From Halobaculum sp. MBLA0147 (GTDB lineage: Archaea > Halobacteriota > Halobacteria > Halobacteriales > Haloferacaceae): a stretch of DNA of 64,000 nucleotides. Under the pieces are notes generated by a model, which did not search any database, was not told the DNA's origin, and worked only from the letters and a program-made list of their open reading frames with translations. Positions 1-64,000 of this stretch are shown one piece after another. The stretch lies in assembly GCF_041361345.1 (NCBI RefSeq), contig NZ_JBGKAD010000001.1:1240001-1304000 (forward strand). The letters are read 5' to 3'. How positions within the stretch are numbered: the first letter of the stretch is position 1; each line of letters opens with the position of its first letter. Both the position numbers and the translations under genes were made by a program.

Positions 1-699
1 CGACCCGCCGCCCGTCTCGTCGAGCGCACGACCGCTGATGAGCTGGGACTGACTGACGCCGGCGACGCCGGTGCCGTTGTCCGTCTCCGCGCCCGCGATC
101 CCGGCGACGTGCGTACCGTGGTACTCGTCGGTCGCGTCCGGCGCCGGGTCGGCGTCGTTGTCCGCGAAGTCCTCGCCGGGGTCGCTGCCGAAGTTACCGT
201 CGAGGTCCGGGTGGCTGTACTGTACCCCCGTGTCGATGACGGCCAGCGTCACGTCCGAGGAACCGAACGTCGTGTCCCACGCCGCACGAGCGTTGATCAG
301 GTCCAGCGAGGACTGGTTCGGCTCGTCCGGATCGTTCACCGTCGCCAACGTCTCGAAGGTGGCGTTCCGCTCGGCGTACTTGACGTGCTCGCGCTTCGTC
401 ACGTTGTCGATGAAGTTCTCTTTGGCCACGTCCGCCGCCTGGCTCGGGAACTTCACGGCCGCGTACCGCAGCGACTCGTTCGAGTGGACGACCTCGGCGT
501 TGCCCGGCACCGCCGCCTCGACCTCCTTCTCGAGTGCGTCCGCCGCCGCAGAGACGCCGACCACGATCTCGTCCTTCTTCGGCCCCGGTTTCCGGCCGGG
601 TGTCGCCGACACCACTCCGCTCGCGGCGGCTGCCCCCGCAGCCGCACCGGTCGTCTTCAGGAATCCACGCCGCAACATGCCCCTGTCGTTCTCTGACAT
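1..699 (-). CDS. Halolysin-like subtilisin-family (S8) protease, N-terminal part
   Basis: Partial gene that runs off the left edge; 233 codons are visible. It starts with a twin-arginine signal (RRGFLK at residues 10-15, then an Ala-rich stretch), so the protein should be exported folded by Tat. Residues about 40-115 look like an inhibitor-type propeptide. The peptidase domain begins near residue 130, with catalytic Asp156 in AVIDTGVQYSHPDL and catalytic His197 in HGTHVAGIAG; the Ser part lies outside the window. This order matches haloarchaeal halolysins, which are secreted serine proteases. The ATG at 699 is favoured because the Tat motif follows it directly. Confidence 0.93.
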   Translation of the reverse strand, partial: MSENDRGMLRRGFLKTTGAAAGAAAASGVVSATPGRKPGPKKDEIVVGVSAAADALEKEVEAAVPGNAEVVHSNESLRYAAVKFPSQAADVAKENFIDNVTKREHVKYAERNATFETLATVNDPDEPNQSSLDLINARAAWDTTFGSSDVTLAVIDTGVQYSHPDLDGNFGSDPGEDFADNDADPAPDATDEYHGTHVAGIAGAETDNGTGVAGVSQSQLISGRALDETGGGS

Positions 700-885
700 A
701 CTACACACTCCCAGTTCCGAAGCTGGCACTTGATACTTACGAATTACGTGTGAGGATAAGACAGTGCAGTGTAGAAGTACCCTCGCACTGGGTGTATTCC
801 GATCGTATTCACACCCCGTCGAACAAACGTGCGAGAGAGTCTCAGACGCGTGTTGCGGAAACACCCGAGTAAGTTCCAAGCAGTT

Positions 886-913
886 ACGATCATAAATCGT
901 TAGAATTATATAC
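886..913. promoter_or_regulatory. AT-rich inverted repeat plus TATA-like element
   Basis: The gap between the divergent halolysin and NYN genes (700-988) holds no convincing gene. In it, ACGAT-cataa-ATCGT (886-900) is a 5-bp inverted repeat, followed by an AT-rich TATA-like stretch (906-913). It is too far from either start (about 75 bases from 989, about 190 from 699) to be the usual leaderless promoter of either. It may serve a longer-leader transcript or an unannotated RNA. Confidence 0.35.
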
Positions 914-988
914 TACTTGATTGCGATTCGAGCGGGCCGGCCGTCGGCGACAGCGAGCCCTTTTCACCGCCGGTCGGTCACCAAGTGT

Positions 989-1666
989 ATGGAGTGGCTG
1001 CGGCGGTTGTTCGGGAGCGGTGACCGAGACTCCTCGACGGAGGACGGCGGGAGAGCCGCCGGTGACGACGACACCGAGCGGACTGTCGGCGACGACGGCG
1101 ACTCACTCTCGGCGGACGACCCCTACACGTCGGCGGACCCGGAAGCGAAAGTCGAGAGCGACGGCGGCGCGGGGACGACCGAGTCGGTAGTCTCACCGCT
1201 CGACCGTGGCGGGCCACACCCGCCGGGCAGCGTCCCACAGGGAGTCGCACTGTTCGTCGACGGACCGAACGTGTTGCGCGACGAGTTCGACGTGGACCTG
1301 GACGACGTACGCGCGGCGGCGGCGGACGCGGGGCCGCTCGTCGCGACACGGCTGTACCTCGACGAGCACGCGCCACCGGGGCTGATTCAAGCCGCGGAGG
1401 CGCGCGGCTACCGCGTGATCACCACCAGCGGGGACGTGGACGTACGTCTCGCGGTCGACGTGGCCCGGTTCGCCGCCGAGGGGCGCGCCGCGACGATCGC
1501 CGTCGCCTCCCGCGACACGGACTTCAAGCCCGCCGTCGAGGCCGCCAACGAGTACGGACTCGCGACGCTCGCCATCGCACCCGGGAGTCACGGCCGCTCG
1601 GACGCGCTCCGCAACGCCGTCGACCGTGGGATCACACTCGAGGAAGCGACCGACGAGAGCGAGTGA
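989..1666 (+). CDS. NYN (PIN-like) domain protein, putative nuclease
   Basis: 225 residues. The first 70 or so are acidic and probably disordered. The rest is an NYN domain, a PIN-fold family linked to RNA or DNA cleavage: it opens with VALFVDGPNVLR (first metal-binding Asp), has a central DVDVRLAVD stretch, and ends with ASRDTDFKPAVEAANEYG carrying further acidic metal ligands. ATG 989 was chosen over an upstream in-frame start at 917 because TTTTCACC lies about 28 bases before it, fitting a leaderless transcript. It converges on the GAF-domain gene with 4 bases between stop codons. The substrate is unknown. Confidence 0.85.
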   Translation: MEWLRRLFGSGDRDSSTEDGGRAAGDDDTERTVGDDGDSLSADDPYTSADPEAKVESDGGAGTTESVVSPLDRGGPHPPGSVPQGVALFVDGPNVLRDEFDVDLDDVRAAAADAGPLVATRLYLDEHAPPGLIQAAEARGYRVITTSGDVDVRLAVDVARFAAEGRAATIAVASRDTDFKPAVEAANEYGLATLAIAPGSHGRSDALRNAVDRGITLEEATDESE

Positions 1667-1670
1667 CGAC

Positions 1671-2702
1671 TCAGAGCCGACTGTCGCCGCCCGCGAGCGC
1701 GCGTCGGTCACCGCTCGCGGCGACGTGGTCGAGCGCCGTCGAGACGTGTGCCGCCAGCGTCTCCAAGAGGTCCACGTCGTCGTCGCCGTACGCCAGTTCG
1801 GCCTCGGTCGACAGCGAGACGATCAGCGCGCGCCCGCCGGGCGTCGGGACGGGGATCACCAGTGCCGCGTCCGGGTCCGCCGCGCCGAGGCTCACGTCCG
1901 TCTCCGCGTACCGCACCGCCTCCACGTCGTCGTCGGTGTCTACGTCGCGTGCGAGCGCCTCCAACACCCGGAGCTCGTCGTCACCACGGAGCGTGCTGTC
2001 GACGACCGTCACGTCCACCTCGTCGATCCCGTCGCCGGTCGCCGACGCCTCGCCGGCGGGGCCGCCGGTCCCCCCAGCCGAACTCTCGTCACGCTCGCCG
2101 TCGGTCTCCGCCGGTGCGCCGTCCGTCTCGGGGGACACCTCGTCCGCCACGGACGACACACCGGTCGCTCCGTCGTCGACGAGGACGAACGCCGCGCCGT
2201 CACCGGCCACGAGGTACTCGACGGCCTCGACACACAACGCACTCACCTCGTCGACGGTCGCGGAGTTGTTGAGCGCCTTCCCGTACTGGTTCAGCGCCGA
2301 CACGCGCCGCGCGAACGACTCCACCTCCTCGCGTCGCGCTCGCCCACGAGCGTCGTACAGGCCGACCAGCAGGCCCGCGAGCACCCCGCCGGTGGCACCG
2401 TCGACGGCCAGCGCGCCGACGGCCGGCACCGCTCGACCGATCGCCGCCAGGACGACGACCGCACCGACGGTGACGCCACCACCGAGTGTCCACGCGAGGA
2501 TTCGGTCGGCGTCGCCGGCCGGCGCGCCGTTGCGTAACAGCCACGCGCCGCCGTAGACGACCGCTCCGGCGACCGCGAGCATCGGTCCCGAACGGACCAG
2601 TGTCGCAGTCGTCACTCCCCCGTCGAACGCCGTCGCCTGGACGGCCGCCAACGCCACCCCGACACAGAGTAACGCCCCGGCCGCGAGAGACTCCCGTCGC
2701 AT
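1671..2702 (-). CDS. Membrane protein with GAF-like sensor domain
   Basis: 343 residues. The N-terminal about 140 residues hold several hydrophobic helices (first LAAGALLCVGVALAAVQATAF, then two or three more), so it sits in the membrane. After a charged linker (ARGRARREEVESFARRVSALNQYGKALNN) comes a GAF-like domain to the C-terminus, interrupted by a low-complexity acidic and Gly/Ser insert around residues 185-225. No kinase or DNA-binding output domain follows. It resembles haloarchaeal single-protein membrane GAF sensors of unknown ligand. Confidence 0.7.
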   Translation of the reverse strand: MRRESLAAGALLCVGVALAAVQATAFDGGVTTATLVRSGPMLAVAGAVVYGGAWLLRNGAPAGDADRILAWTLGGGVTVGAVVVLAAIGRAVPAVGALAVDGATGGVLAGLLVGLYDARGRARREEVESFARRVSALNQYGKALNNSATVDEVSALCVEAVEYLVAGDGAAFVLVDDGATGVSSVADEVSPETDGAPAETDGERDESSAGGTGGPAGEASATGDGIDEVDVTVVDSTLRGDDELRVLEALARDVDTDDDVEAVRYAETDVSLGAADPDAALVIPVPTPGGRALIVSLSTEAELAYGDDDVDLLETLAAHVSTALDHVAASGDRRALAGGDSRL

Positions 2703-2855
2703 CCGTTACCCCGTGTGGGTCGTGTCGGGTGGTAAATGTTCGTGCGCTCGCCGACGCCCGGACTGTGATACCACGTCGTCTGTTCGTCGAGCGAGCGTAA
2801 CGGCTTCGACAGTACGGGAATCCACCGCGAGGAACGAGTCGGTCTGGTCGGTCTG

Positions 2856-2930
2856 CCGTCAGGTAGGTCACTCGTCGTCCGTCGGTCGGCCGTCAGGTAG
2901 GTCACTCGTCGTCCGTCGGTCGGCCGTCAG
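2856..2930. repeat. 34-bp tandem repeat, about 2.2 copies
   Basis: A 34-bp unit starting CCGTCAGGTAGGTCACTCG begins at 2856 and 2890, with a partial third copy at 2924, immediately downstream of the dephospho-CoA kinase stop (2948-2950, minus strand). The unit contains GTCACTCGTC..GTCCGTC, close to the sequence around that gene's own stop, so it looks like a duplicated gene end. The GAF gene and its promoter lie on the other side. Confidence 0.9.
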
Positions 2931-2947
2931 TTACCGGTTGTCGCCAG

Positions 2948-3526
2948 TCACTCGTCCGTCAGGAGTGCCAGCGCCGTCTCCGTGTCGCCGTCCATCCGCC
3001 CGAGCAGATCGCGTGCCCGGTCGCGTGCCTCGTCGGTCGCGACGAGCACCATCCCCTCGCCGGGCTGGCCGTACACCACGCTCGCACCGTCGGGTGCGAC
3101 GACCAGTGCCGGGAGTGTCGCCAAGTCCTCCTCGCCCTCGACGTGCAACACCGTCGACGCCGTCCCCGCGACCGCGTCGCGCACGGCCACGAGGAGTTCG
3201 CGTGTCAGCGTCCCGGCCGGGTTTGTCACCGGCACACGAGCCGTCTCGTCGGAGAGGGCCGCCGCCGTCGCCTCGCTCACGGCCTCCCGTTCCGTCTTCC
3301 CGTCGACGAGCGCGAGGTGTGGCGTGTGACCCGCACGGCGGAGGTGGGCCGTCACCACGTCCCCGACCGCGAGGATCGGCTCGGCGGCGTCCGCCAGCAA
3401 CGCGTCCGCGTCCGTGTACACCGGGCCCAACGGCTCTTTGAACGCCGCGCGCAACGACTGCGGGAGTCGCAACAGTGGATCGTCCGGAGTGGTCCCGTCA
3501 CCGCCGCGGCCGCCGTCCGTCGTCAT
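2948..3526 (-). CDS. GTP-dependent dephospho-CoA kinase (DUF359 family)
   Basis: 192 residues, the usual length of the archaeal DUF359 family shown to be the GTP-dependent dephospho-CoA kinase of CoA biosynthesis. Family features visible: GDVVTAHL near residue 55, the LVDGKTER segment near 75, VTNPAGTL near 100, VEGEEDLATLPA near 130 and YGQPGEGMV near 153. It overlaps the upstream spt4 gene by 4 bases (ATGA), so the two are translationally linked in the rpo7-spt4-kinase cluster. Confidence 0.92.
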   Translation of the reverse strand: MTTDGGRGGDGTTPDDPLLRLPQSLRAAFKEPLGPVYTDADALLADAAEPILAVGDVVTAHLRRAGHTPHLALVDGKTEREAVSEATAAALSDETARVPVTNPAGTLTRELLVAVRDAVAGTASTVLHVEGEEDLATLPALVVAPDGASVVYGQPGEGMVLVATDEARDRARDLLGRMDGDTETALALLTDE

Positions 3527-3720
3527 CGGACCTTCAGCGCGTAGCTGCCCGGACTGTCGACGTTCATCTCCTCGCCGATCTCGGACTCCTCCGGGTGGGG
3601 GACGATCACGTACCCCGCCCAGTCTTCCGTCAGCGACGAGGAGCCGCAGTTGTCACACGTCTGGCTGTCGGGGTCGTTGACGTAGTGACACTCGCGACAG
3701 GCGAGACGATCCTCCGCCAT
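3523..3720 (-). CDS. spt4: Transcription elongation factor Spt4 (RNA polymerase subunit E'')
   Basis: 65 residues. Four cysteines in two CxxC pairs (CRECHYV and CDNCGSS) form the zinc ribbon of archaeal Spt4, which partners Spt5 (NusG-like) in processive transcription. The ending SPGSYALKVR is typical of the family. The start overlaps the last base of rpo7 (3720) and the stop overlaps the start of the dephospho-CoA kinase, so these three genes form one tightly packed operon. Confidence 0.96.
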   Translation of the reverse strand: MAEDRLACRECHYVNDPDSQTCDNCGSSSLTEDWAGYVIVPHPEESEIGEEMNVDSPGSYALKVR

Positions 3721-4301
3721 CAGGCGTCACCTGCCGCCGCTTCCTCGTTCTCGCGTCGCCGCCGGTCGGACTCCAGCCACTCGTGTTTGCCCAACCCCGG
3801 CTGCTTCGCGGTCAACCCGATCTTCGAGTCGCGTGGGTTGCGCTCGTCGATGCTCTTCGTGACGATCCGGACGCGCACGTCGTCGCCGACGCCCAGCGTC
3901 TGGTTCGACTCCGTCGAGGCCAGCTGCTGGTTCTCCCCGTCGTACGCGAGGTACTCGTCGGAGATCTGCGAGACGTGCAACAGCCCGTCGACGGGACCGA
4001 TCCCGACGAACGCGCCGAACTCGACGACCTCGACCACGCTGCCGTCGACGACCTCCTGCATCTCCGGGTCGAACGTCAGCGCGTCGAACTCCGCCTCGTA
4101 GTAGACGCCCGGCCGACTCGGGAGCACCGACCCCTCGCCGATGTCGTGGACCTCGACGACGCTGACGACGCTGCCGGCGTCCTCGTCGAGACGGCCCTCG
4201 AGTTTGTCCTGCAGTAGCTCCTTCACTCGCTGTGGAGTCACGTCCGCCAGGTGTGCCGGCGGCACCTCCACCGTGTCCTTGAGTCGTACCCGTTTGTACA
4301 T
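3720..4301 (-). CDS. rpo7: DNA-directed RNA polymerase subunit Rpo7 (RpoE')
   Basis: 193 residues. The N-terminal half (MYKRVRLKDTVEVPPAHL onwards) is the tip/RNP domain that docks on core polymerase. Residues about 80-165 form an S1 RNA-binding domain (VVDGSVVEVVEFGAFVGIGPVDGLLHVSQIS). The C-terminus adds a charged tail. Rpo7 pairs with Rpo4 as the polymerase stalk, aiding open-complex formation and RNA binding. It is the first gene of the compact rpo7-spt4-kinase run; the PIN and eif2g genes lie upstream on the same strand after a 144-base gap. Confidence 0.96.
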   Translation of the reverse strand: MYKRVRLKDTVEVPPAHLADVTPQRVKELLQDKLEGRLDEDAGSVVSVVEVHDIGEGSVLPSRPGVYYEAEFDALTFDPEMQEVVDGSVVEVVEFGAFVGIGPVDGLLHVSQISDEYLAYDGENQQLASTESNQTLGVGDDVRVRIVTKSIDERNPRDSKIGLTAKQPGLGKHEWLESDRRRRENEEAAAGDA

Positions 4302-4445
4302 TGTCGTGTTGTGTGGTGGGCCCGGAGGCCCGTCGTGTGGGCGTCGGCCGCCGCGACCGCCCGCCCGCGTCGTGGGCCCTCTGGCCCGCTCGTTTGCTCG
4401 CGATCCGTCTCGTCTCCGCCGGGCCGCCCGTCCCGGCGACCGCCA

Positions 4446-4940
4446 CTACGGCTCTGTTACGGCCAGTGTGTTCGCCCCCCTTATACCGATTACGCGAACG
4501 CCCCGCGAGAGGACGCGGTCGCGCAGGGGGCCGTCGTTCGTCACCACGTAGCCGTCGAACGCCGCCCGCTCCGTCTCCGTCGGTGTGTCGTCTGGCTCCG
4601 TCGACACGTTGTCCGCGTCCGTCGACACGTCGTTCGCAGACGGAGACGGACGAGGCGTCGGGGTCGGCGGGACACCGTTCGTCGCCAGTTCGACGACGGC
4701 GTCGTCGGCGTAGTCGGCGGCCGTCTCGACGACGCGACACCGCTCGACCAGGTCGCGGCCGACCGACGCCGCGCGTCCCTCCTCGCCGCCGCCCGTCGCC
4801 AGGTCGTCTAGTTCCGCGACGACCGACGCCGGCACCACCGGGTCGGTCGGGTCGACGAGGCGGTCGAGTTCCTCGAACACGCGGACGCCCATCTCGACCG
4901 GCATCATCAGGGCGTTGGTGTCGAGGACGACCGTCGTCAC
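4446..4940 (-). CDS. PIN-domain protein (FCF1-like)
   Basis: 164 residues. It starts with VVLDTNALMMPVE (first PIN Asp), has VVPASVVAELDDLA (conserved Glu) and a C-terminal VVTNDGPLRDRV segment (acidic pair), as in FCF1-type PIN nucleases. A low-complexity Pro/Thr/Asp insert (about residues 88-125) is unusual for the family. It starts 7 bases after the eif2g stop. This eif2g-PIN-rpo7 order is common in archaea and suggests a role in RNA processing or ribosome biogenesis; the substrate is inferred only. Confidence 0.85.
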   Translation of the reverse strand: MTTVVLDTNALMMPVEMGVRVFEELDRLVDPTDPVVPASVVAELDDLATGGGEEGRAASVGRDLVERCRVVETAADYADDAVVELATNGVPPTPTPRPSPSANDVSTDADNVSTEPDDTPTETERAAFDGYVVTNDGPLRDRVLSRGVRVIGIRGANTLAVTEP

Positions 4941-4947
4941 GACCCGG

Positions 4948-6174
4948 TCACTCCGAGAGCGTGCCGACGCCGATCAGCCGCCAGCGGGCGCCCATCCGGC
5001 GGTTGATCGCCACCTTCGCGCCCGTCTCCGCACAGACCGGGCGTTTGAGCTGGACCTCACACTCCCCGTCGCGGGCGCTCGTCACCGAGCCGACGGTGGT
5101 GCTCGTCCCGACGGTGAGCATCAGCGGCTCGCCGGTCGAGATCTCGTCGACGGCACCCTCGCCGACGACGCGGTCGAGCAGCTCCACCTCCATCTCGAAG
5201 CTGTCGATCGTCGGCGGGAGCGTCCCCGGCTCGCCGGCGACCTGCCCCGCCAAGGCGTCGCCCTTCGTCAACGACGGGTCCAGTCCCGTCCCGACGCCGA
5301 GCAGTCCACCGGGCCCGACCTCGTCGACCGGGTTCCCGCCGGCCTGCAGCGACCGGACGCTCGTCTCGATGGGTTCGTAGCGGGACTCGCCGCCCTCCTC
5401 GACCTCGCGGCCGGGGCGGATCTCCAACTCGTCGCCCTCCGTCAGCGTCCCCTGCGCGAGCGACCCGCCGATCACGCCGCCCAGCAGGTCCTCCCAGGTC
5501 GTCCCCGGGCGGTTGATGTCGAACGAGCGGGCGGTCAACAGCCGCGGCGGGAGCGTCTCGTCGCGGTCCGGCGTCGGGATCTCGTCTTCCAGCGTCTGGA
5601 TCAACAGGTCCGTGTTGATCTCCTGTTGGGCCGAGATCGGGACGATCGGCGCGTCCTCGGCGATGGTGCCCGCGACGAACTCCTTGATCTGGTCGTAGTT
5701 CTCGCGTGCGCGCTCGGCGTCGACCAGGTCCACCTTGTTCTGGGCGATCACCACGTTGTCGATGCCGATGATGTCCAGCGCCATCAGGTGCTCTTCCGTC
5801 TGTGCCTGCGGGACGTCCTCCGTGGCACTGACGACGAGCACCGCGCCGTCCATGATCGCCGCCCCCGACAGCATCGTCGCCATCAGGGTCTCGTGGCCGG
5901 GCGCGTCCACGAACGAGACGGTACGCAACACCTCCGTCGCCTCGCCGTGTTCGGGGCACTCCTCGGCCACCGTGTAACACTCCGGTTCCTCGCAGGACGG
6001 GCACCGACGCAGCGTCGCGTCGGCGTAGCCGAGCCTGATCGAGATCCCGCGTTTCATCTCCTCGCTGTGCTGGTCCGTCCAGGACCCGGACAGCGCCTGC
6101 ACCAGCGTCGTCTTGCCGTGGTCGACGTGGCCGACGAGTCCGACGTTCACCTCCGGTTGTGTGTTGTCCGTCAT
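4948..6174 (-). CDS. eif2g: Translation initiation factor aIF2 gamma subunit (GTPase)
   Basis: 408 residues. The G1 motif GHVDHGKTT is at residues 15-23, followed by a zinc knuckle region ([21 protein letters not shown], near 60-80), the G3 DAPGHE and the G4 NKVD. Two beta-barrel domains follow. aIF2 gamma carries initiator Met-tRNA to the small subunit with alpha and beta subunits. A TTTTATC element about 55 bases before the ATG suggests a short-leader transcript. It heads the cluster that runs into the PIN gene and onward to rpo7. Confidence 0.97.
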
Positions 6175-6437
6175 GAGCCTCTAGAGAGAGTCTTGTTCGA
6201 AGTTCGCGCCGTACGACTGATAAAACTGCTGTTCTCGACCCGACGCCGGCCGGGAGTCGGCCGCCGGCGGGCGATCTCGCGAGACCCGCACACGCGAGCG
6301 GGCACGGGATCGGCTCCGGCGGAGCGTGACGGGATCGTCGGGGAGTCGGCCCGTGTGGACCCTCGACACGCAGCCGGGCGAACGGACGGGCTTTTGACCC
6401 TCCCGCGCCGAGACGGTGGCAACGAGCGTTCACGCCC

Positions 6438-7412
6438 ATGATTTTCGAAGATCTCCCGACGACCCCGACTGCGGAGGAGTTGGTCGACAAGGCCTTCTCC
6501 AGAGCCGCCCGGACCGGCCGCGCGAAGAGCGGCCGCGAGGGGCAAGAGTCGATGCTGCGCACCGCCGGCAACATCCTCTCGGACAACCTGGAGAACGTCG
6601 TCACCGCGTGGCCGGACTTCGCCTACGAGGTGTCGCCGTTCTACTACGAACTCGCGGACGCGCTGGTCGACGTCGACGCCGTCCGCCAGTCGCTCAACGA
6701 GGTGCACTGGGCCGCCGACCAGATCGCGTCGATCCGCGACGAGTACACCTCGAAGCTCCGGAAGACCGACGAGGAGACCGCCCGGAAGCACCGCAAGCAG
6801 GCGTTCGCACGCTTCGCCGACATCGTCGAGGAGGTGGACGCGGACTTGGACCGCCTCGGGACGGCACGCGACGAGCTGAAACTGTTGCCCGACGTGGACC
6901 CCGAGGAGCCGGTGATCGCCGTCGCGGGGTACCCGAACGTCGGGAAGTCGGCGTTCGTCAACGCCGTCACCCGCGCGAGCAACGAGACAGCCTCGTACCC
7001 GTTCACCACGACCGGGATCCAGGTGGGGCACTTCGACCGCGACCACGTCCGCTACCAGTTGATCGACACGCCCGGGCTGCTCGACCGCCCCGCCGACGAA
7101 CGCAACGAGGTGGAACAACAGGCCGTCTCCGCGCTGGCCCACGCCGCCGACGCCGTCCTCTTCCTCGTGGACGCCTCCGGCAACTGTGGCTACCCGCTGG
7201 ACGTGCAACTGGACTTACGTGACGCCGTCGCGGCGACGTTCGACGTGCCCGTCTTGACGATCTGTAACAAGAGCGACCTCTCGACGGACGTGGAGGCGGA
7301 GGCGTACATGAGCGTCACCGCCGACGAGAACGTCGACGACGTGCTCGAACGCGCCGCCGTCGCGGTGGGGTACGAACCGGACCTGCCGTCTCGGGAGGGT
7401 GATCGGGCGTGA
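6438..7412 (+). CDS. nog1: Nog1-family GTPase
   Basis: 324 residues, the archaeal short form of NOG1, a circularly conserved OBG/DRG-class GTPase used in large-subunit ribosome assembly. An N-terminal helical domain (residues 1-155) is followed by the G domain: G1 AGYPNVGKSAF near 163-172, G2 TTTGIQVG, G3 DTPGLLD, G4 NKSD. It is divergent from eif2g, with 263 bases of GC-rich, hairpin-prone sequence between them that shows no further gene. Confidence 0.94.
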   Translation: MIFEDLPTTPTAEELVDKAFSRAARTGRAKSGREGQESMLRTAGNILSDNLENVVTAWPDFAYEVSPFYYELADALVDVDAVRQSLNEVHWAADQIASIRDEYTSKLRKTDEETARKHRKQAFARFADIVEEVDADLDRLGTARDELKLLPDVDPEEPVIAVAGYPNVGKSAFVNAVTRASNETASYPFTTTGIQVGHFDRDHVRYQLIDTPGLLDRPADERNEVEQQAVSALAHAADAVLFLVDASGNCGYPLDVQLDLRDAVAATFDVPVLTICNKSDLSTDVEAEAYMSVTADENVDDVLERAAVAVGYEPDLPSREGDRA

Positions 7413-7418
7413 GACACC

Positions 7419-7440
7419 CTCGCCGAGGCGAGTGCTTAAG
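7419..7440. promoter_or_regulatory. Inverted repeat beside TATA element of the ferritin-like/DtxR operon
   Basis: CTCGCC-GA-GGCGAG (7419-7432) is followed directly by CTTAAG (7435-7440), a good haloarchaeal TATA core. Position predicts transcription start near 7465. An inverted repeat abutting the TATA box of an operon that encodes its own DtxR-type regulator could be the operator for metal-dependent autoregulation. It could also be the 3' hairpin of nog1, whose stop is at 7412. Confidence 0.45.
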
Positions 7441-7521
7441 TCGCCGACACCCCCAGCGTGTACACGTGAGACCGACACGGACAGCCACCGACGGGGGAAC
7501 CGGACGACGGGAGGGGTCACC

Positions 7522-8004
7522 GTGAGTGTCGGTCGTGCGGTGGCGTCCGACCGCCAACTCGCGCGGCTCCTCCAGATCGGCGTCGTGTTGGAGGAGATGG
7601 TGGAGGCCAGCGCCCACCACCACACCCGCCAGCGGGAGGCGCGTCTCGACGCCGAGGTCGTCGACTTACTGGAGGAGGCCGCGGCGGAGTCGGCGACACA
7701 CCGCGAGCGACTGGAGGGGTTGATCGCGGAGTTGGACGCCGAGTCCGTCGCCTACGAGGAGATCGAGACGCTGGTCGAGGCACAGTACGCCGCCGAAGAC
7801 GAGTTCGACGACGTGTTGTACGACCAGCTGTGCAACGAGGAGACGGCGTACAAGTTCTACGACGACCTGCTCGCGGCACTCGCCGACTCCGAGTCGGAGC
7901 TGTCGGTCGACCGCGACCGCGTGGTCGAGACGCTCGAGGAGATCCGCGCCGAGGAGGCAGAGGGTGTCGAGGAGGTCGCAGACATGATGGAGCGACGAGC
8001 ATGA
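7522..8004 (+). CDS. Ferritin-like / rubrerythrin-type domain protein
   Basis: 160 residues from GTG 7522. Helical protein with metal-ligand style residues spread over four helices: EEMVEASAHHH near 20, ESATHRERLEG near 60, YEEIETLVEAQ near 80 and NEETAYKFYDDLL near 110, as in ferritin-like di-iron proteins. It overlaps the DtxR-family gene by 4 bases (ATGA at 8001-8004), a pairing typical in haloarchaea and suggesting iron or manganese homeostasis or oxidative protection. A longer in-frame ORF exists upstream (7399), but the promoter position excludes it. Confidence 0.75.
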   Translation: MSVGRAVASDRQLARLLQIGVVLEEMVEASAHHHTRQREARLDAEVVDLLEEAAAESATHRERLEGLIAELDAESVAYEEIETLVEAQYAAEDEFDDVLYDQLCNEETAYKFYDDLLAALADSESELSVDRDRVVETLEEIRAEEAEGVEEVADMMERRA

Positions 8005-8432
8005 ACACCGCCGACCAGTACCTCAAAGCCATCTACCTGATCCAGGAAGTAGAGGACGGCCCCGCCTCCACCGGCGACGTGGCCGACGCACTCGACGTGA
8101 GCCCCGCCAGCGCCAACGAGATGATCGGCAAGTTGGAGGCCCAGGGGCTCGCGGACCACGAGAAGTACAAGGGTGTCGACCTCACCGACGACGGGATCGT
8201 TCGTGCCCGCGACGCCCTCGCGAACTACTGTATCATCGAGCGCTTCCTCGCGAACGTCCTCGACGTCGAGGAGTTCCGCGTCGAGGCCCGCTCGCTGGAG
8301 GCGGTGATCGACGACACCGTCGCCGAACGACTCGACCGCCTCGTCGACCGCTCCGAGGAGTGTCCCGACTGCTTCGACGCCGACACCGACGCCTGCGCCC
8401 TGCTGGAGTTGGACGAGGTCGGTGCCGACTGA
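8001..8432 (+). CDS. sirR: DtxR/MntR-family metal-dependent transcription regulator (SirR-like)
   Basis: 143 residues. An N-terminal winged helix (NTADQYLKAIYLIQEVEDGPASTGDVADALDVSPASANEMIGKLEAQGL) is followed by the metal-binding dimerisation helix region (ARDALANYCIIERFLANVLDVEEF). The C-terminus holds Cys residues (CPDCFDADTDACALLE). There is no SH3-like third domain, as in MntR/SirR. It is translationally coupled to the ferritin-like gene and probably represses metal uptake or storage genes, perhaps its own operon. Confidence 0.88.
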   Translation: MNTADQYLKAIYLIQEVEDGPASTGDVADALDVSPASANEMIGKLEAQGLADHEKYKGVDLTDDGIVRARDALANYCIIERFLANVLDVEEFRVEARSLEAVIDDTVAERLDRLVDRSEECPDCFDADTDACALLELDEVGAD

Positions 8433-8497
8433 GGGCAGGGTCGGGGCGGTAGTGAACAATAGACTCTTGTGCGACGGCCAGATAGGTTGCCCTGCAC

Positions 8498-8570
8498 AGC
8501 TCTGTGGTGTAGCGGCCAATCATACGGGCCTTTGGAGCCCGTGACGGCGGTTCGAATCCGCCCAGAGCTA
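8498..8570 (+). tRNA. tRNA-Gln (anticodon TTG)
   Basis: 73-nt cloverleaf. Acceptor AGCTCTG (8498-8504) pairs with CAGAGCT (8563-8569) and A8570 is the discriminator. The anticodon stem CGGGC/GCCCG encloses the loop CTTTGGA with anticodon TTG, reading CAA. The T arm is GGCGG-TTCGAAT-CCGCC. CCA is not encoded. No intron is present. Confidence 0.95.
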
Positions 8571-8574
8571 CTAA

Positions 8575-8604
8575 TTCTATCCCAGACCGGATAGAAACGC
8601 CTTT
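8575..8604 (+). terminator. Hairpin plus T-run after tRNA-Gln
   Basis: TTCTATCC (8575-8582) pairs perfectly with GGATAGAA (8589-8596) around the 6-nt loop CAGACC, followed by CGCCTTTT. It starts 4 bases after the tRNA. It resembles a terminator for the tRNA transcript; the T-run also overlaps the TATA-like element of the small gene at 8630. Confidence 0.55.
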
Positions 8605-8629
8605 TACTACCGGTGTACGATGCATTCGT

Positions 8630-8761
8630 ATGAGTAGTCGAACCAGTGAGGAGTCGGCATCCGAGAGGGAGTCGGAGTTCAGCGATCCAGGAGAGACTGG
8701 ACTCCGTCGTGGGAGTGGGAAGGGACTGTTCAGCAGTATCGCGGCGCGTCTCTGGGACTGA
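8630..8761 (+). CDS. Small acidic/basic protein of unknown function (43 aa)
   Basis: Unrecognised 43-residue protein: a Ser/Glu-rich N-terminal half (MSSRTSEESASERESEF) and a basic amphipathic end (LRRGSGKGLFSSIAARLWD). TTTTAC lies about 27 bases before the ATG, the spacing of a leaderless haloarchaeal promoter, and codon use is haloarchaeal. The basic helix could bind a membrane or nucleic acid; this is inference. Confidence 0.6.
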   Translation: MSSRTSEESASERESEFSDPGETGLRRGSGKGLFSSIAARLWD

Positions 8762-8818
8762 GTTCCTTCGGTTCTACCGCTGTGCTACGGTGTGAGTGGA
8801 GGCTCCGTTGCACGACCA

Positions 8819-9592
8819 CTACAACGGACACACGGGGTCGAGCCCGTACCGTTCGGCGCGTTCGCGCAGCGCCGGGATTCGTTCCGCGAAGTCCTCGGGG
8901 CGGTGAGCGTCCGAGCCGAGCGTGAACTCGACGCCCCGATCCAACAGCATCTCGAAGACGCGGCCCTCCGGGTGGAAGGAGGCGGGCTTGTCGTCGTCCT
9001 CGAAGCGACCGGCGTTCAACTCCGGCACCGTGCGGGAGCGTTCGAAGGCGTCGGCGACCATCTCGGCGTGTTCGCAGGTCGTGAACCCCGAGAGGTGTGG
9101 GTGTGACTCGACGATGTCGACGTGGGCCGCGATGTCGAACAGTTCGGAGTCGATCAACGAGACGACCGTCTCGTAGTAGTCGTCGACGAACGCGCGCCGC
9201 TCGGCCTCGCTCGCGTCGGCGAACGACCCCCACGGGAAGACGTAGCGGTCGCCGACGTAGTGGACCGACCCGAGCGTGTAGTCGAAGCCGGCGTCGGCGA
9301 GGAAGTCGGCGATCGCCTCCTCGGCGCCGGGCTCGTAGTCCACCTCGACGGCGTCGAACACCGTCAGCTCGGTCTCCTCGCGGACCGCCGCCAGCGCCTC
9401 GCGCCGGCGCTCGTGAGTCAGGTCGAAGGTGCGTGCGTACCGCGCCCGCTCGCGGCGGCGGTCGGGGTCCGGCGAGAGGTTACAGTGGTCGGCGAACCCG
9501 AGCGCCGACACGCCGGCGTCGGCCGCCGCCTCCAGCATGGCCCCGAACCGCCCACCGTCGGAGTAGAGCGAGTGGACGTGGTAGTCGTACAC
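8819..9592 (-). CDS. PHP-domain metal-dependent phosphoesterase (histidinol-phosphatase type)
   Basis: 257 residues from GTG 9592. It opens with YDYHVHSLYSDG (the HxH metal motif of PHP), then GFADHCN, EVDYEPG, GSVHYVG, AAHVDIVESH and the late GSDAHRPED, the full set of PHP metal ligands. Reaction: probably phosphate monoester hydrolysis, with L-histidinol phosphate the best guess. The GTG was chosen over an upstream ATG (9658) because TTTACT lies about 27 bases before it. Confidence 0.85.
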   Translation of the reverse strand: MYDYHVHSLYSDGGRFGAMLEAAADAGVSALGFADHCNLSPDPDRRRERARYARTFDLTHERRREALAAVREETELTVFDAVEVDYEPGAEEAIADFLADAGFDYTLGSVHYVGDRYVFPWGSFADASEAERRAFVDDYYETVVSLIDSELFDIAAHVDIVESHPHLSGFTTCEHAEMVADAFERSRTVPELNAGRFEDDDKPASFHPEGRVFEMLLDRGVEFTLGSDAHRPEDFAERIPALRERAERYGLDPVCPL

Positions 9593-9685
9593 ACCAGCGA
9601 CTCGCGGCCCCACGAGTAAACAGTGTTCGTTCCCGGCACGACTGGCCAGGGAGAACACCCCCGGAGCCGCACGCGCGTAGAGAGC

Positions 9686-9785
9686 GCGCCGACGGTCGGC
9701 AGAGTGGTCGCCGTCGTCGGTTACCGAAGCGGTCGGCGCCGACAGTCGGCGACGTGGTCGCCGTCGTCAGTTGGCGAAGTGGTCG
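9686..9785. repeat. Imperfect 50-bp tandem duplication overlapping the rpl11 3' end
   Basis: A 50-bp unit beginning GCGCCGACGGTCGGC at 9686 is repeated at 9736 with several mismatches. The second copy includes the last codons and stop of rpl11 (9767-9785), so the first copy is a decayed duplicate of that gene end lying in the spacer before the PHP gene. Confidence 0.75.
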
Positions 9786-10243
9786 TCGTACTCGCCGTCG
9801 TCGATCCGCTGCTTGAACTCGCGGGCGTCGTTACCCTCGACGGTGACACCGAGCGAGGCGCAGGTACCGACGATCTCCTTGGCGGCGTTCTTCAGGTCGT
9901 ACGCCAGCAGGTCCGTCTGTTTCTGCTCGGCGACCGTCTTCACCTGCTCGACCGTCATGTCGGCGACGAAGTCCTCCTGGGGCTCGCCCGAGCCGGTCTC
10001 GAAGCCGGCCTCGTCTTTGATCAGTTCCGCCGTCGGCGGCACACCGACCTCGATCTCGAAGGAGCCGTCCTCCTCGTAGTCGACGGTGACCGGCACTTCC
10101 ATCCCGTCGAAGGCGGCGGTCTCGTCGTTGATCTCCTGCACGACAGCCTGCACGTCGACCGGCGTCGGACCGAGCTCCGGCCCGAGCGGCGGACCGGGGT
10201 CCACCTGGCCGCCGGGGACGAGTACTTCGATAGATCCAGCCAT
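9767..10243 (-). CDS. rpl11: Large-subunit ribosomal protein L11 (uL11)
   Basis: 158 residues. GSIEVLVPGGQVDPGPPLGPELGP is the classic L11 N-terminal signature (archaeal form), and KNAAKEIVGTCASLGVTVEG is the C-terminal RNA-binding domain contacting the GTPase-centre 23S rRNA. A GCTTAAACT element about 33 bases before the ATG is its promoter. It stands alone here, without rpl1/rpl10/rpl12 beside it, as is usual for haloarchaeal L11. Confidence 0.97.
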   Translation of the reverse strand: MAGSIEVLVPGGQVDPGPPLGPELGPTPVDVQAVVQEINDETAAFDGMEVPVTVDYEEDGSFEIEVGVPPTAELIKDEAGFETGSGEPQEDFVADMTVEQVKTVAEQKQTDLLAYDLKNAAKEIVGTCASLGVTVEGNDAREFKQRIDDGEYDDHFAN

Positions 10244-10410
10244 ACCCGAGGATTCCACCGGCGCGGAGTTTAAGCGTTGTCTTCTCGCCCCAGCCGAGTG
10301 TGAGAGTGTAGCGTGGCGCGGTCGTGACCGTGCGGTGGCTGGCTCGCCGGGTCGTCTCTGGGCGGCGGCGAGCCCGCGACGTTTATCCCGTCGTCGGGCC
10401 GACTCCGGGT

Positions 10411-11391
10411 GTGACGGAACTCGTGACGTTCGGCGAGACGATGTTGCGACTCTCGCCGCCGGAGGGGGACCGGCTCGCGACCACGCGCACGCTCGAGGCC
10501 CGCGCCGGCGGGGCGGAGAGCAACGTCGCCGTCGCCGGGGCACGACTCGGCGCCGACACGGCGTGGCTCTCGAAGCTCCCGGACTCTCCACTGGGGGAGC
10601 GGATCGTCCACGAACTGCGCGGGCACGGCGTCGACACCCGCGTCGCCTGGGGCGACCCCGAGACGACGCGACTGGGGACGTACTACCTCGAACCCGGCGG
10701 CGAGCCGCGCGGGACGGACGTGATCTACGACCGCGCAGACGCGGCGATCACCACCGTCGCGACCGAAGAGTTGGCGACCGAGACGGTCGCGGACGCGACG
10801 TACTGTTACACGAGCGGGATCACACCCGCGCTGTCGGAGGAAGCCGCCGAGACGACGCGGGAGCTGCTCGCACACGCGCAGGCGAACGACACCACGACGG
10901 TGTTCGACCCGAACTACCGGGCGAAGCTGTGGGACACCGAGACCGCGCGGGCGGCCTACGAGGAGTTGTTCCCGGACGTGGACGTGTTGGTCGTCGCGCA
11001 GCGCGACGCCGCCGCGGTGTTGGGACGCGACGGGGCCGGGTCGACGGCGGGGACGCCGGCCGAGCGGGTCGCGCGGGGGCTGATCGCGGACTTCGACTTC
11101 GAGACGGTGGTCGTGACGCGCGGCGACGAGGGGGCGCTGGCGGTCCACGAGGGGGACGTGTACGACCAACCCGTCTACGAGGCGGAGACGTTGGACCCAA
11201 TCGGCACCGGCGACGCCTTCGTCGGCGGGTTCCTCGCACGGCGACTCGACGGCGGGGGCGTCGACGAGGCGCTGTCGTGGGGGGCCGCGACGGCGGCACT
11301 GAAACGCACCGTCGCGGGTGACCTCGCGGTCGTCTCCCCCGACGAAGTCGCCGCCGTCGTCGACGAGGCGAGCGGTGGGATCGACCGCTGA
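10411..11391 (+). CDS. kdgK: PfkB-family sugar kinase, probably 2-keto-3-deoxygluconate kinase
   Basis: 326 residues. PfkB signature 1 region ([15 protein letters not shown] near 32-46) and signature 2 ([18 protein letters not shown], with the catalytic Asp) are present. The best-matching haloarchaeal family phosphorylates 2-keto-3-deoxygluconate/galactonate in the semi-phosphorylative Entner-Doudoroff pathway. GTG 10411 was chosen because GTTTATCC lies 25-30 bases upstream. Substrate assignment is by family resemblance; ribokinase or fructokinase activity cannot be excluded. Confidence 0.82.
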
Positions 11392-11540
11392 CTCGGCCCC
11401 ACCGAGACACGGGCGGCCGGTCACGGTCGGGTGGCACCCGTCTGCCGAGCCGCCCGCGTCGAGGGTGACCGACCGCCGAGTCGCTCCAGTCGCGCGACGG
11501 ACAACCCCACGTTTTTGACGGCGCCACTCCAAGTGTGGGT

Positions 11541-12488
11541 ATGAGCAGTCGGCGGCGGAAGCCGGACTGGCTGAAGATGCGACCCCCGTCGGGGCAGCGG
11601 TTCGCGGAGATCAAGTCGACGCTCCGCGAGCACGACCTCCACACGGTGTGTGAGGAGGCGAACTGCCCGAACCTCGGGGAGTGTTGGAGCGGGAGCGACG
11701 GCCCCGGCAGCGGTCCCGGGACGGCGACGTTCATGTTGATGGGCGACCGCTGTTCCCGCGGCTGTAACTTCTGTGACGTGGAGACCGGCGGGATGGACCC
11801 GCTGGACGAGGACGAACCCGCGAACGTCGCGGACGCGGTCGCGGAGATCGGCCTCGACTACGTCGTGTTGACCTCCGTCGACCGCGACGACCTGCCGGAC
11901 GGCGGGTCGCGACACTTCGCGGAGACGATCCGCGAGATCAAGCGTCGCGACCCGGAGATCATGGTCGAGGTGTTGATCCCGGACTTCGGCGGCGACGAGA
12001 CCGCCGTCCGACGGATAATCGACGCCGAGCCGGACGTGATCGCACACAACGTCGAGACCGTCGAGCGGCTCCAGTGGCCGGTGCGGGACCGCCGCGCGGG
12101 GTACGAGCAGACGCTGGACGTGCTCGAACAGGTCGACCGGGAGTCCGACATCCACACGAAGACGAGCATCATGCTCGGGCTCGGCGAGTACGACCACGAG
12201 GTGTACCGGACGCTGCGGGACCTCCGGAACGTCGGCGTCGACATCGTCACGCTGGGCCAGTACCTCCAGCCGTCGCGCTCGCACCTCGACGTGTTCGAGT
12301 ACGTCCACCCGGACGCCTTCGAGACGTGGCGCCGCGTCGCCGAGGAGGAACTCGACTTCCTCTACTGTGCCTCCGGCCCGATGGTCCGCTCGTCGTACAA
12401 GGCCGGCGAACTGTTCGTCGAGGCGCTGTCGCGGGAGGGGACCTCCGTCGAGGCCGCCCGCGCCGAGGCACGCGCCGCGAGCGACTGA
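11541..12488 (+). CDS. lipA: Lipoyl synthase (radical SAM)
   Basis: 315 residues. It has the auxiliary cluster motif C-x4-C-x5-C (CEEANCPNLGEC) and the radical-SAM motif CSRGCNFCD, ending in the conserved RSSYKAGE serine region that ligates the auxiliary iron-sulfur cluster. It inserts sulfur into octanoyl groups on E2/GcvH proteins, so its substrate here is plausibly the lipoyl domain of the pdhC product 5 kb downstream. A GTTTTTGAC promoter lies about 27 bases before the ATG. Confidence 0.96.
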   Translation: MSSRRRKPDWLKMRPPSGQRFAEIKSTLREHDLHTVCEEANCPNLGECWSGSDGPGSGPGTATFMLMGDRCSRGCNFCDVETGGMDPLDEDEPANVADAVAEIGLDYVVLTSVDRDDLPDGGSRHFAETIREIKRRDPEIMVEVLIPDFGGDETAVRRIIDAEPDVIAHNVETVERLQWPVRDRRAGYEQTLDVLEQVDRESDIHTKTSIMLGLGEYDHEVYRTLRDLRNVGVDIVTLGQYLQPSRSHLDVFEYVHPDAFETWRRVAEEELDFLYCASGPMVRSSYKAGELFVEALSREGTSVEAARAEARAASD

Positions 12489-12680
12489 TCGCGCGCGACC
12501 GACCCCTCGGGCGAGACTGCCCCCCCCACGAACGATCCACTCCCCGCGAGTGACCGAACCGCGCGCGCCGTCGCCGCCGGACACAGTGTTCACTCACTCT
12601 CTGTCCTATTTTATCATCTCAGCCAGACGATTACAACGGAAAAGTCGTTGTGTCCCGAGCCCGAACCACCGGCACGGACG

Positions 12681-14948
12681 ATGGAGACGACGTGGCTCGC
12701 GGACGGGCTGCGGGTGACGGACGCCGCGAAGAACACCGTCGTCGTCGGTCTCGACGGCTGGGACGAGAGCGTGCCGGCCCCGTCCGTCGCGGCGGCGTTG
12801 GGGGCAGTCGACACCGGTCCGGAGGAGCCGTCGAGCCCCGTCTCCGGCAGCGTCGAGCGAATCCGGTACCCGCCGGTCGCCTCGGCGGTGATCGACCTCG
12901 CGGACGGAGCGCGACGGGACGTACTCGGCGAGGAGTCGGTGTCGGTGCCACCGGGACCGCACCTGTTGCGTGCCGAGGCGAGCGTCCGGGTCTACGTGCG
13001 GTTCGACGGCCCGGCGACGCTGTCGCTGGAACGACTCCGCGATCCGGACACCGACAGGCGGTTCGAACTCCGGTTCGCGGAGCCGACCCCGGTGTCGCTC
13101 GCGTTCGGACGAGGGTTCGACTCGACCGCGTCGACGGTGACCGTCCCGCGGACGCCGGAGGGCGTGGCGACGGCGCTGTCGGTGTCGGCGGCCGCCGTCG
13201 AGACGGCGTCGCCGGACCGCTCGTGGCCGACACAGCGCACCCGACCGCCGCGAGTGACGTTCGGCGAGACGGTGTCCGTGCCGGAGTCACTCGCCGTTGA
13301 TCGCGTCCAGTCGGAGATTCGGCTCGTCGTCCCGCGGGACCTGCGGTACCTGGTCACCGGTGCGTCGCTGGCACACTACCTCGGCGCGACCGTGCTGGCG
13401 GTGCCGGACGCGGATCCACGGCTGGTCGTCGGCGACCACGTCGAGCCGCTGGGTGAGATCGACACGTTCGAGCGGCGGACAACGGCACTCCTGCGGCGGT
13501 GTTTCTACCTCGACTGTGTCGCCCGCGGTGCGGGGCCACACGGCGGCCCGCTGGCGGCCGCGGGGACCCTCGACGAGTTGGGCCTGGACGCCGAGCGGCT
13601 GTACGAGGCGCCGCTGGCGGAACGTGTCCGGCGGTACCTCGCGGCGCCGTTCGAGACGGTCACAGACGAGTTCCCGGAGTGGCACCTCTCCGTGTCGGTC
13701 GCGCCGCGATACGAGCACGTCCCCACGCTGCAGGCGCTGTTGCCCGACCTCCCGCACGTCTTCCGGCCGGCGGGACGGGAGTTGTCGGAGACGGAGTGGT
13801 TGGAACTGTCCGTCGAGGACCGACTCGGGCGCGACCGGCCGACGACGGGCGACACGACCGCCCTCGCTCGCGGACGGACGACCGACGGGGGGACGGGAAC
13901 TCTCGGTCGGGGCGTCGAGGTCGACGACACCGAGACGACGACCCGCGAAGTGTCGAACGACGACACCGAGACGACGACCCGCGAAGTGTCGAACGACGAC
14001 ACCGAGACGACGACCCGCGAAGTGTCGAACGTCGAGTTGGTGCGACCACGGCCGCGGCCGGGGCGGACGCGCGGGTGGTTGGCGGACGGCGTCCCGGTCG
14101 GCGGGTTCGAGATCGTCCCGGCCGCCTACGAGAACCGGGCGCAGTACCTCGACGACGGTGAGGGACCGCTGCGGGTCGTCGCGGTGTTGAACGACGCGTC
14201 GATGCGCGCCGAACACGACCGAGCGGTCGCCCACTACGAGTCGCGCGCCGATCGGCTGAACGCCGACGTGACGGTACGACGGAACCTCTCGACGGCGGAG
14301 TTGGCACGCACCTTCGAGGCGGAGTCGGACCTCCTCCACTTCGTCGGCCACCGCGACGAGGCGGGGCTGGCGTGTCCGGACGGTCACCTCGCGACGAGCA
14401 GTCTCTCGACCTCGCGAGCACGGACGTTCTTCCTGAACGCCTGTGGCTCGTACCCGGAGGGGCGCACGTTGATCGAGAAGGGCTCCGTCGCGGGTGGCGT
14501 CACCTTCGAGCGCGTCCTCGACGACCAGGCGGCGCGGGTCGGGACGACGTTCGCGCGGCTGATGGTGCTCGGGTTCTCCGTCCAACGCGGGCTCGACTAC
14601 GCCCGGCGGCAGATCCTGACGCCGCGCGACTACGCCGTCGTCGGCGACGGCTCGCACGTCGTCGCCCAGAACGACTCGCTGGTGCCGCCGCGTCGGTGGC
14701 TGTTCGACGACGGGGACGACCGGTACCGACTCTTGATCGACGCCGCCGAGATCTGGGCCCACGGCGGCGAGAGCAGGTCGACACTGGTCGACGACGACGA
14801 GCGGTACCTGTACGGTCGCGAACGGGTGTACACGCTGGAGCCGGCGACGCTCGACCGCTACCTCGCGACCGCCGAGGCTCCCATCGTGTACGACGAGCGC
14901 CTGTGGTGGCCCGCCGACCTCCGCGCCGAACTCCTCGACTCGGGGTAG
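12681..14948 (+). CDS. CHAT/caspase-fold domain protein
   Basis: 755 residues from ATG 12681 (an in-frame GTG at 12648 would add 11). Residues 1-400 match nothing I recognise. Residues 415-450 are three exact copies of the 12-residue repeat DDTETTTREVSN. The C-terminal region from about 470 looks like a CHAT-type caspase fold: DLLHFVGHRDE with likely catalytic His557, and TFFLNACGSYPEG with likely Cys588 ending a hydrophobic strand. Length and layout (large N-terminal region plus C-terminal protease) resemble haloarchaeal CHAT proteins. Proteolytic activity is inferred from the His/Cys pair only. It sits 200 bases before pdhA but has its own TATTTTATC promoter. Confidence 0.7.
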   Translation: METTWLADGLRVTDAAKNTVVVGLDGWDESVPAPSVAAALGAVDTGPEEPSSPVSGSVERIRYPPVASAVIDLADGARRDVLGEESVSVPPGPHLLRAEASVRVYVRFDGPATLSLERLRDPDTDRRFELRFAEPTPVSLAFGRGFDSTASTVTVPRTPEGVATALSVSAAAVETASPDRSWPTQRTRPPRVTFGETVSVPESLAVDRVQSEIRLVVPRDLRYLVTGASLAHYLGATVLAVPDADPRLVVGDHVEPLGEIDTFERRTTALLRRCFYLDCVARGAGPHGGPLAAAGTLDELGLDAERLYEAPLAERVRRYLAAPFETVTDEFPEWHLSVSVAPRYEHVPTLQALLPDLPHVFRPAGRELSETEWLELSVEDRLGRDRPTTGDTTALARGRTTDGGTGTLGRGVEVDDTETTTREVSNDDTETTTREVSNDDTETTTREVSNVELVRPRPRPGRTRGWLADGVPVGGFEIVPAAYENRAQYLDDGEGPLRVVAVLNDASMRAEHDRAVAHYESRADRLNADVTVRRNLSTAELARTFEAESDLLHFVGHRDEAGLACPDGHLATSSLSTSRARTFFLNACGSYPEGRTLIEKGSVAGGVTFERVLDDQAARVGTTFARLMVLGFSVQRGLDYARRQILTPRDYAVVGDGSHVVAQNDSLVPPRRWLFDDGDDRYRLLIDAAEIWAHGGESRSTLVDDDERYLYGRERVYTLEPATLDRYLATAEAPIVYDERLWWPADLRAELLDSG
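13923..14030 (+). repeat. Three exact 36-bp tandem copies inside the CHAT-protein gene
   Basis: Units start at 13923, 13959 and 13995 and are identical at the DNA level, encoding DDTETTTREVSN three times in frame. Exact identity implies recent expansion or active homogenisation. It forms an acidic Thr-rich linker before the protease-like domain. Confidence 0.97.
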
Positions 14949-15146
14949 GCCGCACGGCGGCCGATACTGTGGCGGGGGCGGTGGTCTCGTCGGGAACGCC
15001 GAACGTCGAACCGTCCACCCGGGACACCGAACGTACGTTCGATCCCGGCGCCGTCCGGGAGGTGTCCGGCCTGGCGTCGGCTGGCAAAACTTACGAAAAC
15101 ACTATGCCGCGAGAGGGGAAGGTTGTGGTATGCGAAGGTGGGTACC

Positions 15147-16268
15147 GTGAGTACGCTCGAGCGCGATCCGACGGAGGACATGGTACGGGTACTCGACGAG
15201 GACGGGGGCGTCGTCGGCGACGTGCCGGACCTCGACGAGGACGAACTCGTGGAGATGTACCGCCAGATGCGGCTGGCGCGTCACTTCGACGAGCGGGCCG
15301 TCTCCCTGAACCGGCAGGGACGGATGGGCACCTACCCGCCGCTGGCGGGGCAGGAGGGTGCCCAGATCGGCTCCGCGATGGCACTGGCCGAAGACGACTG
15401 GATGGTCCCGTCCTACCGGGAGCACGCCGCCGCCGTGGTGCGTGGGCTCCCGCTGCGGGACACGCTCCGCTACTGGATGGGTGACGAACGGGGCAACTCC
15501 GTCCCGGAGGACGCGAACATCTTCACCGTCGCCGTCCCCATCGCCTCCCAGATCCCCCACGCGACGGGGATGGCGTGGGCACACGAGCTCCAGTCGGAGT
15601 CCGTCGACCGGGCGTTCCTCTGTTACTTCGGCGACGGGGCGACCAGCGAGGGAGACTTCCACGAGGGACTGAACTTCGCGGGCGTGTTCGACACCCCGAA
15701 CGTCTTCTTCTGTAACAACAACCAGTGGGCGATCTCGGTGCCCCGCGAACGCCAGACTGCCTCCGAGACGCTGGCCCAGAAGGCCGAGGCGTACGGCTTC
15801 GAGGGCGTCCAGGTGGACGGGATGGACCCGCTGGCCGTCTACAGCGTCACCCGCGAGGCGCTCCAGAAGGCGAAAGAGCCCGACGAAGACCAACTCCGCC
15901 CGACGATGATCGAGGCGGTCCAGTACCGGTTCGGCGCACACACGACCGCCGACGACCCCTCCGTCTACCGCGAGGAGGAGGAGGAGGAACGCTGGCGGGC
16001 GAAGGACCCGATCCCACGCTTGGAGTCGTACCTGCGGAGTCAGGACATCTTGGACGACGACCGCGTGGAGGCGATCGGCGAGAGCGTCGAGGACGAGGTG
16101 GCGGACGCCATCGACGCGGCGGAGGCGATGTCCGACCCCGGACCGGACCCGCAGTCGATGTTCGAGCACGTGTACGCGGAACAGACGCCGGAGTTGCGCG
16201 AGCAGGCGGCCGAGTTCGCGCGACTCCGCGAGGAGTACGGCGACGGCGCCTTCCTCGAGGAGGAGTGA
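15147..16268 (+). CDS. pdhA: Pyruvate (2-oxoacid) dehydrogenase E1 component, alpha subunit
   Basis: 373 residues from GTG 15147. It has the E1-alpha thiamine diphosphate motif GDGATSEGDFHEGLNFAGVF...NNQWAIS near residues 160-200 and the preceding RQMRLARHFDERA region. With the beta subunit it decarboxylates a 2-oxoacid onto the lipoyl domain of E2. It is the first of three closely packed genes (2 bases to pdhB, 3 bases to pdhC). An AAAACTTACGAAA element about 60 bases upstream may be the promoter. The 2-oxoacid substrate could be pyruvate or a branched-chain keto acid. Confidence 0.93.
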   Translation: MSTLERDPTEDMVRVLDEDGGVVGDVPDLDEDELVEMYRQMRLARHFDERAVSLNRQGRMGTYPPLAGQEGAQIGSAMALAEDDWMVPSYREHAAAVVRGLPLRDTLRYWMGDERGNSVPEDANIFTVAVPIASQIPHATGMAWAHELQSESVDRAFLCYFGDGATSEGDFHEGLNFAGVFDTPNVFFCNNNQWAISVPRERQTASETLAQKAEAYGFEGVQVDGMDPLAVYSVTREALQKAKEPDEDQLRPTMIEAVQYRFGAHTTADDPSVYREEEEEERWRAKDPIPRLESYLRSQDILDDDRVEAIGESVEDEVADAIDAAEAMSDPGPDPQSMFEHVYAEQTPELREQAAEFARLREEYGDGAFLEEE

Positions 16269-16270
16269 CC

Positions 16271-17278
16271 ATGAGCACACAGGAACACGACACCGAGGCG
16301 ACACAGAGCCTCACGCTGGTACAGGCGGTACGCGACGGACTCGAGACGGAGATGGCCGCGGACGAGGACGTGGTCGTGATGGGCGAAGACGTCGGCGCCA
16401 ACGGCGGCGTCTTCCGCGCGACGGAGGGGCTGTACGAGGAGTTCGGCGGCGACCGCGTGATCGACACGCCGCTGGCGGAGTCCGGCATCGTCGGGACGGC
16501 CGTCGGGATGGCTGCGATGGGGATGCGGCCGGTCGCGGAGTGTCAGTTCTCCGGGTTCATGTACCCCGGCTTCGACCAGATCGTCTCGCACATGCCGCGG
16601 CTCCGCACCCGCTCGCGCGGGCGGTTCACCTGTCCGATGGTGTTGCGCGCGCCGTACGGCGGCGGGATCCGCGCGCCGGAACACCACTCGGAGTCGAAGG
16701 AGGCGTTCTACGCCCACGAGGCGGGGCTGAAGGTCGCCATCCCGTCGACGCCGTACGACACGAAGGGGATGTTGATCGCCGCGATCCGCGACCCGGACCC
16801 GGTCGTCTTCCTCGAACCGAAGCTGATCTACCGGGCGTTCCGCGGCGACGTGCCGGAGACGGACTACGAGGTGCCGCTGGGCGAGGCCGCGGTGCGCCGC
16901 GAGGGGACGGACGTGTCGGTGTTCACCTACGGCGCGATGACGCGGCCGACGATGGCCGCCGCCGAGGAGTTGGCCGAGGATGGGATCGACGCCGAGGTGA
17001 TCGACCTCCGGTCCGTCTCGCCGCTGGACCGCGAGACGATCGTGGAGTCGTTCCAGAAGACGGGTCGTGCGTGCGTCGCCCACGAGGCCCCGAAGACCGG
17101 TGGGCTAGCCGGGGAGATCACCGCCATCCTGCAGGAGGAGGCGCTGTTGTACCAGGAGGCGCCGGTCAAGCGCGTGACGGGGTACGACGTGCCGTACCCG
17201 CTGTACGCGCTGGAAGACTACTACATGCCCAACGAAGCCCGGATCGCAGACGGGATCAAGGAGGCGGTGGAGTTCTAG
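16271..17278 (+). CDS. pdhB: Pyruvate (2-oxoacid) dehydrogenase E1 component, beta subunit
   Basis: 335 residues. It starts in the transketolase pyrimidine-binding domain (LTLVQAVRDGLETEMAADEDVVVMGEDVG), followed by GVFRATEGL, RAPYGGGIRAPEHHSES and the C-terminal domain ending in GYDVPYPLYALEDYYMP. It forms the alpha2beta2 E1 with pdhA and donates to the E2 lipoyl arm. ATG 16271 follows the pdhA stop by 2 bases, indicating co-translation. Confidence 0.95.
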   Translation: MSTQEHDTEATQSLTLVQAVRDGLETEMAADEDVVVMGEDVGANGGVFRATEGLYEEFGGDRVIDTPLAESGIVGTAVGMAAMGMRPVAECQFSGFMYPGFDQIVSHMPRLRTRSRGRFTCPMVLRAPYGGGIRAPEHHSESKEAFYAHEAGLKVAIPSTPYDTKGMLIAAIRDPDPVVFLEPKLIYRAFRGDVPETDYEVPLGEAAVRREGTDVSVFTYGAMTRPTMAAAEELAEDGIDAEVIDLRSVSPLDRETIVESFQKTGRACVAHEAPKTGGLAGEITAILQEEALLYQEAPVKRVTGYDVPYPLYALEDYYMPNEARIADGIKEAVEF

Positions 17279-17281
17279 ACG

Positions 17282-19036
17282 ATGGCACGCGAAGAGTTCA
17301 AGCTCCCCGACGTCGGCGAGGGCATCGCCGAGGGGGAACTGGTCAACTGGCTCGTCGACGAGGGTGACAGGGTCACCGAAGACCAGCCGGTCGCCGAGGT
17401 GGAGACGGACAAGGCGCTGGTCGACGTCCCGTCCCCGTTCGACGGGATCGTGGCGGAGTTGCTCGCCGAGGAGGGGGAGATGGTCCCCGTCGGCGACGTG
17501 ATCGTCGTGTTCGAGTCCGACGAGCCCGAGGCGGACGACGCGACGGGCGGCGAACCGAGCGACGCCGGATCGGACGCGACCGACACCGGGGCGGACGCGG
17601 GCGGCGCGGACGCGGGCGGCGCGACGGGTGGTGCCGCGGGTGACGGCACCACGGCCGCGGCGGGCGGCGACGGCGCCGCCGAGACCGCCGACGCGGCGGA
17701 GAACGGCGGCGGCGAGTTGGACGTCTCCGACGGGCGCGTGTTCGCGCCGCCGTCGGCGCGACGCGCCGCACGCGAACACGGCGTCGACATCACCGAGGTC
17801 GAGGGGACCGGGCCGAGCGGGCGGATCACCGTCAACGACGTGCGCGAACACGCCGCGTCCGCCGGTGGCGACGACGTGGACGGGCCGAAGTCGGTCGACC
17901 TCGACAGCGGCCAGACGGTCGTCTCCGGCGACGGAGCGACGGGTGCCGACGGAGCGAGTGCGGCGAACGGGGCCGACGCTACAGGGACCACCGAGAGCGC
18001 GGGTGGTGCCGGTGCGGCAGGCGGTGCCGGTGGCGCAGCCAGCGTGGAGTCGGCGGACCGCGAGACGACACTCGCCGCCCCGGCGACACGACGGGTCGCG
18101 GAGGAGGAGGGTGTCGACCTCGACGCCGTCCCGACAGACGAGACCCGCGACGGCGAGGCGTTCGTCACCGCCGAGGAGGTCCACGCCTACGCCGAGGCCC
18201 AGCGGACGGCCCAGGCCGCCGACGCCGCGGCCGCCGGGAGCGCGACCGAGGCCGGCACGGCCGACGCAGCTGGTGGTGCCGGCGGCGCGACGGCAGGTGT
18301 AGCGGCCGGCAGCGGGGCGAGCGGGGACGCGAGCGGCGACGGCGTCGCGGACCGGGTGCCGTACCGCGGCGTCCGGAAGACGATCGGCGAGAAGATGGCG
18401 GAGTCGAAGTACACCGCGCCCCACGTCACCCACCACGACACGGCGACGGTGGACGACCTCGTCGAGACCCGCGAGCGGCTCGCGCCGCGGGCCGACGAGC
18501 GCGACGTGTCGCTCACCTACACCCCGTTCGTGGTGAAGGCGGTCGTGGCCGCGCTCGAAGAGTACCCGATCCTCAACTCCCAGTTGAACGAGGACGAGGA
18601 GGAGATCGTGATCCACGACGAGTACCACGTCGGGATCGCGGTCGCGACGGACGCCGGCCTGATGGTGCCGGTCGTAGAGAACGCCGACGAGAAGGGACTC
18701 GTCGAACTGTCGGCGGAGATCACCGACCTGGCGACGCGCGCCCGGAACCGGGAGCTGTCGCCCGACGAACTCCGCGGGAGTACGTTCACCATCTCGAACT
18801 TCGGCGTGTTCGGCGGCGAGTACGCGACGCCGATCATCAACTACCCGGAGACGGCGATCCTCGGGCTGGGCGAACTCGAGGAGCGTGCCGTCGCCGAGGA
18901 CGGCGAGGTGCGTGCCGCGCCGACACTGCCGCTGTCGGTGTCGATCGACCACCGCGTGATCGACGGCGCCGAGGCCGCGCAGTTCGCCAACACCGTGATG
19001 GAGTACCTGGAGTCGCCGGAACTCCTCCTGCTGTGA
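17282..19036 (+). CDS. pdhC: Dihydrolipoamide acyltransferase (E2) with two E3-binding-like domains
   Basis: 584 residues. A lipoyl domain (1-80) has Lys44 in VETDKALVDV as lipoylation site. An Ala/Gly/Asp-rich linker leads to a peripheral-subunit-binding domain (about 150-192, starting FAPPSARRAAREHGVD). A second Ala/Gly linker leads to a second, more divergent copy (about 262-303, APATRRVAEEEGVDLDAVP). The catalytic domain ends with DHRVIDG, His557 being catalytic. One binding domain is usual, so the duplication is notable. It completes pdhABC; no E3 (lipoamide dehydrogenase) gene follows. Confidence 0.93.
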   Translation: MAREEFKLPDVGEGIAEGELVNWLVDEGDRVTEDQPVAEVETDKALVDVPSPFDGIVAELLAEEGEMVPVGDVIVVFESDEPEADDATGGEPSDAGSDATDTGADAGGADAGGATGGAAGDGTTAAAGGDGAAETADAAENGGGELDVSDGRVFAPPSARRAAREHGVDITEVEGTGPSGRITVNDVREHAASAGGDDVDGPKSVDLDSGQTVVSGDGATGADGASAANGADATGTTESAGGAGAAGGAGGAASVESADRETTLAAPATRRVAEEEGVDLDAVPTDETRDGEAFVTAEEVHAYAEAQRTAQAADAAAAGSATEAGTADAAGGAGGATAGVAAGSGASGDASGDGVADRVPYRGVRKTIGEKMAESKYTAPHVTHHDTATVDDLVETRERLAPRADERDVSLTYTPFVVKAVVAALEEYPILNSQLNEDEEEIVIHDEYHVGIAVATDAGLMVPVVENADEKGLVELSAEITDLATRARNRELSPDELRGSTFTISNFGVFGGEYATPIINYPETAILGLGELEERAVAEDGEVRAAPTLPLSVSIDHRVIDGAEAAQFANTVMEYLESPELLLL

Positions 19037-19248
19037 GGTGACGCGGCAGGGACGCCGCGTCTCGACGCTCCTCACCGTCTGCCCCGTGAGACGGGTGAGC
19101 CCGTCGAGTCTCTGTCTGCCTCGTCGACGACGGATCGTGTGTCGCCAGGGCGTCGTCAGGCCCGTATTATTAGTTTTCTAACAGAAATTCTACCCTGGCT
19201 TACGCTAATCTTCTTCACAGTCGCGACACGAGTCACGGGTGCCGACAC

Positions 19249-19830
19249 ATGACCGACGACGAAGACGGAACCAGCAGACGGAGTGTCTTGAGACGTATCG
19301 GAGCGACGACTGTCGCGGCCAGTGGCTTCGCGGCGACCGCCAGCGCCACCTCGGGGTCGTCCGACGACGTCGCGCGAGTGAGTGACGAGGTGGTGCAGAG
19401 TGAGTTCGAACCGGCGGTGGCTCGTACCGTCGAGCGGCTGGTGGAGCGTGGAGTTCTGTCGGGCTCCGTCGACGTCGACGCGCTGCACGACGCGACCCGA
19501 CGTAGCGACCGGTTCGCGGACATCGACGTACGTCGACTGCAGGTCGGAGCGGGAGGAGACTATCTCCAGGCGTCTCCGAGCGGTTCCTCCGAGGTCGGCC
19601 TGTTCGTGGACCGAGGCCGAGACGTCGCGTACGCGGCAGTCCGGGGAGAGGCTGGTGTCGAGATCCTGAGTCCCCAGTTCGACGACAGACGAGTCACGAC
19701 CGCCGGGAAGTGTGGCACCGAGTGCTTCGACGACCCGACCTGTCCGCTCGACACTGGGTTCCAAGAGACGTACTACATCAAGGAACTCGACAGTTGTGTC
19801 CCGTACCTGACCGGCTGCGGTTGTCCGTGA
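19249..19830 (+). CDS. Tat-exported Cys-rich peptide precursor (bacteriocin/halocin-like architecture)
   Basis: 193 residues. The N-terminal twin-arginine signal SRRSVLRRIGATTVAASGFAATASA spans residues 9-33. The middle (35-150) is acidic and charged. The last 40 residues hold six Cys: C155, C159, C165, C183, C190 and C192, ending GCGCP. Exported proprotein with a compact Cys-rich C-terminus is the layout of microhalocin precursors such as halocin C8, but I see no clear sequence match, so the function is open. An AT-rich promoter (TATTATTAGTTTTC) sits about 75 bases upstream. It occupies the position after pdhC where an E3 gene is often found. Confidence 0.65.
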   Translation: MTDDEDGTSRRSVLRRIGATTVAASGFAATASATSGSSDDVARVSDEVVQSEFEPAVARTVERLVERGVLSGSVDVDALHDATRRSDRFADIDVRRLQVGAGGDYLQASPSGSSEVGLFVDRGRDVAYAAVRGEAGVEILSPQFDDRRVTTAGKCGTECFDDPTCPLDTGFQETYYIKELDSCVPYLTGCGCP

Positions 19831-19875
19831 CGAGCTGACGCCGTCGGTGTAGCCGAGGCCAGGTGGCACCGATCC

Positions 19876-19903
19876 GACGGGGTGGGTTCGTCCGCACCCC
19901 GTC
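19876..19903 (+). terminator. 9-bp perfect hairpin downstream of Cys-rich precursor gene
   Basis: GACGGGGTG (19876-19884) pairs with CACCCCGTC (19895-19903) around a 10-nt loop, 46 bases after the stop at 19830. No T-run follows, so it may protect the mRNA 3' end rather than terminate transcription. Confidence 0.5.
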
Positions 19904-20002
19904 TGTCGGCTCGTGTCGTCGACGACGGCTCACCTCTCGCGTCCCACCAGACTACGGTGTCGAACCGACTCGTTTACCAACAGTGACGCCGACCGACCGA
20001 GC

Positions 20003-20206
20003 GTGAGCGACGAGCCAACAGTGCCCGTGGTCTGCCCGACGTGTGACACGGAGACGACGGTCCCGCTCGCGGAGGTAGAAGACGCCGTCGAGAGTCACAA
20101 CGACCGCCTCCACGACGGCGAGGCGGTCGCCGAGGTCGACCCCGCGCTCGCCGAACAACTCGCCGACGTGATCGCGGAGGACATGGGACTGCTCGACGAG
20201 GAGTGA
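20003..20206 (+). CDS. Small CxxC protein of unknown function
   Basis: 67 residues from GTG 20003. It has one CPTCDTET motif near the N-terminus (residues 11-18) then an acidic helix-rich tail (LAEVEDAVESHNDRL...LADVIAEDMGLLDEE). With only one CxxC, metal binding would need a dimer or partner. TTTACC about 30 bases upstream supports the GTG start. Such small single-knuckle proteins are common in haloarchaea and of unknown role. Confidence 0.72.
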   Translation: MSDEPTVPVVCPTCDTETTVPLAEVEDAVESHNDRLHDGEAVAEVDPALAEQLADVIAEDMGLLDEE

Positions 20207-20312
20207 GGAGACGGCCGCTCGCCCGCAGACGGACGCGCCCCGAGGCGGCCGTCGACCCGTCGACGAGCGTGATCCGAGACGGCTGCCCACCAACCGCCGG
20301 ACACCCGCAGAC

Positions 20313-22277
20313 TCAGCCGGACTCGGCGCGGTGTTCGGAGATGATCTCGTCGACCATCTCGGCGGTCTGCTGGCGTTCGCGCTCTTCGGCACGACGCTCC
20401 CAGTCGTCGATCACCGCCTGCACGTCGCTCTCGCGGGCGACGGCGAGGTCGTCGACCTCCTGCATCTGTACGTCCTCGGCGGGGCCGACCGGCACGTCCG
20501 CCTCGAACAACACCTCGTCGGCGGCGTCCGAGAGCCCACCCGAGCGCAACACGACGCGCGGGTCCGTGGCGACGAGCCGTTCTGCGGTCGCTCGACCCGC
20601 GCCGGAGGCGTCGCGCAAGTACACCACGTCGCCCGAGGCGAGCCCGTACTGCTCGTCGGCCGCGCGGATGTCGTCTTTCGTGAACTGCTCGACGACCTTC
20701 ACCGGGACGAGGTCGCGGCCCTCGGCCACGTCCGCGAAGTCGTCGTGGTCGAGCTTCCACAGCGTCTTCAGCCGCGCGAGCTTCTCCTCCATCGCCTCGA
20801 GGTCCGCCCGTGCCTCGTCGCGTTGTCGCTCCAGGCGGTCGTTCTCGCGCCGGAGTCGCGTCACCTCCCGGTCGCGGCGCGCCTCGCGGCGCTCCTCGCG
20901 GCGGGCGTCGGACAGCTCCGTCTCCAACTCCGCGATCCGGTCGTCCTTCTCGTCGAGTTCCGCCTGGAGGTCGTCCGTGTGGCTCTGGAGCCGCTCGACC
21001 TGCGCCTCCAACTCGCGGATGCGCCGCTCCTCCTCGCTCAACTCCGGCTCCTCGTGGCCGTCGTCGTCCTCCTCGGGCTCCGGGTCGTCGCTCAACTCCC
21101 GGAGCACCGCCTCGACGGACGCCTCCCCGGAGACGACGCGGGCGATCACCTCGTCGCGGTCGACCCCGGCGGGCACCTTGCGGGCGATCCGCTCGAACTG
21201 GTCCTCGTGGTCGTCGAGCGCGTACAGCGCCGCCGCCATCGCGTCCCGCTCGTGGTCGTTCTCGTAGTCGTACTCGCGCGTCCGGTGGAGCTTCTCGTCG
21301 ACCGGCAGGTCCGTCTCCGGGGTCCACCCGGCGGCGTCGAACGAGCGCCGGAACTGCTCGACCGTCTCCGGCATCGGCGTCACGTCCGCCGCGACGACGA
21401 TCGGCCGACCCCGCTCGACGAGCCACTCGATCACGTCCGCGGTGTCGGCGGTTCGCGTCGAGTGGACGTCGTGGACCTGCCCGTCGAGCCCGACGACGGC
21501 GACGGCTGTCGTCGTCCCCGGGTCGATCCCGACGAGGACGTGGTCGCGCCGCTGGACCAGCGGCTCGAACTCGATCCCGTCCTTCCGCTCGCGGTCGATC
21601 TCGATCCGCGTGTCGCCAGCGCGTTCCCGCGAGACCGGCAGTTCCTCCGGCGTCGCCTCGACGGTGAAGACGGCGTTCTGGAACCCCCCGTACTTCTCCG
21701 TCACGTCGCGTTCGTACGCGAGGTTCGCGTCCTCGAGCATCGACTCCACCTCGCGGGCACGCTTCTTCACGTTGCCGTGGATGCGGCGGGTGTAGCGGTC
21801 CTGACTCCAGCCGCCGGAGCCGGTCGAGCGACCGCGCGAGACCTTCACCGTCGTCGTGTCCGCGAAGGCGGTCACCTCGTAGCCGACGTTGGCGGCCGCG
21901 AGCCGGGCGGCCGCCTCCGCCTCCTGCATCGGGTCGTCGCCGTACGGGACGCCGTGGCGGGCCGCGACCCGCGAGAGCGGCTCCGGGCGCTCGTCGCCGG
22001 TCACCTGGACCAGCGACGTACCGCCCGGCAGCGAGCGGAGGAAGCGGACGAGCGCGTCCTTGTCGGCCGCGAGCTCGTACATGTTGTCCGTCCCCACCAG
22101 CGCGGGTTCGACCTCGTCGATCCGCCGCCGGAGCTTCCGGTGGCTCACCACGTCGCGTGTCACCGCCTCCCCGTCGAACTCGACCAGCGCGTAAGAGGGA
22201 CTGTCCCCCCGAACGTCGCCGCTCTGTACGTCGACACCGAACACGACCGAGTCGAGCGCACTCGTCCGGGCGTTCAC
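20313..22277 (-). CDS. DUF460-family protein with RNase H-like domain and coiled coil
   Basis: 654 residues from GTG 22277. The N-terminal part (VFGVDVQSGD) and the middle LVGIDPGTTTAVAVVGLDG (about residues 245-263) are RNase H-fold metal-binding motifs, with VDEKLHRTREYDYENDHERDAMAAALYA as the helical end. Residues about 400-540 form a long charged coiled coil (SEEERRIRELEAQVERLQSH onwards), and the C-terminal domain ends with ASGDVVYLRDAS and a Glu/Arg helix. This is the archaeal DUF460 layout; nucleic-acid processing is suspected but the activity is not known. It diverges from the LOV histidine kinase gene. Confidence 0.85.
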   Translation of the reverse strand: MNARTSALDSVVFGVDVQSGDVRGDSPSYALVEFDGEAVTRDVVSHRKLRRRIDEVEPALVGTDNMYELAADKDALVRFLRSLPGGTSLVQVTGDERPEPLSRVAARHGVPYGDDPMQEAEAAARLAAANVGYEVTAFADTTTVKVSRGRSTGSGGWSQDRYTRRIHGNVKKRAREVESMLEDANLAYERDVTEKYGGFQNAVFTVEATPEELPVSRERAGDTRIEIDRERKDGIEFEPLVQRRDHVLVGIDPGTTTAVAVVGLDGQVHDVHSTRTADTADVIEWLVERGRPIVVAADVTPMPETVEQFRRSFDAAGWTPETDLPVDEKLHRTREYDYENDHERDAMAAALYALDDHEDQFERIARKVPAGVDRDEVIARVVSGEASVEAVLRELSDDPEPEEDDDGHEEPELSEEERRIRELEAQVERLQSHTDDLQAELDEKDDRIAELETELSDARREERREARRDREVTRLRRENDRLERQRDEARADLEAMEEKLARLKTLWKLDHDDFADVAEGRDLVPVKVVEQFTKDDIRAADEQYGLASGDVVYLRDASGAGRATAERLVATDPRVVLRSGGLSDAADEVLFEADVPVGPAEDVQMQEVDDLAVARESDVQAVIDDWERRAEERERQQTAEMVDEIISEHRAESG

Positions 22278-22401
22278 GCACCACCGTACGGGTGTGAGTG
22301 ACAAAAACTCCGCGGGGGTGGCGACCGCCGAGCCGACGGTCGACGCGAGGTGGGTCCAGGCGCGACACAGACTTTTGACGAACCAGTCCCTTGCGGCCGG
22401 T

Positions 22402-25116
22402 ATGCCGACCGACCCGTCCGTCCTCTGTCTCCCCCCGAGCGAGGAGGACGGCGACGAACTCGCCGCCGCTCTCGCGGACGCCGAGGCCGTCACTACCACG
22501 GTCGCGTCCCCCACAGATCCGCCAGAGGATCCCGCCTCGTCGTTCGACTGTGTGGTGGTCACACCCGCGTCGCTCGACGAACCGGCCGTCGAGACGGTCG
22601 TGGGGAAGCCGCTGCCGGTGGTGCTCACGGACGGCGGGACAGACGTGCTCCCGGAGACGGTCGCTCGCGTGGCGACCGGAGAGCGTCGCCCGACCGCGGA
22701 CAACCCGATCGAGAGCGGCGGGCTGCTCGACCCGGCAGAGAGCGACGACGACACGACGCCCGGCGCGGCGACGGCGGAGGCGAGCACGGCGGGGCCGGCG
22801 GCCGCGGGGACCGACGCCTCGGGGTTCGCGGCCGCCGCCGAGGAGACGTTCGACCCCGAGGTGCTCAAGCGGGCCGTCGACGCCGCACAGACGCCGCTGA
22901 CGCTCAGCGATCCGAGCCGTCCGGACAACCCGATGGTGTACGTCAACGAGGCGTTCGAGCGGGTGACCGGCTACGACGCCGAGGCGTGTCTCGGGCGCAA
23001 CTGCCGGTTCCTGCAGGGGCCGGAGACGGACGAGCGGGCCGTCGAGCAGATCAGGGCGGCCATCGACGCCCGCGAGCCGGTCACGGTGGAGTTGACGAAC
23101 TACACCGCCGACGGGGAGCCGTTCCGCAACCGGCTCACCGTCACGCCGGTGTACGACGACGGGGAGTTGGTCCACTTCCTCGGCTCACAGGAGGACGTGA
23201 CCGACGAGTGGCGGGCGCGCCGCGACGCCGAGTTGGTGCGGAGTCTCGTCAACGAGGCCAACGACCTCGTGTTGGTGACGGACCCGGAGACCGGCGAGAT
23301 CGTCGACGCGAACCGGACGGCCTGCGAGGAGTTGGGGTACGACTACGCGACGCTGACGGACATGACGCCGGCCGGCGTCGACCCGCGGTTCGACGACGCC
23401 GACGACTACCGCGCGTACCTCGACGACGGCGACGGCGCCATCGAGCAGTCGACCACCGAGGGCCGCTTCCAGCGCGCGGACGGCTCGACGTTCCCCGTCG
23501 AGGTGACCGGCCGCGTCACGGAGTTCGACGGCCGGCAGTACCGGCTCGCCATCGCACGCGACATCACGGAGCGGAAGCGGCGCGAGCGCCGCCGACGCGA
23601 GCTGTCGGCCGCCATCGAGGAGCTGTACGCGGTCGACAGCCAGACCGCGGTGGCGGACACGGCCGTCGAGATCACCGCGCGGGCGCTGGACCTGGAACTG
23701 TCGGCGGTCCGGCTCCGCGACGAGACCGGCCACCGGCTGGAGCCGGTGGCGATCAGCCCCGCGGCGGTGGACGCCGCCGCCGACGACGCCGAACTCGCGG
23801 CCGCGTTCCCCGCCTACGACATCGACGGCTCCGCACCCCACGCGGAGGCGTACGCGACGGGCGAGCCGGTTCGGGTCACGGACACGGCGGTGCTCACCGA
23901 CGGCCACGAGCGGCCGGCGGTGGACGCGTTGGTGTGTCTCCCGTTGGGCGCCCACGGCGTGTTCAGCGTCGGCGCGCACGCCGACGAGACGCTCACGGAC
24001 GGGGACGTGGAGCTGTTGGAACTGTTCGCGGGCAACGTCCGCGCCGCACTCGACAGGCTGGCCGTCGAGCGGCGTGTTCGCGAGCAGCGCGACGACCTGC
24101 AGGTGCTCAACCAGATGGTGCGCCACGACATCCGCAACGACCTGCAGGCGACGCTGGCGTTCGCCGAGACCATCGCCGACGTGGGCGAGGGTGACGTGGC
24201 CGAGTTCGCCGACCGGATCGTCGAGTCGACGCGCAACGCGATGGAGTTGACCAAGACCGCCCGCGACCTCGGCGAGACGATGCTCCAACCGGAGCGCGAA
24301 CGGAAGCCGATCCCGTTGCGCGGGACGGTTCAGTCGCAACTCGACGAGGTGCGCTCGACCGCACAGGGGGCGGTGATCACCACCGACGGGACGATCCCGC
24401 GGGTGGACGTGCTCGCCGACGACATGTTCGACTCGGCCGTGCGGAACCTCCTGACGAACGCGGTCGAACACAACGACGGCGCCGTCCCGGAGGTGACCGT
24501 GTCCGCGACGGTCGAGGAGGGGGACGACGACGGTCCCGACCGCTGGGCGACACTGCGGGTCGCCGACGACGGGCCGGGTGTGCCGCCAGACCGGCGCGAG
24601 GAGATCTTCGGGAAGGGGGAGAAGGGCCTCGACAGCGAGGGCACCGGGATCGGACTGTACCTCGTCCAGACGCTCGCCGAGAACGCCGGCGGCGAGGTGT
24701 GGGTCGAGGACGGCGACCCGGAGGGAGCGGTGTTCGTCCTCCGACTCCCGGTCGCGGAGCGAGACGACTGGGCCGGCGGCGGAGACGGCGGCGTAGGCGA
24801 CGAGTCGGTCGTCGGCGTCGGCGGCGTCGAGGGTGTCGAGAGTACACAGGGCGCCGAGAGTGTAGCGAGTGCCGAGAGTGCCGGGAGCGCAGAGAGTGGC
24901 GACGACACCGACGCGTTCGCTGCGGCGATCGGCCCGGAGACGACCGATCCCGTCGAGAACGGCTACGACGGCAGTGGTGGCGAGGACGGACACGGCGGCG
25001 AGGCTGCAGAGGACGACGCCGCCACGGAAGGTGAGAGCGACGGCGGAGACGACGGTGGTGACGCCGCGGAAGGTAATGGCGACGGCGAAGACGACGGCGG
25101 CGACGCCCGGGCCTGA
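22402..25116 (+). CDS. Blue-light (LOV) sensor histidine kinase with PAS and GAF domains
   Basis: 904 residues from ATG 22402 (TTTTGACG lies about 25 bases upstream). After a Glu/Ala-rich N-terminal region there is a LOV domain with the flavin-adduct motif GRNCRFLQGPETD, Cys201 being the photoactive cysteine. A second PAS domain (about 275-395), a GAF domain (about 400-560), a phosphoacceptor helix NQMVRHDIRND with His575 and an HATPase_c domain (N box NLLTNAVEHN; G boxes ADDGPGVP and GTGIGLYL) follow. About 120 C-terminal residues are acidic Gly/Asp/Glu low complexity. No transmembrane segment is visible, so it is a cytosolic light or redox sensor; its response regulator is not adjacent. Confidence 0.9.
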   Translation: MPTDPSVLCLPPSEEDGDELAAALADAEAVTTTVASPTDPPEDPASSFDCVVVTPASLDEPAVETVVGKPLPVVLTDGGTDVLPETVARVATGERRPTADNPIESGGLLDPAESDDDTTPGAATAEASTAGPAAAGTDASGFAAAAEETFDPEVLKRAVDAAQTPLTLSDPSRPDNPMVYVNEAFERVTGYDAEACLGRNCRFLQGPETDERAVEQIRAAIDAREPVTVELTNYTADGEPFRNRLTVTPVYDDGELVHFLGSQEDVTDEWRARRDAELVRSLVNEANDLVLVTDPETGEIVDANRTACEELGYDYATLTDMTPAGVDPRFDDADDYRAYLDDGDGAIEQSTTEGRFQRADGSTFPVEVTGRVTEFDGRQYRLAIARDITERKRRERRRRELSAAIEELYAVDSQTAVADTAVEITARALDLELSAVRLRDETGHRLEPVAISPAAVDAAADDAELAAAFPAYDIDGSAPHAEAYATGEPVRVTDTAVLTDGHERPAVDALVCLPLGAHGVFSVGAHADETLTDGDVELLELFAGNVRAALDRLAVERRVREQRDDLQVLNQMVRHDIRNDLQATLAFAETIADVGEGDVAEFADRIVESTRNAMELTKTARDLGETMLQPERERKPIPLRGTVQSQLDEVRSTAQGAVITTDGTIPRVDVLADDMFDSAVRNLLTNAVEHNDGAVPEVTVSATVEEGDDDGPDRWATLRVADDGPGVPPDRREEIFGKGEKGLDSEGTGIGLYLVQTLAENAGGEVWVEDGDPEGAVFVLRLPVAERDDWAGGGDGGVGDESVVGVGGVEGVESTQGAESVASAESAGSAESGDDTDAFAAAIGPETTDPVENGYDGSGGEDGHGGEAAEDDAATEGESDGGDDGGDAAEGNGDGEDDGGDARA

Positions 25117-25374
25117 GCGGTCGGTCGCGGTGGGGGACGGAGTCACGTCGTCGCCCGGTCGGGTGCGTCTCGACGCTACCCACTCCCGTCAGTCGTCGTC
25201 CGTCCCCGGCTCGCCGGTCGCGGCGTCGGTGCCGCGTTCGGCCATCGTCTCAGCGAGACGATCGATACGTAGAGTGTATCTTCGCGAAATCTGTCCGAGA
25301 CGGCGTGTCGTCGTACGAAGAACATAGATAGAAACTGCGTCAAATTCTTAACCTTATAATATGACTATAGACAC

Positions 25375-26394
25375 GTGACAGACGATAAAACGAGAGACGA
25401 TATAGCAATACGTGTCGATCGTCTTCACAAAACGTTCGGTGGGGAGGACGGCACGACTGCCGTCGACGGGGTCAGTTTCGAGGTCCCCTCGGGATCTGTC
25501 GTCGGAATCCTCGGTCCGAACGGTGCCGGGAAGACGACGACGATCAAGTCGATTCTCGGCTTAGTCCAGCCCGACGCAGGTGAGATAGAGGTCTCGAACA
25601 TCGACGTACGAGAACAGCCGCGGGCTGCCTACGCTCGGATGGGTGCGATACTCGAGGGCGCACGGAACATCTACTGGCGGCTCACCGTCCGCGAGAATCT
25701 CGAGTTCTTCGCAGGGTTAGGAGGAGATCACCCGGAGCGTCTACGAGAACGTCACGACAGGTTACTCGAGCGGTTCGAACTCGCCGACTGGGCGGACACG
25801 CCTGTCCGGGAACTCTCACGGGGAATGAAGCAGAAGGTGTCTCTCGCCACGACACTCGCGAGAGATGTCGACGTCGTGTTCATGGACGAACCGACTCTCG
25901 GTCTCGACGTGGAAGCGTCGGTCGAACTCCGGTCCGAACTCCGACGGCTGTCGGCTGACGAGGAGGTGACAGTCGTCCTGACCAGTCACGACATGGACGT
26001 GATCGAACAGGTCTGTGACAGTGTGATACTACTCACCGACGGGTCCGTACTCACACACGAAGAGGTCGATCGGTTGATCGACACGTTCCGGACCAAGGAG
26101 TACCGTGTGACGCTCGCGGCACCCGTCTCCGACGACGTTCGCCGGCGTGTCGAACGTGTTACAGACGCGGACTGGGAGCGCAGCGGTGATCGCGTGTCGG
26201 TAGCGTTCCGGGCACCCAGAGGCGAGACGGTCTACGACGTGGTCGAGCTGCTCTCCGACGCCGGCATCGAACTACGTGACATCGAGTCGATGGAGCCGAA
26301 CCTCGAAGATGTCTTCCTCCACCTAACCGAGGAGACGACGGAGTCGTCGGAGTTCGACGGCCTCGATCAGGTGGCAGAACGGGGGCGATCGTGA
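25375..26394 (+). CDS. ABC transporter ATP-binding protein (ABC-2 type exporter)
   Basis: 339 residues from GTG 25375; CCTTATAATATG 25-30 bases upstream is a strong leaderless promoter. Walker A GPNGAGKTTT near 47, Q-loop region, signature LSRGMKQKVSLA near 145, Walker B VVFMDEPTLGLD near 165 and H-loop SHDMDV. The about 100-residue C-terminal extension (EYRVTLAAPVSDDVRRRVERV to LTEETTESSEF) is typical of DrrA/CcmA-like exporter ATPases. It overlaps the permease by 4 bases and leads a cluster of two small precursors and a methyltransferase, so it most likely exports or gives immunity to their product. GC is visibly lower than in flanking genes. Confidence 0.9.
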   Translation: MTDDKTRDDIAIRVDRLHKTFGGEDGTTAVDGVSFEVPSGSVVGILGPNGAGKTTTIKSILGLVQPDAGEIEVSNIDVREQPRAAYARMGAILEGARNIYWRLTVRENLEFFAGLGGDHPERLRERHDRLLERFELADWADTPVRELSRGMKQKVSLATTLARDVDVVFMDEPTLGLDVEASVELRSELRRLSADEEVTVVLTSHDMDVIEQVCDSVILLTDGSVLTHEEVDRLIDTFRTKEYRVTLAAPVSDDVRRRVERVTDADWERSGDRVSVAFRAPRGETVYDVVELLSDAGIELRDIESMEPNLEDVFLHLTEETTESSEFDGLDQVAERGRS

Positions 26395-27194
26395 CTATGA
26401 CCCGATCAGAGTCTGGACACTCGGGTTCGCTGTGGCTGTTGTTCCGTACGATCTCGCAGAAGGCGATCGTCACGATGGTTCGGTACCCAGTCGACACGGC
26501 TTCGCAGTTCGTCGGGTTGTTCGTTCTGTTCCTGTTGGTCTTCTTCGGCGGTACCGCAGTCGGTGGTCAGCAGTTCTCGGACAGTCTCGAAGGGGTCGTG
26601 ATCGGATTCTTCCTCTTCACCGTCGCCTCGGGGGCGTACGCCGGTGTGGCGAACAGTGTCTCCACCGAGTCCGAGTGGGGGACACTGGAACGCCTCTACA
26701 TCTCTCCGTACCGGTTCGGTACGGTCGTCGCCGTGGATGCACTGGTAAACGTCGTGATCAGTGTCCTCTGGGCCGTCGTGCTGTTGGTCCTGATGATGGG
26801 AGTCACCGGTCGGTGGCTCAGCGTCGATCCACTCACTGTTGTGCCCTTGTTGGTCGCAACCGTCACACCGGTCTTGGGACTCGGGTTCGCGTTCGGCGGT
26901 GCGGCGTTGGTGTACAAACGAATCGAGAGCGTGTTCCAGTTGGTGCAGTTCGCGTTCGTCGCACTCATCGCTGCACCGGTCGGTGAAGTCTGGATACTCC
27001 GACTGTTACCCGCCTCACACGGAGCCTACCTCACCCGCCGAGCGATCGAGTCGAACCGCAGTCTACTCGAGTTTCCATCCGGGGAGATCGCGCTCGTCTT
27101 CACGACTGCGATCGTCTACTTCACCGTGGGTTACTACGTGTTCGTGCGTGCGACGACGGTCGCCCGTAGTCGCGGTGTGATGGGACACTACTGA
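26391..27194 (+). CDS. ABC-2 family transporter permease
   Basis: 267 residues (GTG 26391 overlaps the ATPase stop; ATG 26397 is the alternative start). About six hydrophobic segments: FVGLFVLFLLVFFGG near 40, a second near 65, then VVISVLWAVVLLVLMMGV, VVPLLVATVTPVLGLGFAFGG, FQLVQFAFVALIAAPVG and ALVFTTAIVYFTVGYYVFV at the C-terminus. Layout fits the DrrB/ABC-2 fold that pairs with the preceding ATPase. It is followed by a 195-base gap with a new promoter and then the first precursor gene. Confidence 0.85.
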   Translation: MTMTRSESGHSGSLWLLFRTISQKAIVTMVRYPVDTASQFVGLFVLFLLVFFGGTAVGGQQFSDSLEGVVIGFFLFTVASGAYAGVANSVSTESEWGTLERLYISPYRFGTVVAVDALVNVVISVLWAVVLLVLMMGVTGRWLSVDPLTVVPLLVATVTPVLGLGFAFGGAALVYKRIESVFQLVQFAFVALIAAPVGEVWILRLLPASHGAYLTRRAIESNRSLLEFPSGEIALVFTTAIVYFTVGYYVFVRATTVARSRGVMGHY

Positions 27195-27299
27195 CGGCAC
27201 ACGCCGCTCCCGTCGGCCGGAAACCCGTCTCTCATCCGTTGCTCGGCGGACTCCCCGTCGTCAGACACGCCCACCCGGTGAATTCGTCCTCCCGAGTAC

Positions 27300-27370
27300 T
27301 ATAATGTAAATTATGTAAAAGTCTAATACGTTCTACAGTAATTGTACCGTGTGCACGTCCAAAGCACACG
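27300..27370 (+). promoter_or_regulatory. Promoter and 5'-UTR hairpin of precursor gene 1
   Basis: Two AT-rich TATA candidates, TATAATGT (27300-27307) and TTATGTAAAA (27311-27320), are followed by a perfect 7-bp hairpin: CGTGTGC (27348-27354) pairs with GCACACG (27364-27370) around 9 nt. The coding start at 27390 then lies about 48 bases after the predicted transcription start, an unusually long leader for a haloarchaeon. The hairpin may be an operator or a translation control element. Confidence 0.55.
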
Positions 27371-27389
27371 TGATGTGATTCACAGGAGC

Positions 27390-27572
27390 ATGGAGAGCGA
27401 ACAGTTCGTGCAGGCGTTGCAGCACGGGGACCCCGACCTCGACAACCTCGATCTGTCCGAGGAGGAGAAAGACGCGATCCGCTCCGACGACGACAGCGAC
27501 ATTCAGGAGTTGATCGGGACGATCAAGTCCGACGTCCTCGTCGCGGTCGTAGTCACGATCGCCCGAGCATAG
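27390..27572 (+). CDS. Putative borosin-type RiPP precursor peptide 1
   Basis: 60 residues. Leader residues 1-45 are acidic and helical (FVQALQHGDPDLDNLDLSEEE, then DIQELIGTIK), resembling Nif11-like and split-borosin leader domains. The tail DVLVAVVVTIARA (48-60) is almost entirely beta-branched or small hydrophobic residues, as borosin core peptides are. ATG 27390 is preceded closely by AGGAG; a GTG at 27372 is an alternative. Its leader aligns with precursor 2: FVQALQHGDPDLDNLDLSEE against FLQQFNSDPEAALAEMDVSEE. Precursor role is inferred from the neighbouring methyltransferase. Confidence 0.72.
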   Translation: MESEQFVQALQHGDPDLDNLDLSEEEKDAIRSDDDSDIQELIGTIKSDVLVAVVVTIARA

Positions 27573-27670
27573 AGGGAGCAACCCCCTTGTCCATCTTGTA
27601 TATGTACATTTATGTCTCTCCGACAAATATGCGTTAACTACAAGTAGATATAACACACACTGAGGAATAC

Positions 27671-27690
27671 ATGTCAGAAGCTTCTGACAT
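27671..27690. promoter_or_regulatory. 20-bp perfect palindrome at the start codon of precursor gene 2
   Basis: ATGTCAGAAG (27671-27680) is followed directly by its exact reverse complement (27681-27690), so the palindrome begins on the A of the start codon. GAGG at 27662-27665 is a Shine-Dalgarno with normal spacing. The palindrome could be a repressor operator or an mRNA fold that hides the start codon. AT-rich promoter elements (GTTAACTAC, AGATATAAC) lie at about 27632-27655. Confidence 0.7.
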
Positions 27691-27907
27691 TCAGACGGTG
27701 TTGGACCGATCTATGAACGACGAGAAGTTCCTCCAACAGTTCAACTCGGATCCAGAAGCTGCTCTCGCCGAGATGGACGTGAGCGAAGAGGCCGAGGAGA
27801 GCCTGAAGGCGGAGGAAGACGGGAGTATCTACGACTACCTCGACTCGCTCAATATGGCAACCGTGTACACGATCACGATCACCTACGTCTCGAGAAAGCG
27901 GGACTGA
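27671..27907 (+). CDS. Putative borosin-type RiPP precursor peptide 2
   Basis: 78 residues. Leader residues 1-60 are acidic and helical (DIQTVLDRSMNDEKFLQQFNSDPEAALAEMDVSEEAEESLKAEEDGSIYDYLDSL). The tail MATVYTITITYVSRKRD (62-78) alternates Thr with Ile, Val and Tyr and ends in a basic stretch, so it could be trimmed. It has its own promoter and a GAGG ribosome site, suggesting expression apart from precursor 1. Twenty bases separate its stop from the methyltransferase gene. Confidence 0.74.
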   Translation: MSEASDIQTVLDRSMNDEKFLQQFNSDPEAALAEMDVSEEAEESLKAEEDGSIYDYLDSLNMATVYTITITYVSRKRD

Positions 27908-27927
27908 CTGAACAGATTCTCGTTATC

Positions 27928-28776
27928 ATGGACGGCTTCGACAACCCGGTAGACATCTACATCGTCGGGACTGGCATGGTGGGGTACCGGCAGATGACCG
28001 AAGAGGCGGAGGCTGCGCTCCGAAACTCGGAGACGGCGTACTTGATCCACTACCAGAAGGTGGTCGCCGACTACGTCGAGGACACCGTCGCGTCCGAACT
28101 GGGCGACGTGTCTGGAGAACTGATACAGTTGACCGACGAGTACCAGGAAGACGAGGACCGAGCGAACACGTACGAGCGCATGGCGGCACGGGTTATGGAT
28201 GGTGCCGAAGCGGCGGACAACCCAGTCTGTCTCGCACTGTACGGACATCCGAACGTCTTCGTCTCGCCGACCGAGTGGATCGCCGATGAGGCCGAGGAAA
28301 GAAACATGAACGTCGACATCCGTCCCGGCGTCTCGTCGATGGATGCGTTGTACAGTGATCTGATGTTGGACCCGTCACGGAACGGGATTCAGATGTTCGA
28401 GGCGACGGACCTCCTGATCCGCGAGTTCGATCTCAACCCGCACGTACCGGCGTTCATCTGGCAGATCGGCACTCTTGAGACGGTGCTGTACACGACCGCG
28501 GACAGTAGTCCGGAACGGTTCGAGCGGTTCAGAGAGTACCTCGAACGCTTCTACCCGTCCGACCACACCGTGTACATCTGTCAGACAGCAGTGTACCCGA
28601 CGACACAGTCGAAACAGATCCCCGTCGAGATCGGTGACTTCGAGGAGAAACACGACGAGATCAACGGGGTGCAGACGCTGTACGTCCCCCCGGTAGAGCG
28701 GAAGGAGGTCGTGAACGAGGAGTTGGAAGAACAAGTCGTCTCCTCGGACCACTTGGAGACGATCACCGAGAACTGA
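27928..28776 (+). CDS. Borosin-like peptide backbone alpha-N-methyltransferase (tetrapyrrole methylase fold)
   Basis: 282 residues. The N-terminal VDIYIVGTGMVGYRQMTEEAEAAL is the tetrapyrrole-methylase SAM fold. Unlike diphthine synthase or CobA types it has LALYGHPNVFVSPT (YGHP at 105-108) and DIRPGVSSMDALYSDLMLDPS, the motifs of OphMA/SonM borosin methyltransferases, followed by EATDLLIRE. Near residue 78, DEYQEDEDRANTY places Tyr72, Arg78 and Tyr82 where OphMA has Tyr66, Arg72 and Tyr76; the OphMA Tyr63 position is Thr69 here. Core peptides are in separate genes, so this is a split system acting in trans. It adds methyl groups to backbone amides by analogy. GC is lower than in flanking genes. 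Confidence 0.82.
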   Translation: MDGFDNPVDIYIVGTGMVGYRQMTEEAEAALRNSETAYLIHYQKVVADYVEDTVASELGDVSGELIQLTDEYQEDEDRANTYERMAARVMDGAEAADNPVCLALYGHPNVFVSPTEWIADEAEERNMNVDIRPGVSSMDALYSDLMLDPSRNGIQMFEATDLLIREFDLNPHVPAFIWQIGTLETVLYTTADSSPERFERFREYLERFYPSDHTVYICQTAVYPTTQSKQIPVEIGDFEEKHDEINGVQTLYVPPVERKEVVNEELEEQVVSSDHLETITEN

Positions 28777-28796
28777 ACGACTGGACGGTCACTCGA

Positions 28797-30155
28797 TCAG
28801 GTTCCTCGTTCCGCCATCATGTCGGCTGCGCGATCGGCCCAGCCGGTGTACCGGAAGCCGGCGACGACGACGAGCGTCATCCAGACGTAGTGGAGCCCGA
28901 CGGCGAGGTACGCCCCCGTCGGGCCGAGTCCGGCGACGACACCGAGCAGGTAGGTGCCGCCGAGTAGGACTCCGAACACGCCCGAGAGCCGCGCGACCAG
29001 CGGGACGCGCGTCTCGCTGGCGCCCTGGAGCGCCCCCGACAGGACGACGTAGGCGACGAGGAACACCCCGGTAGCGCCGTACACCCGGGCGAACGCGACG
29101 GCGTACGGGACCGTCGACGGGTCGTCGGTGAACACGCGGACGAACGCCGGGGCGAGCCCGACGAGCGCGAAGCCGACGACGCCGACGGTCGCCAGCCCGA
29201 GCCCGGTGGTGGCGTACCCCTCGTACAGCGCGCGGTCCGGGTCGCCGTCACCCAGCGCCTGGCCGACGACGACGGAGCTGGCGACGTTGTAGCCGCGCGA
29301 GAGCGGACTCGTCACCTGTTGGTACATCCGTCGCCCGATCTGGAACCCGGCGTTGACCGGCGTCCCGAAGCCGAGCAGCAGCGAGTTGAACGGGAACTCG
29401 GCCAGCGTGGCGGCGAACCCCTCGACGACGCGCGGGGCGGAGACGCGGACGAGTTGCCGAGCGATCACCGGGTCGCGTGGCCGGACGAGGGAGGCGTCCG
29501 ACCAGTCCGTCCACATCGCGGCGAGCAACAGCGTCGCCGTCAACCCGTTACCCACCGCCGTCGCCAGCCCGACGCCGAGGACGCCGAGTCGGGGGGCGCC
29601 GAACAGTCCTAGCCCGAACACGACGGAGCCGGCGATGTTGAGCGCGTTCGAGAGCACGTTGACGTACATCGGGGTGCGTGTGTCGCCGGTCCCCTGGAGC
29701 GAGCGCGCGCCGATCAGGGCGACGTGACGGGCCGGTGCGGTGGCGAAGACGATCGCGAGGTACGTCCCGCCGAGCGCGGCGGTCGCCGGCGACGCGCCGA
29801 GCACCGCCAGCAGTCGGTCCCCGAACAGCCAGCCGATCGCGACGAAGGGGAGTCCGGCGAGGATTCCCGTCAGGATCGCCTGTGTGACCGCCTCGTCGCG
29901 GTTGGCGACGGCGTCGGCGCCGGTGTCCTGACTCGACAGGGCGATGGCGCCGCCGCCGAGCCCGAGTCCGATCCGTAGCGGGAACCGGGCGTACAGGTCC
30001 GCCAGCCCGATGGCGACGACAGCCGCGGGGGAGAACTGCGCCGTGACGATCACGTCCGTCGTCCGCATCCCGGTCCGGAACACCTGCTCGGTCGAGACCG
30101 GCCACGACAGCGAGAGGACGCGCCGCCACACCCCGAACAGCCGACGCCAGTCCAT
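28797..30155 (-). CDS. MATE-family multidrug/toxin efflux transporter
   Basis: 452 residues with about 12 membrane segments. The MATE duplication is visible: TEQVFRTGMRTTDVIVTAQFSPAAVVAIGLADLYAR in the first half and RVVEGFAATLAEFPFNSLLLGFGTPVNAGFQIGRR in the second, plus GARSLQGTGDTRTPM and the equivalent ALQGASETRVP. It is a cation-coupled exporter of drugs or metabolites. It is convergent with the methyltransferase, with 20 bases between them, but its GC is like the rest of the chromosome, so membership of the cluster is unclear. Confidence 0.92.
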   Translation of the reverse strand: MDWRRLFGVWRRVLSLSWPVSTEQVFRTGMRTTDVIVTAQFSPAAVVAIGLADLYARFPLRIGLGLGGGAIALSSQDTGADAVANRDEAVTQAILTGILAGLPFVAIGWLFGDRLLAVLGASPATAALGGTYLAIVFATAPARHVALIGARSLQGTGDTRTPMYVNVLSNALNIAGSVVFGLGLFGAPRLGVLGVGLATAVGNGLTATLLLAAMWTDWSDASLVRPRDPVIARQLVRVSAPRVVEGFAATLAEFPFNSLLLGFGTPVNAGFQIGRRMYQQVTSPLSRGYNVASSVVVGQALGDGDPDRALYEGYATTGLGLATVGVVGFALVGLAPAFVRVFTDDPSTVPYAVAFARVYGATGVFLVAYVVLSGALQGASETRVPLVARLSGVFGVLLGGTYLLGVVAGLGPTGAYLAVGLHYVWMTLVVVAGFRYTGWADRAADMMAERGT

Positions 30156-30278
30156 ACCCACGGCTGGGTGGGGTGACGGTTCTAGGTGACGGAATCGGAA
30201 CCTCGTCGACGCACCGACGACCTCGGCGAGTGATTCCGAACGACCTTTGAGCGGCCTCTCCGTGACGCGACACGTCAC

Positions 30279-32645
30279 ATGGACAGACGCACGTTCCTGC
30301 GGCGCACCGGCGCGGCCGGTGTCGTCGGATCGGGACTCGCGGGGGGCGCGGCGGCGGAGTCGACACGGACGACAGAGGGACAGGCGGCGACACGGACGAC
30401 GACGGCGGGGAGCCGGGGGACTGCGACCGACACCCTCGGGCCGCTGTTGTTCGACTCGACGTGTAGCCTGTTGAACGCCGACGGGGAGCCGTTGACGAAC
30501 GACGAGTACGTCCCGGTGCGGGCCGCGGAGACCGCCCGGGTGACCGACGAGGACGGCGACGGCGACGCCACCAGCTACGAGGACAGCGGCGTCGCCCCGG
30601 CGCTGGCGGCCGTCGACGGCGGCGTGTTCGGCATCGGCGCCCCGTTCGTCGCCGACGCGGACGCGGAGTGGGGCAACGAGGAGTTCCTGCGGAACGTCTG
30701 GGACGAGCTCGCGGGCGAGGGGACGATCCTCTGGGACGAGGGCCACGAGCAGTTCTACACCCTCGACGAGTTCGCCGCGTTCCGCGGCTACGTCGAGTCC
30801 GGCCCGTACACGGTCACACCGACGACCGACCTGCAGGCGAACCTCGACGGCGCCGCCGGGATCGTGATCACCTCGCCGTCGGCCGCGTTCACCGACGCGG
30901 AACTCGACGCGCTGGCGTCGTTCGTCGCCGACGGCGGGGCGGTGTTCCTCCACAGCCAGTCGGACTACAACGACTTCGACGAGACGGACAACGTCAACGA
31001 GATCGCGGCGGCACTCGACGCCCCGTTCCGGTTCGACGACTGTCAGGTCGCCGACGACGAGTCGAACGGTGGGTCCTTCTTCCAACCGACGACGACGAAC
31101 GTCGACACGAGCTTCCCGTTCTTCGAGCCGCGCGAGGGGCGCGCGACGGGACCGGAGTTCTCCTTCGACGAGGAGTACACGGCGACGATCACGGACGTTG
31201 CCGACGGGGACACCTTCACCGTCCAGTTCGAGAGTGGGGCCACCGAGGACGTCCGCGTGCTCGGCGTGGACACGCCGGAGACGCCCGCGAACGCCGACGC
31301 CGAGAACCCCCACGAGTGGGAGGGCCTGGGCGATCAGGCGTCGAGTCCAGAACAGGACGGCGACTACCCGTACCTCTCGGCGGAGGGGGCCGAGGCTTCC
31401 GAGTTCGCGATCGGGGAGTTGGCCGACGCGACGGTGACGCTCACCTTCGACGAGAACGAGGGGATCGAAGACCCGTTCGGGCGTATCCTCGCGTACGCCC
31501 ACTACGACGCCGACGGCTCCGGGTCGCGCGACACGCTGTGGGCTCGTCGGCTGCTGGAGGAGGGGTACGCCCGCGTGTACGACTCCGGGCTGGCGCGCCA
31601 CGACGAGTTGCTCCAGACGGAGTTGACCGCCCGGGCGGAGGGACGCGGCCTGTGGGCCGAGAGCGACCCGGACGCCTCGCGGACGGTACGTGACGGGGCC
31701 GTCGAGAGTCTGTACCTCCCGAACGCGGTGCCGGTGGAGTCGTTCGGCGGCGAGTTACCCGACGAGCGCGTGGCGGTCCGCGCCGGCGAGAGCGCCTCGG
31801 AGCCGGGGGCACCGTTGGTCGCCGTCGACCCGGACAACCGGCTGGCGCTCGTCGGCGCGCCGCCGGTCGAGGACGACCACGTCGACGAGGTGTTCGACGG
31901 GGAGCGGGACGCCTACGACAACGAGACGTTCCTCACGAACCTGGCGACGGCGCTGGCGGACCGCGACGGCGACGTGTTGTGGGACGGGGGCCACGGCCAG
32001 TTCGGCAACGACCCCGGCGAGTCCGTCGAGGGTGTCGCCCACTACCAGCGGTTCCTCGAGGGCGTCGACGTGGGGCTCGAACAGGTCAACGACTACGAGC
32101 TGGACGGCGGGCTGGATGGCTCGCTGCTCGCTCGTGGCCGCGCGTTGGTCGTCACGCCGCCCTCGCGGGCGTTCACCCCGGCAGAACGCGAGGCGGTGAC
32201 GGCGTTCCGCGACGCGGGCGGCGCGGTGATCCTCGTCGGCACCGCCGAGCACACGGAGGCGACGAGCACCGTCAACGGGTTGGCGGCGGCGCTCGGCTCG
32301 GACCTCTCGTTCGGCCGGACGGGCGTGACGGACCCAGACGCGAACCGCGGGGAGCCGTCCCAGCTCGTCACCGACGCCTTCGGCGAGTCGTTCGGGCTGT
32401 TCGCGTCCGTCGCGGACGGTGACCCGACGCTCCAGGCGGAGACGCCGACGCCGACCGCCACCGAGGCGTCGGCTACCGAGACGGAGACGAGTGCGGGCGG
32501 TGAGGACGCAGGCGAGGCGACCGCGACGAGCACGTCCGCGCCCGGGCTGGGGACACTCTCCGGTGTGGCCGGGCTCCTCGGCGGCGGGCTGTACGCGCTC
32601 CGCAGTGCCGTCGGCGAGGACGGCGACGACTCGGAGAGCGAGTGA
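30279..32645 (+). CDS. Tat-exported, membrane-anchored thermonuclease-domain protein with duplicated flanking domain
   Basis: 788 residues. Tat signal DRRTFLRRTGAAG at 2-14. Residues about 105-270 and about 505-690 are two copies of an unrecognised domain (GVFGIGAPFVAD..EFLRNVWDEL..GTILWDEGH and LALVGAPPVEDD..TFLTNLATAL..GDVLWDGGH; both have DGGAV/AGGAV strands), resembling DUF4350/GldG-like folds. Between them (about 300-468) is a staphylococcal-nuclease domain (TATITDVADGDTFTVQF, VRVLGVDTPET, DPFGRILAYAHYD, RLLEEGYARVYD). The end has a Thr/Ala stalk and APGLGTLSGVAGLLGGGLYALRS, an archaeosortase-like C-terminal anchor variant (PGL for PGF). It should be cell-surface bound and may degrade DNA. 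Confidence 0.85.
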   Translation: MDRRTFLRRTGAAGVVGSGLAGGAAAESTRTTEGQAATRTTTAGSRGTATDTLGPLLFDSTCSLLNADGEPLTNDEYVPVRAAETARVTDEDGDGDATSYEDSGVAPALAAVDGGVFGIGAPFVADADAEWGNEEFLRNVWDELAGEGTILWDEGHEQFYTLDEFAAFRGYVESGPYTVTPTTDLQANLDGAAGIVITSPSAAFTDAELDALASFVADGGAVFLHSQSDYNDFDETDNVNEIAAALDAPFRFDDCQVADDESNGGSFFQPTTTNVDTSFPFFEPREGRATGPEFSFDEEYTATITDVADGDTFTVQFESGATEDVRVLGVDTPETPANADAENPHEWEGLGDQASSPEQDGDYPYLSAEGAEASEFAIGELADATVTLTFDENEGIEDPFGRILAYAHYDADGSGSRDTLWARRLLEEGYARVYDSGLARHDELLQTELTARAEGRGLWAESDPDASRTVRDGAVESLYLPNAVPVESFGGELPDERVAVRAGESASEPGAPLVAVDPDNRLALVGAPPVEDDHVDEVFDGERDAYDNETFLTNLATALADRDGDVLWDGGHGQFGNDPGESVEGVAHYQRFLEGVDVGLEQVNDYELDGGLDGSLLARGRALVVTPPSRAFTPAEREAVTAFRDAGGAVILVGTAEHTEATSTVNGLAAALGSDLSFGRTGVTDPDANRGEPSQLVTDAFGESFGLFASVADGDPTLQAETPTPTATEASATETETSAGGEDAGEATATSTSAPGLGTLSGVAGLLGGGLYALRSAVGEDGDDSESE

Positions 32646-32657
32646 CCGCGGAGCTCG

Positions 32658-33515
32658 TCACTCTCCGTCGTCGCCGCGCTTGTCGATCTCGCCGCGGAGA
32701 GCGGTGGCGTCGAAGGTGTGGTCCGGGCGCACGTCGACGAACCCGAGGTACTCGCGGGCACCCAGCAGGTCCGCGGCCGGGTACGCGGTCGCGGCGGCCG
32801 CGACGGCCTCGCGAGCCCCGACCAGCGGCTCCAGCGCGGCGAGGGCACACGCCAGGTCGTACTGGCGGCTGGAATCGCGGGCGTCGGCGTAACTCGCCGC
32901 CTGCTCCTCGCGGACGCTCGTCGCGTCGATGAAGTAGAGGTCGTCGTCGACCACCAACACGTTCTCGGCTCGGAGGTCGCCGTGTGCGAGGCCGTCCTCG
33001 TGTAACAGCGCCAACTCCTCGAACAGTCGTGGTGCCAGCGCCGTCGTACGCTCGGCGGGCACCTCGTCCAGCGGCGCGAACCCCTCCAGGTAGTCGAGCA
33101 CCAGGACCCCGAGGCCGTCGATCTCCAACGCCTCCACGGGTTCGGGTGCGTTCACACCCACCTCGCGCATCCGTTCGGTCGCCGCCAGTTCGTGTTCGGC
33201 CATCTCGTAGGGTGTGTCGAAGTGGTCGAAGAACCCCTCCGTGCCGGCGGTGACGGCCCCGAGGTTCCGGCCGGTCGTGAAGACGGCGTGGACCAGCGAG
33301 TTCTGGCGCGTGATCACCTTCACGAAGTAGCGGTCGTCGAGGACGAACGGCGTCGACAACCAGTTGTCCGCCTCGAGAAAGCGGACGTGTGCCGTCTCGC
33401 GTCCGTAGCGGGCGGCCAACTCCCGGACCACCGTCTCCAGACGGTCCCACGAGACGTTCCCACGCACGAGGCGTCTGACGACCATCTCGTCGGACAGTGG
33501 GTCGGCGACAGTCAT
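32658..33515 (-). CDS. RIO/Bud32-like protein kinase
   Basis: 285 residues. ATP-binding Lys in DDRYFVKVITR near 60, a hinge (LGVLVLDYLEGF), a catalytic loop HEDGLAHGDLRAENVLVVDDD with the HGD Asp and Asn, and the metal-binding D of LYFIDATSV. These are RIO/Bud32-type kinase motifs. A haloarchaeal family of stand-alone kinases with this layout exists; the substrate is unknown. ATG 33515 is followed upstream by a tandem repeat rather than an obvious TATA box. Confidence 0.78.
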   Translation of the reverse strand: MTVADPLSDEMVVRRLVRGNVSWDRLETVVRELAARYGRETAHVRFLEADNWLSTPFVLDDRYFVKVITRQNSLVHAVFTTGRNLGAVTAGTEGFFDHFDTPYEMAEHELAATERMREVGVNAPEPVEALEIDGLGVLVLDYLEGFAPLDEVPAERTTALAPRLFEELALLHEDGLAHGDLRAENVLVVDDDLYFIDATSVREEQAASYADARDSSRQYDLACALAALEPLVGAREAVAAAATAYPAADLLGAREYLGFVDVRPDHTFDATALRGEIDKRGDDGE

Positions 33516-33520
33516 AAAGG

Positions 33521-33600
33521 GTCGCTCGGCGACGGGCGCTGCGCGAGTGGGCCGCTCGGCGACGGGCACTGCGCGAGTGGGTCGCTCGGCGACGGGCGCT
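33521..33600. repeat. 30-bp tandem repeat, 2.7 copies, in a divergent promoter region
   Basis: Units start at 33521, 33551 and 33581 (third partial), differing by two substitutions. The array fills most of the gap between the kinase start (33515) and the ABC exporter start (33656), so it would sit in the kinase 5' region. Confidence 0.9.
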
Positions 33601-33655
33601 CCGGGAGCACCCGCTTTCCGGGAGTACAAGTCACTCGGCCCACTCGTCGGTACCG

Positions 33656-35716
33656 ATGGGAACGGCCGAAGACGAGACGAGCGTGTTCGAGGAGTACCGC
33701 GACCGCGTGGACCGCCCACTCGCGCGACTGTTCCGCGAGTACGGGTCGCCGGAGATCCACTGGCTGATCGTCGGGATGGTCGCGAACGTGTTGGCACGGG
33801 CCTCGAGCCTGCTCCCGCCGGTCGTGCTCGGGGTCGCGATCGACGCGGTGTTCCTCGACCGGACGGGGTACTCGCTGTTGTTCCTCCCCGACCGGTTCGT
33901 CCCGGCCGGTGAGACCGCGCAGTTCTGGTTCTCCGTCCAGTTGATCGTCGCCGCCTTCGTCGCGACGGCCGTGTTGACGTGGGTGTACGGCGTCGCCGCC
34001 AACAACTTCGCCCACGGCGTGATGCACGCGGTTCGGGTGGACTCCTTCGAGAAGATGCAGTCGCTCGACATGTGGTTCTTCGACGGGAAACAGACCGGCG
34101 AGGTGATGTCCGTCCTCAACAACGACACCACCAACCTGGAGCGGTTCCTCGACAACGCACTCCAGAACTCCGTCCGGCTGGGCGTGATGGTGATCGGGAT
34201 CGCGGTCGTGCTCTTCTCGGAGAACGCCCAACTCGCCGCGTTGACGCTCGTCGCGGTCCCGCTGATGGTCGGGTTCACGTGGTGGTTCATGCGGGCCGTC
34301 GAGCCGCGGTACACCTCCCAGCGCGAGTCCGTCGGGGACCTCAACACCCGCTTGGAGAACGCGCTCGGCGGGATGCAGTTGATCAAGACCAGCGGGACGG
34401 AGTCGTACGAGTCCGACCGCGTCCGAGACGCCTCCTACTCGTACTTCCAGGACACGATGGCGGTGTTGAAGCTCAACTACCTCTACCGGCCCGGGATGGA
34501 GTTGTTCGCGGGGCTCGCGTTCGCCACGACGTTCGTCGTCGGCGGGCTGTGGCTGACGACCGGCACCGCGCCGGGGCCGCTGACGGGGACACTCTCGGAG
34601 GGGCAGTTCGTGACGTTCCTCTTTCTCACCCAGCGGTTCACCGCCCCGCTGGCGGAGGTGTCGAACATCGTCGACTCCTACGAGAACGCCAAGGCCTCCA
34701 GCGAGCGCGTGTTCGGCCTCCAGGACGTCCCGCGTCGGATCACGGACCGCGAAGACGCCGTGGCGCTCGACGACCCGGACGGCCGCGTGGTCTACGACGA
34801 CGTGTCGTTCGGCTACGAGGACGGCGACCCCGGCGCGCCGGACACGGGCGAGGCGTCGAGCGATGGCGCGTGGGCGGACGGCGGCAGTCCGGGGACCGTG
34901 GACGCGGACGGCACGGGAGGCGTGGACGAGACGAGCGGCACAACGGAGACGGACGAGCCCGAGGAGTGGGTGTTGGAGAGCGTGGACTTCACCGCGGAGC
35001 CGGGAGACACGGTCGCGTTCGTCGGGCCGACGGGCGCGGGGAAGTCGACGCTGGTGAAGCTGCTGCTCCGGCTGTACGACACGGACACGGGTGCGATCCG
35101 GATCGACGGCCACGACGTTCGCGACGTCGAGACGGCGTCGCTCCGGTCGAGTATCGGCTACGTGAGTCAGGACACGTTCCTCTTCGACGGGAGCGTCGCG
35201 GACAACGTCCGCTACGGGGAGTTCGACGCCGACCGAGAGGCGGTGGTGGCGGCGTGTGAGGCCGCCGAGGCCGACGAGTTCGTCCGGAACCTCCCCGACG
35301 GCTACGACACCCGCATCGGCGAGCGCGGGGTGAAGCTGTCGGGCGGGCAACGCCAGCGGCTCTCCATCGCCCGCACGGTGTTACAGGACCCGGAGATCCT
35401 CGTGTTGGACGAGGCGACCTCGGCGGTGGACACGGAGACGGAGCTGTTGATCCAGCGTTCACTGGACCGGCTCGCCGCGGACCGCACCACCTTCGTCATC
35501 GCCCACCGCCTGTCGACGATCCGCGACGCCGACACCGTGCTCGTGTTGGAGGACGGGCAGATCGTCGAACGCGGGACGCACGACGACCTGCTGGCCGAGG
35601 ACGGGCTGTACGCGAAGTTGTGGGGTGTCCAGGCCGGCGAGATCGAGTCGTTGCCGTCGGAGTTCCTGGATCGCGCACGGGAGCGGCGGGCGGAGACGCT
35701 GTCCGACGACGACTGA
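33656..35716 (+). CDS. ABC transporter, fused membrane and ATP-binding domains (type IV exporter)
   Basis: 686 residues: six-helix membrane domain (about 30-370) followed by an ATPase with Walker A GPTGAGKSTL near 461, Q-loop YVSQDTF, signature LSGGQRQRLSIA, Walker B EILVLDEATSAVD and H-loop AHRLST. A 45-residue acidic low-complexity insert (about 388-435, DPGAPDTGEASSDG to ETDEPEEW) splits the start of the nucleotide domain and is not typical of the family. It likely works as a homodimer exporting lipids or drugs. The kinase gene is divergent upstream. Confidence 0.93.
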   Translation: MGTAEDETSVFEEYRDRVDRPLARLFREYGSPEIHWLIVGMVANVLARASSLLPPVVLGVAIDAVFLDRTGYSLLFLPDRFVPAGETAQFWFSVQLIVAAFVATAVLTWVYGVAANNFAHGVMHAVRVDSFEKMQSLDMWFFDGKQTGEVMSVLNNDTTNLERFLDNALQNSVRLGVMVIGIAVVLFSENAQLAALTLVAVPLMVGFTWWFMRAVEPRYTSQRESVGDLNTRLENALGGMQLIKTSGTESYESDRVRDASYSYFQDTMAVLKLNYLYRPGMELFAGLAFATTFVVGGLWLTTGTAPGPLTGTLSEGQFVTFLFLTQRFTAPLAEVSNIVDSYENAKASSERVFGLQDVPRRITDREDAVALDDPDGRVVYDDVSFGYEDGDPGAPDTGEASSDGAWADGGSPGTVDADGTGGVDETSGTTETDEPEEWVLESVDFTAEPGDTVAFVGPTGAGKSTLVKLLLRLYDTDTGAIRIDGHDVRDVETASLRSSIGYVSQDTFLFDGSVADNVRYGEFDADREAVVAACEAAEADEFVRNLPDGYDTRIGERGVKLSGGQRQRLSIARTVLQDPEILVLDEATSAVDTETELLIQRSLDRLAADRTTFVIAHRLSTIRDADTVLVLEDGQIVERGTHDDLLAEDGLYAKLWGVQAGEIESLPSEFLDRARERRAETLSDDD

Positions 35717-35825
35717 CACCGCACGGGCCGGCGTCTCGGCGTCACACGAACCGACGAGGGTCGAAGTAGTGGAGTCGTCGCTCGCAGGTCGTGTCACGTC
35801 GAGTCGAGAGTCGCGCGGTGGTCGT

Positions 35826-36083
35826 CTACGCGGCGCTCTCGCCGTACGTCTCCTCGAGGTACGCCACGATGTCGTCGGACTCGGGCATCCCCTCGACGTC
35901 GTGGGCCTCGTCGACGAGTACCGGCACACCGGTCTGGCCGCTGATCTCCTCGACTTCGGTGCGCTCGCCGTGCGAGCGCGGGACCATCACCGACTCGTAC
36001 TCCAACCCGAGGTCGGCGAGCTTGTTCTTGACCTTCGCACAGTACGGACAGCCTTCCAGTTCGTAGAGGACGAGTTCCGACAT
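35826..36083 (-). CDS. Glutaredoxin-like / glutathione S-transferase N-terminal-like thioredoxin-fold protein
   Basis: 85 residues. CPYC active site in ELEGCPYCAKVKNKLADLG (residues 11-14), cis-Pro loop TGVPVLVD and GMPESDDIVAYLEE. Monothiol/dithiol redox carrier of the glutaredoxin family acting in the cytosol. TTTATAGG (36106-36113) lies about 26 bases before ATG 36083, favouring it over GTG 36092. Haloarchaea use gamma-glutamylcysteine, not glutathione, so its partner thiol differs from bacterial glutaredoxin. Confidence 0.88.
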   Translation of the reverse strand: MSELVLYELEGCPYCAKVKNKLADLGLEYESVMVPRSHGERTEVEEISGQTGVPVLVDEAHDVEGMPESDDIVAYLEETYGESAA

Positions 36084-36442
36084 CGAACTCACCTACGTGA
36101 CCGAGCCTATAAAGGCGAACGGGGCTGTGCGGCGGGTGCGGGGTCGCGGTCTCGACGGGGAGCCGCCTCTCCGACTGCAGTGTGCGACCCGTGTGACACC
36201 ACCACACGCGACCGGTGGGTTCACGTGGTGCGCCGGTCACGGAGAGACAACTGCAGGCGACCGATGACCCGCTCTCTCTCCTGAACGGTCCGCCGTTCAC
36301 GGCACTCGCACCGCCCACGACCGACTGGACCGGGCGGTGGCGAGAGCGGTCGCCGCCGACGCGTCTCCGGGTTCCCCCCGACGGACCCGACGGCGTCACG
36401 AGAGTCGCTCTCACCGCCGCCCCCGCACCACCACAGCCACAC
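36084..36442. other. Intergenic region between glutaredoxin and M3 peptidase genes
   Basis: About 360 bases without a convincing gene. The left part holds the glutaredoxin promoter (CCTATAAA, 36106-36113). The rest is GC-rich and open in the frame of the M3 peptidase, but upstream translation (from 36215) is Pro/Arg-rich and unlike the family, so I treat it as non-coding. Confidence 0.55.
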
Positions 36443-38278
36443 GTGAGTCTCCCACCACGAGCCGAGATCGACCCCGAGTACCGCTTCGACCTGACGCGCA
36501 TCTACGACGACCCCGCGGCGTGGCACCGCGCCGCCGACGCGTTCCGCGAGCGGGTCGCCGACCTCGAGACGACCGCACGCCGAGACTTCGACACACCGGC
36601 CGCACTCGGGAGCCTGCTCGACGCGACCGCCGCGTGCTACCGGACGCGCGACAGTCTCCGGTTGTACGCTGCCCTGTACGGCTACGTCCACACGGGCGAC
36701 GACGCGGCCGCCGACCTCCGGCGCGCGAACCGCGACCTCGACACCGTGTTCGACCCGGCCGTCGCCACGGTCTGTCGCCGCCTCGCCGCCCTCAACGACG
36801 AGCGGTTCGAGGCACTCGTCGACGCACTCGACGAGGGCCGCGACGACACCACCGTCGTCCCCACCGACTACCGACCGTACGCCGAGAGTCTCCGGCGTCG
36901 AGGCCGTCACACCCGCGAGCCGGCCGTCGAGGAGACGGTGGCGACCGTCGAGGAACCGCTCGGTGCCGCGGAACGGACGATCCGTGCGGTGACGACGGAG
37001 GACCTCGATCCCGGCACCGTCGACCGACCGGACGGCACCGAGGCGGAACTCCGGATCGGGAACGTCCAAGACGAACTCCGCGAGCCCGACCGCGACTACC
37101 GACGACGAGTGTACGAGACGATCCGGTCCGAACTCGACCGCTTCGAGCACACGCTCACCCGTGCCGTCGGCGAGAAACTGAAGGCTGCCCGGGCGACCGC
37201 GACCGTCCGCGGGTACGACTCCCACCGCGCCGCCTCGCTGGCCGCCGACTCGTACCCGCCGACCGGCGTCCAGAGTGCACTCCCGGAGTCGGTCCACGAC
37301 ACGCTCGTCGAGGCGGTCGTCGCCGAACGCGACCCGTACGACCGCGCCCGACGGCTGCGACGGGACCGCCTGGGCGTCGACACGCTCCGTCCGTGGGACA
37401 CGCGGGTCCCGTTGGTCGACGCAGACCCGACCCCGTCGTACGAGACGGCGACGGATCACGTCCTGACCGCGTTGGAGCCACTCGGCGACGACTACGTCGC
37501 CCGCGTTCACGAGATGTTGGACGAGCGGCGCGTCGACGTGTTCCCGACGGCGAACAAGCGGACCGACATCCCGGCGGCGTGCCCCGCCTCGCCGGCCGAC
37601 GGACCGTACGTGTTGGCCAACTTCCGCGAGGATGTCCGGACGACGTTCTTCCTCGCACACGAACTCGGCCACGCCGCCAACGTCTCCTACCACACCGACG
37701 GGCCAACGCGGTACGCGTGCAATCGCGTCCCCGTCTCGGAGGTCCCCTCACTCGTCCACGAACTCCTGCTGGCGGACCACCTGACGACACTCGGCGGCCC
37801 GCTGGCCGACGCCGCCCGCGAGCGGCGCGTGGAACTGCTCGGCGGGAACCTCTACCGGAACGCCCGCAGCACCGCCTTCGGCCACCGGCTCGCGGAGATC
37901 GTCGCCGACGGAGAGGAACTCACCTCGGACCGCGCCCGCACGGCGAACCGACAGGTGGCCGAGCGCTTCGACCCGGTCGTGGAGCCGCCCGCGGACCGCG
38001 ACGGCCGCGACTGGTTGGGCGGTGGCCTCCGCGACGCCTACACCGGTCACCAGTACGTGCTCGGTGTTCTCGGTGCGGTGGCGGCCGTCGAGGGACTCGC
38101 CGACGGGTCGCTCGCGCCAGCCGACTACCGGACGTTTCTCCGTCACACCGGCCACGACGACGCACTCGCCGCCTTCGAGCGACTCGGAGTCGACCCGACC
38201 GAGCGGTCGGCGTACCGCCGTGCCGCCGCGGCGTTCGACGGCGCCGTCGACGAGTTGGCGCGCGTGACCGCCGAGTGA
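36443..38278 (+). CDS. pepF: M3-family oligoendopeptidase F (PepF-like)
   Basis: 611 residues from GTG 36443 (YRFDLTRIYDDPAAW is a typical PepF start). Helical N-terminal half, then the zinc site H406-E-L-G-H410 in FFLAHELGHAAN, and downstream EVPSLVHELLLADHL where the third zinc ligand is expected. Cytosolic cleavage of short peptides, length like bacterial PepF (about 600). Upstream in-frame codons (36215 onward) were rejected as start because the encoded sequence is Pro/Arg rich. Its stop is 7 bases from the convergent CPBP gene. Confidence 0.9.
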   Translation: MSLPPRAEIDPEYRFDLTRIYDDPAAWHRAADAFRERVADLETTARRDFDTPAALGSLLDATAACYRTRDSLRLYAALYGYVHTGDDAAADLRRANRDLDTVFDPAVATVCRRLAALNDERFEALVDALDEGRDDTTVVPTDYRPYAESLRRRGRHTREPAVEETVATVEEPLGAAERTIRAVTTEDLDPGTVDRPDGTEAELRIGNVQDELREPDRDYRRRVYETIRSELDRFEHTLTRAVGEKLKAARATATVRGYDSHRAASLAADSYPPTGVQSALPESVHDTLVEAVVAERDPYDRARRLRRDRLGVDTLRPWDTRVPLVDADPTPSYETATDHVLTALEPLGDDYVARVHEMLDERRVDVFPTANKRTDIPAACPASPADGPYVLANFREDVRTTFFLAHELGHAANVSYHTDGPTRYACNRVPVSEVPSLVHELLLADHLTTLGGPLADAARERRVELLGGNLYRNARSTAFGHRLAEIVADGEELTSDRARTANRQVAERFDPVVEPPADRDGRDWLGGGLRDAYTGHQYVLGVLGAVAAVEGLADGSLAPADYRTFLRHTGHDDALAAFERLGVDPTERSAYRRAAAAFDGAVDELARVTAE

Positions 38279-38285
38279 GCGGTCG

Positions 38286-39956
38286 TCACTCCGCCGGGAG
38301 TCGACTCGCCGGCCCCTCGTGGACCACGAACTCCAGCGCGTTCACGAGGTAGTGGGCGACGACGACGGCGAGGAAGCTCCCCGTGAGGACGAACACGCCC
38401 GCCAGCACCGCGCCGAGGAGTCCGGTGACGACCATCCCGGCGGTTCCCTGTGCGCTGTGTGCGAGGCCGAACGCGACCGAGGAGGCGACGACGAGCAGCC
38501 AGACGGGGACCGCGAACCCCGCCGCGAAGGCCCCCACCAACACCGCGCGGAACAACAACTCCTCGAACAGCGCGATCACCGGCAACACCCCGGCCAACAA
38601 CAGCCACCACTCGCCACGTGTCGTCGGTGCCAGTGCACCACGGAGCGCCTCCGCCGGATCGATCCCGAACCGCTGGCCCAGTCGTCCGCCGGACTCGCTG
38701 GCGACCCACAGGCCGATCCCGGCGACGACGCCGATCGCGAGGTCGAGTCCCGTCGCCACCGGCACCAGTCCCAGCGTCGCCGCCGGCACCCCCGCGAAGA
38801 CGATGGCCGAGACGAGCAGTCCGGCGAACAACAACTGCGAGCCGGCGACGTTCAACAGGAGGACTCGCGTCGAGAGCTGTCGGCTCCCGACGGTGACGCC
38901 GTCCCGCTCCGCCGGGATCGGTGGGTCGAACGCGTCCGTCTCGCCGTCGACCACGGGCCCAGCACCGCCGAACGGAGTGTCGCTCGGCAGCCCGTCACCC
39001 ACCGGTGTGTCACTCACCGGGGCGTCGCTCACCGGCGTACTGCCGACCGGCCCGTCGCTCACGTCGACACCGGAACGCGACTCGTTCGACGGGACTCGCG
39101 TGGAGGTCTCCGGCCGCCGCTCGTCGCTCCCCGTCCGCGGCCGCCTCGTCGACTCGCTCGCCGTCGCGTCCTCCTCGCGGTCCCCCGTCGACTCGCTCGC
39201 CGTCGCGTCCTCCTCGCGGTCCCCCGTCGACTCGCCGGTCGAGTTGGGTGGGAACTCCGGATCCCGGTCGTCGTCACCCCACCGGTCGACCGGCGTCCCG
39301 CCGTCGTCCGTCCAGCGGTCACGGCTGTCCTCGGGGTCGCGCCAGCGGTCGGCCGGACCAGTCCGGTCGGTCGGTGTCGACCGCGTCGGATCACTGTCGA
39401 GTGACGCCCGAGTCGGGTCGTCGTCGAGTGACGCCCGAGTCGGGTCGTCGGCCGCCGGCGCTCGCCGGTCCGCGTCGTCGGACTGCGACGCGTCGGTCGA
39501 CGCGCCACCGCGTCCGTCTCCACCCGTCGTGTCGACCGGGTCGCGCGTGTCCCCCGTCCGGTCGACTGCAGGGCTCTCTCCCGTGTCGCGCTCGTCGTAG
39601 CCGGCCCTCTCGGTCGGCGGACCGGCCGCGTAGTCCTGCGGGTCGGGGTAGTCGGACTCCGAGAGTGTCGTCCGCTCGGTCCCGCCGGGGCCGGACAACG
39701 GGTCCGTCGGCTCGTCGCCGGCGAGTCGGTCCCGCAGCACCGCCACGCGACCGCCGGAGTCGTCGTCCATCCGTGGACTGCCGTCGACCTCGGCGGCTGC
39801 CGACACGTTCGACCCACCGTCGACCGGTCTCTCCGACGGGTCGTCCAACCGCCCGCTCGGTCCGTCGCCGACCAAGGCGGCAGAGCTCCTGGTGAGTGCG
39901 AGTAACAGCCCGAGCAACACGACGACGATCCCGGAGAAAGCGGTCCAACGCGTCAC
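38286..39956 (-). CDS. CPBP-family intramembrane metalloprotease with long disordered N-terminal region
   Basis: 556 residues from GTG 39956. One membrane segment at residues 8-28 is followed by about 310 residues of acidic Ser/Thr/Asp-rich disordered sequence, containing two exact 13-residue repeats (GDREEDATASEST) and repeats of the DDPTRASLD type. The C-terminal 230 residues are a CPBP domain with about eight helices: EELLFR motif near 480, GLAHSAQG near 510 and AHYLVNALEF near 540, the Abi/CAAX-protease zinc ligands. It lies 31 bases after lonB on the same strand. The long extension is odd for the family. Confidence 0.85.
   Translation of the reverse strand: MTRWTAFSGIVVVLLGLLLALTRSSAALVGDGPSGRLDDPSERPVDGGSNVSAAAEVDGSPRMDDDSGGRVAVLRDRLAGDEPTDPLSGPGGTERTTLSESDYPDPQDYAAGPPTERAGYDERDTGESPAVDRTGDTRDPVDTTGGDGRGGASTDASQSDDADRRAPAADDPTRASLDDDPTRASLDSDPTRSTPTDRTGPADRWRDPEDSRDRWTDDGGTPVDRWGDDDRDPEFPPNSTGESTGDREEDATASESTGDREEDATASESTRRPRTGSDERRPETSTRVPSNESRSGVDVSDGPVGSTPVSDAPVSDTPVGDGLPSDTPFGGAGPVVDGETDAFDPPIPAERDGVTVGSRQLSTRVLLLNVAGSQLLFAGLLVSAIVFAGVPAATLGLVPVATGLDLAIGVVAGIGLWVASESGGRLGQRFGIDPAEALRGALAPTTRGEWWLLLAGVLPVIALFEELLFRAVLVGAFAAGFAVPVWLLVVASSVAFGLAHSAQGTAGMVVTGLLGAVLAGVFVLTGSFLAVVVAHYLVNALEFVVHEGPASRLPAE
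39147..39234. repeat. 39-bp tandem repeat inside the CPBP gene
   Basis: Two exact copies start at 39147 and 39186, with a partial third at 39225. They encode GDREEDATASEST on the minus strand, within the disordered region. A nearby 27-bp repeat near 39398-39451 encodes DDPTRASLD. Confidence 0.92.
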
Positions 39957-39987
39957 ACGACACCTCGCTCGGGAACGGGGAGCGGGG

Positions 39988-42084
39988 TTACTGCGGGCTC
40001 GGACTGGAGGGTCCGGACACGTCGCCCGTGTCTGCGGCCTCCAGCGCGGAGCCGGTGATGTTCTTGAGGCGGTCGACCAGCGAGTCCTTCTCCGCCTCCC
40101 CCTCCAGTGCCACGTCGAGCACCTCGGAGATGTGCGAGACGGGGACGATGTCGACCATCTCCTCGTACTCCTCCTCGATCATCACGTCCTGCTCGTTCGC
40201 CTGCGGGATGATGACCGTGTCACAGCCGGACTTGGCGGCGGCCTCGATCTTGTGGGTCACCCCACCGACCGGGAGCACGTCGCCGCGCACGGACAGCGAC
40301 CCCGTCATCGCCAGGTTCTGGTCGACGCCGACACCCTCCAGCGCCGAGATCACGGCCGTCGCGACCGTGATCGACGCCGAGTCACCGTCGACACCCTGCT
40401 GTCCCGTCTGGACGAACTGGATGTGGACGTCCTTCTCCGAGAGGTCCTCGTCGGAGAACTTCTTGATGATCGCCGAGACGTTCTGGACGGCCTCCTCGGC
40501 CATCTCCTGGAGCTTCCCGGTTGCGATTACCTCCCCCGGCCCGTGGGAGGGTGTGACCTCCGCCATGACCGGGAGCATGATCCCCGAGTCCTCGCCCATC
40601 ACGGCGAGCCCGTTGACGCGGCCGACCTCGTAGCCGTCCGAGACCTGCAGCTCGTAGTCCTTCCGGCGCTCGATGTAGTCGTCCGCGAGCTGCTGTTCGA
40701 TGGACCGCGAGCGGCCCTTCGCCTCCAGCACGTGCTCGCGAGTGACCTCCGGCGCGTCGCCGGACCGCGCGATGTCGCCCGCGACGCGGACGAGCCCGCC
40801 GAGGTTCCGCAGCTCCAGCGTGAGGTGGCCCTTCCGGCCCGCACGCCGACGCGCCTCGAGGATGATCTCCTCGATGGCGCCGCGGTCGAACTTCGGCAGG
40901 CGCCCGTCCTTGTCGGCCTCCTGGGCGACGAAGCGGGCGTACTTCCGGCGCATCTCCGGGGTGTCCTCGATGGTGTCGTCCATGTACACCTCGTAGCCGT
41001 ACCCCTTGATCCGCGAGCGGAGCGCCGGGTGCATGTTCTCCATCGCGTCGAGGTTCCCGGCCGCGACCATCACGAAGTCCGTCGGTACCGGCTCCGTCTG
41101 GACCATCGCCCCCGAGGAGCGCTCGGACTGGCCCGTGATCTGGAACTCACCCTCCTGGATCGCGGTCATCAGCTTCTGCTGGGACCGGATGTCGAGGGTG
41201 TTGATCTCGTCGACGAACAACACGCCCTTGTTGGCCTTGTGGATGGCGCCGGCCTCGACGCGGTCGTGGCTCGGCGTCTCCATCCCACCGGACTGGAACG
41301 GGTCGTGGCGCACGTCGCCCAGCAGCGCCCCGGCGTGGGCACCCGTGGCGTCCTCGAACGGCGCCGTGGTCTCGTCGGCGGTGTTGACCAGCAGGTTCGG
41401 GATCATCGAGTCGCTCCCGCGAGAGCCGTAGCGGAAGGCGAGGTAGATGACGCCGGCCGCGAGAATCCCCAAGAGGACGTTCCCGGCCACGATCAGCGCG
41501 TAGCCGAGCACGACGGCGATGATGATCCACATGAGGAAGCTCCGCATCTGGTTGCGCTTGCGGGCCTCCTCCTTGTGGGCCTCCACGATCTGTTCGCCCT
41601 TCCCCGACGGCACCGTCCGCACCTTCGGGTTGTTGCCGTCGTCGGGGTTGTGGTACACGAGCACGTCCTGCAGTTCCTCCGGCGGGAGGAGTTCGGACAT
41701 CGCCTTCGCCAGCATCGACTTCCCGGTCCCGGGCGAGCCGATCATCATCACGTGGCGCCGCTGTTTGGCCGCCTTCATCACCACGTCGCGGGCGTGTTCC
41801 TGCCCGATGACCTGGTCGACCAGGCGCTCGGGGACCTGGATGTCGTCCGTCGAGTCGATCTGGAGGCCGCCGAGGAGCCCGTCCTCGGCGTCCTCGTCGA
41901 TCTCGGCGTCGATCTCGACGTCGCTGCCGAGGTCCTCGATGTCCGCGTCCTCGTCGGAGGGCGTGTTCGAGGTGCCGACCGACGGGTCGCCGATCCCGTC
42001 GTCGGCCGGCCCACCGACACCGTTCCCGGCTGGGTCGTCGACGATGTGGGGGTCCTCCCGACCGTCGTCGTTGTCGTTGCTCAT
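39988..42084 (-). CDS. lonB: Archaeal LonB membrane-bound ATP-dependent protease
   Basis: 698 residues. Acidic N-terminal 75, then AAA+ domain with Walker A GSPGTGKSML near 117, two membrane helices inside the AAA module (SFLMWIIIAVVLGYALIVAGNVLLGILAAGVIYLAF near 185-220), sensor regions, and a C-terminal S16 protease with catalytic Ser569 (GDSASIT) and Lys612 (GVTHKIEAA), 43 residues apart as in Lon. The internal membrane segment identifies archaeal LonB. The upstream AAGTATATCAG is its promoter. In haloarchaea LonB is essential and controls phytoene synthase and membrane carotenoids. Confidence 0.96.
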   Translation of the reverse strand: MSNDNDDGREDPHIVDDPAGNGVGGPADDGIGDPSVGTSNTPSDEDADIEDLGSDVEIDAEIDEDAEDGLLGGLQIDSTDDIQVPERLVDQVIGQEHARDVVMKAAKQRRHVMMIGSPGTGKSMLAKAMSELLPPEELQDVLVYHNPDDGNNPKVRTVPSGKGEQIVEAHKEEARKRNQMRSFLMWIIIAVVLGYALIVAGNVLLGILAAGVIYLAFRYGSRGSDSMIPNLLVNTADETTAPFEDATGAHAGALLGDVRHDPFQSGGMETPSHDRVEAGAIHKANKGVLFVDEINTLDIRSQQKLMTAIQEGEFQITGQSERSSGAMVQTEPVPTDFVMVAAGNLDAMENMHPALRSRIKGYGYEVYMDDTIEDTPEMRRKYARFVAQEADKDGRLPKFDRGAIEEIILEARRRAGRKGHLTLELRNLGGLVRVAGDIARSGDAPEVTREHVLEAKGRSRSIEQQLADDYIERRKDYELQVSDGYEVGRVNGLAVMGEDSGIMLPVMAEVTPSHGPGEVIATGKLQEMAEEAVQNVSAIIKKFSDEDLSEKDVHIQFVQTGQQGVDGDSASITVATAVISALEGVGVDQNLAMTGSLSVRGDVLPVGGVTHKIEAAAKSGCDTVIIPQANEQDVMIEEEYEEMVDIVPVSHISEVLDVALEGEAEKDSLVDRLKNITGSALEAADTGDVSGPSSPSPQ

Positions 42085-42253
42085 AGAACGTTCCGTACTG
42101 TGTGAGTAGTGCCGTGAACTGATATACTTTCTCCCGACTCGCACTGGTCGCTCCCGACCGAAATCCGACGGTAGCGGCGCTCTCTGCCGAGTCGCTCGCG
42201 GCCGCTCGATGCCGCCGTACTTATAAATCGTCGGCGGGAACCGTCCGGGCACG

Positions 42254-42769
42254 ATGCGGGGGTTCTACATCGGCCGCTTCCAGCCGTACCACGACGGACA
42301 CCACCAGATGGTCGCGGAGATCGCGGACGAGGTCGACGAGTTGGTGTTGGGAATCGGCTCGGCGGGGGAGTCGCACACGCAGCGGAACCCCTTCACCGCG
42401 GGCGAGCGGATCATGATGGTGACGAAGGCAGTCGCGGAGTTCGACGTGACGAGTTACGCCGTCCCGATCGAAGACCTGGACCGCAACGCCGTCTGGGTGA
42501 GTCACGTCCGGTCGATGTGTCCCCAGTTCGAGGTGGCGTACTCCAACAACCCGTTGGTGGTGCGTCTGTTCCGCGAGGCGGGCGTGGAGGTCCGGACGAC
42601 CCCGATGTTCGACCGCGACGTGTTGGAGGGGACGGAACTCCGCTCGCGGATGGTGGCCGGCGACGACTGGCGGGAACACGTCCCCGATCCCGTGGTCGAC
42701 GTGATCGAGGAGGTGGACGGCCCCGCACGGATGCGGCAGGTCGCCGACACGGACGCGAACGGGCACTAG
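42254..42769 (+). CDS. nadM: Nicotinamide-nucleotide adenylyltransferase
   Basis: 171 residues, the short archaeal NadM. The nucleotidyltransferase HIGH-like motif GRFQPYHDGHH is at residues 7-17 and the second motif GTELRSRMV at 132-140. Catalyses NMN + ATP to NAD. ACTTATAAATC about 30 bases upstream is its promoter. Confidence 0.95.
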   Translation: MRGFYIGRFQPYHDGHHQMVAEIADEVDELVLGIGSAGESHTQRNPFTAGERIMMVTKAVAEFDVTSYAVPIEDLDRNAVWVSHVRSMCPQFEVAYSNNPLVVRLFREAGVEVRTTPMFDRDVLEGTELRSRMVAGDDWREHVPDPVVDVIEEVDGPARMRQVADTDANGH

Positions 42770-42870
42770 ACGGCTCGTGACGACTGCTCTGAGGGAGACG
42801 ACCCGGGCGACTCGGATCACCCCGCCACGACCCCGGACGGTTTATTCGCCTCGCCCGCCGAGCGGGTTGC

Positions 42871-43686
42871 GTGAGCGACCTCGCACTCGACGCGACGCAA
42901 CTCGACCGCTACAGCCGCCACGTCATCATGGACGAGGTCGGGCCGGCGGGGCAGGCGGCGTTGCTGGACGCCGCGGTGCTCGTCGTCGGCGCCGGCGGCC
43001 TGGGCTCGCCGGTGATCCAGTACCTCGCGGCCGCGGGCGTCGGCAGGCTCGGGATCGCGGACGACGACGTCGTCGAACGGTCGAACCTCCAGCGACAGGT
43101 GGTCCACGCCGACGCCGACGTGGGCCGCTCGAAGACGGCCTCGGCGGCCGCGTTCGTCCGCGATCTCAACCCCGACGTGACCGTCGTGGAACACGAGACG
43201 CGGGTCGACACCGACACCGTCGAGGACCTGCTGGCCGACTACGACCTGGTGGTCGACGCCAGCGACAACTTCCGGACGCGGTACGTCCTCAACGACGCCG
43301 CGCGGCTCCGGTCGCTCCCGGTCGTCCACGGCGCGATCTACCGCTTCGAGGGACAGGTGACGACGCTCCACCCGGCGGGGCCGTGTTACCGGTGTCTGTT
43401 CCCGTCCGCGCCGGAGCCGGGCGAGGTGCCGAACTGTGCGGAGACGGGTGTGTTGGGTGTCCTCCCCGGTGTCGTCGGCTCGCTCCAGGCGACGGAGGCG
43501 GTGAAGCTGCTCGTCGACCACGGCGACCCGCTCGTCGGCCGGCTCCTCTTCTACGACGCCGCCGACCTGACGACCGAGACGGTCGCCTACGAGCACAACC
43601 CGGACTGTCCCGTCTGTGGCGACGACCCAGTCGCGTCGCTGGACGAGTTCGCGTACGACGACCGCTGTCGACTCGTCGCGGAGTGA
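42871..43686 (+). CDS. ubaA: ThiF/MoeB-type E1-like adenylyltransferase (UbaA)
   Basis: 271 residues from GTG 42871 with TTTATTC 25-30 bases upstream. ATP-binding VVGAGGLGSPVIQYLAAAGVG, RSNLQRQV motif, DASDNFRTRYVLND, and two CxxC pairs: CYRC and CPVC. Haloarchaeal homologues activate SAMP ubiquitin-like proteins for sampylation, molybdopterin synthesis and tRNA thiolation. No SAMP gene is adjacent. Confidence 0.88.
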   Translation: MSDLALDATQLDRYSRHVIMDEVGPAGQAALLDAAVLVVGAGGLGSPVIQYLAAAGVGRLGIADDDVVERSNLQRQVVHADADVGRSKTASAAAFVRDLNPDVTVVEHETRVDTDTVEDLLADYDLVVDASDNFRTRYVLNDAARLRSLPVVHGAIYRFEGQVTTLHPAGPCYRCLFPSAPEPGEVPNCAETGVLGVLPGVVGSLQATEAVKLLVDHGDPLVGRLLFYDAADLTTETVAYEHNPDCPVCGDDPVASLDEFAYDDRCRLVAE

Positions 43687-43692
43687 GTGTCG

Positions 43693-43740
43693 GCGTCACC
43701 CGCGAGTCGTCCCTCCGCGTCACCCGCGAGTCGTCCGTCT
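43693..43740. repeat. 24-bp tandem repeat, 2 copies, after ubaA
   Basis: Units start at 43693 and 43717, six bases after the ubaA stop, beginning GCGTCACCCGCGAGTCGTCC. Confidence 0.85.
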
Positions 43741-43904
43741 CCGTCGTCGCCCCGGGGGGACCTCGACACCTCCGGCGCGACGGCGTCCCCACTCGCGCCG
43801 ACCGGAACCGCCCGACATTTCCGCCGGCCGCTCCGACGTGAGGCCGTGAGACCGAGTCACGTTCCAGAGGCCGTCGCCGGCGACGAGACGCGAGGTGAGC
43901 GGCG

Positions 43905-44339
43905 GTGAGTGTCGCGGCGCTGTTGAACGACCTCCCGTTCGTCCAGCACATGGGCATCGAGGTCGTCGAGGCAGCCGACGGCCACGCGGTCGCCGAACTC
44001 GAACTGGCGGAGGAACACACGACGGTCCCCTCCGGACCCGTCGCACACGGCGGGGTCGCGTACGCGCTGGCCGACACCGTCGGCGGCGCGGCGGTGATCT
44101 CCCTCCACCACCGACCGACGCCGACGGTCGACATGCGGATCGACTACCACGCCCCCGCGACCGACGACCTGCGCGCGGAGGCGGACGTGGTCCGGGACGG
44201 CGGGAGCGTCGCCAGCGCGGACGTGCGCGTCGAGAGCGTCGACGGGACCCACGTCGCCAGCGCTCGCGGCGTGTTCAAGACCGGCGGCAGCGACGACGGC
44301 GGCCCGTGGGGTGCCCGCGAGGACCGTGACCTGGAGTAG
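43905..44339 (+). CDS. Hotdog-fold thioesterase (PaaI family)
   Basis: 144 residues from GTG 43905. It has a conserved loop GPVAHGGVAYALADTVGGAAV, where the Asp starting the hotdog helix is catalytic, then TVDMRIDYHAPATDD. PaaI-type acyl-CoA thioesterases hydrolyse small aromatic or short-chain acyl-CoA; substrate unknown here. Stand-alone gene, 219 bases after ubaA. Confidence 0.83.
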   Translation: MSVAALLNDLPFVQHMGIEVVEAADGHAVAELELAEEHTTVPSGPVAHGGVAYALADTVGGAAVISLHHRPTPTVDMRIDYHAPATDDLRAEADVVRDGGSVASADVRVESVDGTHVASARGVFKTGGSDDGGPWGAREDRDLE

Positions 44340-44471
44340 TGCCCCCACCCCGCGGCGGTACGCACTCGACACTCCCCTCTAGATTCGGACACGACGGTGG
44401 TGAGAACCCTACTTCCGACTATCTTCCGTAGTTTCCAAAATACTATCAGTTGTGTGATCCGACTCGGCCCC

Positions 44472-45752
44472 ATGTCGACGGGAGACCAACGACCGCCGGT
44501 CGTGGGGACGCTCGCCGAGTACAGCGAGGCCCCCTTCGAGCGGCGCTGGGAGTGGAGCGACGGTGAAGACGTGGTCACGATGACGGGGCCCGAGGAGAAC
44601 CACCACCTCGTCGTCCACCCGGACTACGTCCGGCGCGTGCTGTTGGAGGACGACGACCAGTACGTGAAGTACGGCGCGTACGACTCCGTGTTCGGGAACG
44701 GACTGGTGAACGTCTACGGGGAGGAGTGGCGTGCCCAACGAGGCGCGATGCAGCCCGCGTTCACGCCCGACCGCGTGATCTCGTACTGCGAGACGATCCA
44801 GGACGTGGTCCGACCGGCAGTCGAAGCCCGGTCCGACGGGGAGGTCGTCGACGTGCGCGAGTTGATGACCGACCTGACGATGGAGGTGATGTTGGAGACG
44901 CTGTTCGGCGGGACGACCGACGAGGAGGGTGCGATCGGACGCGCGGCAGAACGGATCAACGAGTGGTTCATGGAGTCCGCCACCGCCGGCTCCGTCCCGG
45001 AGTCCGTCGAGTCGAACTTCGACCAGGGACTCGCGGAGATGACGGAGTTGATCGAGGGGATGATCGAAGACCGCGACGGTGACGCCGACAGCGAGGACCT
45101 CCTCTCGATGCTGGTCGCGATGGGACCCGACCACGAGGCGTCGTACACGGACGAGCGCATCCGCGACGAGATGATCACGCTGCTGTTCGCGGCCCACGAG
45201 ACGACCGCGCTCACGCTGGCGTACACGCTCTACCTGCTGGCGGACGCACCCGACGTGGTCGACCGCCTCCAGACGGAACTGGACGACGTGTTGGACGGCG
45301 CGTTCCCCGGCCCCGAGCACGTCCGGGAACTGTCGTACACCGAGCAGGTGATCGACGAGGCGATGCGAATCTACTCGCCGGCCCACTCGCTGTTCCGGGA
45401 GGCGACGGCGGACGTGGAGATCGGCCCCTACGAGATCCCCGAGGGTGACGTGGTGTACCTCCCACAGTGTGTGATCCACAGAGACGACCGCTGGTGGGAC
45501 GATCCCGAGACGTTCCGGCCCGAGCGGTTCGCGGGCGACGACGACAGACACCCGTTCGCGTACTTCCCGTTCGGAGCCGGCCCCCGCCGCTGTATCGGCG
45601 AGCGGTTCGCACGGGCAGAGGCGAAACTCGTCGTCGCGGCGTTCGCCGACGCCTTCACGTTCGACCGCGTCACCGAGGAGTTCGAGATGCTCGCCAGCCT
45701 GACGGCGGTCCCGGACCGACCGCTCGAACTCCGGTTCCGAGACCGAGCCTGA
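44472..45752 (+). CDS. Cytochrome P450
   Basis: 426 residues. I-helix oxygen-activation motif LLFAAHETTALTLAY, ExxR helix in DEAMRIYSP, PERF domain (FRPERF) and heme loop FPFGAGPRRCIGERFA with Cys374 as thiolate ligand. No membrane anchor is visible, so it is soluble and needs an unlinked ferredoxin reductase system. A CAAAATACTATC promoter lies 30-40 bases upstream. Convergent with the unknown gene at 45813, and 0.75 kb from the terpene-synthase-like gene; oxidation of its product is a possibility. Confidence 0.94.
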   Translation: MSTGDQRPPVVGTLAEYSEAPFERRWEWSDGEDVVTMTGPEENHHLVVHPDYVRRVLLEDDDQYVKYGAYDSVFGNGLVNVYGEEWRAQRGAMQPAFTPDRVISYCETIQDVVRPAVEARSDGEVVDVRELMTDLTMEVMLETLFGGTTDEEGAIGRAAERINEWFMESATAGSVPESVESNFDQGLAEMTELIEGMIEDRDGDADSEDLLSMLVAMGPDHEASYTDERIRDEMITLLFAAHETTALTLAYTLYLLADAPDVVDRLQTELDDVLDGAFPGPEHVRELSYTEQVIDEAMRIYSPAHSLFREATADVEIGPYEIPEGDVVYLPQCVIHRDDRWWDDPETFRPERFAGDDDRHPFAYFPFGAGPRRCIGERFARAEAKLVVAAFADAFTFDRVTEEFEMLASLTAVPDRPLELRFRDRA

Positions 45753-45812
45753 CCGCCGCGTCGCGAGTCGCTCCCACGGTGTGTCGGAGCGCGTCACCGA
45801 CGGGGCGGGGGA

Positions 45813-46376
45813 CTACCAGGAGATCTCGAAGGCGGCCTGCTCGTCGGGCTCGGGCTCGGCCGACTGGATCGACGGTTGGGCGTCACTCAGATCCTGGACG
45901 ACGCCGACGAACACGCCCTCGGCGTGCGGGACGGTGAACGGGTAGTCCTCGGTGACGCCGACGTGGGCGCGACTGGCGCCGAGTGACTCGAAGGTGTACT
46001 TCCCGGCGGGGAACTCGCGGCTACTGTTCCGGAACGCCTCCTTGTGCATCGCGGCGAGCGCACCGAGCCCCTCCATCGGGGTCGAGACCTCCGGCGGCCA
46101 CTCGACGGCCTTCGCCGACTCCTTGCCCCCTTCGCGCATCGTCGCCTCGCCAACCTCCTCGCCGAGACTCTGGTACGCGGCGACCACGTCGTCGGTCGTG
46201 TACCACGTCTCGGCGTCTAACTCGCCGAGGTGTTCGCTGAACAGTTCGCGTGCCTTCTTCTCGAACACCCGCGACACCTCGCCGGCACTCTGGACGGTCG
46301 CGAGCGGGTAGCGGCCGATGACTTCCGAGTCGGGATCGTAGCTCGTCACGACCGCAACTCTCCCTTCTAGAGACAT
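45813..46376 (-). CDS. Unknown protein, conserved-looking cytosolic domain
   Basis: 187 residues, not recognised. It starts VAVVTSYDPDSEVIGRYPL, has a helical stretch (VSRVFEKKARELFSEHLGEL) and a C-terminal beta-rich part, VGVTEDYPFTVPHAEGVFVGVVQ. No signal, membrane helix or metal motif. It lies between the P450 and terpene-synthase-like genes, and in the same direction as the latter with a gap of 123 bases; shared function is possible but unproven. Confidence 0.6.
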   Translation of the reverse strand: MSLEGRVAVVTSYDPDSEVIGRYPLATVQSAGEVSRVFEKKARELFSEHLGELDAETWYTTDDVVAAYQSLGEEVGEATMREGGKESAKAVEWPPEVSTPMEGLGALAAMHKEAFRNSSREFPAGKYTFESLGASRAHVGVTEDYPFTVPHAEGVFVGVVQDLSDAQPSIQSAEPEPDEQAAFEISW

Positions 46377-46499
46377 AAATTTAGCGCAGAAGCTTACAAC
46401 TCTCTTCGGTGTTGGTATCACGTGCCACTCTGTGACACACAACTGGTCACCGACCGTTCTCGCAGGTCGACGGTGGGCTGGTTCCGGCAGGTTCGGCGG

Positions 46500-47594
46500 T
46501 CAGCGGTGCCCCTCTGTCGCGAAGTGACTCTGCATGAGCCACTCCATCTTGGCGACCATCTCGGAGCTGTCGAGCGACGACATCCCGAAGTCACGCTCTC
46601 GGAGCCGGTCGCGCCGTTGTTTCCAGTTCCAGGTGAACCGCTCGGAGAGTCCGGCGGCTCTGATCCGGTCGATCACCGCCTCCGGCGACAGCTCGCCGGC
46701 GTCCAACGCGTCGAGGTCCGCCTCGTCGATCACACCCTGGTGGAGCGCCTCGACGATCACGCCGGCACTGTAGTCGTGCTCGTGGACCTCTCGCTCCCAG
46801 GTGATGATCCAGTTACCCAGCCGCCACATGTGCTGGAGTTCGTAGGTGACCCGCCGGAACGCCTGGTAGTCGTCGTGGTCGAACGCCGGGGAGAACATCA
46901 GGTCGATCCCCCAGAACGTGTACAGCCCGATGGCCTGCGTCTCGAAGTACCACGTCTCCTCGGGGTTCATGAACGAGGGGTAGTCCGCCGAGAGACGCGC
47001 GTAGTCCATCCCCTGGTTCGCCTGTCGGAGGTTGAACAGGAACGGCTCGACGAACTCCTCGAACCGCGGCGCCGACTCCAGTCGGTCCATCAGCGCCTCC
47101 CACACCTGGCGAGTACTCTTCGGGTAGTCCTCGTCGATGTCGTCGCGCTCCCAGTCGGGCCGTGCGGTCGGGTACGGCGCCTTCGCCAACTCCCAGAAGG
47201 TCGCCTCGTCGCCGAGCTTCTCCGCGGCGTCGTCGACGAGCGTGATGTAGATGGACACCAGGGTCTTCGCCTCGTGGGCAGCCTCGAAGTGTTCCTCCGG
47301 GACGGTGCTCAGCGTCAGTGGCTCGCCGAAGATGTGCGAGAGCCACTTCCAGAGGTACAGTTGTCGGTCGCCGAGTATCCCGTCGCCCTCGACGATCTCT
47401 CGGATCCGGGGAGACAGCTCCGTCTCGGAGACGGCGTCGAACAGTTCCTCACGCATCTCGTCGCTCAAGTCGAGTCCGAGATCCGTCACGCTCGCACGGC
47501 GGTCGACGGCGGACATCGACGGGACTCTGATGCTGGACCCGGTCTCGACGGGCCCGTCTACACTCGGTGGCTCGTGACGTGCGTCCTGAGACAT
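46500..47594 (-). CDS. Class I terpene-synthase-like protein
   Basis: 364 residues. All-alpha protein of the length of bacterial sesquiterpene synthases. Aspartate-rich motif DDAAE at 121-125 (in IYITLVDDAAEKLGDE) and an NSE-type motif N261-xxx-T265-xxx-E269 (NWIITWERE) are spaced 140 residues apart, as in class I cyclases that bind three Mg ions and diphosphate. Overall helical packing matches, but I cannot test homology, so other diphosphate-processing helical families remain possible. ATG 47594 is favoured because TATTAAACT (minus strand) gives a leaderless start; a palindrome lies between promoter and start. Confidence 0.68.
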   Translation of the reverse strand: MSQDARHEPPSVDGPVETGSSIRVPSMSAVDRRASVTDLGLDLSDEMREELFDAVSETELSPRIREIVEGDGILGDRQLYLWKWLSHIFGEPLTLSTVPEEHFEAAHEAKTLVSIYITLVDDAAEKLGDEATFWELAKAPYPTARPDWERDDIDEDYPKSTRQVWEALMDRLESAPRFEEFVEPFLFNLRQANQGMDYARLSADYPSFMNPEETWYFETQAIGLYTFWGIDLMFSPAFDHDDYQAFRRVTYELQHMWRLGNWIITWEREVHEHDYSAGVIVEALHQGVIDEADLDALDAGELSPEAVIDRIRAAGLSERFTWNWKQRRDRLRERDFGMSSLDSSEMVAKMEWLMQSHFATEGHR

Positions 47595-47598
47595 ACAC

Positions 47599-47613
47599 CC
47601 CACGCTGCGTGGG
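47599..47613. promoter_or_regulatory. Palindrome between promoter and start of the terpene-synthase-like gene
   Basis: CCCACGC-T-GCGTGGG (47599-47613) lies between the minus-strand TATA element (around 47617) and the ATG at 47594, overlapping the predicted transcription start. It is a good candidate operator for a repressor. Confidence 0.55.
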
Positions 47614-47980
47614 AGTAGTTTAATATTATCGTATTTAGACGCTTGTTAGTTGTCGAACATTCGAATTCTTCGGCAACTATCTCTCTAACGATGGTTTCGA
47701 AAGTGGGTGGACATTCAGAATGTCTACGACGTGAACGAACGAGAGACATCTCTACTCACGGTGACCGGTTCGAGCCGAAGTATCCGAGATTCGAGTTGGT
47801 TGCATCCCGTCCCGGCTCGTCGGATAGTTCACGCGACGGACACCGCGTCGTTGGCCCGAGATCGATCTCGGTGGAGGTCTGTCCGTCGGAGACCGACGGG
47901 TTCATACACACAGTCCAGTGTCGAGTCTCGTCCCCGTCGGTGGGACAGGTCGGTGACGTAGGACACACGACTGACAAAGG

Positions 47981-48044
47981 TTTATAAACTTGCGAGCACT
48001 AAGTAGAGGTGAAGGTAGTCGTGGTGACCGGTTCTCACCACGAC
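47981..48044 (+). promoter_or_regulatory. tfb promoter and 10-bp 5'-UTR hairpin
   Basis: TTTATAAA (47981-47988) is a textbook TATA box. The predicted transcription start is near 48011, giving an unusually long leader of about 47 nt. In it GTCGTGGTGA (48018-48027) pairs perfectly with TCACCACGAC (48035-48044) around 7 nt, 14 bases before the ATG. Confidence 0.7.
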
Positions 48045-48057
48045 GAGACTACACACC

Positions 48058-49278
48058 ATGACACGAGACACTCGAACGGACGGTCGGCAGACCGGCGCGG
48101 GCGGGACCGACGTGGAGACGCACGAACACGACGACGTAGCCCCCGAGGAGGGAGGTGGTGGCGCACCGGGTGGTCCACCACTGACGGACGGCGGCGAGCG
48201 GATCCGCGAGCGGCCGGAGCGGACCGACGACCGGACGACGACTGCCGACGAGACGGAGGCGAACGGCGACCGGACGACGACTGCAGAAGCGACCGAGGTG
48301 GAGACGGCCGACGAGCGAGACCGCTGTCCCGAGTGTGGTGGGACGGTCGTCAACGACGCGACCCACGGCGAGACCGTCTGTGCCGACTGTGGGCTCGTCG
48401 TCGAAGAGGACGAGATCGACCGCGGGCCGGAGTGGCGCGCGTTCGACTCGAGCGAGCGCGACCAGAAGAGTCGGGTCGGGGCGCCGACGACGAACATGCT
48501 CCACGACCACGGACTCTCGACGAACATCGGCTGGCAGGACCGGGACGCCTACGGCAACACGCTGTCGGCGAGCCAGCGCCAGAAGATGCAGCGGCTCCGC
48601 ACGTGGAACGAGCGCCTCCGCACCTCCGACCACAGCGAGCGGAACCTGAAGCAGGCGCTCGGGGAGATCGAGCGGATGGCCTCCGCGTTGGGCCTGCCGG
48701 AGAACGTCCGCGAGACGGCCAGCGTGATCTACCGGCGGGCGCTGGAGGAGGACCTCCTCCCCGGCCGCTCCATCGAGGGGATCGCGACGGCGTCGTTACA
48801 CGCCGCCGCGCGGATGGCGGGAGTCCCCCGGTCGATCGACGAGGTGGCACGCGTCTCCCGTGTGGACGAGGAGACGTTCCAGCGGGCGTACCGCTACATC
48901 GTCAAGGAGTTGGAGTTGGAGGTCCAGCCCGCGGACCCGGCGGAGTACCTGCCGCGGTTCGCCTCGAAGCTGGAGCTGTCCGACGAGACGGAGCGGCGGG
49001 CCCGCGAGTTGCTCGCGACCGGCAAGGAGGCGGCGGTCCACTCCGGGAAGTCGCCGGTCGGACTCGCCGCCGCCGCACTGTACGCGGCGGGCGTGTTGAC
49101 CAACGCGGACCTCACACAGAAGCAGGTCAGCGAGGTGACGGACATCTCCGAGGTGACGATCCGCAACCGGTACCAGGAGCTGTTGGAGACCGCCGCCGCG
49201 GCCGAGGAGGCCGACGGTGCCGGGACGCCACCCTCGAACGGAGACGGCGGCGAGGTCCCGGTCGGCGTCGACGGCTGA
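48058..49278 (+). CDS. tfb: Transcription initiation factor TFB with extended N-terminus
   Basis: 406 residues. Zinc ribbon from Cys90 (CPECGG...CADCG), B-finger region with EWRAFDSSERDQKSRVG, and two cyclin folds. It binds TBP-DNA and recruits RNA polymerase. The first 89 residues are acidic and Thr/Glu-rich; most TFBs have only 10-25 residues before the ribbon, so this is either a distinct paralogue or an upstream start. The ATG at 48058 fits the leader hairpin. Haloarchaea carry several TFBs with different target sets. Confidence 0.93.
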   Translation: MTRDTRTDGRQTGAGGTDVETHEHDDVAPEEGGGGAPGGPPLTDGGERIRERPERTDDRTTTADETEANGDRTTTAEATEVETADERDRCPECGGTVVNDATHGETVCADCGLVVEEDEIDRGPEWRAFDSSERDQKSRVGAPTTNMLHDHGLSTNIGWQDRDAYGNTLSASQRQKMQRLRTWNERLRTSDHSERNLKQALGEIERMASALGLPENVRETASVIYRRALEEDLLPGRSIEGIATASLHAAARMAGVPRSIDEVARVSRVDEETFQRAYRYIVKELELEVQPADPAEYLPRFASKLELSDETERRARELLATGKEAAVHSGKSPVGLAAAALYAAGVLTNADLTQKQVSEVTDISEVTIRNRYQELLETAAAAEEADGAGTPPSNGDGGEVPVGVDG

Positions 49279-49288
49279 TCGGTACTCC

Positions 49289-49331
49289 CCGTCGACGACC
49301 GGTCCCCCCGCTGCCGTCGACGACCGGTCCC
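49289..49331. repeat. 25-bp repeat, 2 copies, downstream of tfb
   Basis: CCGTCGACGACCGGTCCC occurs at 49289 and 49314. The tfb stop region GTCGACGGCTGATCGGT resembles the unit, suggesting duplication of the gene end. Confidence 0.7.
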
Positions 49332-49498
49332 AACTGCGTCCGCGAACCACCGGACGGCAGTGTTCTGATCGGACACTGACACGAGACCACCACACGACGA
49401 GCCGGACCAGTCCCCCGACTGGTCTCTCTCGGACCGTCCTCCTCTCACGGATCCGTCACGTGCCAAACTATATGTCACGGTCTCTCACACAGTGAGGT

Positions 49499-49699
49499 AT
49501 GGGTGTGCCACTGGGGCTGTTCGGACGTGGACCGGACCGGGCCGACGACGACCACGGTCGGGAGCGTGGTCCAGGCGATCGACGGGAGGCGGACACCGCG
49601 ACACACAGGGAGTGTCGCCACTGCGGTCGGAACCTCGCGACGACGGCGCGACGCTGTGGGAACTGTGGCGGTCGTGCGGTCACCTACGAGGTGGCGTGA
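49499..49699 (+). CDS. Small zinc-ribbon protein (66 aa)
   Basis: 66 residues. The C-terminal half has two CxxC knuckles (CRHCGRNLATTARRCGNCGG); the N-terminal half is Arg/Asp-rich and disordered. AACTATATG is 25-33 bases upstream, fitting a leaderless transcript. Small zinc-finger proteins are abundant in haloarchaea, some with regulatory roles; function unknown here. Confidence 0.8.
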   Translation: MGVPLGLFGRGPDRADDDHGRERGPGDRREADTATHRECRHCGRNLATTARRCGNCGGRAVTYEVA

Positions 49700-49929
49700 G
49701 CGGTCGGCGGTGTCGCCGCCACCACCGAATGTGCGTGTCGCCGCCACCGCGAGTGTCACGTAGCGTCGCGACGAGCTATCGACGACCGTCGAACCACGAG
49801 GGTGACGACGGTCGTGTTCGCGGCCCACTCGGTCCAGCTGGGTCGGCGCAGTCTGGTGATCTCGCCCCGGTTCGACGGGTGTCTCTGGAACGGTAACGCT
49901 TTTTGACGGCCCTCGGGAACGTGGCGGGT

Positions 49930-51066
49930 ATGTCCGACGAACTGAAGCGAGGGCTGGAGGGTGTGTTGGTGGCGGAGTCGAGTCTGAGCTACATCGACGG
50001 GAGCGAGGGGAATCTCGTCTACCGCGGCTACACCATCGAGGACCTCGCCGCGGAGGCCTCCTACGAAGAGACGCTGTACCTCCTGTGGCACGGTGAACTG
50101 CCGACGAGCGAGGAGTTAGCGACGTTCGCAGACGCGATGGCCGCCGAGCGGTCGCTGCCCGACGACGTGCTGGAGGCGGTGACGACGCTGGGTCGACGTG
50201 GCGGGGACCCGATGGCGGCGTTGCAGACGACGGTGTCGATGCTGTCGGCGTACGACGCGGACGCCGACGCGGACCCGACCGACGCCGACGCGAACGTCCG
50301 GAAGGGACGCCGGATCACGGCGAAACTGCCGACGGCGTTGGCGGCGTTCGCCCGCGCTCGCGACGGCGAGGACCCGGTCGCTCCGCGGGAGGATCTGAGT
50401 CACGCCGCCAACTTCCTCTACATGTTGAACGGCGAGGAGCCGGACGAGGTGACGGCGGACGTGTTCGACCAGGCGCTCGTGCTCCACGCCGACCACGGAC
50501 TCAACGCCTCCACCTTCGGCGGGATGGTGACCGCCTCCACGCTGGCGGACCTCCACGCCGCGGTCACCTCCGGGATCGGCGCACTCTCGGGGAGTCTCCA
50601 CGGCGGCGCGAACGCGAACGTGATGCGGATGCTCCAGGAGATCGACGCCGCCGAGCAGGACCCCGTCGAGTGGGTCGAGCAGGCGCTGGCAGACGGCCGA
50701 CGTGTCGCCGGCTTCGGCCACCGCGTGTACGACGTGAAGGACCCGCGAGCGAAGATCCTCGGCGCACAGTCGGAGGACCTCGGCGAGGCGGCCGGCGACA
50801 CGAAGTGGTACGAGATGAGCGTCGCCATCGAGGAGTACATGGCCGAGGAGAAGGGACTCGCTCCGAACGTGGACTTCTACTCCGCGTCGACGTACTACCA
50901 GATGGGCATCCCGGTCGACATCTACACGCCCATCTTCGCACTCTCGCGAGTCGGCGGCTGGATCGCCCACGTGCTGGAGCAGTACGACGACAACCGGCTG
51001 ATCCGTCCGCGTGCCCGCTACGTCGGCGAGACGGACCGCGAGTGGGTGCCGATCGACGAGCGGTAG
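49930..51066 (+). CDS. citZ: Citrate synthase
   Basis: 378 residues. GLEGVLVAESSLSYIDGSEGNLVYRGY start, catalytic His in HADHGLNASTF, LHGGANANVMRML, second catalytic His in GFGHRVYD and catalytic Asp in APNVDFYSA. Condenses oxaloacetate and acetyl-CoA for the TCA cycle. CGCTTTTTGACG upstream is its promoter. A short acidic insert (DADADADPTDADAN near residue 118) is a halophilic feature. Confidence 0.97.
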   Translation: MSDELKRGLEGVLVAESSLSYIDGSEGNLVYRGYTIEDLAAEASYEETLYLLWHGELPTSEELATFADAMAAERSLPDDVLEAVTTLGRRGGDPMAALQTTVSMLSAYDADADADPTDADANVRKGRRITAKLPTALAAFARARDGEDPVAPREDLSHAANFLYMLNGEEPDEVTADVFDQALVLHADHGLNASTFGGMVTASTLADLHAAVTSGIGALSGSLHGGANANVMRMLQEIDAAEQDPVEWVEQALADGRRVAGFGHRVYDVKDPRAKILGAQSEDLGEAAGDTKWYEMSVAIEEYMAEEKGLAPNVDFYSASTYYQMGIPVDIYTPIFALSRVGGWIAHVLEQYDDNRLIRPRARYVGETDREWVPIDER

Positions 51067-51161
51067 AGAACGCACTCGGGCGGGGGCGCGGTCGTCGATG
51101 TGTCCCGGGCGCGGTCGCCCGCGGCGGAACGATTTTGTGCCGAACTGCCGTCGACTCGAAC

Positions 51162-51593
51162 ATGGACGAGACCGGGAGTGAGGCGGACGTTCTCACCGCG
51201 CTGGGCGAGACGCTCCGCGACGTCGAGACGGTCGAGTTCGCGGTGGTGTTCGGCTCGCAGGTCTCTGGCGACGCGACAGACGCGTCGGACCTCGATCTCG
51301 CGGTCAAGTTCGCCGACAATCTCTCGGCGAACGAGCGGTTCCACGAGCGGTGTCGTCTCGCGGGTGCCCTCCAGCGCGACGACCGCCCGTTCGTCGACGT
51401 CTCCGACGTCGAGGCACTGCCACTGGAGGTGGCACACGACGCCGTCTCGGGACGACTCGTCTGTGGCGACAGACGGGCCTTCGAGGCGTTCGAACGCGAG
51501 ATCGAGGCCCGGTTCGCCGACGAACGTGAGGACCTCCGGACACGCCGGCAGCGTGTGATCGACCGGATCGCCGAGGAGGGACTCCGTGGCTGA
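51162..51593 (+). CDS. MNT-type nucleotidyltransferase (MntA-like antitoxin), no HepT partner nearby
   Basis: 143 residues. AVVFGSQVSGDATDASDLDLAV is the minimal nucleotidyltransferase motif (GSxxxG then DxD). MntA antitoxins AMPylate the HepT RNase toxin, usually encoded next door; here the next gene is a DUF2298 membrane protein and no HepT-like ORF is seen. A GATTTTGTG element lies about 27 bases before the ATG. Orphan status suggests a different role. Confidence 0.82.
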   Translation: MDETGSEADVLTALGETLRDVETVEFAVVFGSQVSGDATDASDLDLAVKFADNLSANERFHERCRLAGALQRDDRPFVDVSDVEALPLEVAHDAVSGRLVCGDRRAFEAFEREIEARFADEREDLRTRRQRVIDRIAEEGLRG

Positions 51594-51792
51594 CGAGCGT
51601 GTCGTCGCTGTTGGGCCGTCTCGGGCAGTCTCGAACCGGTTTCGAGTCGATACACCGTCACCGTTCACTCGCCAGGTCGACCGCGACCCACCGTACGGCC
51701 ACTGACGCCACGCGACCCACCAGTCTCCCCTCCCTCGCACGCGACGAACGCGGTCGAAAGGACCTTGTACGGTGCCACGCCGTGTACGACCG

Positions 51793-54411
51793 ATGGAGTA
51801 CGGGCTCGTTCTCGTGTGGCTGACCGCGCTGGCGGTGCTGGCGGCGCTGGCGACACCGCTGGCGGCGCGGTTGTTCTCCCGGTGGCCGACGGCCGGTCTC
51901 GGCTTCACACTGCCGGTCGCACTGCTCGCGCTCGGCGTGACGGCGTTCTGGGTCGGCCGTGTCGCCTACGGCTACCCGTCGCTGCTCGCCGGACTGGTCG
52001 TCCTCGCGGCGGTGTCGGGACTCGTCGGGCTCGACCGCGACCGGGTGCGTGATCGACTGGCGACCGCCGGTGGCGGCCAGGACGGCTCGGTCGGGCCGCG
52101 AGCACTCCTCGCGGCGGTCGCGGCCGGGCTCCCGGTCGACGGGTCGCGGCTCCGGCGGACGGCACTGTCCGAGGTCGTCGCCGTGTTCCTGTTGTCGTTC
52201 GGGTTCATGACGGCCGTCCGGGCGGCGGACCCGGCGGTGTACGCGCTGGCCGGCGAGAAGTTCCTCGACTTCGGGCTGTTGCAGGCGCTGGCCCGCGCGG
52301 ACACGCTCCCGCCGGAGGACTTCTGGTTCGCCGGCGAGGGAGTGCGGTACTACTACGGTGGCCACCTCGTGAGTCACCTGCTGGGACTGCTCACCGGCAC
52401 CGCGCCGCGGTACGTGTACAACCTCGCGATGGCGACGTTCTTCGCGACGTACGTCACCGCCGCCTTCGACCTCGCGGGTGCCGTCGCGGCCGCACGTGGC
52501 TACGGCCGCCGCGGTGCCGCGTGGGCCGCCGCGTTCGTCGTCGGCCTCGCGGGCAACGCCGTCACCGGGAGTCGACTCGCGGTCCGAGCACTCCCCGAGT
52601 CGGTGCAGTCGGCGGTGCTCGGCGTGTTCCAGCCGTACACCGACACGAACCTCGCGCAGTCCGTCGGGACGGAACTCGGCCCGTTCAATCGGTACTGGCA
52701 GTCCAGTCGCGTGATCGACGGGACGATCAACGAGTTCCCGCTGTTCGGGTTCCTCAACGGCGACCTCCACGCCCACATGATGGGGCCGACGTTCCTCCTG
52801 CTCGCGGCGGCGCTGGCGTTCGCGCTGTACCGGACGGGCGCCGAGGAGACGACCCGTCGGCGCGTGCTGTTGTTCTGTGGCGTGCCGGTCGTCGGCGCGT
52901 TCCAGGCGGTCGTCCACACGTGGGCGTTCCCGACCGTGTTCGGGCTCGCGTGGCTCGGGCTCGCGCTGTCGCCGACGCCACCGCGGACGCTGTTGCCCAC
53001 CGCGGTGCGGGCGCCGCTGGATCGACTGCTCGGGGCACGCGGCTCCGAGACGGAGACCGGCGTCGCCGCAGACGGCGGCGGTGGTGACGGACAGACGACT
53101 GCGTCGAGTGCGACCGCGGCGTCGGGCGCGACCGCGGCGTCGGGCGCGACCACGGCGTCGGGGGAGAACGCGACGCGTTCGACGACCGGCACGGCGGGGT
53201 TCGAGTCGCTGCGCTCGGAGCTGGCGCGGCCGGTCGTCGCGGCCGCACTGGTGGGTGGCGCGGGGGTGCTCGCGGCGCTACTCGCGGCGCCGTTCCTGCT
53301 GGCGGCGACCGGCTCCGGGAGCGAACGTGAGGTGGCGCTGTGGGCGGCCGGGAAGCGGAGCGGTCTCGGCGCCTTGCTGCTCGTCCACTGGGTGTTCGTC
53401 GTCCCGTTCGTCGGGTACCTGTTCGACCGGCTGGGCGACGAGCGGCCCGGAGAACTGGTGCTCGCGGGTGTCGTACTCGCGCTCGTCGGCGGGTGGCTCT
53501 CGCTCCCGGCGCTCGTCTTGATCGGCCCACTCCTCCTGGGCGGGTGGATCGCGGGGCGGGTCGGTCGCGGCGGGTTCGAGACGGCGCTGCTCGTCGGTGG
53601 TGCGGGACTCGTGCTCCTCGTCGAGGTGGTGTACCTGAAGGAACAGGCCGGTCCCGGTCGGATGAACACGGTGTTCAAGACGTACTCGCAGGTGTGGGCG
53701 ATCTGGGCGCCAGCCGCGGGCGTCGCGCTCGCGGCGCTCGTGCGGCGCGTGGAGACGCCACAGGTGTGGCCCAGCGCCGGCGTGCGACGGGCGGTGGCGG
53801 TCGTGGTCGTCGTCCTCGCACTCGGTGCCGTCGCGGGTTACCCGGCACAGACCGTGCCCGACCACTTCACCGTCGGCGACCCCGAGCGCGAGCCGTCGCG
53901 TGCGATCTCGTTCGACTACCCGACGGAACCGACGCTGGACGCGACCGCACACGTCGCTCGCTTCCGTCCCGGCGTGGCGGTCGGGCTGGAGTACTTCGCG
54001 GACGTGCCCGGGACGCCGGTCCTGTTGTCCGCGCCCGGCACGTCGTGGTACCCCGGCCGCGGCTTCGGGAACCCACCGGGGGCGTACAGTTGGCAGTCCA
54101 ACCCCGTCGCGAGTCTCTCGGGGGTGCCGACGGTCGCCGGCTGGAACCACGAGGTCGGCTACCGTGGGCTGACGACGTACCGCTCGCGGGTCCGCGACGT
54201 GGACGCCGCGTACACGGACCGCACTGCGGCAGTGGCGACGATCCGCGCGTACGACGTGTCGTACGTCTGGGTCGGGCCGCCCGAACGGCGGCGCTACGGG
54301 ACCGACCTGGTCGCGTTCGACTCGATCTCGGGAATCGAACGGGTCGTCGCCGAGGAGGGCGTCGTGCTCTACCGCGTCGACCGGAGCGAACTCCCCGACA
54401 CCGACGGGTGA
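51793..54411 (+). CDS. DUF2298 multi-spanning membrane protein (glycosyltransferase-like)
   Basis: 872 residues with about 15 hydrophobic segments. The family motif EGVRYYYGGHLVSHLL near residue 190 and GFLNGDLHAHMMGPTFLLL near 330 identify the DUF2298/YYY-membrane family, which resembles lipid-linked sugar transferases of the PMT superfamily. An Ala/Ser/Thr-rich loop with SGATAASGATAASGAT repeats lies near 435-455. Likely acts at the membrane in surface glycan or lipid assembly; substrate unknown. Confidence 0.88.
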   Translation: MEYGLVLVWLTALAVLAALATPLAARLFSRWPTAGLGFTLPVALLALGVTAFWVGRVAYGYPSLLAGLVVLAAVSGLVGLDRDRVRDRLATAGGGQDGSVGPRALLAAVAAGLPVDGSRLRRTALSEVVAVFLLSFGFMTAVRAADPAVYALAGEKFLDFGLLQALARADTLPPEDFWFAGEGVRYYYGGHLVSHLLGLLTGTAPRYVYNLAMATFFATYVTAAFDLAGAVAAARGYGRRGAAWAAAFVVGLAGNAVTGSRLAVRALPESVQSAVLGVFQPYTDTNLAQSVGTELGPFNRYWQSSRVIDGTINEFPLFGFLNGDLHAHMMGPTFLLLAAALAFALYRTGAEETTRRRVLLFCGVPVVGAFQAVVHTWAFPTVFGLAWLGLALSPTPPRTLLPTAVRAPLDRLLGARGSETETGVAADGGGGDGQTTASSATAASGATAASGATTASGENATRSTTGTAGFESLRSELARPVVAAALVGGAGVLAALLAAPFLLAATGSGSEREVALWAAGKRSGLGALLLVHWVFVVPFVGYLFDRLGDERPGELVLAGVVLALVGGWLSLPALVLIGPLLLGGWIAGRVGRGGFETALLVGGAGLVLLVEVVYLKEQAGPGRMNTVFKTYSQVWAIWAPAAGVALAALVRRVETPQVWPSAGVRRAVAVVVVVLALGAVAGYPAQTVPDHFTVGDPEREPSRAISFDYPTEPTLDATAHVARFRPGVAVGLEYFADVPGTPVLLSAPGTSWYPGRGFGNPPGAYSWQSNPVASLSGVPTVAGWNHEVGYRGLTTYRSRVRDVDAAYTDRTAAVATIRAYDVSYVWVGPPERRRYGTDLVAFDSISGIERVVAEEGVVLYRVDRSELPDTDG

Positions 54412-54431
54412 GTCGGCGGCGGGCGGTGGCG

Positions 54432-54495
54432 GACGCTACAGACGGTGAGTCGACGGCGATCGACGGCCGACGCTACCGGCGGTGAGTCGGCGGAG
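54432..54495. repeat. Imperfect 37-bp tandem repeat after the DUF2298 gene
   Basis: GACGCTAC units start at 54432 and 54469 and share GGTGAGTCGGCGG-type sequence, which also occurs at the DUF2298 stop itself (GGGTGAGTCGGCGG at 54408). The stop codon is inside the repeated motif, so gene-end duplication is likely. Confidence 0.7.
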
Positions 54496-54560
54496 ACGAG
54501 ACTGATCGGCGGGGGACGCGACCGGCACCGAGAAGTGGTCTGGCGTCGGAGTGCGCCGCG

Positions 54561-54827
54561 TCAGACGTTCAGTTCGCTGCCCGCCTTCAGGACGGTGAGC
54601 GCCTCGGCGTCGACGCTCTCGACGTCGAGCCAGTGGGGGACGAACTGTCGTTTCTCGAAGGCCTCGCGCTCGTCCTCGGAGCCGACGGTACACCACAACT
54701 GCGGCTCCTCGGGGCCGTGGAACTCGCCTTGGACCTGGATGGAGAAGACGTGGAGCTCCTCGCCGTCGTACTCCACGACGGCGTCGCGCCTGATCCCCGG
54801 GTTGCCGCGGACGATCAGCTTTCGCAT
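54561..54827 (-). CDS. HAH_0734-type small conserved haloarchaeal protein
   Basis: 88 residues: KLIVRGNPGIRRDAVVEYDGEELHVFSIQVQG and EAFEKRQFVPHWLDVESVDAEALTVL. I recognise this as a haloarchaea-specific family annotated HAH_0734; function unknown. Compact, soluble, beta-rich. Confidence 0.75.
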   Translation of the reverse strand: MRKLIVRGNPGIRRDAVVEYDGEELHVFSIQVQGEFHGPEEPQLWCTVGSEDEREAFEKRQFVPHWLDVESVDAEALTVLKAGSELNV

Positions 54828-54981
54828 ACCCTCGCGTTGCCAGACTCGACTGCTAAGCGTTTCGACTCGTCACGCCCCGGGTGGCTCGCCGTGCCGAGCG
54901 GCACGCGTCGGCGTCCACCGGTGACGCTACGCGACACTCCCGAACGTCTCGAGAGTTCGCCCGAGTGTCCCGACGTACGGG

Positions 54982-55113
54982 TCACTCGGCCGCGACGACC
55001 GGCGACGGGTCGTCTCTGTCGAGAATCCGGTCGACTACCTCGCCGATGTCCGGCGCACGACGCTCCCGGTCCGGGTCGGGTTCGTCCGACGGGTAGTGTG
55101 GAACGATCGGCAC
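54982..55113 (-). CDS. Small unannotated protein (43 aa)
   Basis: 43 residues, MPIVPHYPSDEPDPDRERRAP, then an amphipathic IGEVVDRILD and an acidic end. It starts GTG 55113 and stops at 54982. Codon use is haloarchaeal and the sequence is helix-like with a Pro-rich front. Not recognised; below the length usually annotated. Confidence 0.5.
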   Translation of the reverse strand: MPIVPHYPSDEPDPDRERRAPDIGEVVDRILDRDDPSPVVAAE

Positions 55114-55294
55114 CGTCTCTCACCCACCTCCCACTAGTCCACTCCCACCACAAGGGATTTACGGGTTCGGCCCAGACGGCCGTCTCACGGCGCCTCCCGA
55201 GTGTCTGTCACACACCGCGGGTCCGGCCGTCTGTCCGTTCGGATCGCCGACACGACGGCGTAGCCTTACGTACCGGGGGGCGACCACGGGGCGT

Positions 55295-56059
55295 ATGGTC
55301 GAGGTGTTCGCGGTCGCCAGCGGGAAGGGTGGGACGGGGAAGACGACGAGCACGCTGGCACTGGGGATGGCGCTGGCCCGCGAGTACGACGTGACGGTCG
55401 TCGACGCGGACACGGGGATGGCGAACCTCCTGTTCCACGCGGGGCTGACCGACGCCGAGACGACGCTCCACGACCTCCTCCTTGCGGACACCGACGGGGC
55501 CGTGTCGGCGGCGACCTACGAGCGTCACGGGATGACCGTGGTGCCGTGCGGGACGAGTCTGGCCGCGTTCGAGGCCGCCGACCCCGACCGCCTCCGGCAC
55601 GTCGTCGCCGCGTTGGCGGGCGACTGTGACGTGTTGTTACTCGACTCCCCGGCCACCCTGGCCGCTCGCTCTGCGGTGCTCCCGGTAGTGCTCGCGGATC
55701 GCGTGGTCGTGGTGTTGCAGCCGACCATCCCCTCGGTGTCGGACGGGCTCAAGGTCGGTGAGTACGCGCGGTCGTACGGGACCGAGACCGCCGGTGTCGT
55801 GTTCAACAAGGTCCACGGCGACCTCGGGCGCGTCGCGGACCGCGTCGAACGGCAGTTCGGTGCCGGAACGCTGGCGACGGTACCGGACAGCGACGTGGTC
55901 CGTGCGGCCCGCGACGCGGGCGAGCCGCTGTTGACACACGCTCCCGAGTCGCGGGCAGCGAGTGCGTTCCGCGAGGCGGCGGCGACGCTGGACCCCGAGC
56001 CGAGACGGCCGGGCCGCGTCGCGGACCGGTTCCGGGACGTGGTGCCGGCGGGGCCGTGA
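55295..56059 (+). CDS. MinD/ParA-family P-loop ATPase
   Basis: 254 residues. Deviant Walker A GKGGTGKTTST at residues 10-20, switch I VDADTGMANL, switch II LLLDSPATLAAR. Fits the MinD family of positioning ATPases, though without a clear C-terminal membrane amphipathic helix. The upstream gene ends far away; the next gene overlaps its stop by 4 bases (GTGA), so the two form an operon. Confidence 0.87.
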   Translation: MVEVFAVASGKGGTGKTTSTLALGMALAREYDVTVVDADTGMANLLFHAGLTDAETTLHDLLLADTDGAVSAATYERHGMTVVPCGTSLAAFEAADPDRLRHVVAALAGDCDVLLLDSPATLAARSAVLPVVLADRVVVVLQPTIPSVSDGLKVGEYARSYGTETAGVVFNKVHGDLGRVADRVERQFGAGTLATVPDSDVVRAARDAGEPLLTHAPESRAASAFREAAATLDPEPRRPGRVADRFRDVVPAGP

Positions 56060-56700
56060 CCGACCGCTTCCCCGTGCCACGTGGGTCGTTGCTGCGGGCA
56101 CACACGGTCGCGTCGCTCGCCACACCGCTCTCGCGGGCGCTTACGGCCGAGCGGACCGGCTACGTGGTCGTCGAGTCCGGTGACCGACTCCTGTCGACCG
56201 ACGCGACCCGCGGTGTCGTGACGCTCGCGGCTGGGATCCCCGTGTTGGCCTACGAGACGCGCACCCAGCGAGGCGGCGCGGACGCACTCGACGCACTCGC
56301 GGCACCGGCACCGCCACGCGTCGAAGTGTACCAGACGGAGCCGGACGCACTCGACACCGTCCACGACCACGAAGACTGTCGCGTCTCCCCCGGTGCACCG
56401 GCACGTCGCCTGGCCGCCGACGACCGACTGGCGGCCGAGACACGCGCCAGGGCACCGGCCGATCGGGTTTCGCGCGACGCACTCGCGGAGGAGGCGACGA
56501 CCGACGCGGTCGAGAACGCCGGGTTCACTCCCGGTTCGGACGCGACGAGACCGGCCTCGGCGGACGAGCCGGAGACACCGACCGCGCTCGGAGCGTTCCT
56601 CGCGGACGACGAGCGCGTGTCGGCGCTCCGGACGGCGGCACGCGCCGAGGCACGCGACCGTGCCGCAGAGTGGGGGTTGGCGGACGAGCTCGCCGAGTGA
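56056..56700 (+). CDS. Unknown protein, operon partner of MinD-like ATPase
   Basis: 214 residues from GTG 56056, overlapping the MinD-like stop. The N-terminal 80 residues look like a compact fold (LTAERTGYVVVESGDRLLSTDATRGVVTLAAGIPVLAYET). The rest is acidic, Ala/Arg/Asp-rich and probably helical or disordered. Not recognised. Coupling suggests it works with the ATPase. Confidence 0.7.
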   Translation: MTDRFPVPRGSLLRAHTVASLATPLSRALTAERTGYVVVESGDRLLSTDATRGVVTLAAGIPVLAYETRTQRGGADALDALAAPAPPRVEVYQTEPDALDTVHDHEDCRVSPGAPARRLAADDRLAAETRARAPADRVSRDALAEEATTDAVENAGFTPGSDATRPASADEPETPTALGAFLADDERVSALRTAARAEARDRAAEWGLADELAE

Positions 56701-56804
56701 GTCGACCTCGGGACACCACCGCGTGGTGGTGCGTCCGTCGACGCGTCGTCACCACGGCCGCGCCCGGCGGAAAGAACTTGTACTGGGGTGCCGGCACGAC
56801 ACAC

Positions 56805-58091
56805 ATGGTCGAGCCGACGGCGGAGGGGCTGGGGATCGACCGCCGACGTGCCGTGTGGTGGGTCGTCGGCGGCGCGCTGGCGCTGGTGGTCGGGCTGGTG
56901 GTCCGCGCGTTCGTCGGCACGTTCGTCTTCGGGCTGTTCGTCTACTACGCGATCAGACCGATCGACCGGCGGTTCCGTCCGTACGCCGACAGTCGCGTCG
57001 AGGCGACGACAGCGACGATGGTGGTGGCGGCGCTCCCGCTGCTGGTGGTGTTGGTGTACGGCGGGACGCTGCTGGTCGACGAACTGCTGGCGACGCTCGG
57101 CACGGAGACGGCACAGATGGTGTTGGCACGGTTCGTCGACAACCCGACCGCGGTGACGGCGGTGGCCGACGACCCGTCGCAGGTCGCCTCACAGATCGAC
57201 GGCGTGGTTCGACTGGGCCGGCGCGTCTCGTCGGTGCTCGGACCCATCGGCTTCGTCGGCGGCGCGCTCTTGCGACTGTCGTTGGCGCTGGCGCTGACGT
57301 TCTTCCTGTTGCAGGACGGCCACCGCGTCGAGGAGTGGTTCCGGTCGGAGGTCGCAGCCGGCGACTCGACGGCGTACGTCTTCCTGCGTGGGATCGACGC
57401 GGATCTCGAGACGGTGTACTTCGGGAACGTCCTCACCGTCGTCGGGGTCACCGTCGCCTCCGTCGTCGGCTACAACGCCTACAACCTCCTCGCTCCGGCG
57501 GCCGTGTCGCTGCCCGTTCCGACGCTGTTGGGCGTCGCCACCGGGTTGGCGACGTTCGTCCCACTGGTCGTCGGGAAGTTGGTGTACCTCCCGGCGACGG
57601 CGCTGTTGGTGTGGAACGCGGTGCAGGCGGACGCGTGGCTCGGCTACCCGATCGCCTTCCTCGTTGGTGCGTTCGTCTTCCTCGACATCGTCCCGCAGAC
57701 GCTGTTGCGGCCACTGATCTCCGGCCGGTCGCTCCACTCCGGGTTGGTGTTGTTCGGCTACGTGTTGGGAACCTCCTACTTCGGCTGGTACGGGCTGTTC
57801 CTCGGCCCGCTGCTCGTGGTGGCGGGCGTCCAGTTCCTGAAACACGTGCTGCCGGACCTCGCGACCGGCGACGCCTTCGTCCCCGAGACCGATGAGGGTG
57901 TCGAGATCGGCACCGACCCCCTCGAAGACGGCGGCCTCCCGGCGGAGTACACAGACGAGACCGAACACGGCACTGTCGGGACGACCGACGGCGACGACGA
58001 CACCGGTCGGGGTGACGGAGGCACGAGTTCGAGCGACGCGGCGAGTGGGACGGACGGGACGGACGCCGGCGACCCGAGTGGCGTCGACTGA
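56805..58091 (+). CDS. AI-2E/PerM-family membrane transporter
   Basis: 428 residues with about eight membrane helices, starting AVWWVVGGALALVVGLVVRAFVGTFVFGLFVYY; the later LLGVATGLATFVPLVVGKLVYLPAT and LLRPLISGRSLHSGLVLFGYVLGTSYFGWYGLFLGPLLVV fit the PerM/AI-2E family. Some homologues act as Na/H antiporters. The last 60 residues are an acidic Gly/Asp/Ser tail. AAAGAACTTGTA about 30 bases before the ATG is its promoter. Confidence 0.88.
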   Translation: MVEPTAEGLGIDRRRAVWWVVGGALALVVGLVVRAFVGTFVFGLFVYYAIRPIDRRFRPYADSRVEATTATMVVAALPLLVVLVYGGTLLVDELLATLGTETAQMVLARFVDNPTAVTAVADDPSQVASQIDGVVRLGRRVSSVLGPIGFVGGALLRLSLALALTFFLLQDGHRVEEWFRSEVAAGDSTAYVFLRGIDADLETVYFGNVLTVVGVTVASVVGYNAYNLLAPAAVSLPVPTLLGVATGLATFVPLVVGKLVYLPATALLVWNAVQADAWLGYPIAFLVGAFVFLDIVPQTLLRPLISGRSLHSGLVLFGYVLGTSYFGWYGLFLGPLLVVAGVQFLKHVLPDLATGDAFVPETDEGVEIGTDPLEDGGLPAEYTDETEHGTVGTTDGDDDTGRGDGGTSSSDAASGTDGTDAGDPSGVD

Positions 58092-58101
58092 CGTATCGAC
58101 C

Positions 58102-58154
58102 CCGCCACCGCGAACCGACAGACACCCGCCCGCCACCGCGAACCGACAGACACC
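58102..58154. repeat. 28-bp tandem repeat, 1.9 copies
   Basis: CCGCCACCGCGAACCGACAG starts at 58102 and 58130, 10 bases after the AI-2E-type gene stop, in the spacer before the gene at 58180. Confidence 0.88.
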
Positions 58155-58179
58155 TCTCCGTCCGCGGCGAGGTGTCACC

Positions 58180-58941
58180 GTGACACTCCGTCCGTTGCTC
58201 TCGGCGCGGGAGCCGTCGGACTTCGCCGACTGGTTCCGTGCCGGGACCGAGTACACGCTCCGCGTCGCGCGGACGCTCGACTGGCCCGTCGGTGACCTCC
58301 CCGCACACCGCGACCGCGGCGTGGCGGCGATGCGAGCCGACGACACGGACCCGGACCCGGCCGTCGCCGCCACGATCGCCGGCACACTGCTCGGCGACGC
58401 CGCGTTCGGTCGGCCGTTCCTCCGGTACACGCCGCGGTGGTACCGCCTCGCGCTCGCCGGGCCGATCCGACTCGCCGAGCGACGCCTCGCGGCCGTCGCG
58501 GCGCCGTACGCCGACCGGGCACGCGAGGCCGGCTACACCGTCGAGCGACCGACGTTCACGACCCCGGGAGAGATCGTCGTCGACGGGACGCCGCTCTCGG
58601 CGACGCTCGACGAGTTGGGCTTCGCGGAGCGGTTCCTGCTGGCGGACGCGATCCTCCACGTGGAGTGGCTCCGCGACGTGGCCGCGATCTGCGGGCTGTC
58701 GGTTCCGACGGACCTACTCGCTCGGACGATCCGGGAGTCCGCCGTCCACTACGGCCGGCGCGGGGACGATCCCGACGCGGCACTCTCGCCGGAGACGCGG
58801 CGCGTCCAGCGGGCGCTGTTCGGCGACGACGCGTGGGTCCGGGACGTGAACGTCACCTACCGGCTCCAGTCGACGTTGCTGTCGGTGTGGGAGGCGATCC
58901 TCCGTCGAGAACGCCGCCGCCTCGCGACGGCGTCGGAGTGA
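58180..58941 (+). CDS. Unknown haloarchaeal protein (253 aa)
   Basis: 253 residues from GTG 58180. Arg/Ala/Asp-rich, mostly helical, no membrane segment or motif I recognise; RVARTLDWPVGDLPAH and LDELGFAERFLLADAILHVEWLRDV are the more conserved-looking parts. The upstream repeat leaves no clear promoter, so co-transcription with the AI-2E-type gene (89 bases apart) is possible. Confidence 0.65.
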   Translation: MTLRPLLSAREPSDFADWFRAGTEYTLRVARTLDWPVGDLPAHRDRGVAAMRADDTDPDPAVAATIAGTLLGDAAFGRPFLRYTPRWYRLALAGPIRLAERRLAAVAAPYADRAREAGYTVERPTFTTPGEIVVDGTPLSATLDELGFAERFLLADAILHVEWLRDVAAICGLSVPTDLLARTIRESAVHYGRRGDDPDAALSPETRRVQRALFGDDAWVRDVNVTYRLQSTLLSVWEAILRRERRRLATASE

Positions 58942-58973
58942 GTCGACACTCGAACGGGTCGCGTCTCACCGCC

Positions 58974-59027
58974 TGTCGAGCACCTCGTCTCACTCCGTGT
59001 CGAACACCTCGTCTCACTCCGTGTCGG
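58974..59027. repeat. 24-bp tandem repeat overlapping the cupin gene 3' end
   Basis: TGTCGAGCACCTCGTCTCAC starts at 58974 and again at 58998 with one change; the third partial unit includes the cupin stop codon (59014-59016) and its last codons, another case of a gene-end duplication. Confidence 0.8.
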
Positions 59028-59415
59028 ATGCTCCGCCACCCTCCGCGCCGACGGCGAGCGTCGGCGTCCCCGTCTGGGTGCGCTCGCCCCCCGTGTCGCC
59101 GGTGTTGCGGGTGTCTTCGGCCTCGAACAGCAGGATCTTCGCCTCCTCGTCGGCGACCGGGCGGTGTTCGACGCCGGCCGGGACGACGAACAACTCCCCC
59201 GCGGACAGCGTCACGTCGTCGTGGCCGCGTAGCTCGACGGTCACCGTCCCCTCGTGGACGAGGAACAGTTCGTCGCTGTCCGGGTGGCTGTGCCAGACGA
59301 ACGCCCCCTCGATCCGGGCGAGTTTCACCTCGTGGTCGTTGGGCGTCGCCGCCAGCCGCGGGGCCCACTGTTCGTCGAACGAGTCGAACCCCGCGTCGAG
59401 TGTGATCTTCTCCAC
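59014..59415 (-). CDS. Cupin-domain protein
   Basis: 133 residues. Single conserved-barrel cupin: WHSHPDSDELFLVHEGTVTVEL holds the H-x-H and Glu metal ligands, PAGVEHRPVADEEAKILLFEAED the second motif. Possible sugar isomerase-type or small-molecule binding protein; no substrate evidence. The tail is acidic and disordered. GTG start at 59415. Confidence 0.85.
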   Translation of the reverse strand: MEKITLDAGFDSFDEQWAPRLAATPNDHEVKLARIEGAFVWHSHPDSDELFLVHEGTVTVELRGHDDVTLSAGELFVVPAGVEHRPVADEEAKILLFEAEDTRNTGDTGGERTQTGTPTLAVGAEGGGASDTE

Positions 59416-59531
59416 ACCCCAGCGTCGTCACTCGGCGACTCGTGTCTTTCGGCACCGGCGGGCGCGACGGCGACCGGTCCGCCGTCACACTCGCTGTCCA
59501 CACGTCGTCGACGGGAGAGAGACTCCCGGCC

Positions 59532-59819
59532 TCACTCCGCCGTCTCGACGGGGCCGTGGCCGACCTCCTCGCGGACCGCCTGGACGAACGTCTGTCGCGT
59601 GTCGAAGTACGTCTCGTCGGTCGCCTCGAGGACGGCCGCCAACTCGCGTGGGCCGTCGGGGGTCCGGATCGTCACGTCACCCTCCTTGTCGACGATCCGC
59701 GACTGCTCCTGTGGCCACGTGAGTCGCGACGCGACCCGTGCCAGCGGTGCACCCTCGACGACCGGCCCGTCGCCGAGTTCGACGGCCGGTTCCGTCTCCT
59801 CCTCCTCGTCGTCGCTCAT
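59532..59819 (-). CDS. DUF5789-type small haloarchaeal protein
   Basis: 95 residues. Acidic start (MSDDEEEETEPAVELGDGPVVEGAPLARVASRLTW), then DVTIRTPDGPRELAAVLEATDETYFDTRQTFVQAVREEVG, which I recognise as a haloarchaea-specific family (DUF5789). Function unknown; similar short proteins often lie near stress and chromatin genes. Confidence 0.72.
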   Translation of the reverse strand: MSDDEEEETEPAVELGDGPVVEGAPLARVASRLTWPQEQSRIVDKEGDVTIRTPDGPRELAAVLEATDETYFDTRQTFVQAVREEVGHGPVETAE

Positions 59820-60040
59820 ACCCCGCGGTTCGACACCGCTCCGTGTAACCTCTTCGGATCGTCTGCTCCGCACTCGCTGTCCGTGTCGTCCGATCGTCCG
59901 CTCTAGGCTCGCCGTCTCCCCCGCCGGCTCGTCTGTGCCAGGCTCGCGACGACCCGCGGCGCGGTGTGCTCGCTCACCCACGCGCTCGTCGTGCGAGCGT
60001 CTGACGCAGTGTTTTGTAACACCGTGTCCAACCGTGGCGT

Positions 60041-61327
60041 ATGACTAGTCTGGCGGACGCGTACGAGGAGACGGTCGGCGAGGGGGCCGACCTGCGGCGG
60101 CTCTACCTCGGGGTCGGGATGTTCCTCGGTGGGTCGCTCCTCGTGCTCGTCGGCATCTACTTCGGGACGCGCTCGCCCGGGGGGACGGCGGCGCTCCGGG
60201 ACGCCCGGTGGCTCGCGGGTGTCCTCGGCGGACTGGGCGTGCCGGCGGTGTTCCTCGGGGTGTTCGCCGTGTTGCCGGCGGCACGCGTCACTCGTGCGGC
60301 GGCGGTCGTCGGTGCCGGCGTCTCCGTGTTCGGCGTCTCGTTGTTCGCCCACGCCTACCCGTGTCAGTGGGCCGGCGCGCCGTGTGGCTCGCCGAACCTC
60401 ACCCTGCCGACGGCGGCAGTGTACTTCCTCGGCGTCATCACGACGTTCTGGTGTCTGTTCGCGGGCGTCGCCAACGTGACCACACGCGACGAGCCCGGCG
60501 GGACGGTCCGGTTGGAGGTCACCCGCGGCGGCGAGACGAAGGTGATCGAGGTACCACGCGAGGAACTCGACGAGGACGCGGGAGCGACCGGTGGCGGCAT
60601 CGGCTTCTTCGGGGACACACCGGACGGCAACGTCGAGACACAGACGAACCGTCCCGACGCACGAGCCGACGACGCCGCCGGCAGTGCCACCGACGGGCGC
60701 GGCGTCGGTGGCCGTCCGGCGACCGGGAGCGGCGACGTGGGTGTCGAACGGATCGACGGCTCCGGCGACGCGAGCGGTCGGAGTGCGTCGCGTCCGGCCG
60801 ACGACTCGGGTGGACGAGGTGGCGTCGACTCCGTCGGGACGCGCGGTCGGTCGAGGACCGGTGGCGACTCGCCGTCCGGGAGCGAGTCGACCGGTGACGC
60901 CGGCGTCGACACCGTTGGCAGTTCGAGTGGTCGCGGTGGCTCGCCGACGGGTGGTCCCGGGTCCGGTGGCTCGCCGACGGGCGGCTCGTCTGGCGGGTTC
61001 GGCTCCGGGCGGGCAGGCGGCGACGGAGCGGTCGGCGGCGCGGACCCGAGTGTGAGCGACGGCGGCGCGACGTCGGAGTCGATCACCGGGTTGACGGACG
61101 ACGATCCGGGGTCGTCGACCGGCGGCCCGAGCGGTCCGGGTGGGCCAGGTGGACCCCGTGGACGCGGCGCGGACGACCCCGCACCCGACAGTCCCGCGGA
61201 CTCCTACTGCGGGAGTTGTGCCCACTTCCAGTACGTTCGCACCGAGGACGGGATGGAGCCGTACTGCGGGCACCACGACGTGGTGATGGACGACATGGAC
61301 GCCTGCAGCGACTGGGAACCGCGGTAG
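60041..61327 (+). CDS. DUF7139-like membrane protein with C-terminal Cys domain
   Basis: 428 residues. Four helices in the first 150 residues ([21 protein letters not shown] onwards), then a short beta segment ([19 protein letters not shown]), an approximately 200-residue Gly/Ser/Asp-rich disordered linker, and a Cys/His cluster [39 protein letters not shown] likely binding zinc or an iron-sulfur centre. Recognised as a haloarchaea-specific family, not functionally known. TTTTGTAAC is its promoter. Confidence 0.8.
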
Positions 61328-61431
61328 GACGGACCGAGTACGTCGACCGCGACTGTGGAGCCCGAGCGAGTCACGAGCCGCGGCACGCCCGTGAGACAAC
61401 AGTTTTCCACGCCACCGACCCACCTCGGGGT

Positions 61432-62673
61432 GTGACCGAGATCACGGAAGGCGGCGTGACCGTCCGCGTCGAGGAGGCGCGCGACGGTGCCAGCGCCGGG
61501 ACGAGCGACGCGGTGTTCTACAACCCGGAGATGGAGCTCAACCGGGACGTGACCGTCGCGGTGTTGCGCGCCCACGCCGAGCGCCGCGACGACGGGACCG
61601 AGCCCGGTCGCGGCGGTGCGACAGGCAGTGGCGATCCGGACGCCGGTGACGGGACGTCCGGCGGCGACGGCGGTGACGACACGAACGAACCGGGAGACGC
61701 CACGCCGTCCGTCGACGCGACGTACTTCGACGCCACCACGGCCTCGGGGATCAGGGCGACGCGAGCCGCGGCGGCGGGGTACACGGCCGTCGGCGCCGAC
61801 GTGGACCCGGACGCCGTCGCGTTGGCGCGCGAGAACCTCGCGAGCTACCCCGACGCGCGGGTCGTCCACGAGGACGCCAACGTACGGATGCACCGGGAGT
61901 CGTTCGACGTGGTCGACGTGGACCCGTACGGCTCGCCCGTCCCGTTCGCAGACGCCGCGACGCGGTGTGCCCGCGAGTTGCTGTGTGTCACGGCCACCGA
62001 CACCGCGCCGCTGTGTGGCGCGCACTTCGACAGTGGGCGCCGTCGCTACGAGACGACACCGCGCAACACGGAGTACCACCCCGAGATGGGCCTGCGCGTA
62101 CTGCTGTCGTCGCTCGTCCGGACGGGGGCGAAACACGACGTGGCCCTCACGCCGGTGTGTTCGCACGTCTCCCGCCACTACGCCCGCACCTACCTCGCCG
62201 TCGACCACTCCGCGACCGCGGCCAACGAAGCTGTCGCCGAACTCGGTCACGTCGCTCACTGTCAAGACTGTCTGTACCGCGAGCACGAGCACGGCCTGCT
62301 CGCCGACAGTCCCGAGACGTGTCCCAACTGTGACGGGGACCGCGTCGTCACCGCCGGCCCGCTCTGGCTCGGCCAGGTCGCCGACACGGCGTTCACGACG
62401 GCCGTCCGCGAACACGTCACCGACGACATGGGCGAGGCGAAGCGCGCACGGCGACTGCTCGACACGGTCGCGAGCGAACTCGGGACACCGACCCACTACG
62501 ACCAACACCGGCTGTGTGAACTGTGGGGGCGACCCGCGTCGGCGATGGACGAGTTCGTCGCGGCGCTCCGAGAGGCGGGCCACGAGGCCACACGCGCTCA
62601 CTACGCCGGGACGGCCTTCGAGACGACCGCCGACGTGAGCGAGATCCGCGCCGCGACCGCCCACCTCGACTGA
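61432..62673 (+). CDS. trm1: tRNA (guanine26-N2/N2)-dimethyltransferase Trm1
   Basis: 413 residues from GTG 61432. [19 protein letters not shown] and [16 protein letters not shown] are Trm1 SAM-fold motifs, [11 protein letters not shown] is the catalytic DPYG, and CQDC...CPNC forms a zinc site in the C-terminal domain. A 40-residue acidic Gly/Asp insert (about 50-85) splits the N-terminal SAM region and is not usual. Dimethylates G26 of tRNA. Promoter AGTTTTCC about 30 bases upstream. Confidence 0.94.
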
Positions 62674-62698
62674 TCGAGAATCCGGACGCTACTCGTCG

Positions 62699-62740
62699 TC
62701 TCGGCTGTCGGCGACGGCGTCTCGGCTGTCGGCGACGGCG
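62699..62740. repeat. 21-bp tandem repeat, 2 exact copies
   Basis: TCTCGGCTGTCGGCGACGGCG occurs at 62699 and 62720, between trm1 and the DUF2070 gene. Confidence 0.9.
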
Positions 62741-62803
62741 TCCGACGCTCGACACACGGAAACAGCGTCGTTTTAGTACCCACCGTGTCGAACCGTGTGG
62801 ACG

Positions 62804-64000
62804 ATGACGGCCTCACAGAGCAACCTCGCGGGGTTGTCGCGGTTCGTCTTCCGGGCCCCCTCGTGGTACCGCAGCGTGGCCGTCGCCCTGCTGTTGGCGG
62901 CCGTCGCGGGCGTCGGGGCCTTCGAGCGCCCGGAGTCCGCGCAGGTGTGGCGCGGCGTCCTCTTCGTCGGCCGCGACGCGTGGGAGGGCGTGTTCTTCGT
63001 CGGGGTCCCGACCGTCGTCGCCGGGATCGGGACCGCGTGGGTGGACCGGTACGTCGGGGGGAAACTGTCCCCGGACCGCGCGATGCTGCTCGCGTTGGCG
63101 TGTGAGGTGTTGCTCGTCGCGGTCCTCGCGGTCGCGGCGACGGTGGCGTACCTCACGCCGCTCGACCAGACGTTCGTCTTCGACAGTCTCGTCGTCGCGC
63201 TCGCGTCCGTCTTCGCGCTGCGACTGCTGGTGATCGTCGCCATCTCGCGGTCGTCGATCCCGGTCGCCGCGATCCCGGCGAGCATCCAGACGGCCGTCTC
63301 CGCGCTGCTGTTGTTCGTCTACAGCGGGACACTCCGCCTCGTCGAGATCGGTGGCCCGATCCAGCGGGCGTTCCTGAACACCTACCTCTCGCGCCCGGAG
63401 GAGGCGCCCGCGGAGTTGTCGGCGATCTCGCCGGACCACTTCCTGCTGTTGGCTGCGACGTGCGTGCTGTACGCCGGCGCGGTCTGGGTGTTCCTCTACG
63501 TCGTCGACCGCCCGTGGCGGGAGTCGTTGGGCGTGTCCGTGTTGGACTTCCTGCAGGGGTTCGTCGGCCACATCACCGAAGGGAGCCGCGAGTTGGAGGA
63601 CTTCTTCGAGCAGTTGGGCGAGGAGGCGGTCGTCCCGGTGACCGTGTTGGGTGTCCGCCGCCCCGACGGGACGGAGAAGGCGCGGTGGGTGTTGCCGATG
63701 ATCCACCCGGGGCCGATGGGCGAGATCGGCGGCGGGAACCTCCCGCTGCGTGTCGCCGAGGAGGTAGAGGGGGTCGGCTTCCCGCCACACGCCACCGCGG
63801 GCCACGACTTCAACCTCGTCACCGAGCGGGAGGTCGACCGGCTGTTGGACGCCGCCGAGCGCGCGGACGCGAAGCTGTCGTACACGGACCGCGCGACCCA
63901 GAGCGTCCGTACCCACTCTGGCGAGGCGTCGGTGCTCGGGCAGGCGTTCGGCGACGACGCGGTGTTGGTCTCGACGTTCGCGCCGGGGTACGCCGACGAC
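62804..64000 (+). CDS. DUF2070 family membrane protein, N-terminal part
   Basis: Partial at the right edge; 399 codons visible with no stop. Four to six membrane helices in residues 20-240, then a conserved cytosolic domain (VTVLGVRRPDGTEKARWVLPMIHPGPMGEIGGGNLP and HATAGHDFNLV) characteristic of archaeal DUF2070, which is about 600 residues long, so about a third is missing. Function unknown. TTTTAGTAC about 30 bases upstream gives a leaderless start at ATG 62804. Confidence 0.9.
   Translation, partial: MTASQSNLAGLSRFVFRAPSWYRSVAVALLLAAVAGVGAFERPESAQVWRGVLFVGRDAWEGVFFVGVPTVVAGIGTAWVDRYVGGKLSPDRAMLLALACEVLLVAVLAVAATVAYLTPLDQTFVFDSLVVALASVFALRLLVIVAISRSSIPVAAIPASIQTAVSALLLFVYSGTLRLVEIGGPIQRAFLNTYLSRPEEAPAELSAISPDHFLLLAATCVLYAGAVWVFLYVVDRPWRESLGVSVLDFLQGFVGHITEGSRELEDFFEQLGEEAVVPVTVLGVRRPDGTEKARWVLPMIHPGPMGEIGGGNLPLRVAEEVEGVGFPPHATAGHDFNLVTEREVDRLLDAAERADAKLSYTDRATQSVRTHSGEASVLGQAFGDDAVLVSTFAPGYADD

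Follow-up and report, generated by a model that had tools for sequence, protein, structure and literature searches.

One gene in the window, the stretch of 64,000 nucleotides from Halobaculum sp. MBLA0147 analysed here, quite probably encodes a class I terpene synthase, judging by its sequence and predicted structure, and one that belongs to a haloarchaeal family missed by current annotation. We base this reading on the predicted fold, a DDxxE and an NxxxTxxxE motif, an arginine three residues before the motif asparagine, and wide conservation. Plants, fungi and bacteria characteristically produce cyclic terpenoids, and a search of titles and listed abstracts in one literature library found no paper describing an archaeal class I terpene synthase. 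A family that is present in 118 of 391 genomes but lies at or below detection cut-offs would make archaeal terpenoid chemistry directly testable, through genes that can be cloned, enzymes that tolerate salt and candidate partners. Priority for archaeal terpenoid synthases is uncertain because a preprint by Samusevich et al. (bioRxiv 2024.01.29.577750, 2024-25; cited in PMC12797696) claims, going by its title, terpenoid biosynthesis in archaea.

Table 1. Features of the proposed terpenoid locus, in window coordinates.
Feature	Position	Strand	Basis and remarks
Cytochrome P450	44472..45752	+	Convergent with the synthase and H-NOX/V4R-like genes; PF00067 E 2.5e-72
187-aa single-domain protein, H-NOX/V4R-like fold	45813..46376	-	Downstream of synthase, same strand; model, V4R/DUF2378 matches of relatives, adjacency in relatives
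Class I terpene synthase-like gene	46500..47594	-	364 aa, alpha domain only; ORF, predicted fold, family match to PF19086, invariant motifs
R258-E269 codons, R-LG-NWIITWERE	46788..46823	-	Conservation; comparison with Sat1646 (PMC9814573)
DDAAE codons (residues 121-125), first metal-binding motif	47220..47234	-	Computed from ORF; conservation
15-base perfect inverted repeat	47599..47613		Between the AT-rich element and the synthase start codon
AT-rich promoter-like element CGATAATATTAA (gene strand)	47620..47631	-	Upstream regions compared

The initial annotation had called this gene terpene-synthase-like, citing DDAAE at residues 121-125 and N261-xxx-T265-xxx-E269, 140 residues apart, all of which are exact in the protein read from the ATG at 47594 (a GTG nine bases upstream would give 367 aa). 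We followed these motifs through 82 sequences, namely the window protein and 81 open reading frames from 80 fetched neighbourhoods, picked by whole-protein similarity with the motifs unused. D122, N261 and E269 are each present in 82/82; T265 is threonine in 81 and serine in one, D121 is aspartate in 79 and asparagine in three, and E125 is glutamate in 72 and aspartate in ten. The family carries a first metal motif of the DDxx(D/E) form of class I terpene synthases and, in 82/82 at each position, the N-S/T-E triad (second-motif positions 1, 5 and 9, with T or S in the middle); the six metal-binding positions and a sensor-type arginine (at N minus 3) are kept in nearly all members. R-LG-NWIITWERE of the window protein comprises this arginine and the second metal-binding motif, with Trp262 where a second aspartate is usual. 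Tryptophan occupies that position in 68/68 sequences of A1, the subset of the 82 rows left after removing those at least 80% identical to one kept, and its substitution for the second aspartate of the metal motif is an unusual feature of the family. Note that a further set, A2, was gathered by a pattern containing the second motif, so that the constancy of the motif in that set is in part built in; the claim of invariance rests on the 82 sequences and A1. Codon-position differences (1/2/3) between the window synthase and two same-genus relatives are 0.195/0.143/0.385 and 0.214/0.168/0.387, with the largest divergence at the third base, which fits the expectation for a gene under protein-level constraint.

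The class I cyclase helical bundle, set beforehand as the fold test of this reading, is present in the predicted structure. The AlphaFold2 model is confident (pLDDT 90.8, pTM 0.87) and forms an alpha-helical class I bundle. Every one of the 50 PDB matches listed by Foldseek (best E 5.6e-5) is a class I terpene synthase, with query-normalised TM-scores of 0.40-0.55 and a large rmsd among the matches listed. The 50 matches listed by VIA, for which the stated background for helical models reaches a Z of about 13-14, are again all class I terpene synthases, T-muurolol synthase 9hqd among them (Z 22.0, 276 residues, rmsd 3.1 A). Sequence identity to the structural matches listed by either program is 7-15%. 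The predicted fold, together with PF19086 matches in relatives, thus supports the terpene-synthase-like reading.

Profile searches with bacterial terpene synthase models, one of the checks originally proposed, give matches for most relatives but not for the window protein, which has no match in Pfam or NCBIfam, even at E <= 1; a PF19086 search of its own genome likewise returned no match. Among family members, 50 of 68 match PF19086 at E <= 1 (best E 8.1e-8), some of them across both motifs (for example, profile 3-179 of 199), and 12 of 68 match PF03936; all ten members listed singly score under the Pfam cut-off for PF19086. The family search reached 118 of the 391 sampled genomes of the class, about three in ten, while a six-frame search with PF19086 reached 62 of 391 (50 above cut-off, the canonical synthases of G182 and G230 included). 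Comparing the two lists, 59 of these 62 genomes are also among the 118, so that the six-frame search arrives at the same family independently, which supports the terpene synthase reading. The best PDB profile hit of the family is Sat1646 (E 0.12, not significant), and hhalign against four canonical haloarchaeal synthases places DD over DD and N/T/E over N/S/E with a weak overall score (E 0.077, probability 0.73 on hhalign's scale). All six named plasmid records that cover 80% or more of a family protein label it 'hypothetical protein'. The 80 neighbourhoods were hand-picked from family matches and weighted to the best scores and many genera, making them a non-random sample, and the family tree, built quickly and without an outgroup, has long branches. 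At L180 a long frame continues past the synthase motif and the gene caller splits that same frame, a possible fusion. Virus-borne copies were considered and rejected, as 17 pattern hits among viral contigs included zero relatives.

The bacterial class I synthases of PF19086 (Terpene_syn_C_2; T-muurolol, epi-isozizaene, LrdC and CyS type) have in common with the window protein a single alpha-domain bundle (Z about 20-22 over 260-290 residues), DDxxE and the N/T/E triad, at 7-12% identity. The window family departs from them in the tryptophan at position 2 of the NSE motif and at the C-terminus, where bacterial class I terpene synthases carry an RY pair and the family has an SRGxK-type ending. 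On sequence grounds we file the family as a variant, outside the canonical bacterial subgroup, whose consensus is strictly (N,D)DXX(S,T)XXX(E,D), because aspartate at second-motif position 2 is lacking throughout A1. According to PMC9814573, the published consensus has Asp at that position, which in Sat1646 is listed among the Mg ligands; the helix-H sensor of Sat1646 is Arg220/Asn223, and the class I diterpene synthases Sat1646 and Stt4548 share with the window synthase an arginine three residues before the motif asparagine. Haloarchaea also possess canonical class I synthases, the SRPBCC-terpene synthase fusions of G182 and G230, which, unlike the window family, match PF19086 at 1e-38 to 1e-49, retain NDxxSxxxE and are joined to a Polyketide_cyc2-like domain. 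These fusions are apparently a separate arrival in haloarchaea; one canonical synthase, at L250, has a P450 nearby. Counting against synthase identity are the absence of a Pfam match for the window protein, the weak hhalign and profile E-values, the low TM-scores and identities, and the tryptophan in the second motif.

What might such an enzyme do? D121/D122/E125 and N261/T265/E269 would hold three Mg2+ ions, and these would anchor the diphosphate group of a linear prenyl diphosphate; with the departure of the diphosphate, the resulting carbocation would be steered to a terpene, probably a cyclic one. GGPP or FPP is the probable substrate, since the window's genome has two polyprenyl synthase (PF00348) genes, both away from the synthase locus, and no class II cyclase domain of the squalene/hopene type was detected in it: a search of that genome for SQHop_cyclase_C gave no match (the control matched 2 of 14 genomes). 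A class II partner supplying copalyl diphosphate, the substrate of Sat1646 (PMC9814573), was rejected on the same result.

Neither the fold nor the metal motifs distinguish an enzyme that cyclises from one that simply ionises its substrate, and a linalool/nerolidol synthase (5nx5) is among the structures matched, so an enzyme of this fold making linear products only (a nerolidol- or geranyllinalool-type alcohol or alkene) deserves mention; we consider it unlikely, the listed structural matches being mostly cyclases, though this is no test of product. Haloarchaea rely heavily on prenyl diphosphate and squalene/phytoene synthases, with which the superfamily fold is held in common. That the window protein is a relative of these enzymes, serving lipids or carotenoids, is nevertheless extremely improbable: it has no polyprenyl_synt (PF00348) or squalene/phytoene synthase Pfam match at E <= 1, neither is among the families listed for 68 members, the second motif is the NxxxTxxxE of synthases and not a second DDxxD, and the fold matches listed are all terpene synthases. 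We rejected this identity on the missing Pfam match and the wrong second motif. The tryptophan inside the metal motif, along with sensor-type neighbours (H-NOX-like, BAT, HalOD1 and, adjoining the paralogue L034, a protoglobin transducer), might suggest a catalytically dead synthase-like protein that serves as a ligand sensor, yet retention of all six metal-binding positions and the sensor-type arginine in nearly every member makes this very unlikely.

A separate issue is whether the class I synthase sits in a terpenoid locus with a P450, as the initial annotation proposed. The P450 itself is real: besides its PF00067 match, the translation contains the haem-thiolate Cys motif (FGAGPRRCIG), AHETT and EAMR. 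The locus holds up in part. A cluster of synthase, H-NOX-like gene and P450 is found in the window, in the same-genus genome L031 and in the related MAG L112, but a P450 lies close to the synthase in only 4 of 80 neighbourhoods (L031-L110), namely L031, L078, L092 and L098, and a dedicated P450 as a class-wide rule was rejected accordingly. P450 tailoring of the synthase product is plausible because the cluster recurs in two relatives, yet P450s are rarely near outside that group; with lower confidence, we suggest that the adjoining P450 may oxidise the product in the window's small lineage. Only a little less than even credence goes to a real synthase with an unrelated P450, where the enzyme works by itself or together with distant partners, its neighbourhood reflecting regulation and not a pathway. 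P450 matches occur in 342 of 391 sampled genomes, so that proximity to the synthase can be chance; one of the four neighbourhoods is that of the same-genus genome, and regulators are the genes that recur around the wider family. Retention of the three-gene set in the window, L031 and L112 argues the other way, as does a rough estimate by which 0.44 P450s would be expected no further than 3 kb from the 80 loci, compared with three lineages observed; this estimate assumes a density of 3.5 P450s per 3.8 Mb and involves non-independent loci.

The gene between the two, formerly described as unknown, does lack a Pfam match of its own, but its fold is recognisable in the model as H-NOX/V4R-like. V4R and DUF2378 are each matched by 13 of 42 relatives, and the model has the H-NOX fold (Z 12.9 over 162 residues with Tt H-NOX 3nvr). 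While the whole-domain fold resembles that of H-NOX/V4R domain proteins, the haem motif differs. The H-NOX haem motif is YxSxR; here Y127 is kept in 38 of 42 sequences whereas 36 of 42 have F/V/Y at the S position, and because the motif is not kept we leave the protein out of the H-NOX haem proteins. The helix histidine is uneven across the family (H in 18/42 at position 111 and in 30/42 at position 115). The protein may, with lower confidence, bind a small molecule (a gas, haem or a hydrophobic ligand) as sensor or carrier. Its standing as a synthase-specific partner is weakened because the family occurs in 109 of 391 genomes, with at least eight copies in the window's genome, and seven further copies fetched from that genome have no synthase or P450 match beside any of them. 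Regulators recur around the synthase: HalOD1 is found in 35 of 81 synthase neighbourhoods, and 31 of 81 contain BAT/PAS/GAF/HTH_10 proteins, where neighbour genes were called by a custom composition-based script and short ones are therefore unreliable. One speculative and rather improbable scenario would have the family form its own, largely unseen haloarchaeal class I branch with an altered metal motif (NWxxTWxRE), making dedicated infochemicals, with synthesis controlled by the neighbouring light, redox and gas sensors (BAT, HalOD1, H-NOX-like, protoglobin transducer) and with the H-NOX-like protein of the window's lineage binding the terpenoid or its P450-oxidised form.

Upstream of the synthase, the 15-base inverted repeat, a single copy within the window, is possibly an operator or a chance occurrence; as a conserved operator it was rejected, being absent upstream of the synthase in the same-genus relatives. 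The CGATAATATTAA element is kept upstream of the synthase in both of these relatives, and its placement would suit a promoter.

The initial annotation had placed a candidate terpene synthase gene beside a P450 and a protein of unknown kind, and the locus is indeed built this way. DDAAE (residues 121-125) and N261-xxx-T265-xxx-E269 are present in the synthase translation, the P450 is a clear family member, and the intervening protein draws no match from Pfam and no convincing one from NCBIfam. It shares its strand with the synthase, from which ~120 bases separate it, and the P450 is convergent with the pair. A TFB (TFIIB) gene adjoins or lies close to the synthase in the window (48058-49278, plus strand), in L031 (same genus), L032, L112 (a related MAG) and also L037, from another family of the order; this neighbourhood is possibly ancestral synteny.

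Genes of the window's locus and canonical haloarchaeal synthases of genomes G182 and G230 (L-numbers, fetched loci)
Feature	Position	Strand	Remark
Synthase-like ORF	46500-47594	-	364 aa counted from ATG
Cytochrome P450	44472-45752	+	PF00067, E 2.5e-72
187-aa protein, between synthase and P450	45813-46376	-	
Canonical terpene synthase, G182	L248:7500-8936	-	PF19086
Canonical terpene synthase, G182	L248:9660-11051	+	PF19086
Canonical terpene synthase, G230	L249:1959-3392	+	PF19086
Canonical terpene synthase, G230	L250:492-1889	-	PF19086

Profile libraries are silent on the window's synthase (Pfam and NCBIfam for the protein, PF19086 in its genome), and we therefore built its family, which a protein search finds in 118 of 391 genomes of the class, with one copy in the window's genome. 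Across 82 aligned members (from the window and 80 fetched neighbourhoods, gathered by whole-protein similarity, motifs not being used), D122, N261, E269, T/S265 and R258, three residues N-terminal of N261, are each conserved in 82/82; D121 is present in 79 (N in the other three) and E125 in 72 (D in the other 10). After removal of close relatives, PF19086 (Terpene_syn_C_2) matches 50 of 68 members at E <= 1 (best 8.1e-8), reaching profile positions 3-179 of 199 in single members and thus covering both motif regions; PF03936 matches 12 of the 68 (E <= 1), and NCBIfam yields nothing consistent. A six-frame PF19086 search of the same 391 genomes matches 62, 50 of them above the curated cut-off, and when the two lists are compared 59 of the 62 are also among the family's 118 (exceptions: G182, G069, G272). 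It follows from these counts that the family straddles the Pfam threshold, with the window's member below it. Three MAGs supply the members that are not haloarchaeal; these MAGs are assigned to an unclassified archaeon, Methanohalobium and Lysobacteraceae, and their binning may be wrong.

Structure provides the stronger link. An AlphaFold2 model built on 62 sequences (pLDDT 90.8, pTM 0.87) is entirely helical from residue 36, and its best 50 PDB rows are class I terpene synthases throughout, both in Foldseek (best E 5.6e-5, query-normalised TM 0.40-0.55) and in VIA-align, where they are of bacterial, fungal and plant origin; the class I fold suspected initially is thus borne out. T-muurolol synthase aligns over 276 residues (Z 22.0, rmsd 3.1), well over the stated background for helical models (up to ~13-14). 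Sequence profiles give less: the best PDB hit is Sat1646 (E 0.12), and hhalign against the four canonical haloarchaeal synthases is weak (E 0.077), with DD aligned on DD and N/T/E on N/S/E. In Sat1646, sensor Arg220 in helix H is described as preceding Asn223, the same spacing as R258-N261, and Asp at position 2 of the second-motif consensus is listed as a Mg ligand (PMC9814573). In contrast, position 2 is Trp in all 68 members of the reduced alignment (N-W-x-x-T-W-x-R-E), which makes this a variant family, with superfamily fold and metal triads, outside the strict-consensus subgroup.

We regard this conserved, unannotated family with a class I terpene synthase fold as real, and the window's protein as probably a terpene synthase. 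Such an enzyme would remove diphosphate from a linear prenyl diphosphate with Mg2+ assistance, and carbocation chemistry would follow. Because two polyprenyl synthases are encoded in the window's genome, where the squalene/hopene cyclase C-terminal domain has no match, a linear substrate is likelier than copalyl diphosphate. Terpene synthases in archaea may already be known, since a cited preprint on archaeal terpenoid biosynthesis reportedly describes the first active ones. Our search of titles and listed abstracts found no paper on an archaeal class I terpene synthase; 'terpene' clusters are reported in Halomicroarcula, with no class I terpene synthase in the passages concerned (PMC8600319). 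The canonical G182 and G230 enzymes match PF19086 at 1e-38 to 1e-49 and carry a fused Polyketide_cyc2-like N-terminal domain; a polyprenyl synthase gene adjoins each in G182, and one in G230 has a P450 nearby.

Would the P450 tailor the synthase product, as initially supposed? The synthase/H-NOX-like/P450 set recurs in L031 and L112, while the L032 contig stops right after its second H-NOX-like copy. In a quick tree the window, L111 and L031 form one cluster (support 99), which falls into a larger group with L112, L037, L113 and L114 (support 100; 7 of 123 rows). Outside that group, only L078, L092 and L098 among the 80 neighbourhoods L031-L110 have a P450 near the synthase. As a rough estimate for 80 loci, which are not independent, an assumed P450 density predicts ~0.44 P450s at a distance of 3 kb or less, versus three lineages observed. 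Tailoring is thus a plausible possibility for the window's lineage; we consider the partnership itself as likely as not, or slightly less likely.

The 187-aa protein's model (pLDDT 85.9, pTM 0.81, built from five sequences only) is matched whole-length by H-NOX domains (Z 12.9, 162 residues), followed by TRAPP subunits (Z < 8); V4R (best 3.8e-8) and DUF2378 each match 13 of 42 relatives. YxSxR, the H-NOX haem motif, is not preserved among the protein and its relatives, and the helix His is uneven. Matches occur in 109 of 391 genomes, and these single-domain H-NOX/V4R-like proteins form a large, scattered paralogous family, with at least eight copies each in the window's genome (including L221-L227) and G301 (L236-L238). 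Beside the synthase they occur in L031, L032 (= L111) and L112 (two copies each) and L037 (one). A P450 paralogue in G345 (59% identical) and an H-NOX-like gene converge on each other (L228:6992-8929); the fetched stretch holds no synthase, and just beyond it the contig ends.

Across the wider family, HalOD1 proteins occur in 35 of 81 neighbourhoods and BAT/PAS/GAF/HTH_10 proteins in 31, the latter directly upstream of the synthase in 18 (clusters named by Pfam from one representative each). HalOD1- and BAT-type genes are frequent in haloarchaea and many loci are closely related, so these recurrent neighbours only suggest regulation of the family. G121 carries three members, one of which (first motif NDxxD) has a protoglobin-MCP (HemAT-like) transducer directly 3' (L034:9994-11592, plus strand). 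A conserved ~120-aa protein without Pfam match lies 5' of the synthase on the same strand at L033:4010-4375 and L036:10258-10620 (both minus). In the Lysobacteraceae-binned contig a SAM methyltransferase gene lies directly 5' of the family member (L190:195-1028, plus strand), an order resembling that of methylated terpene pathways.
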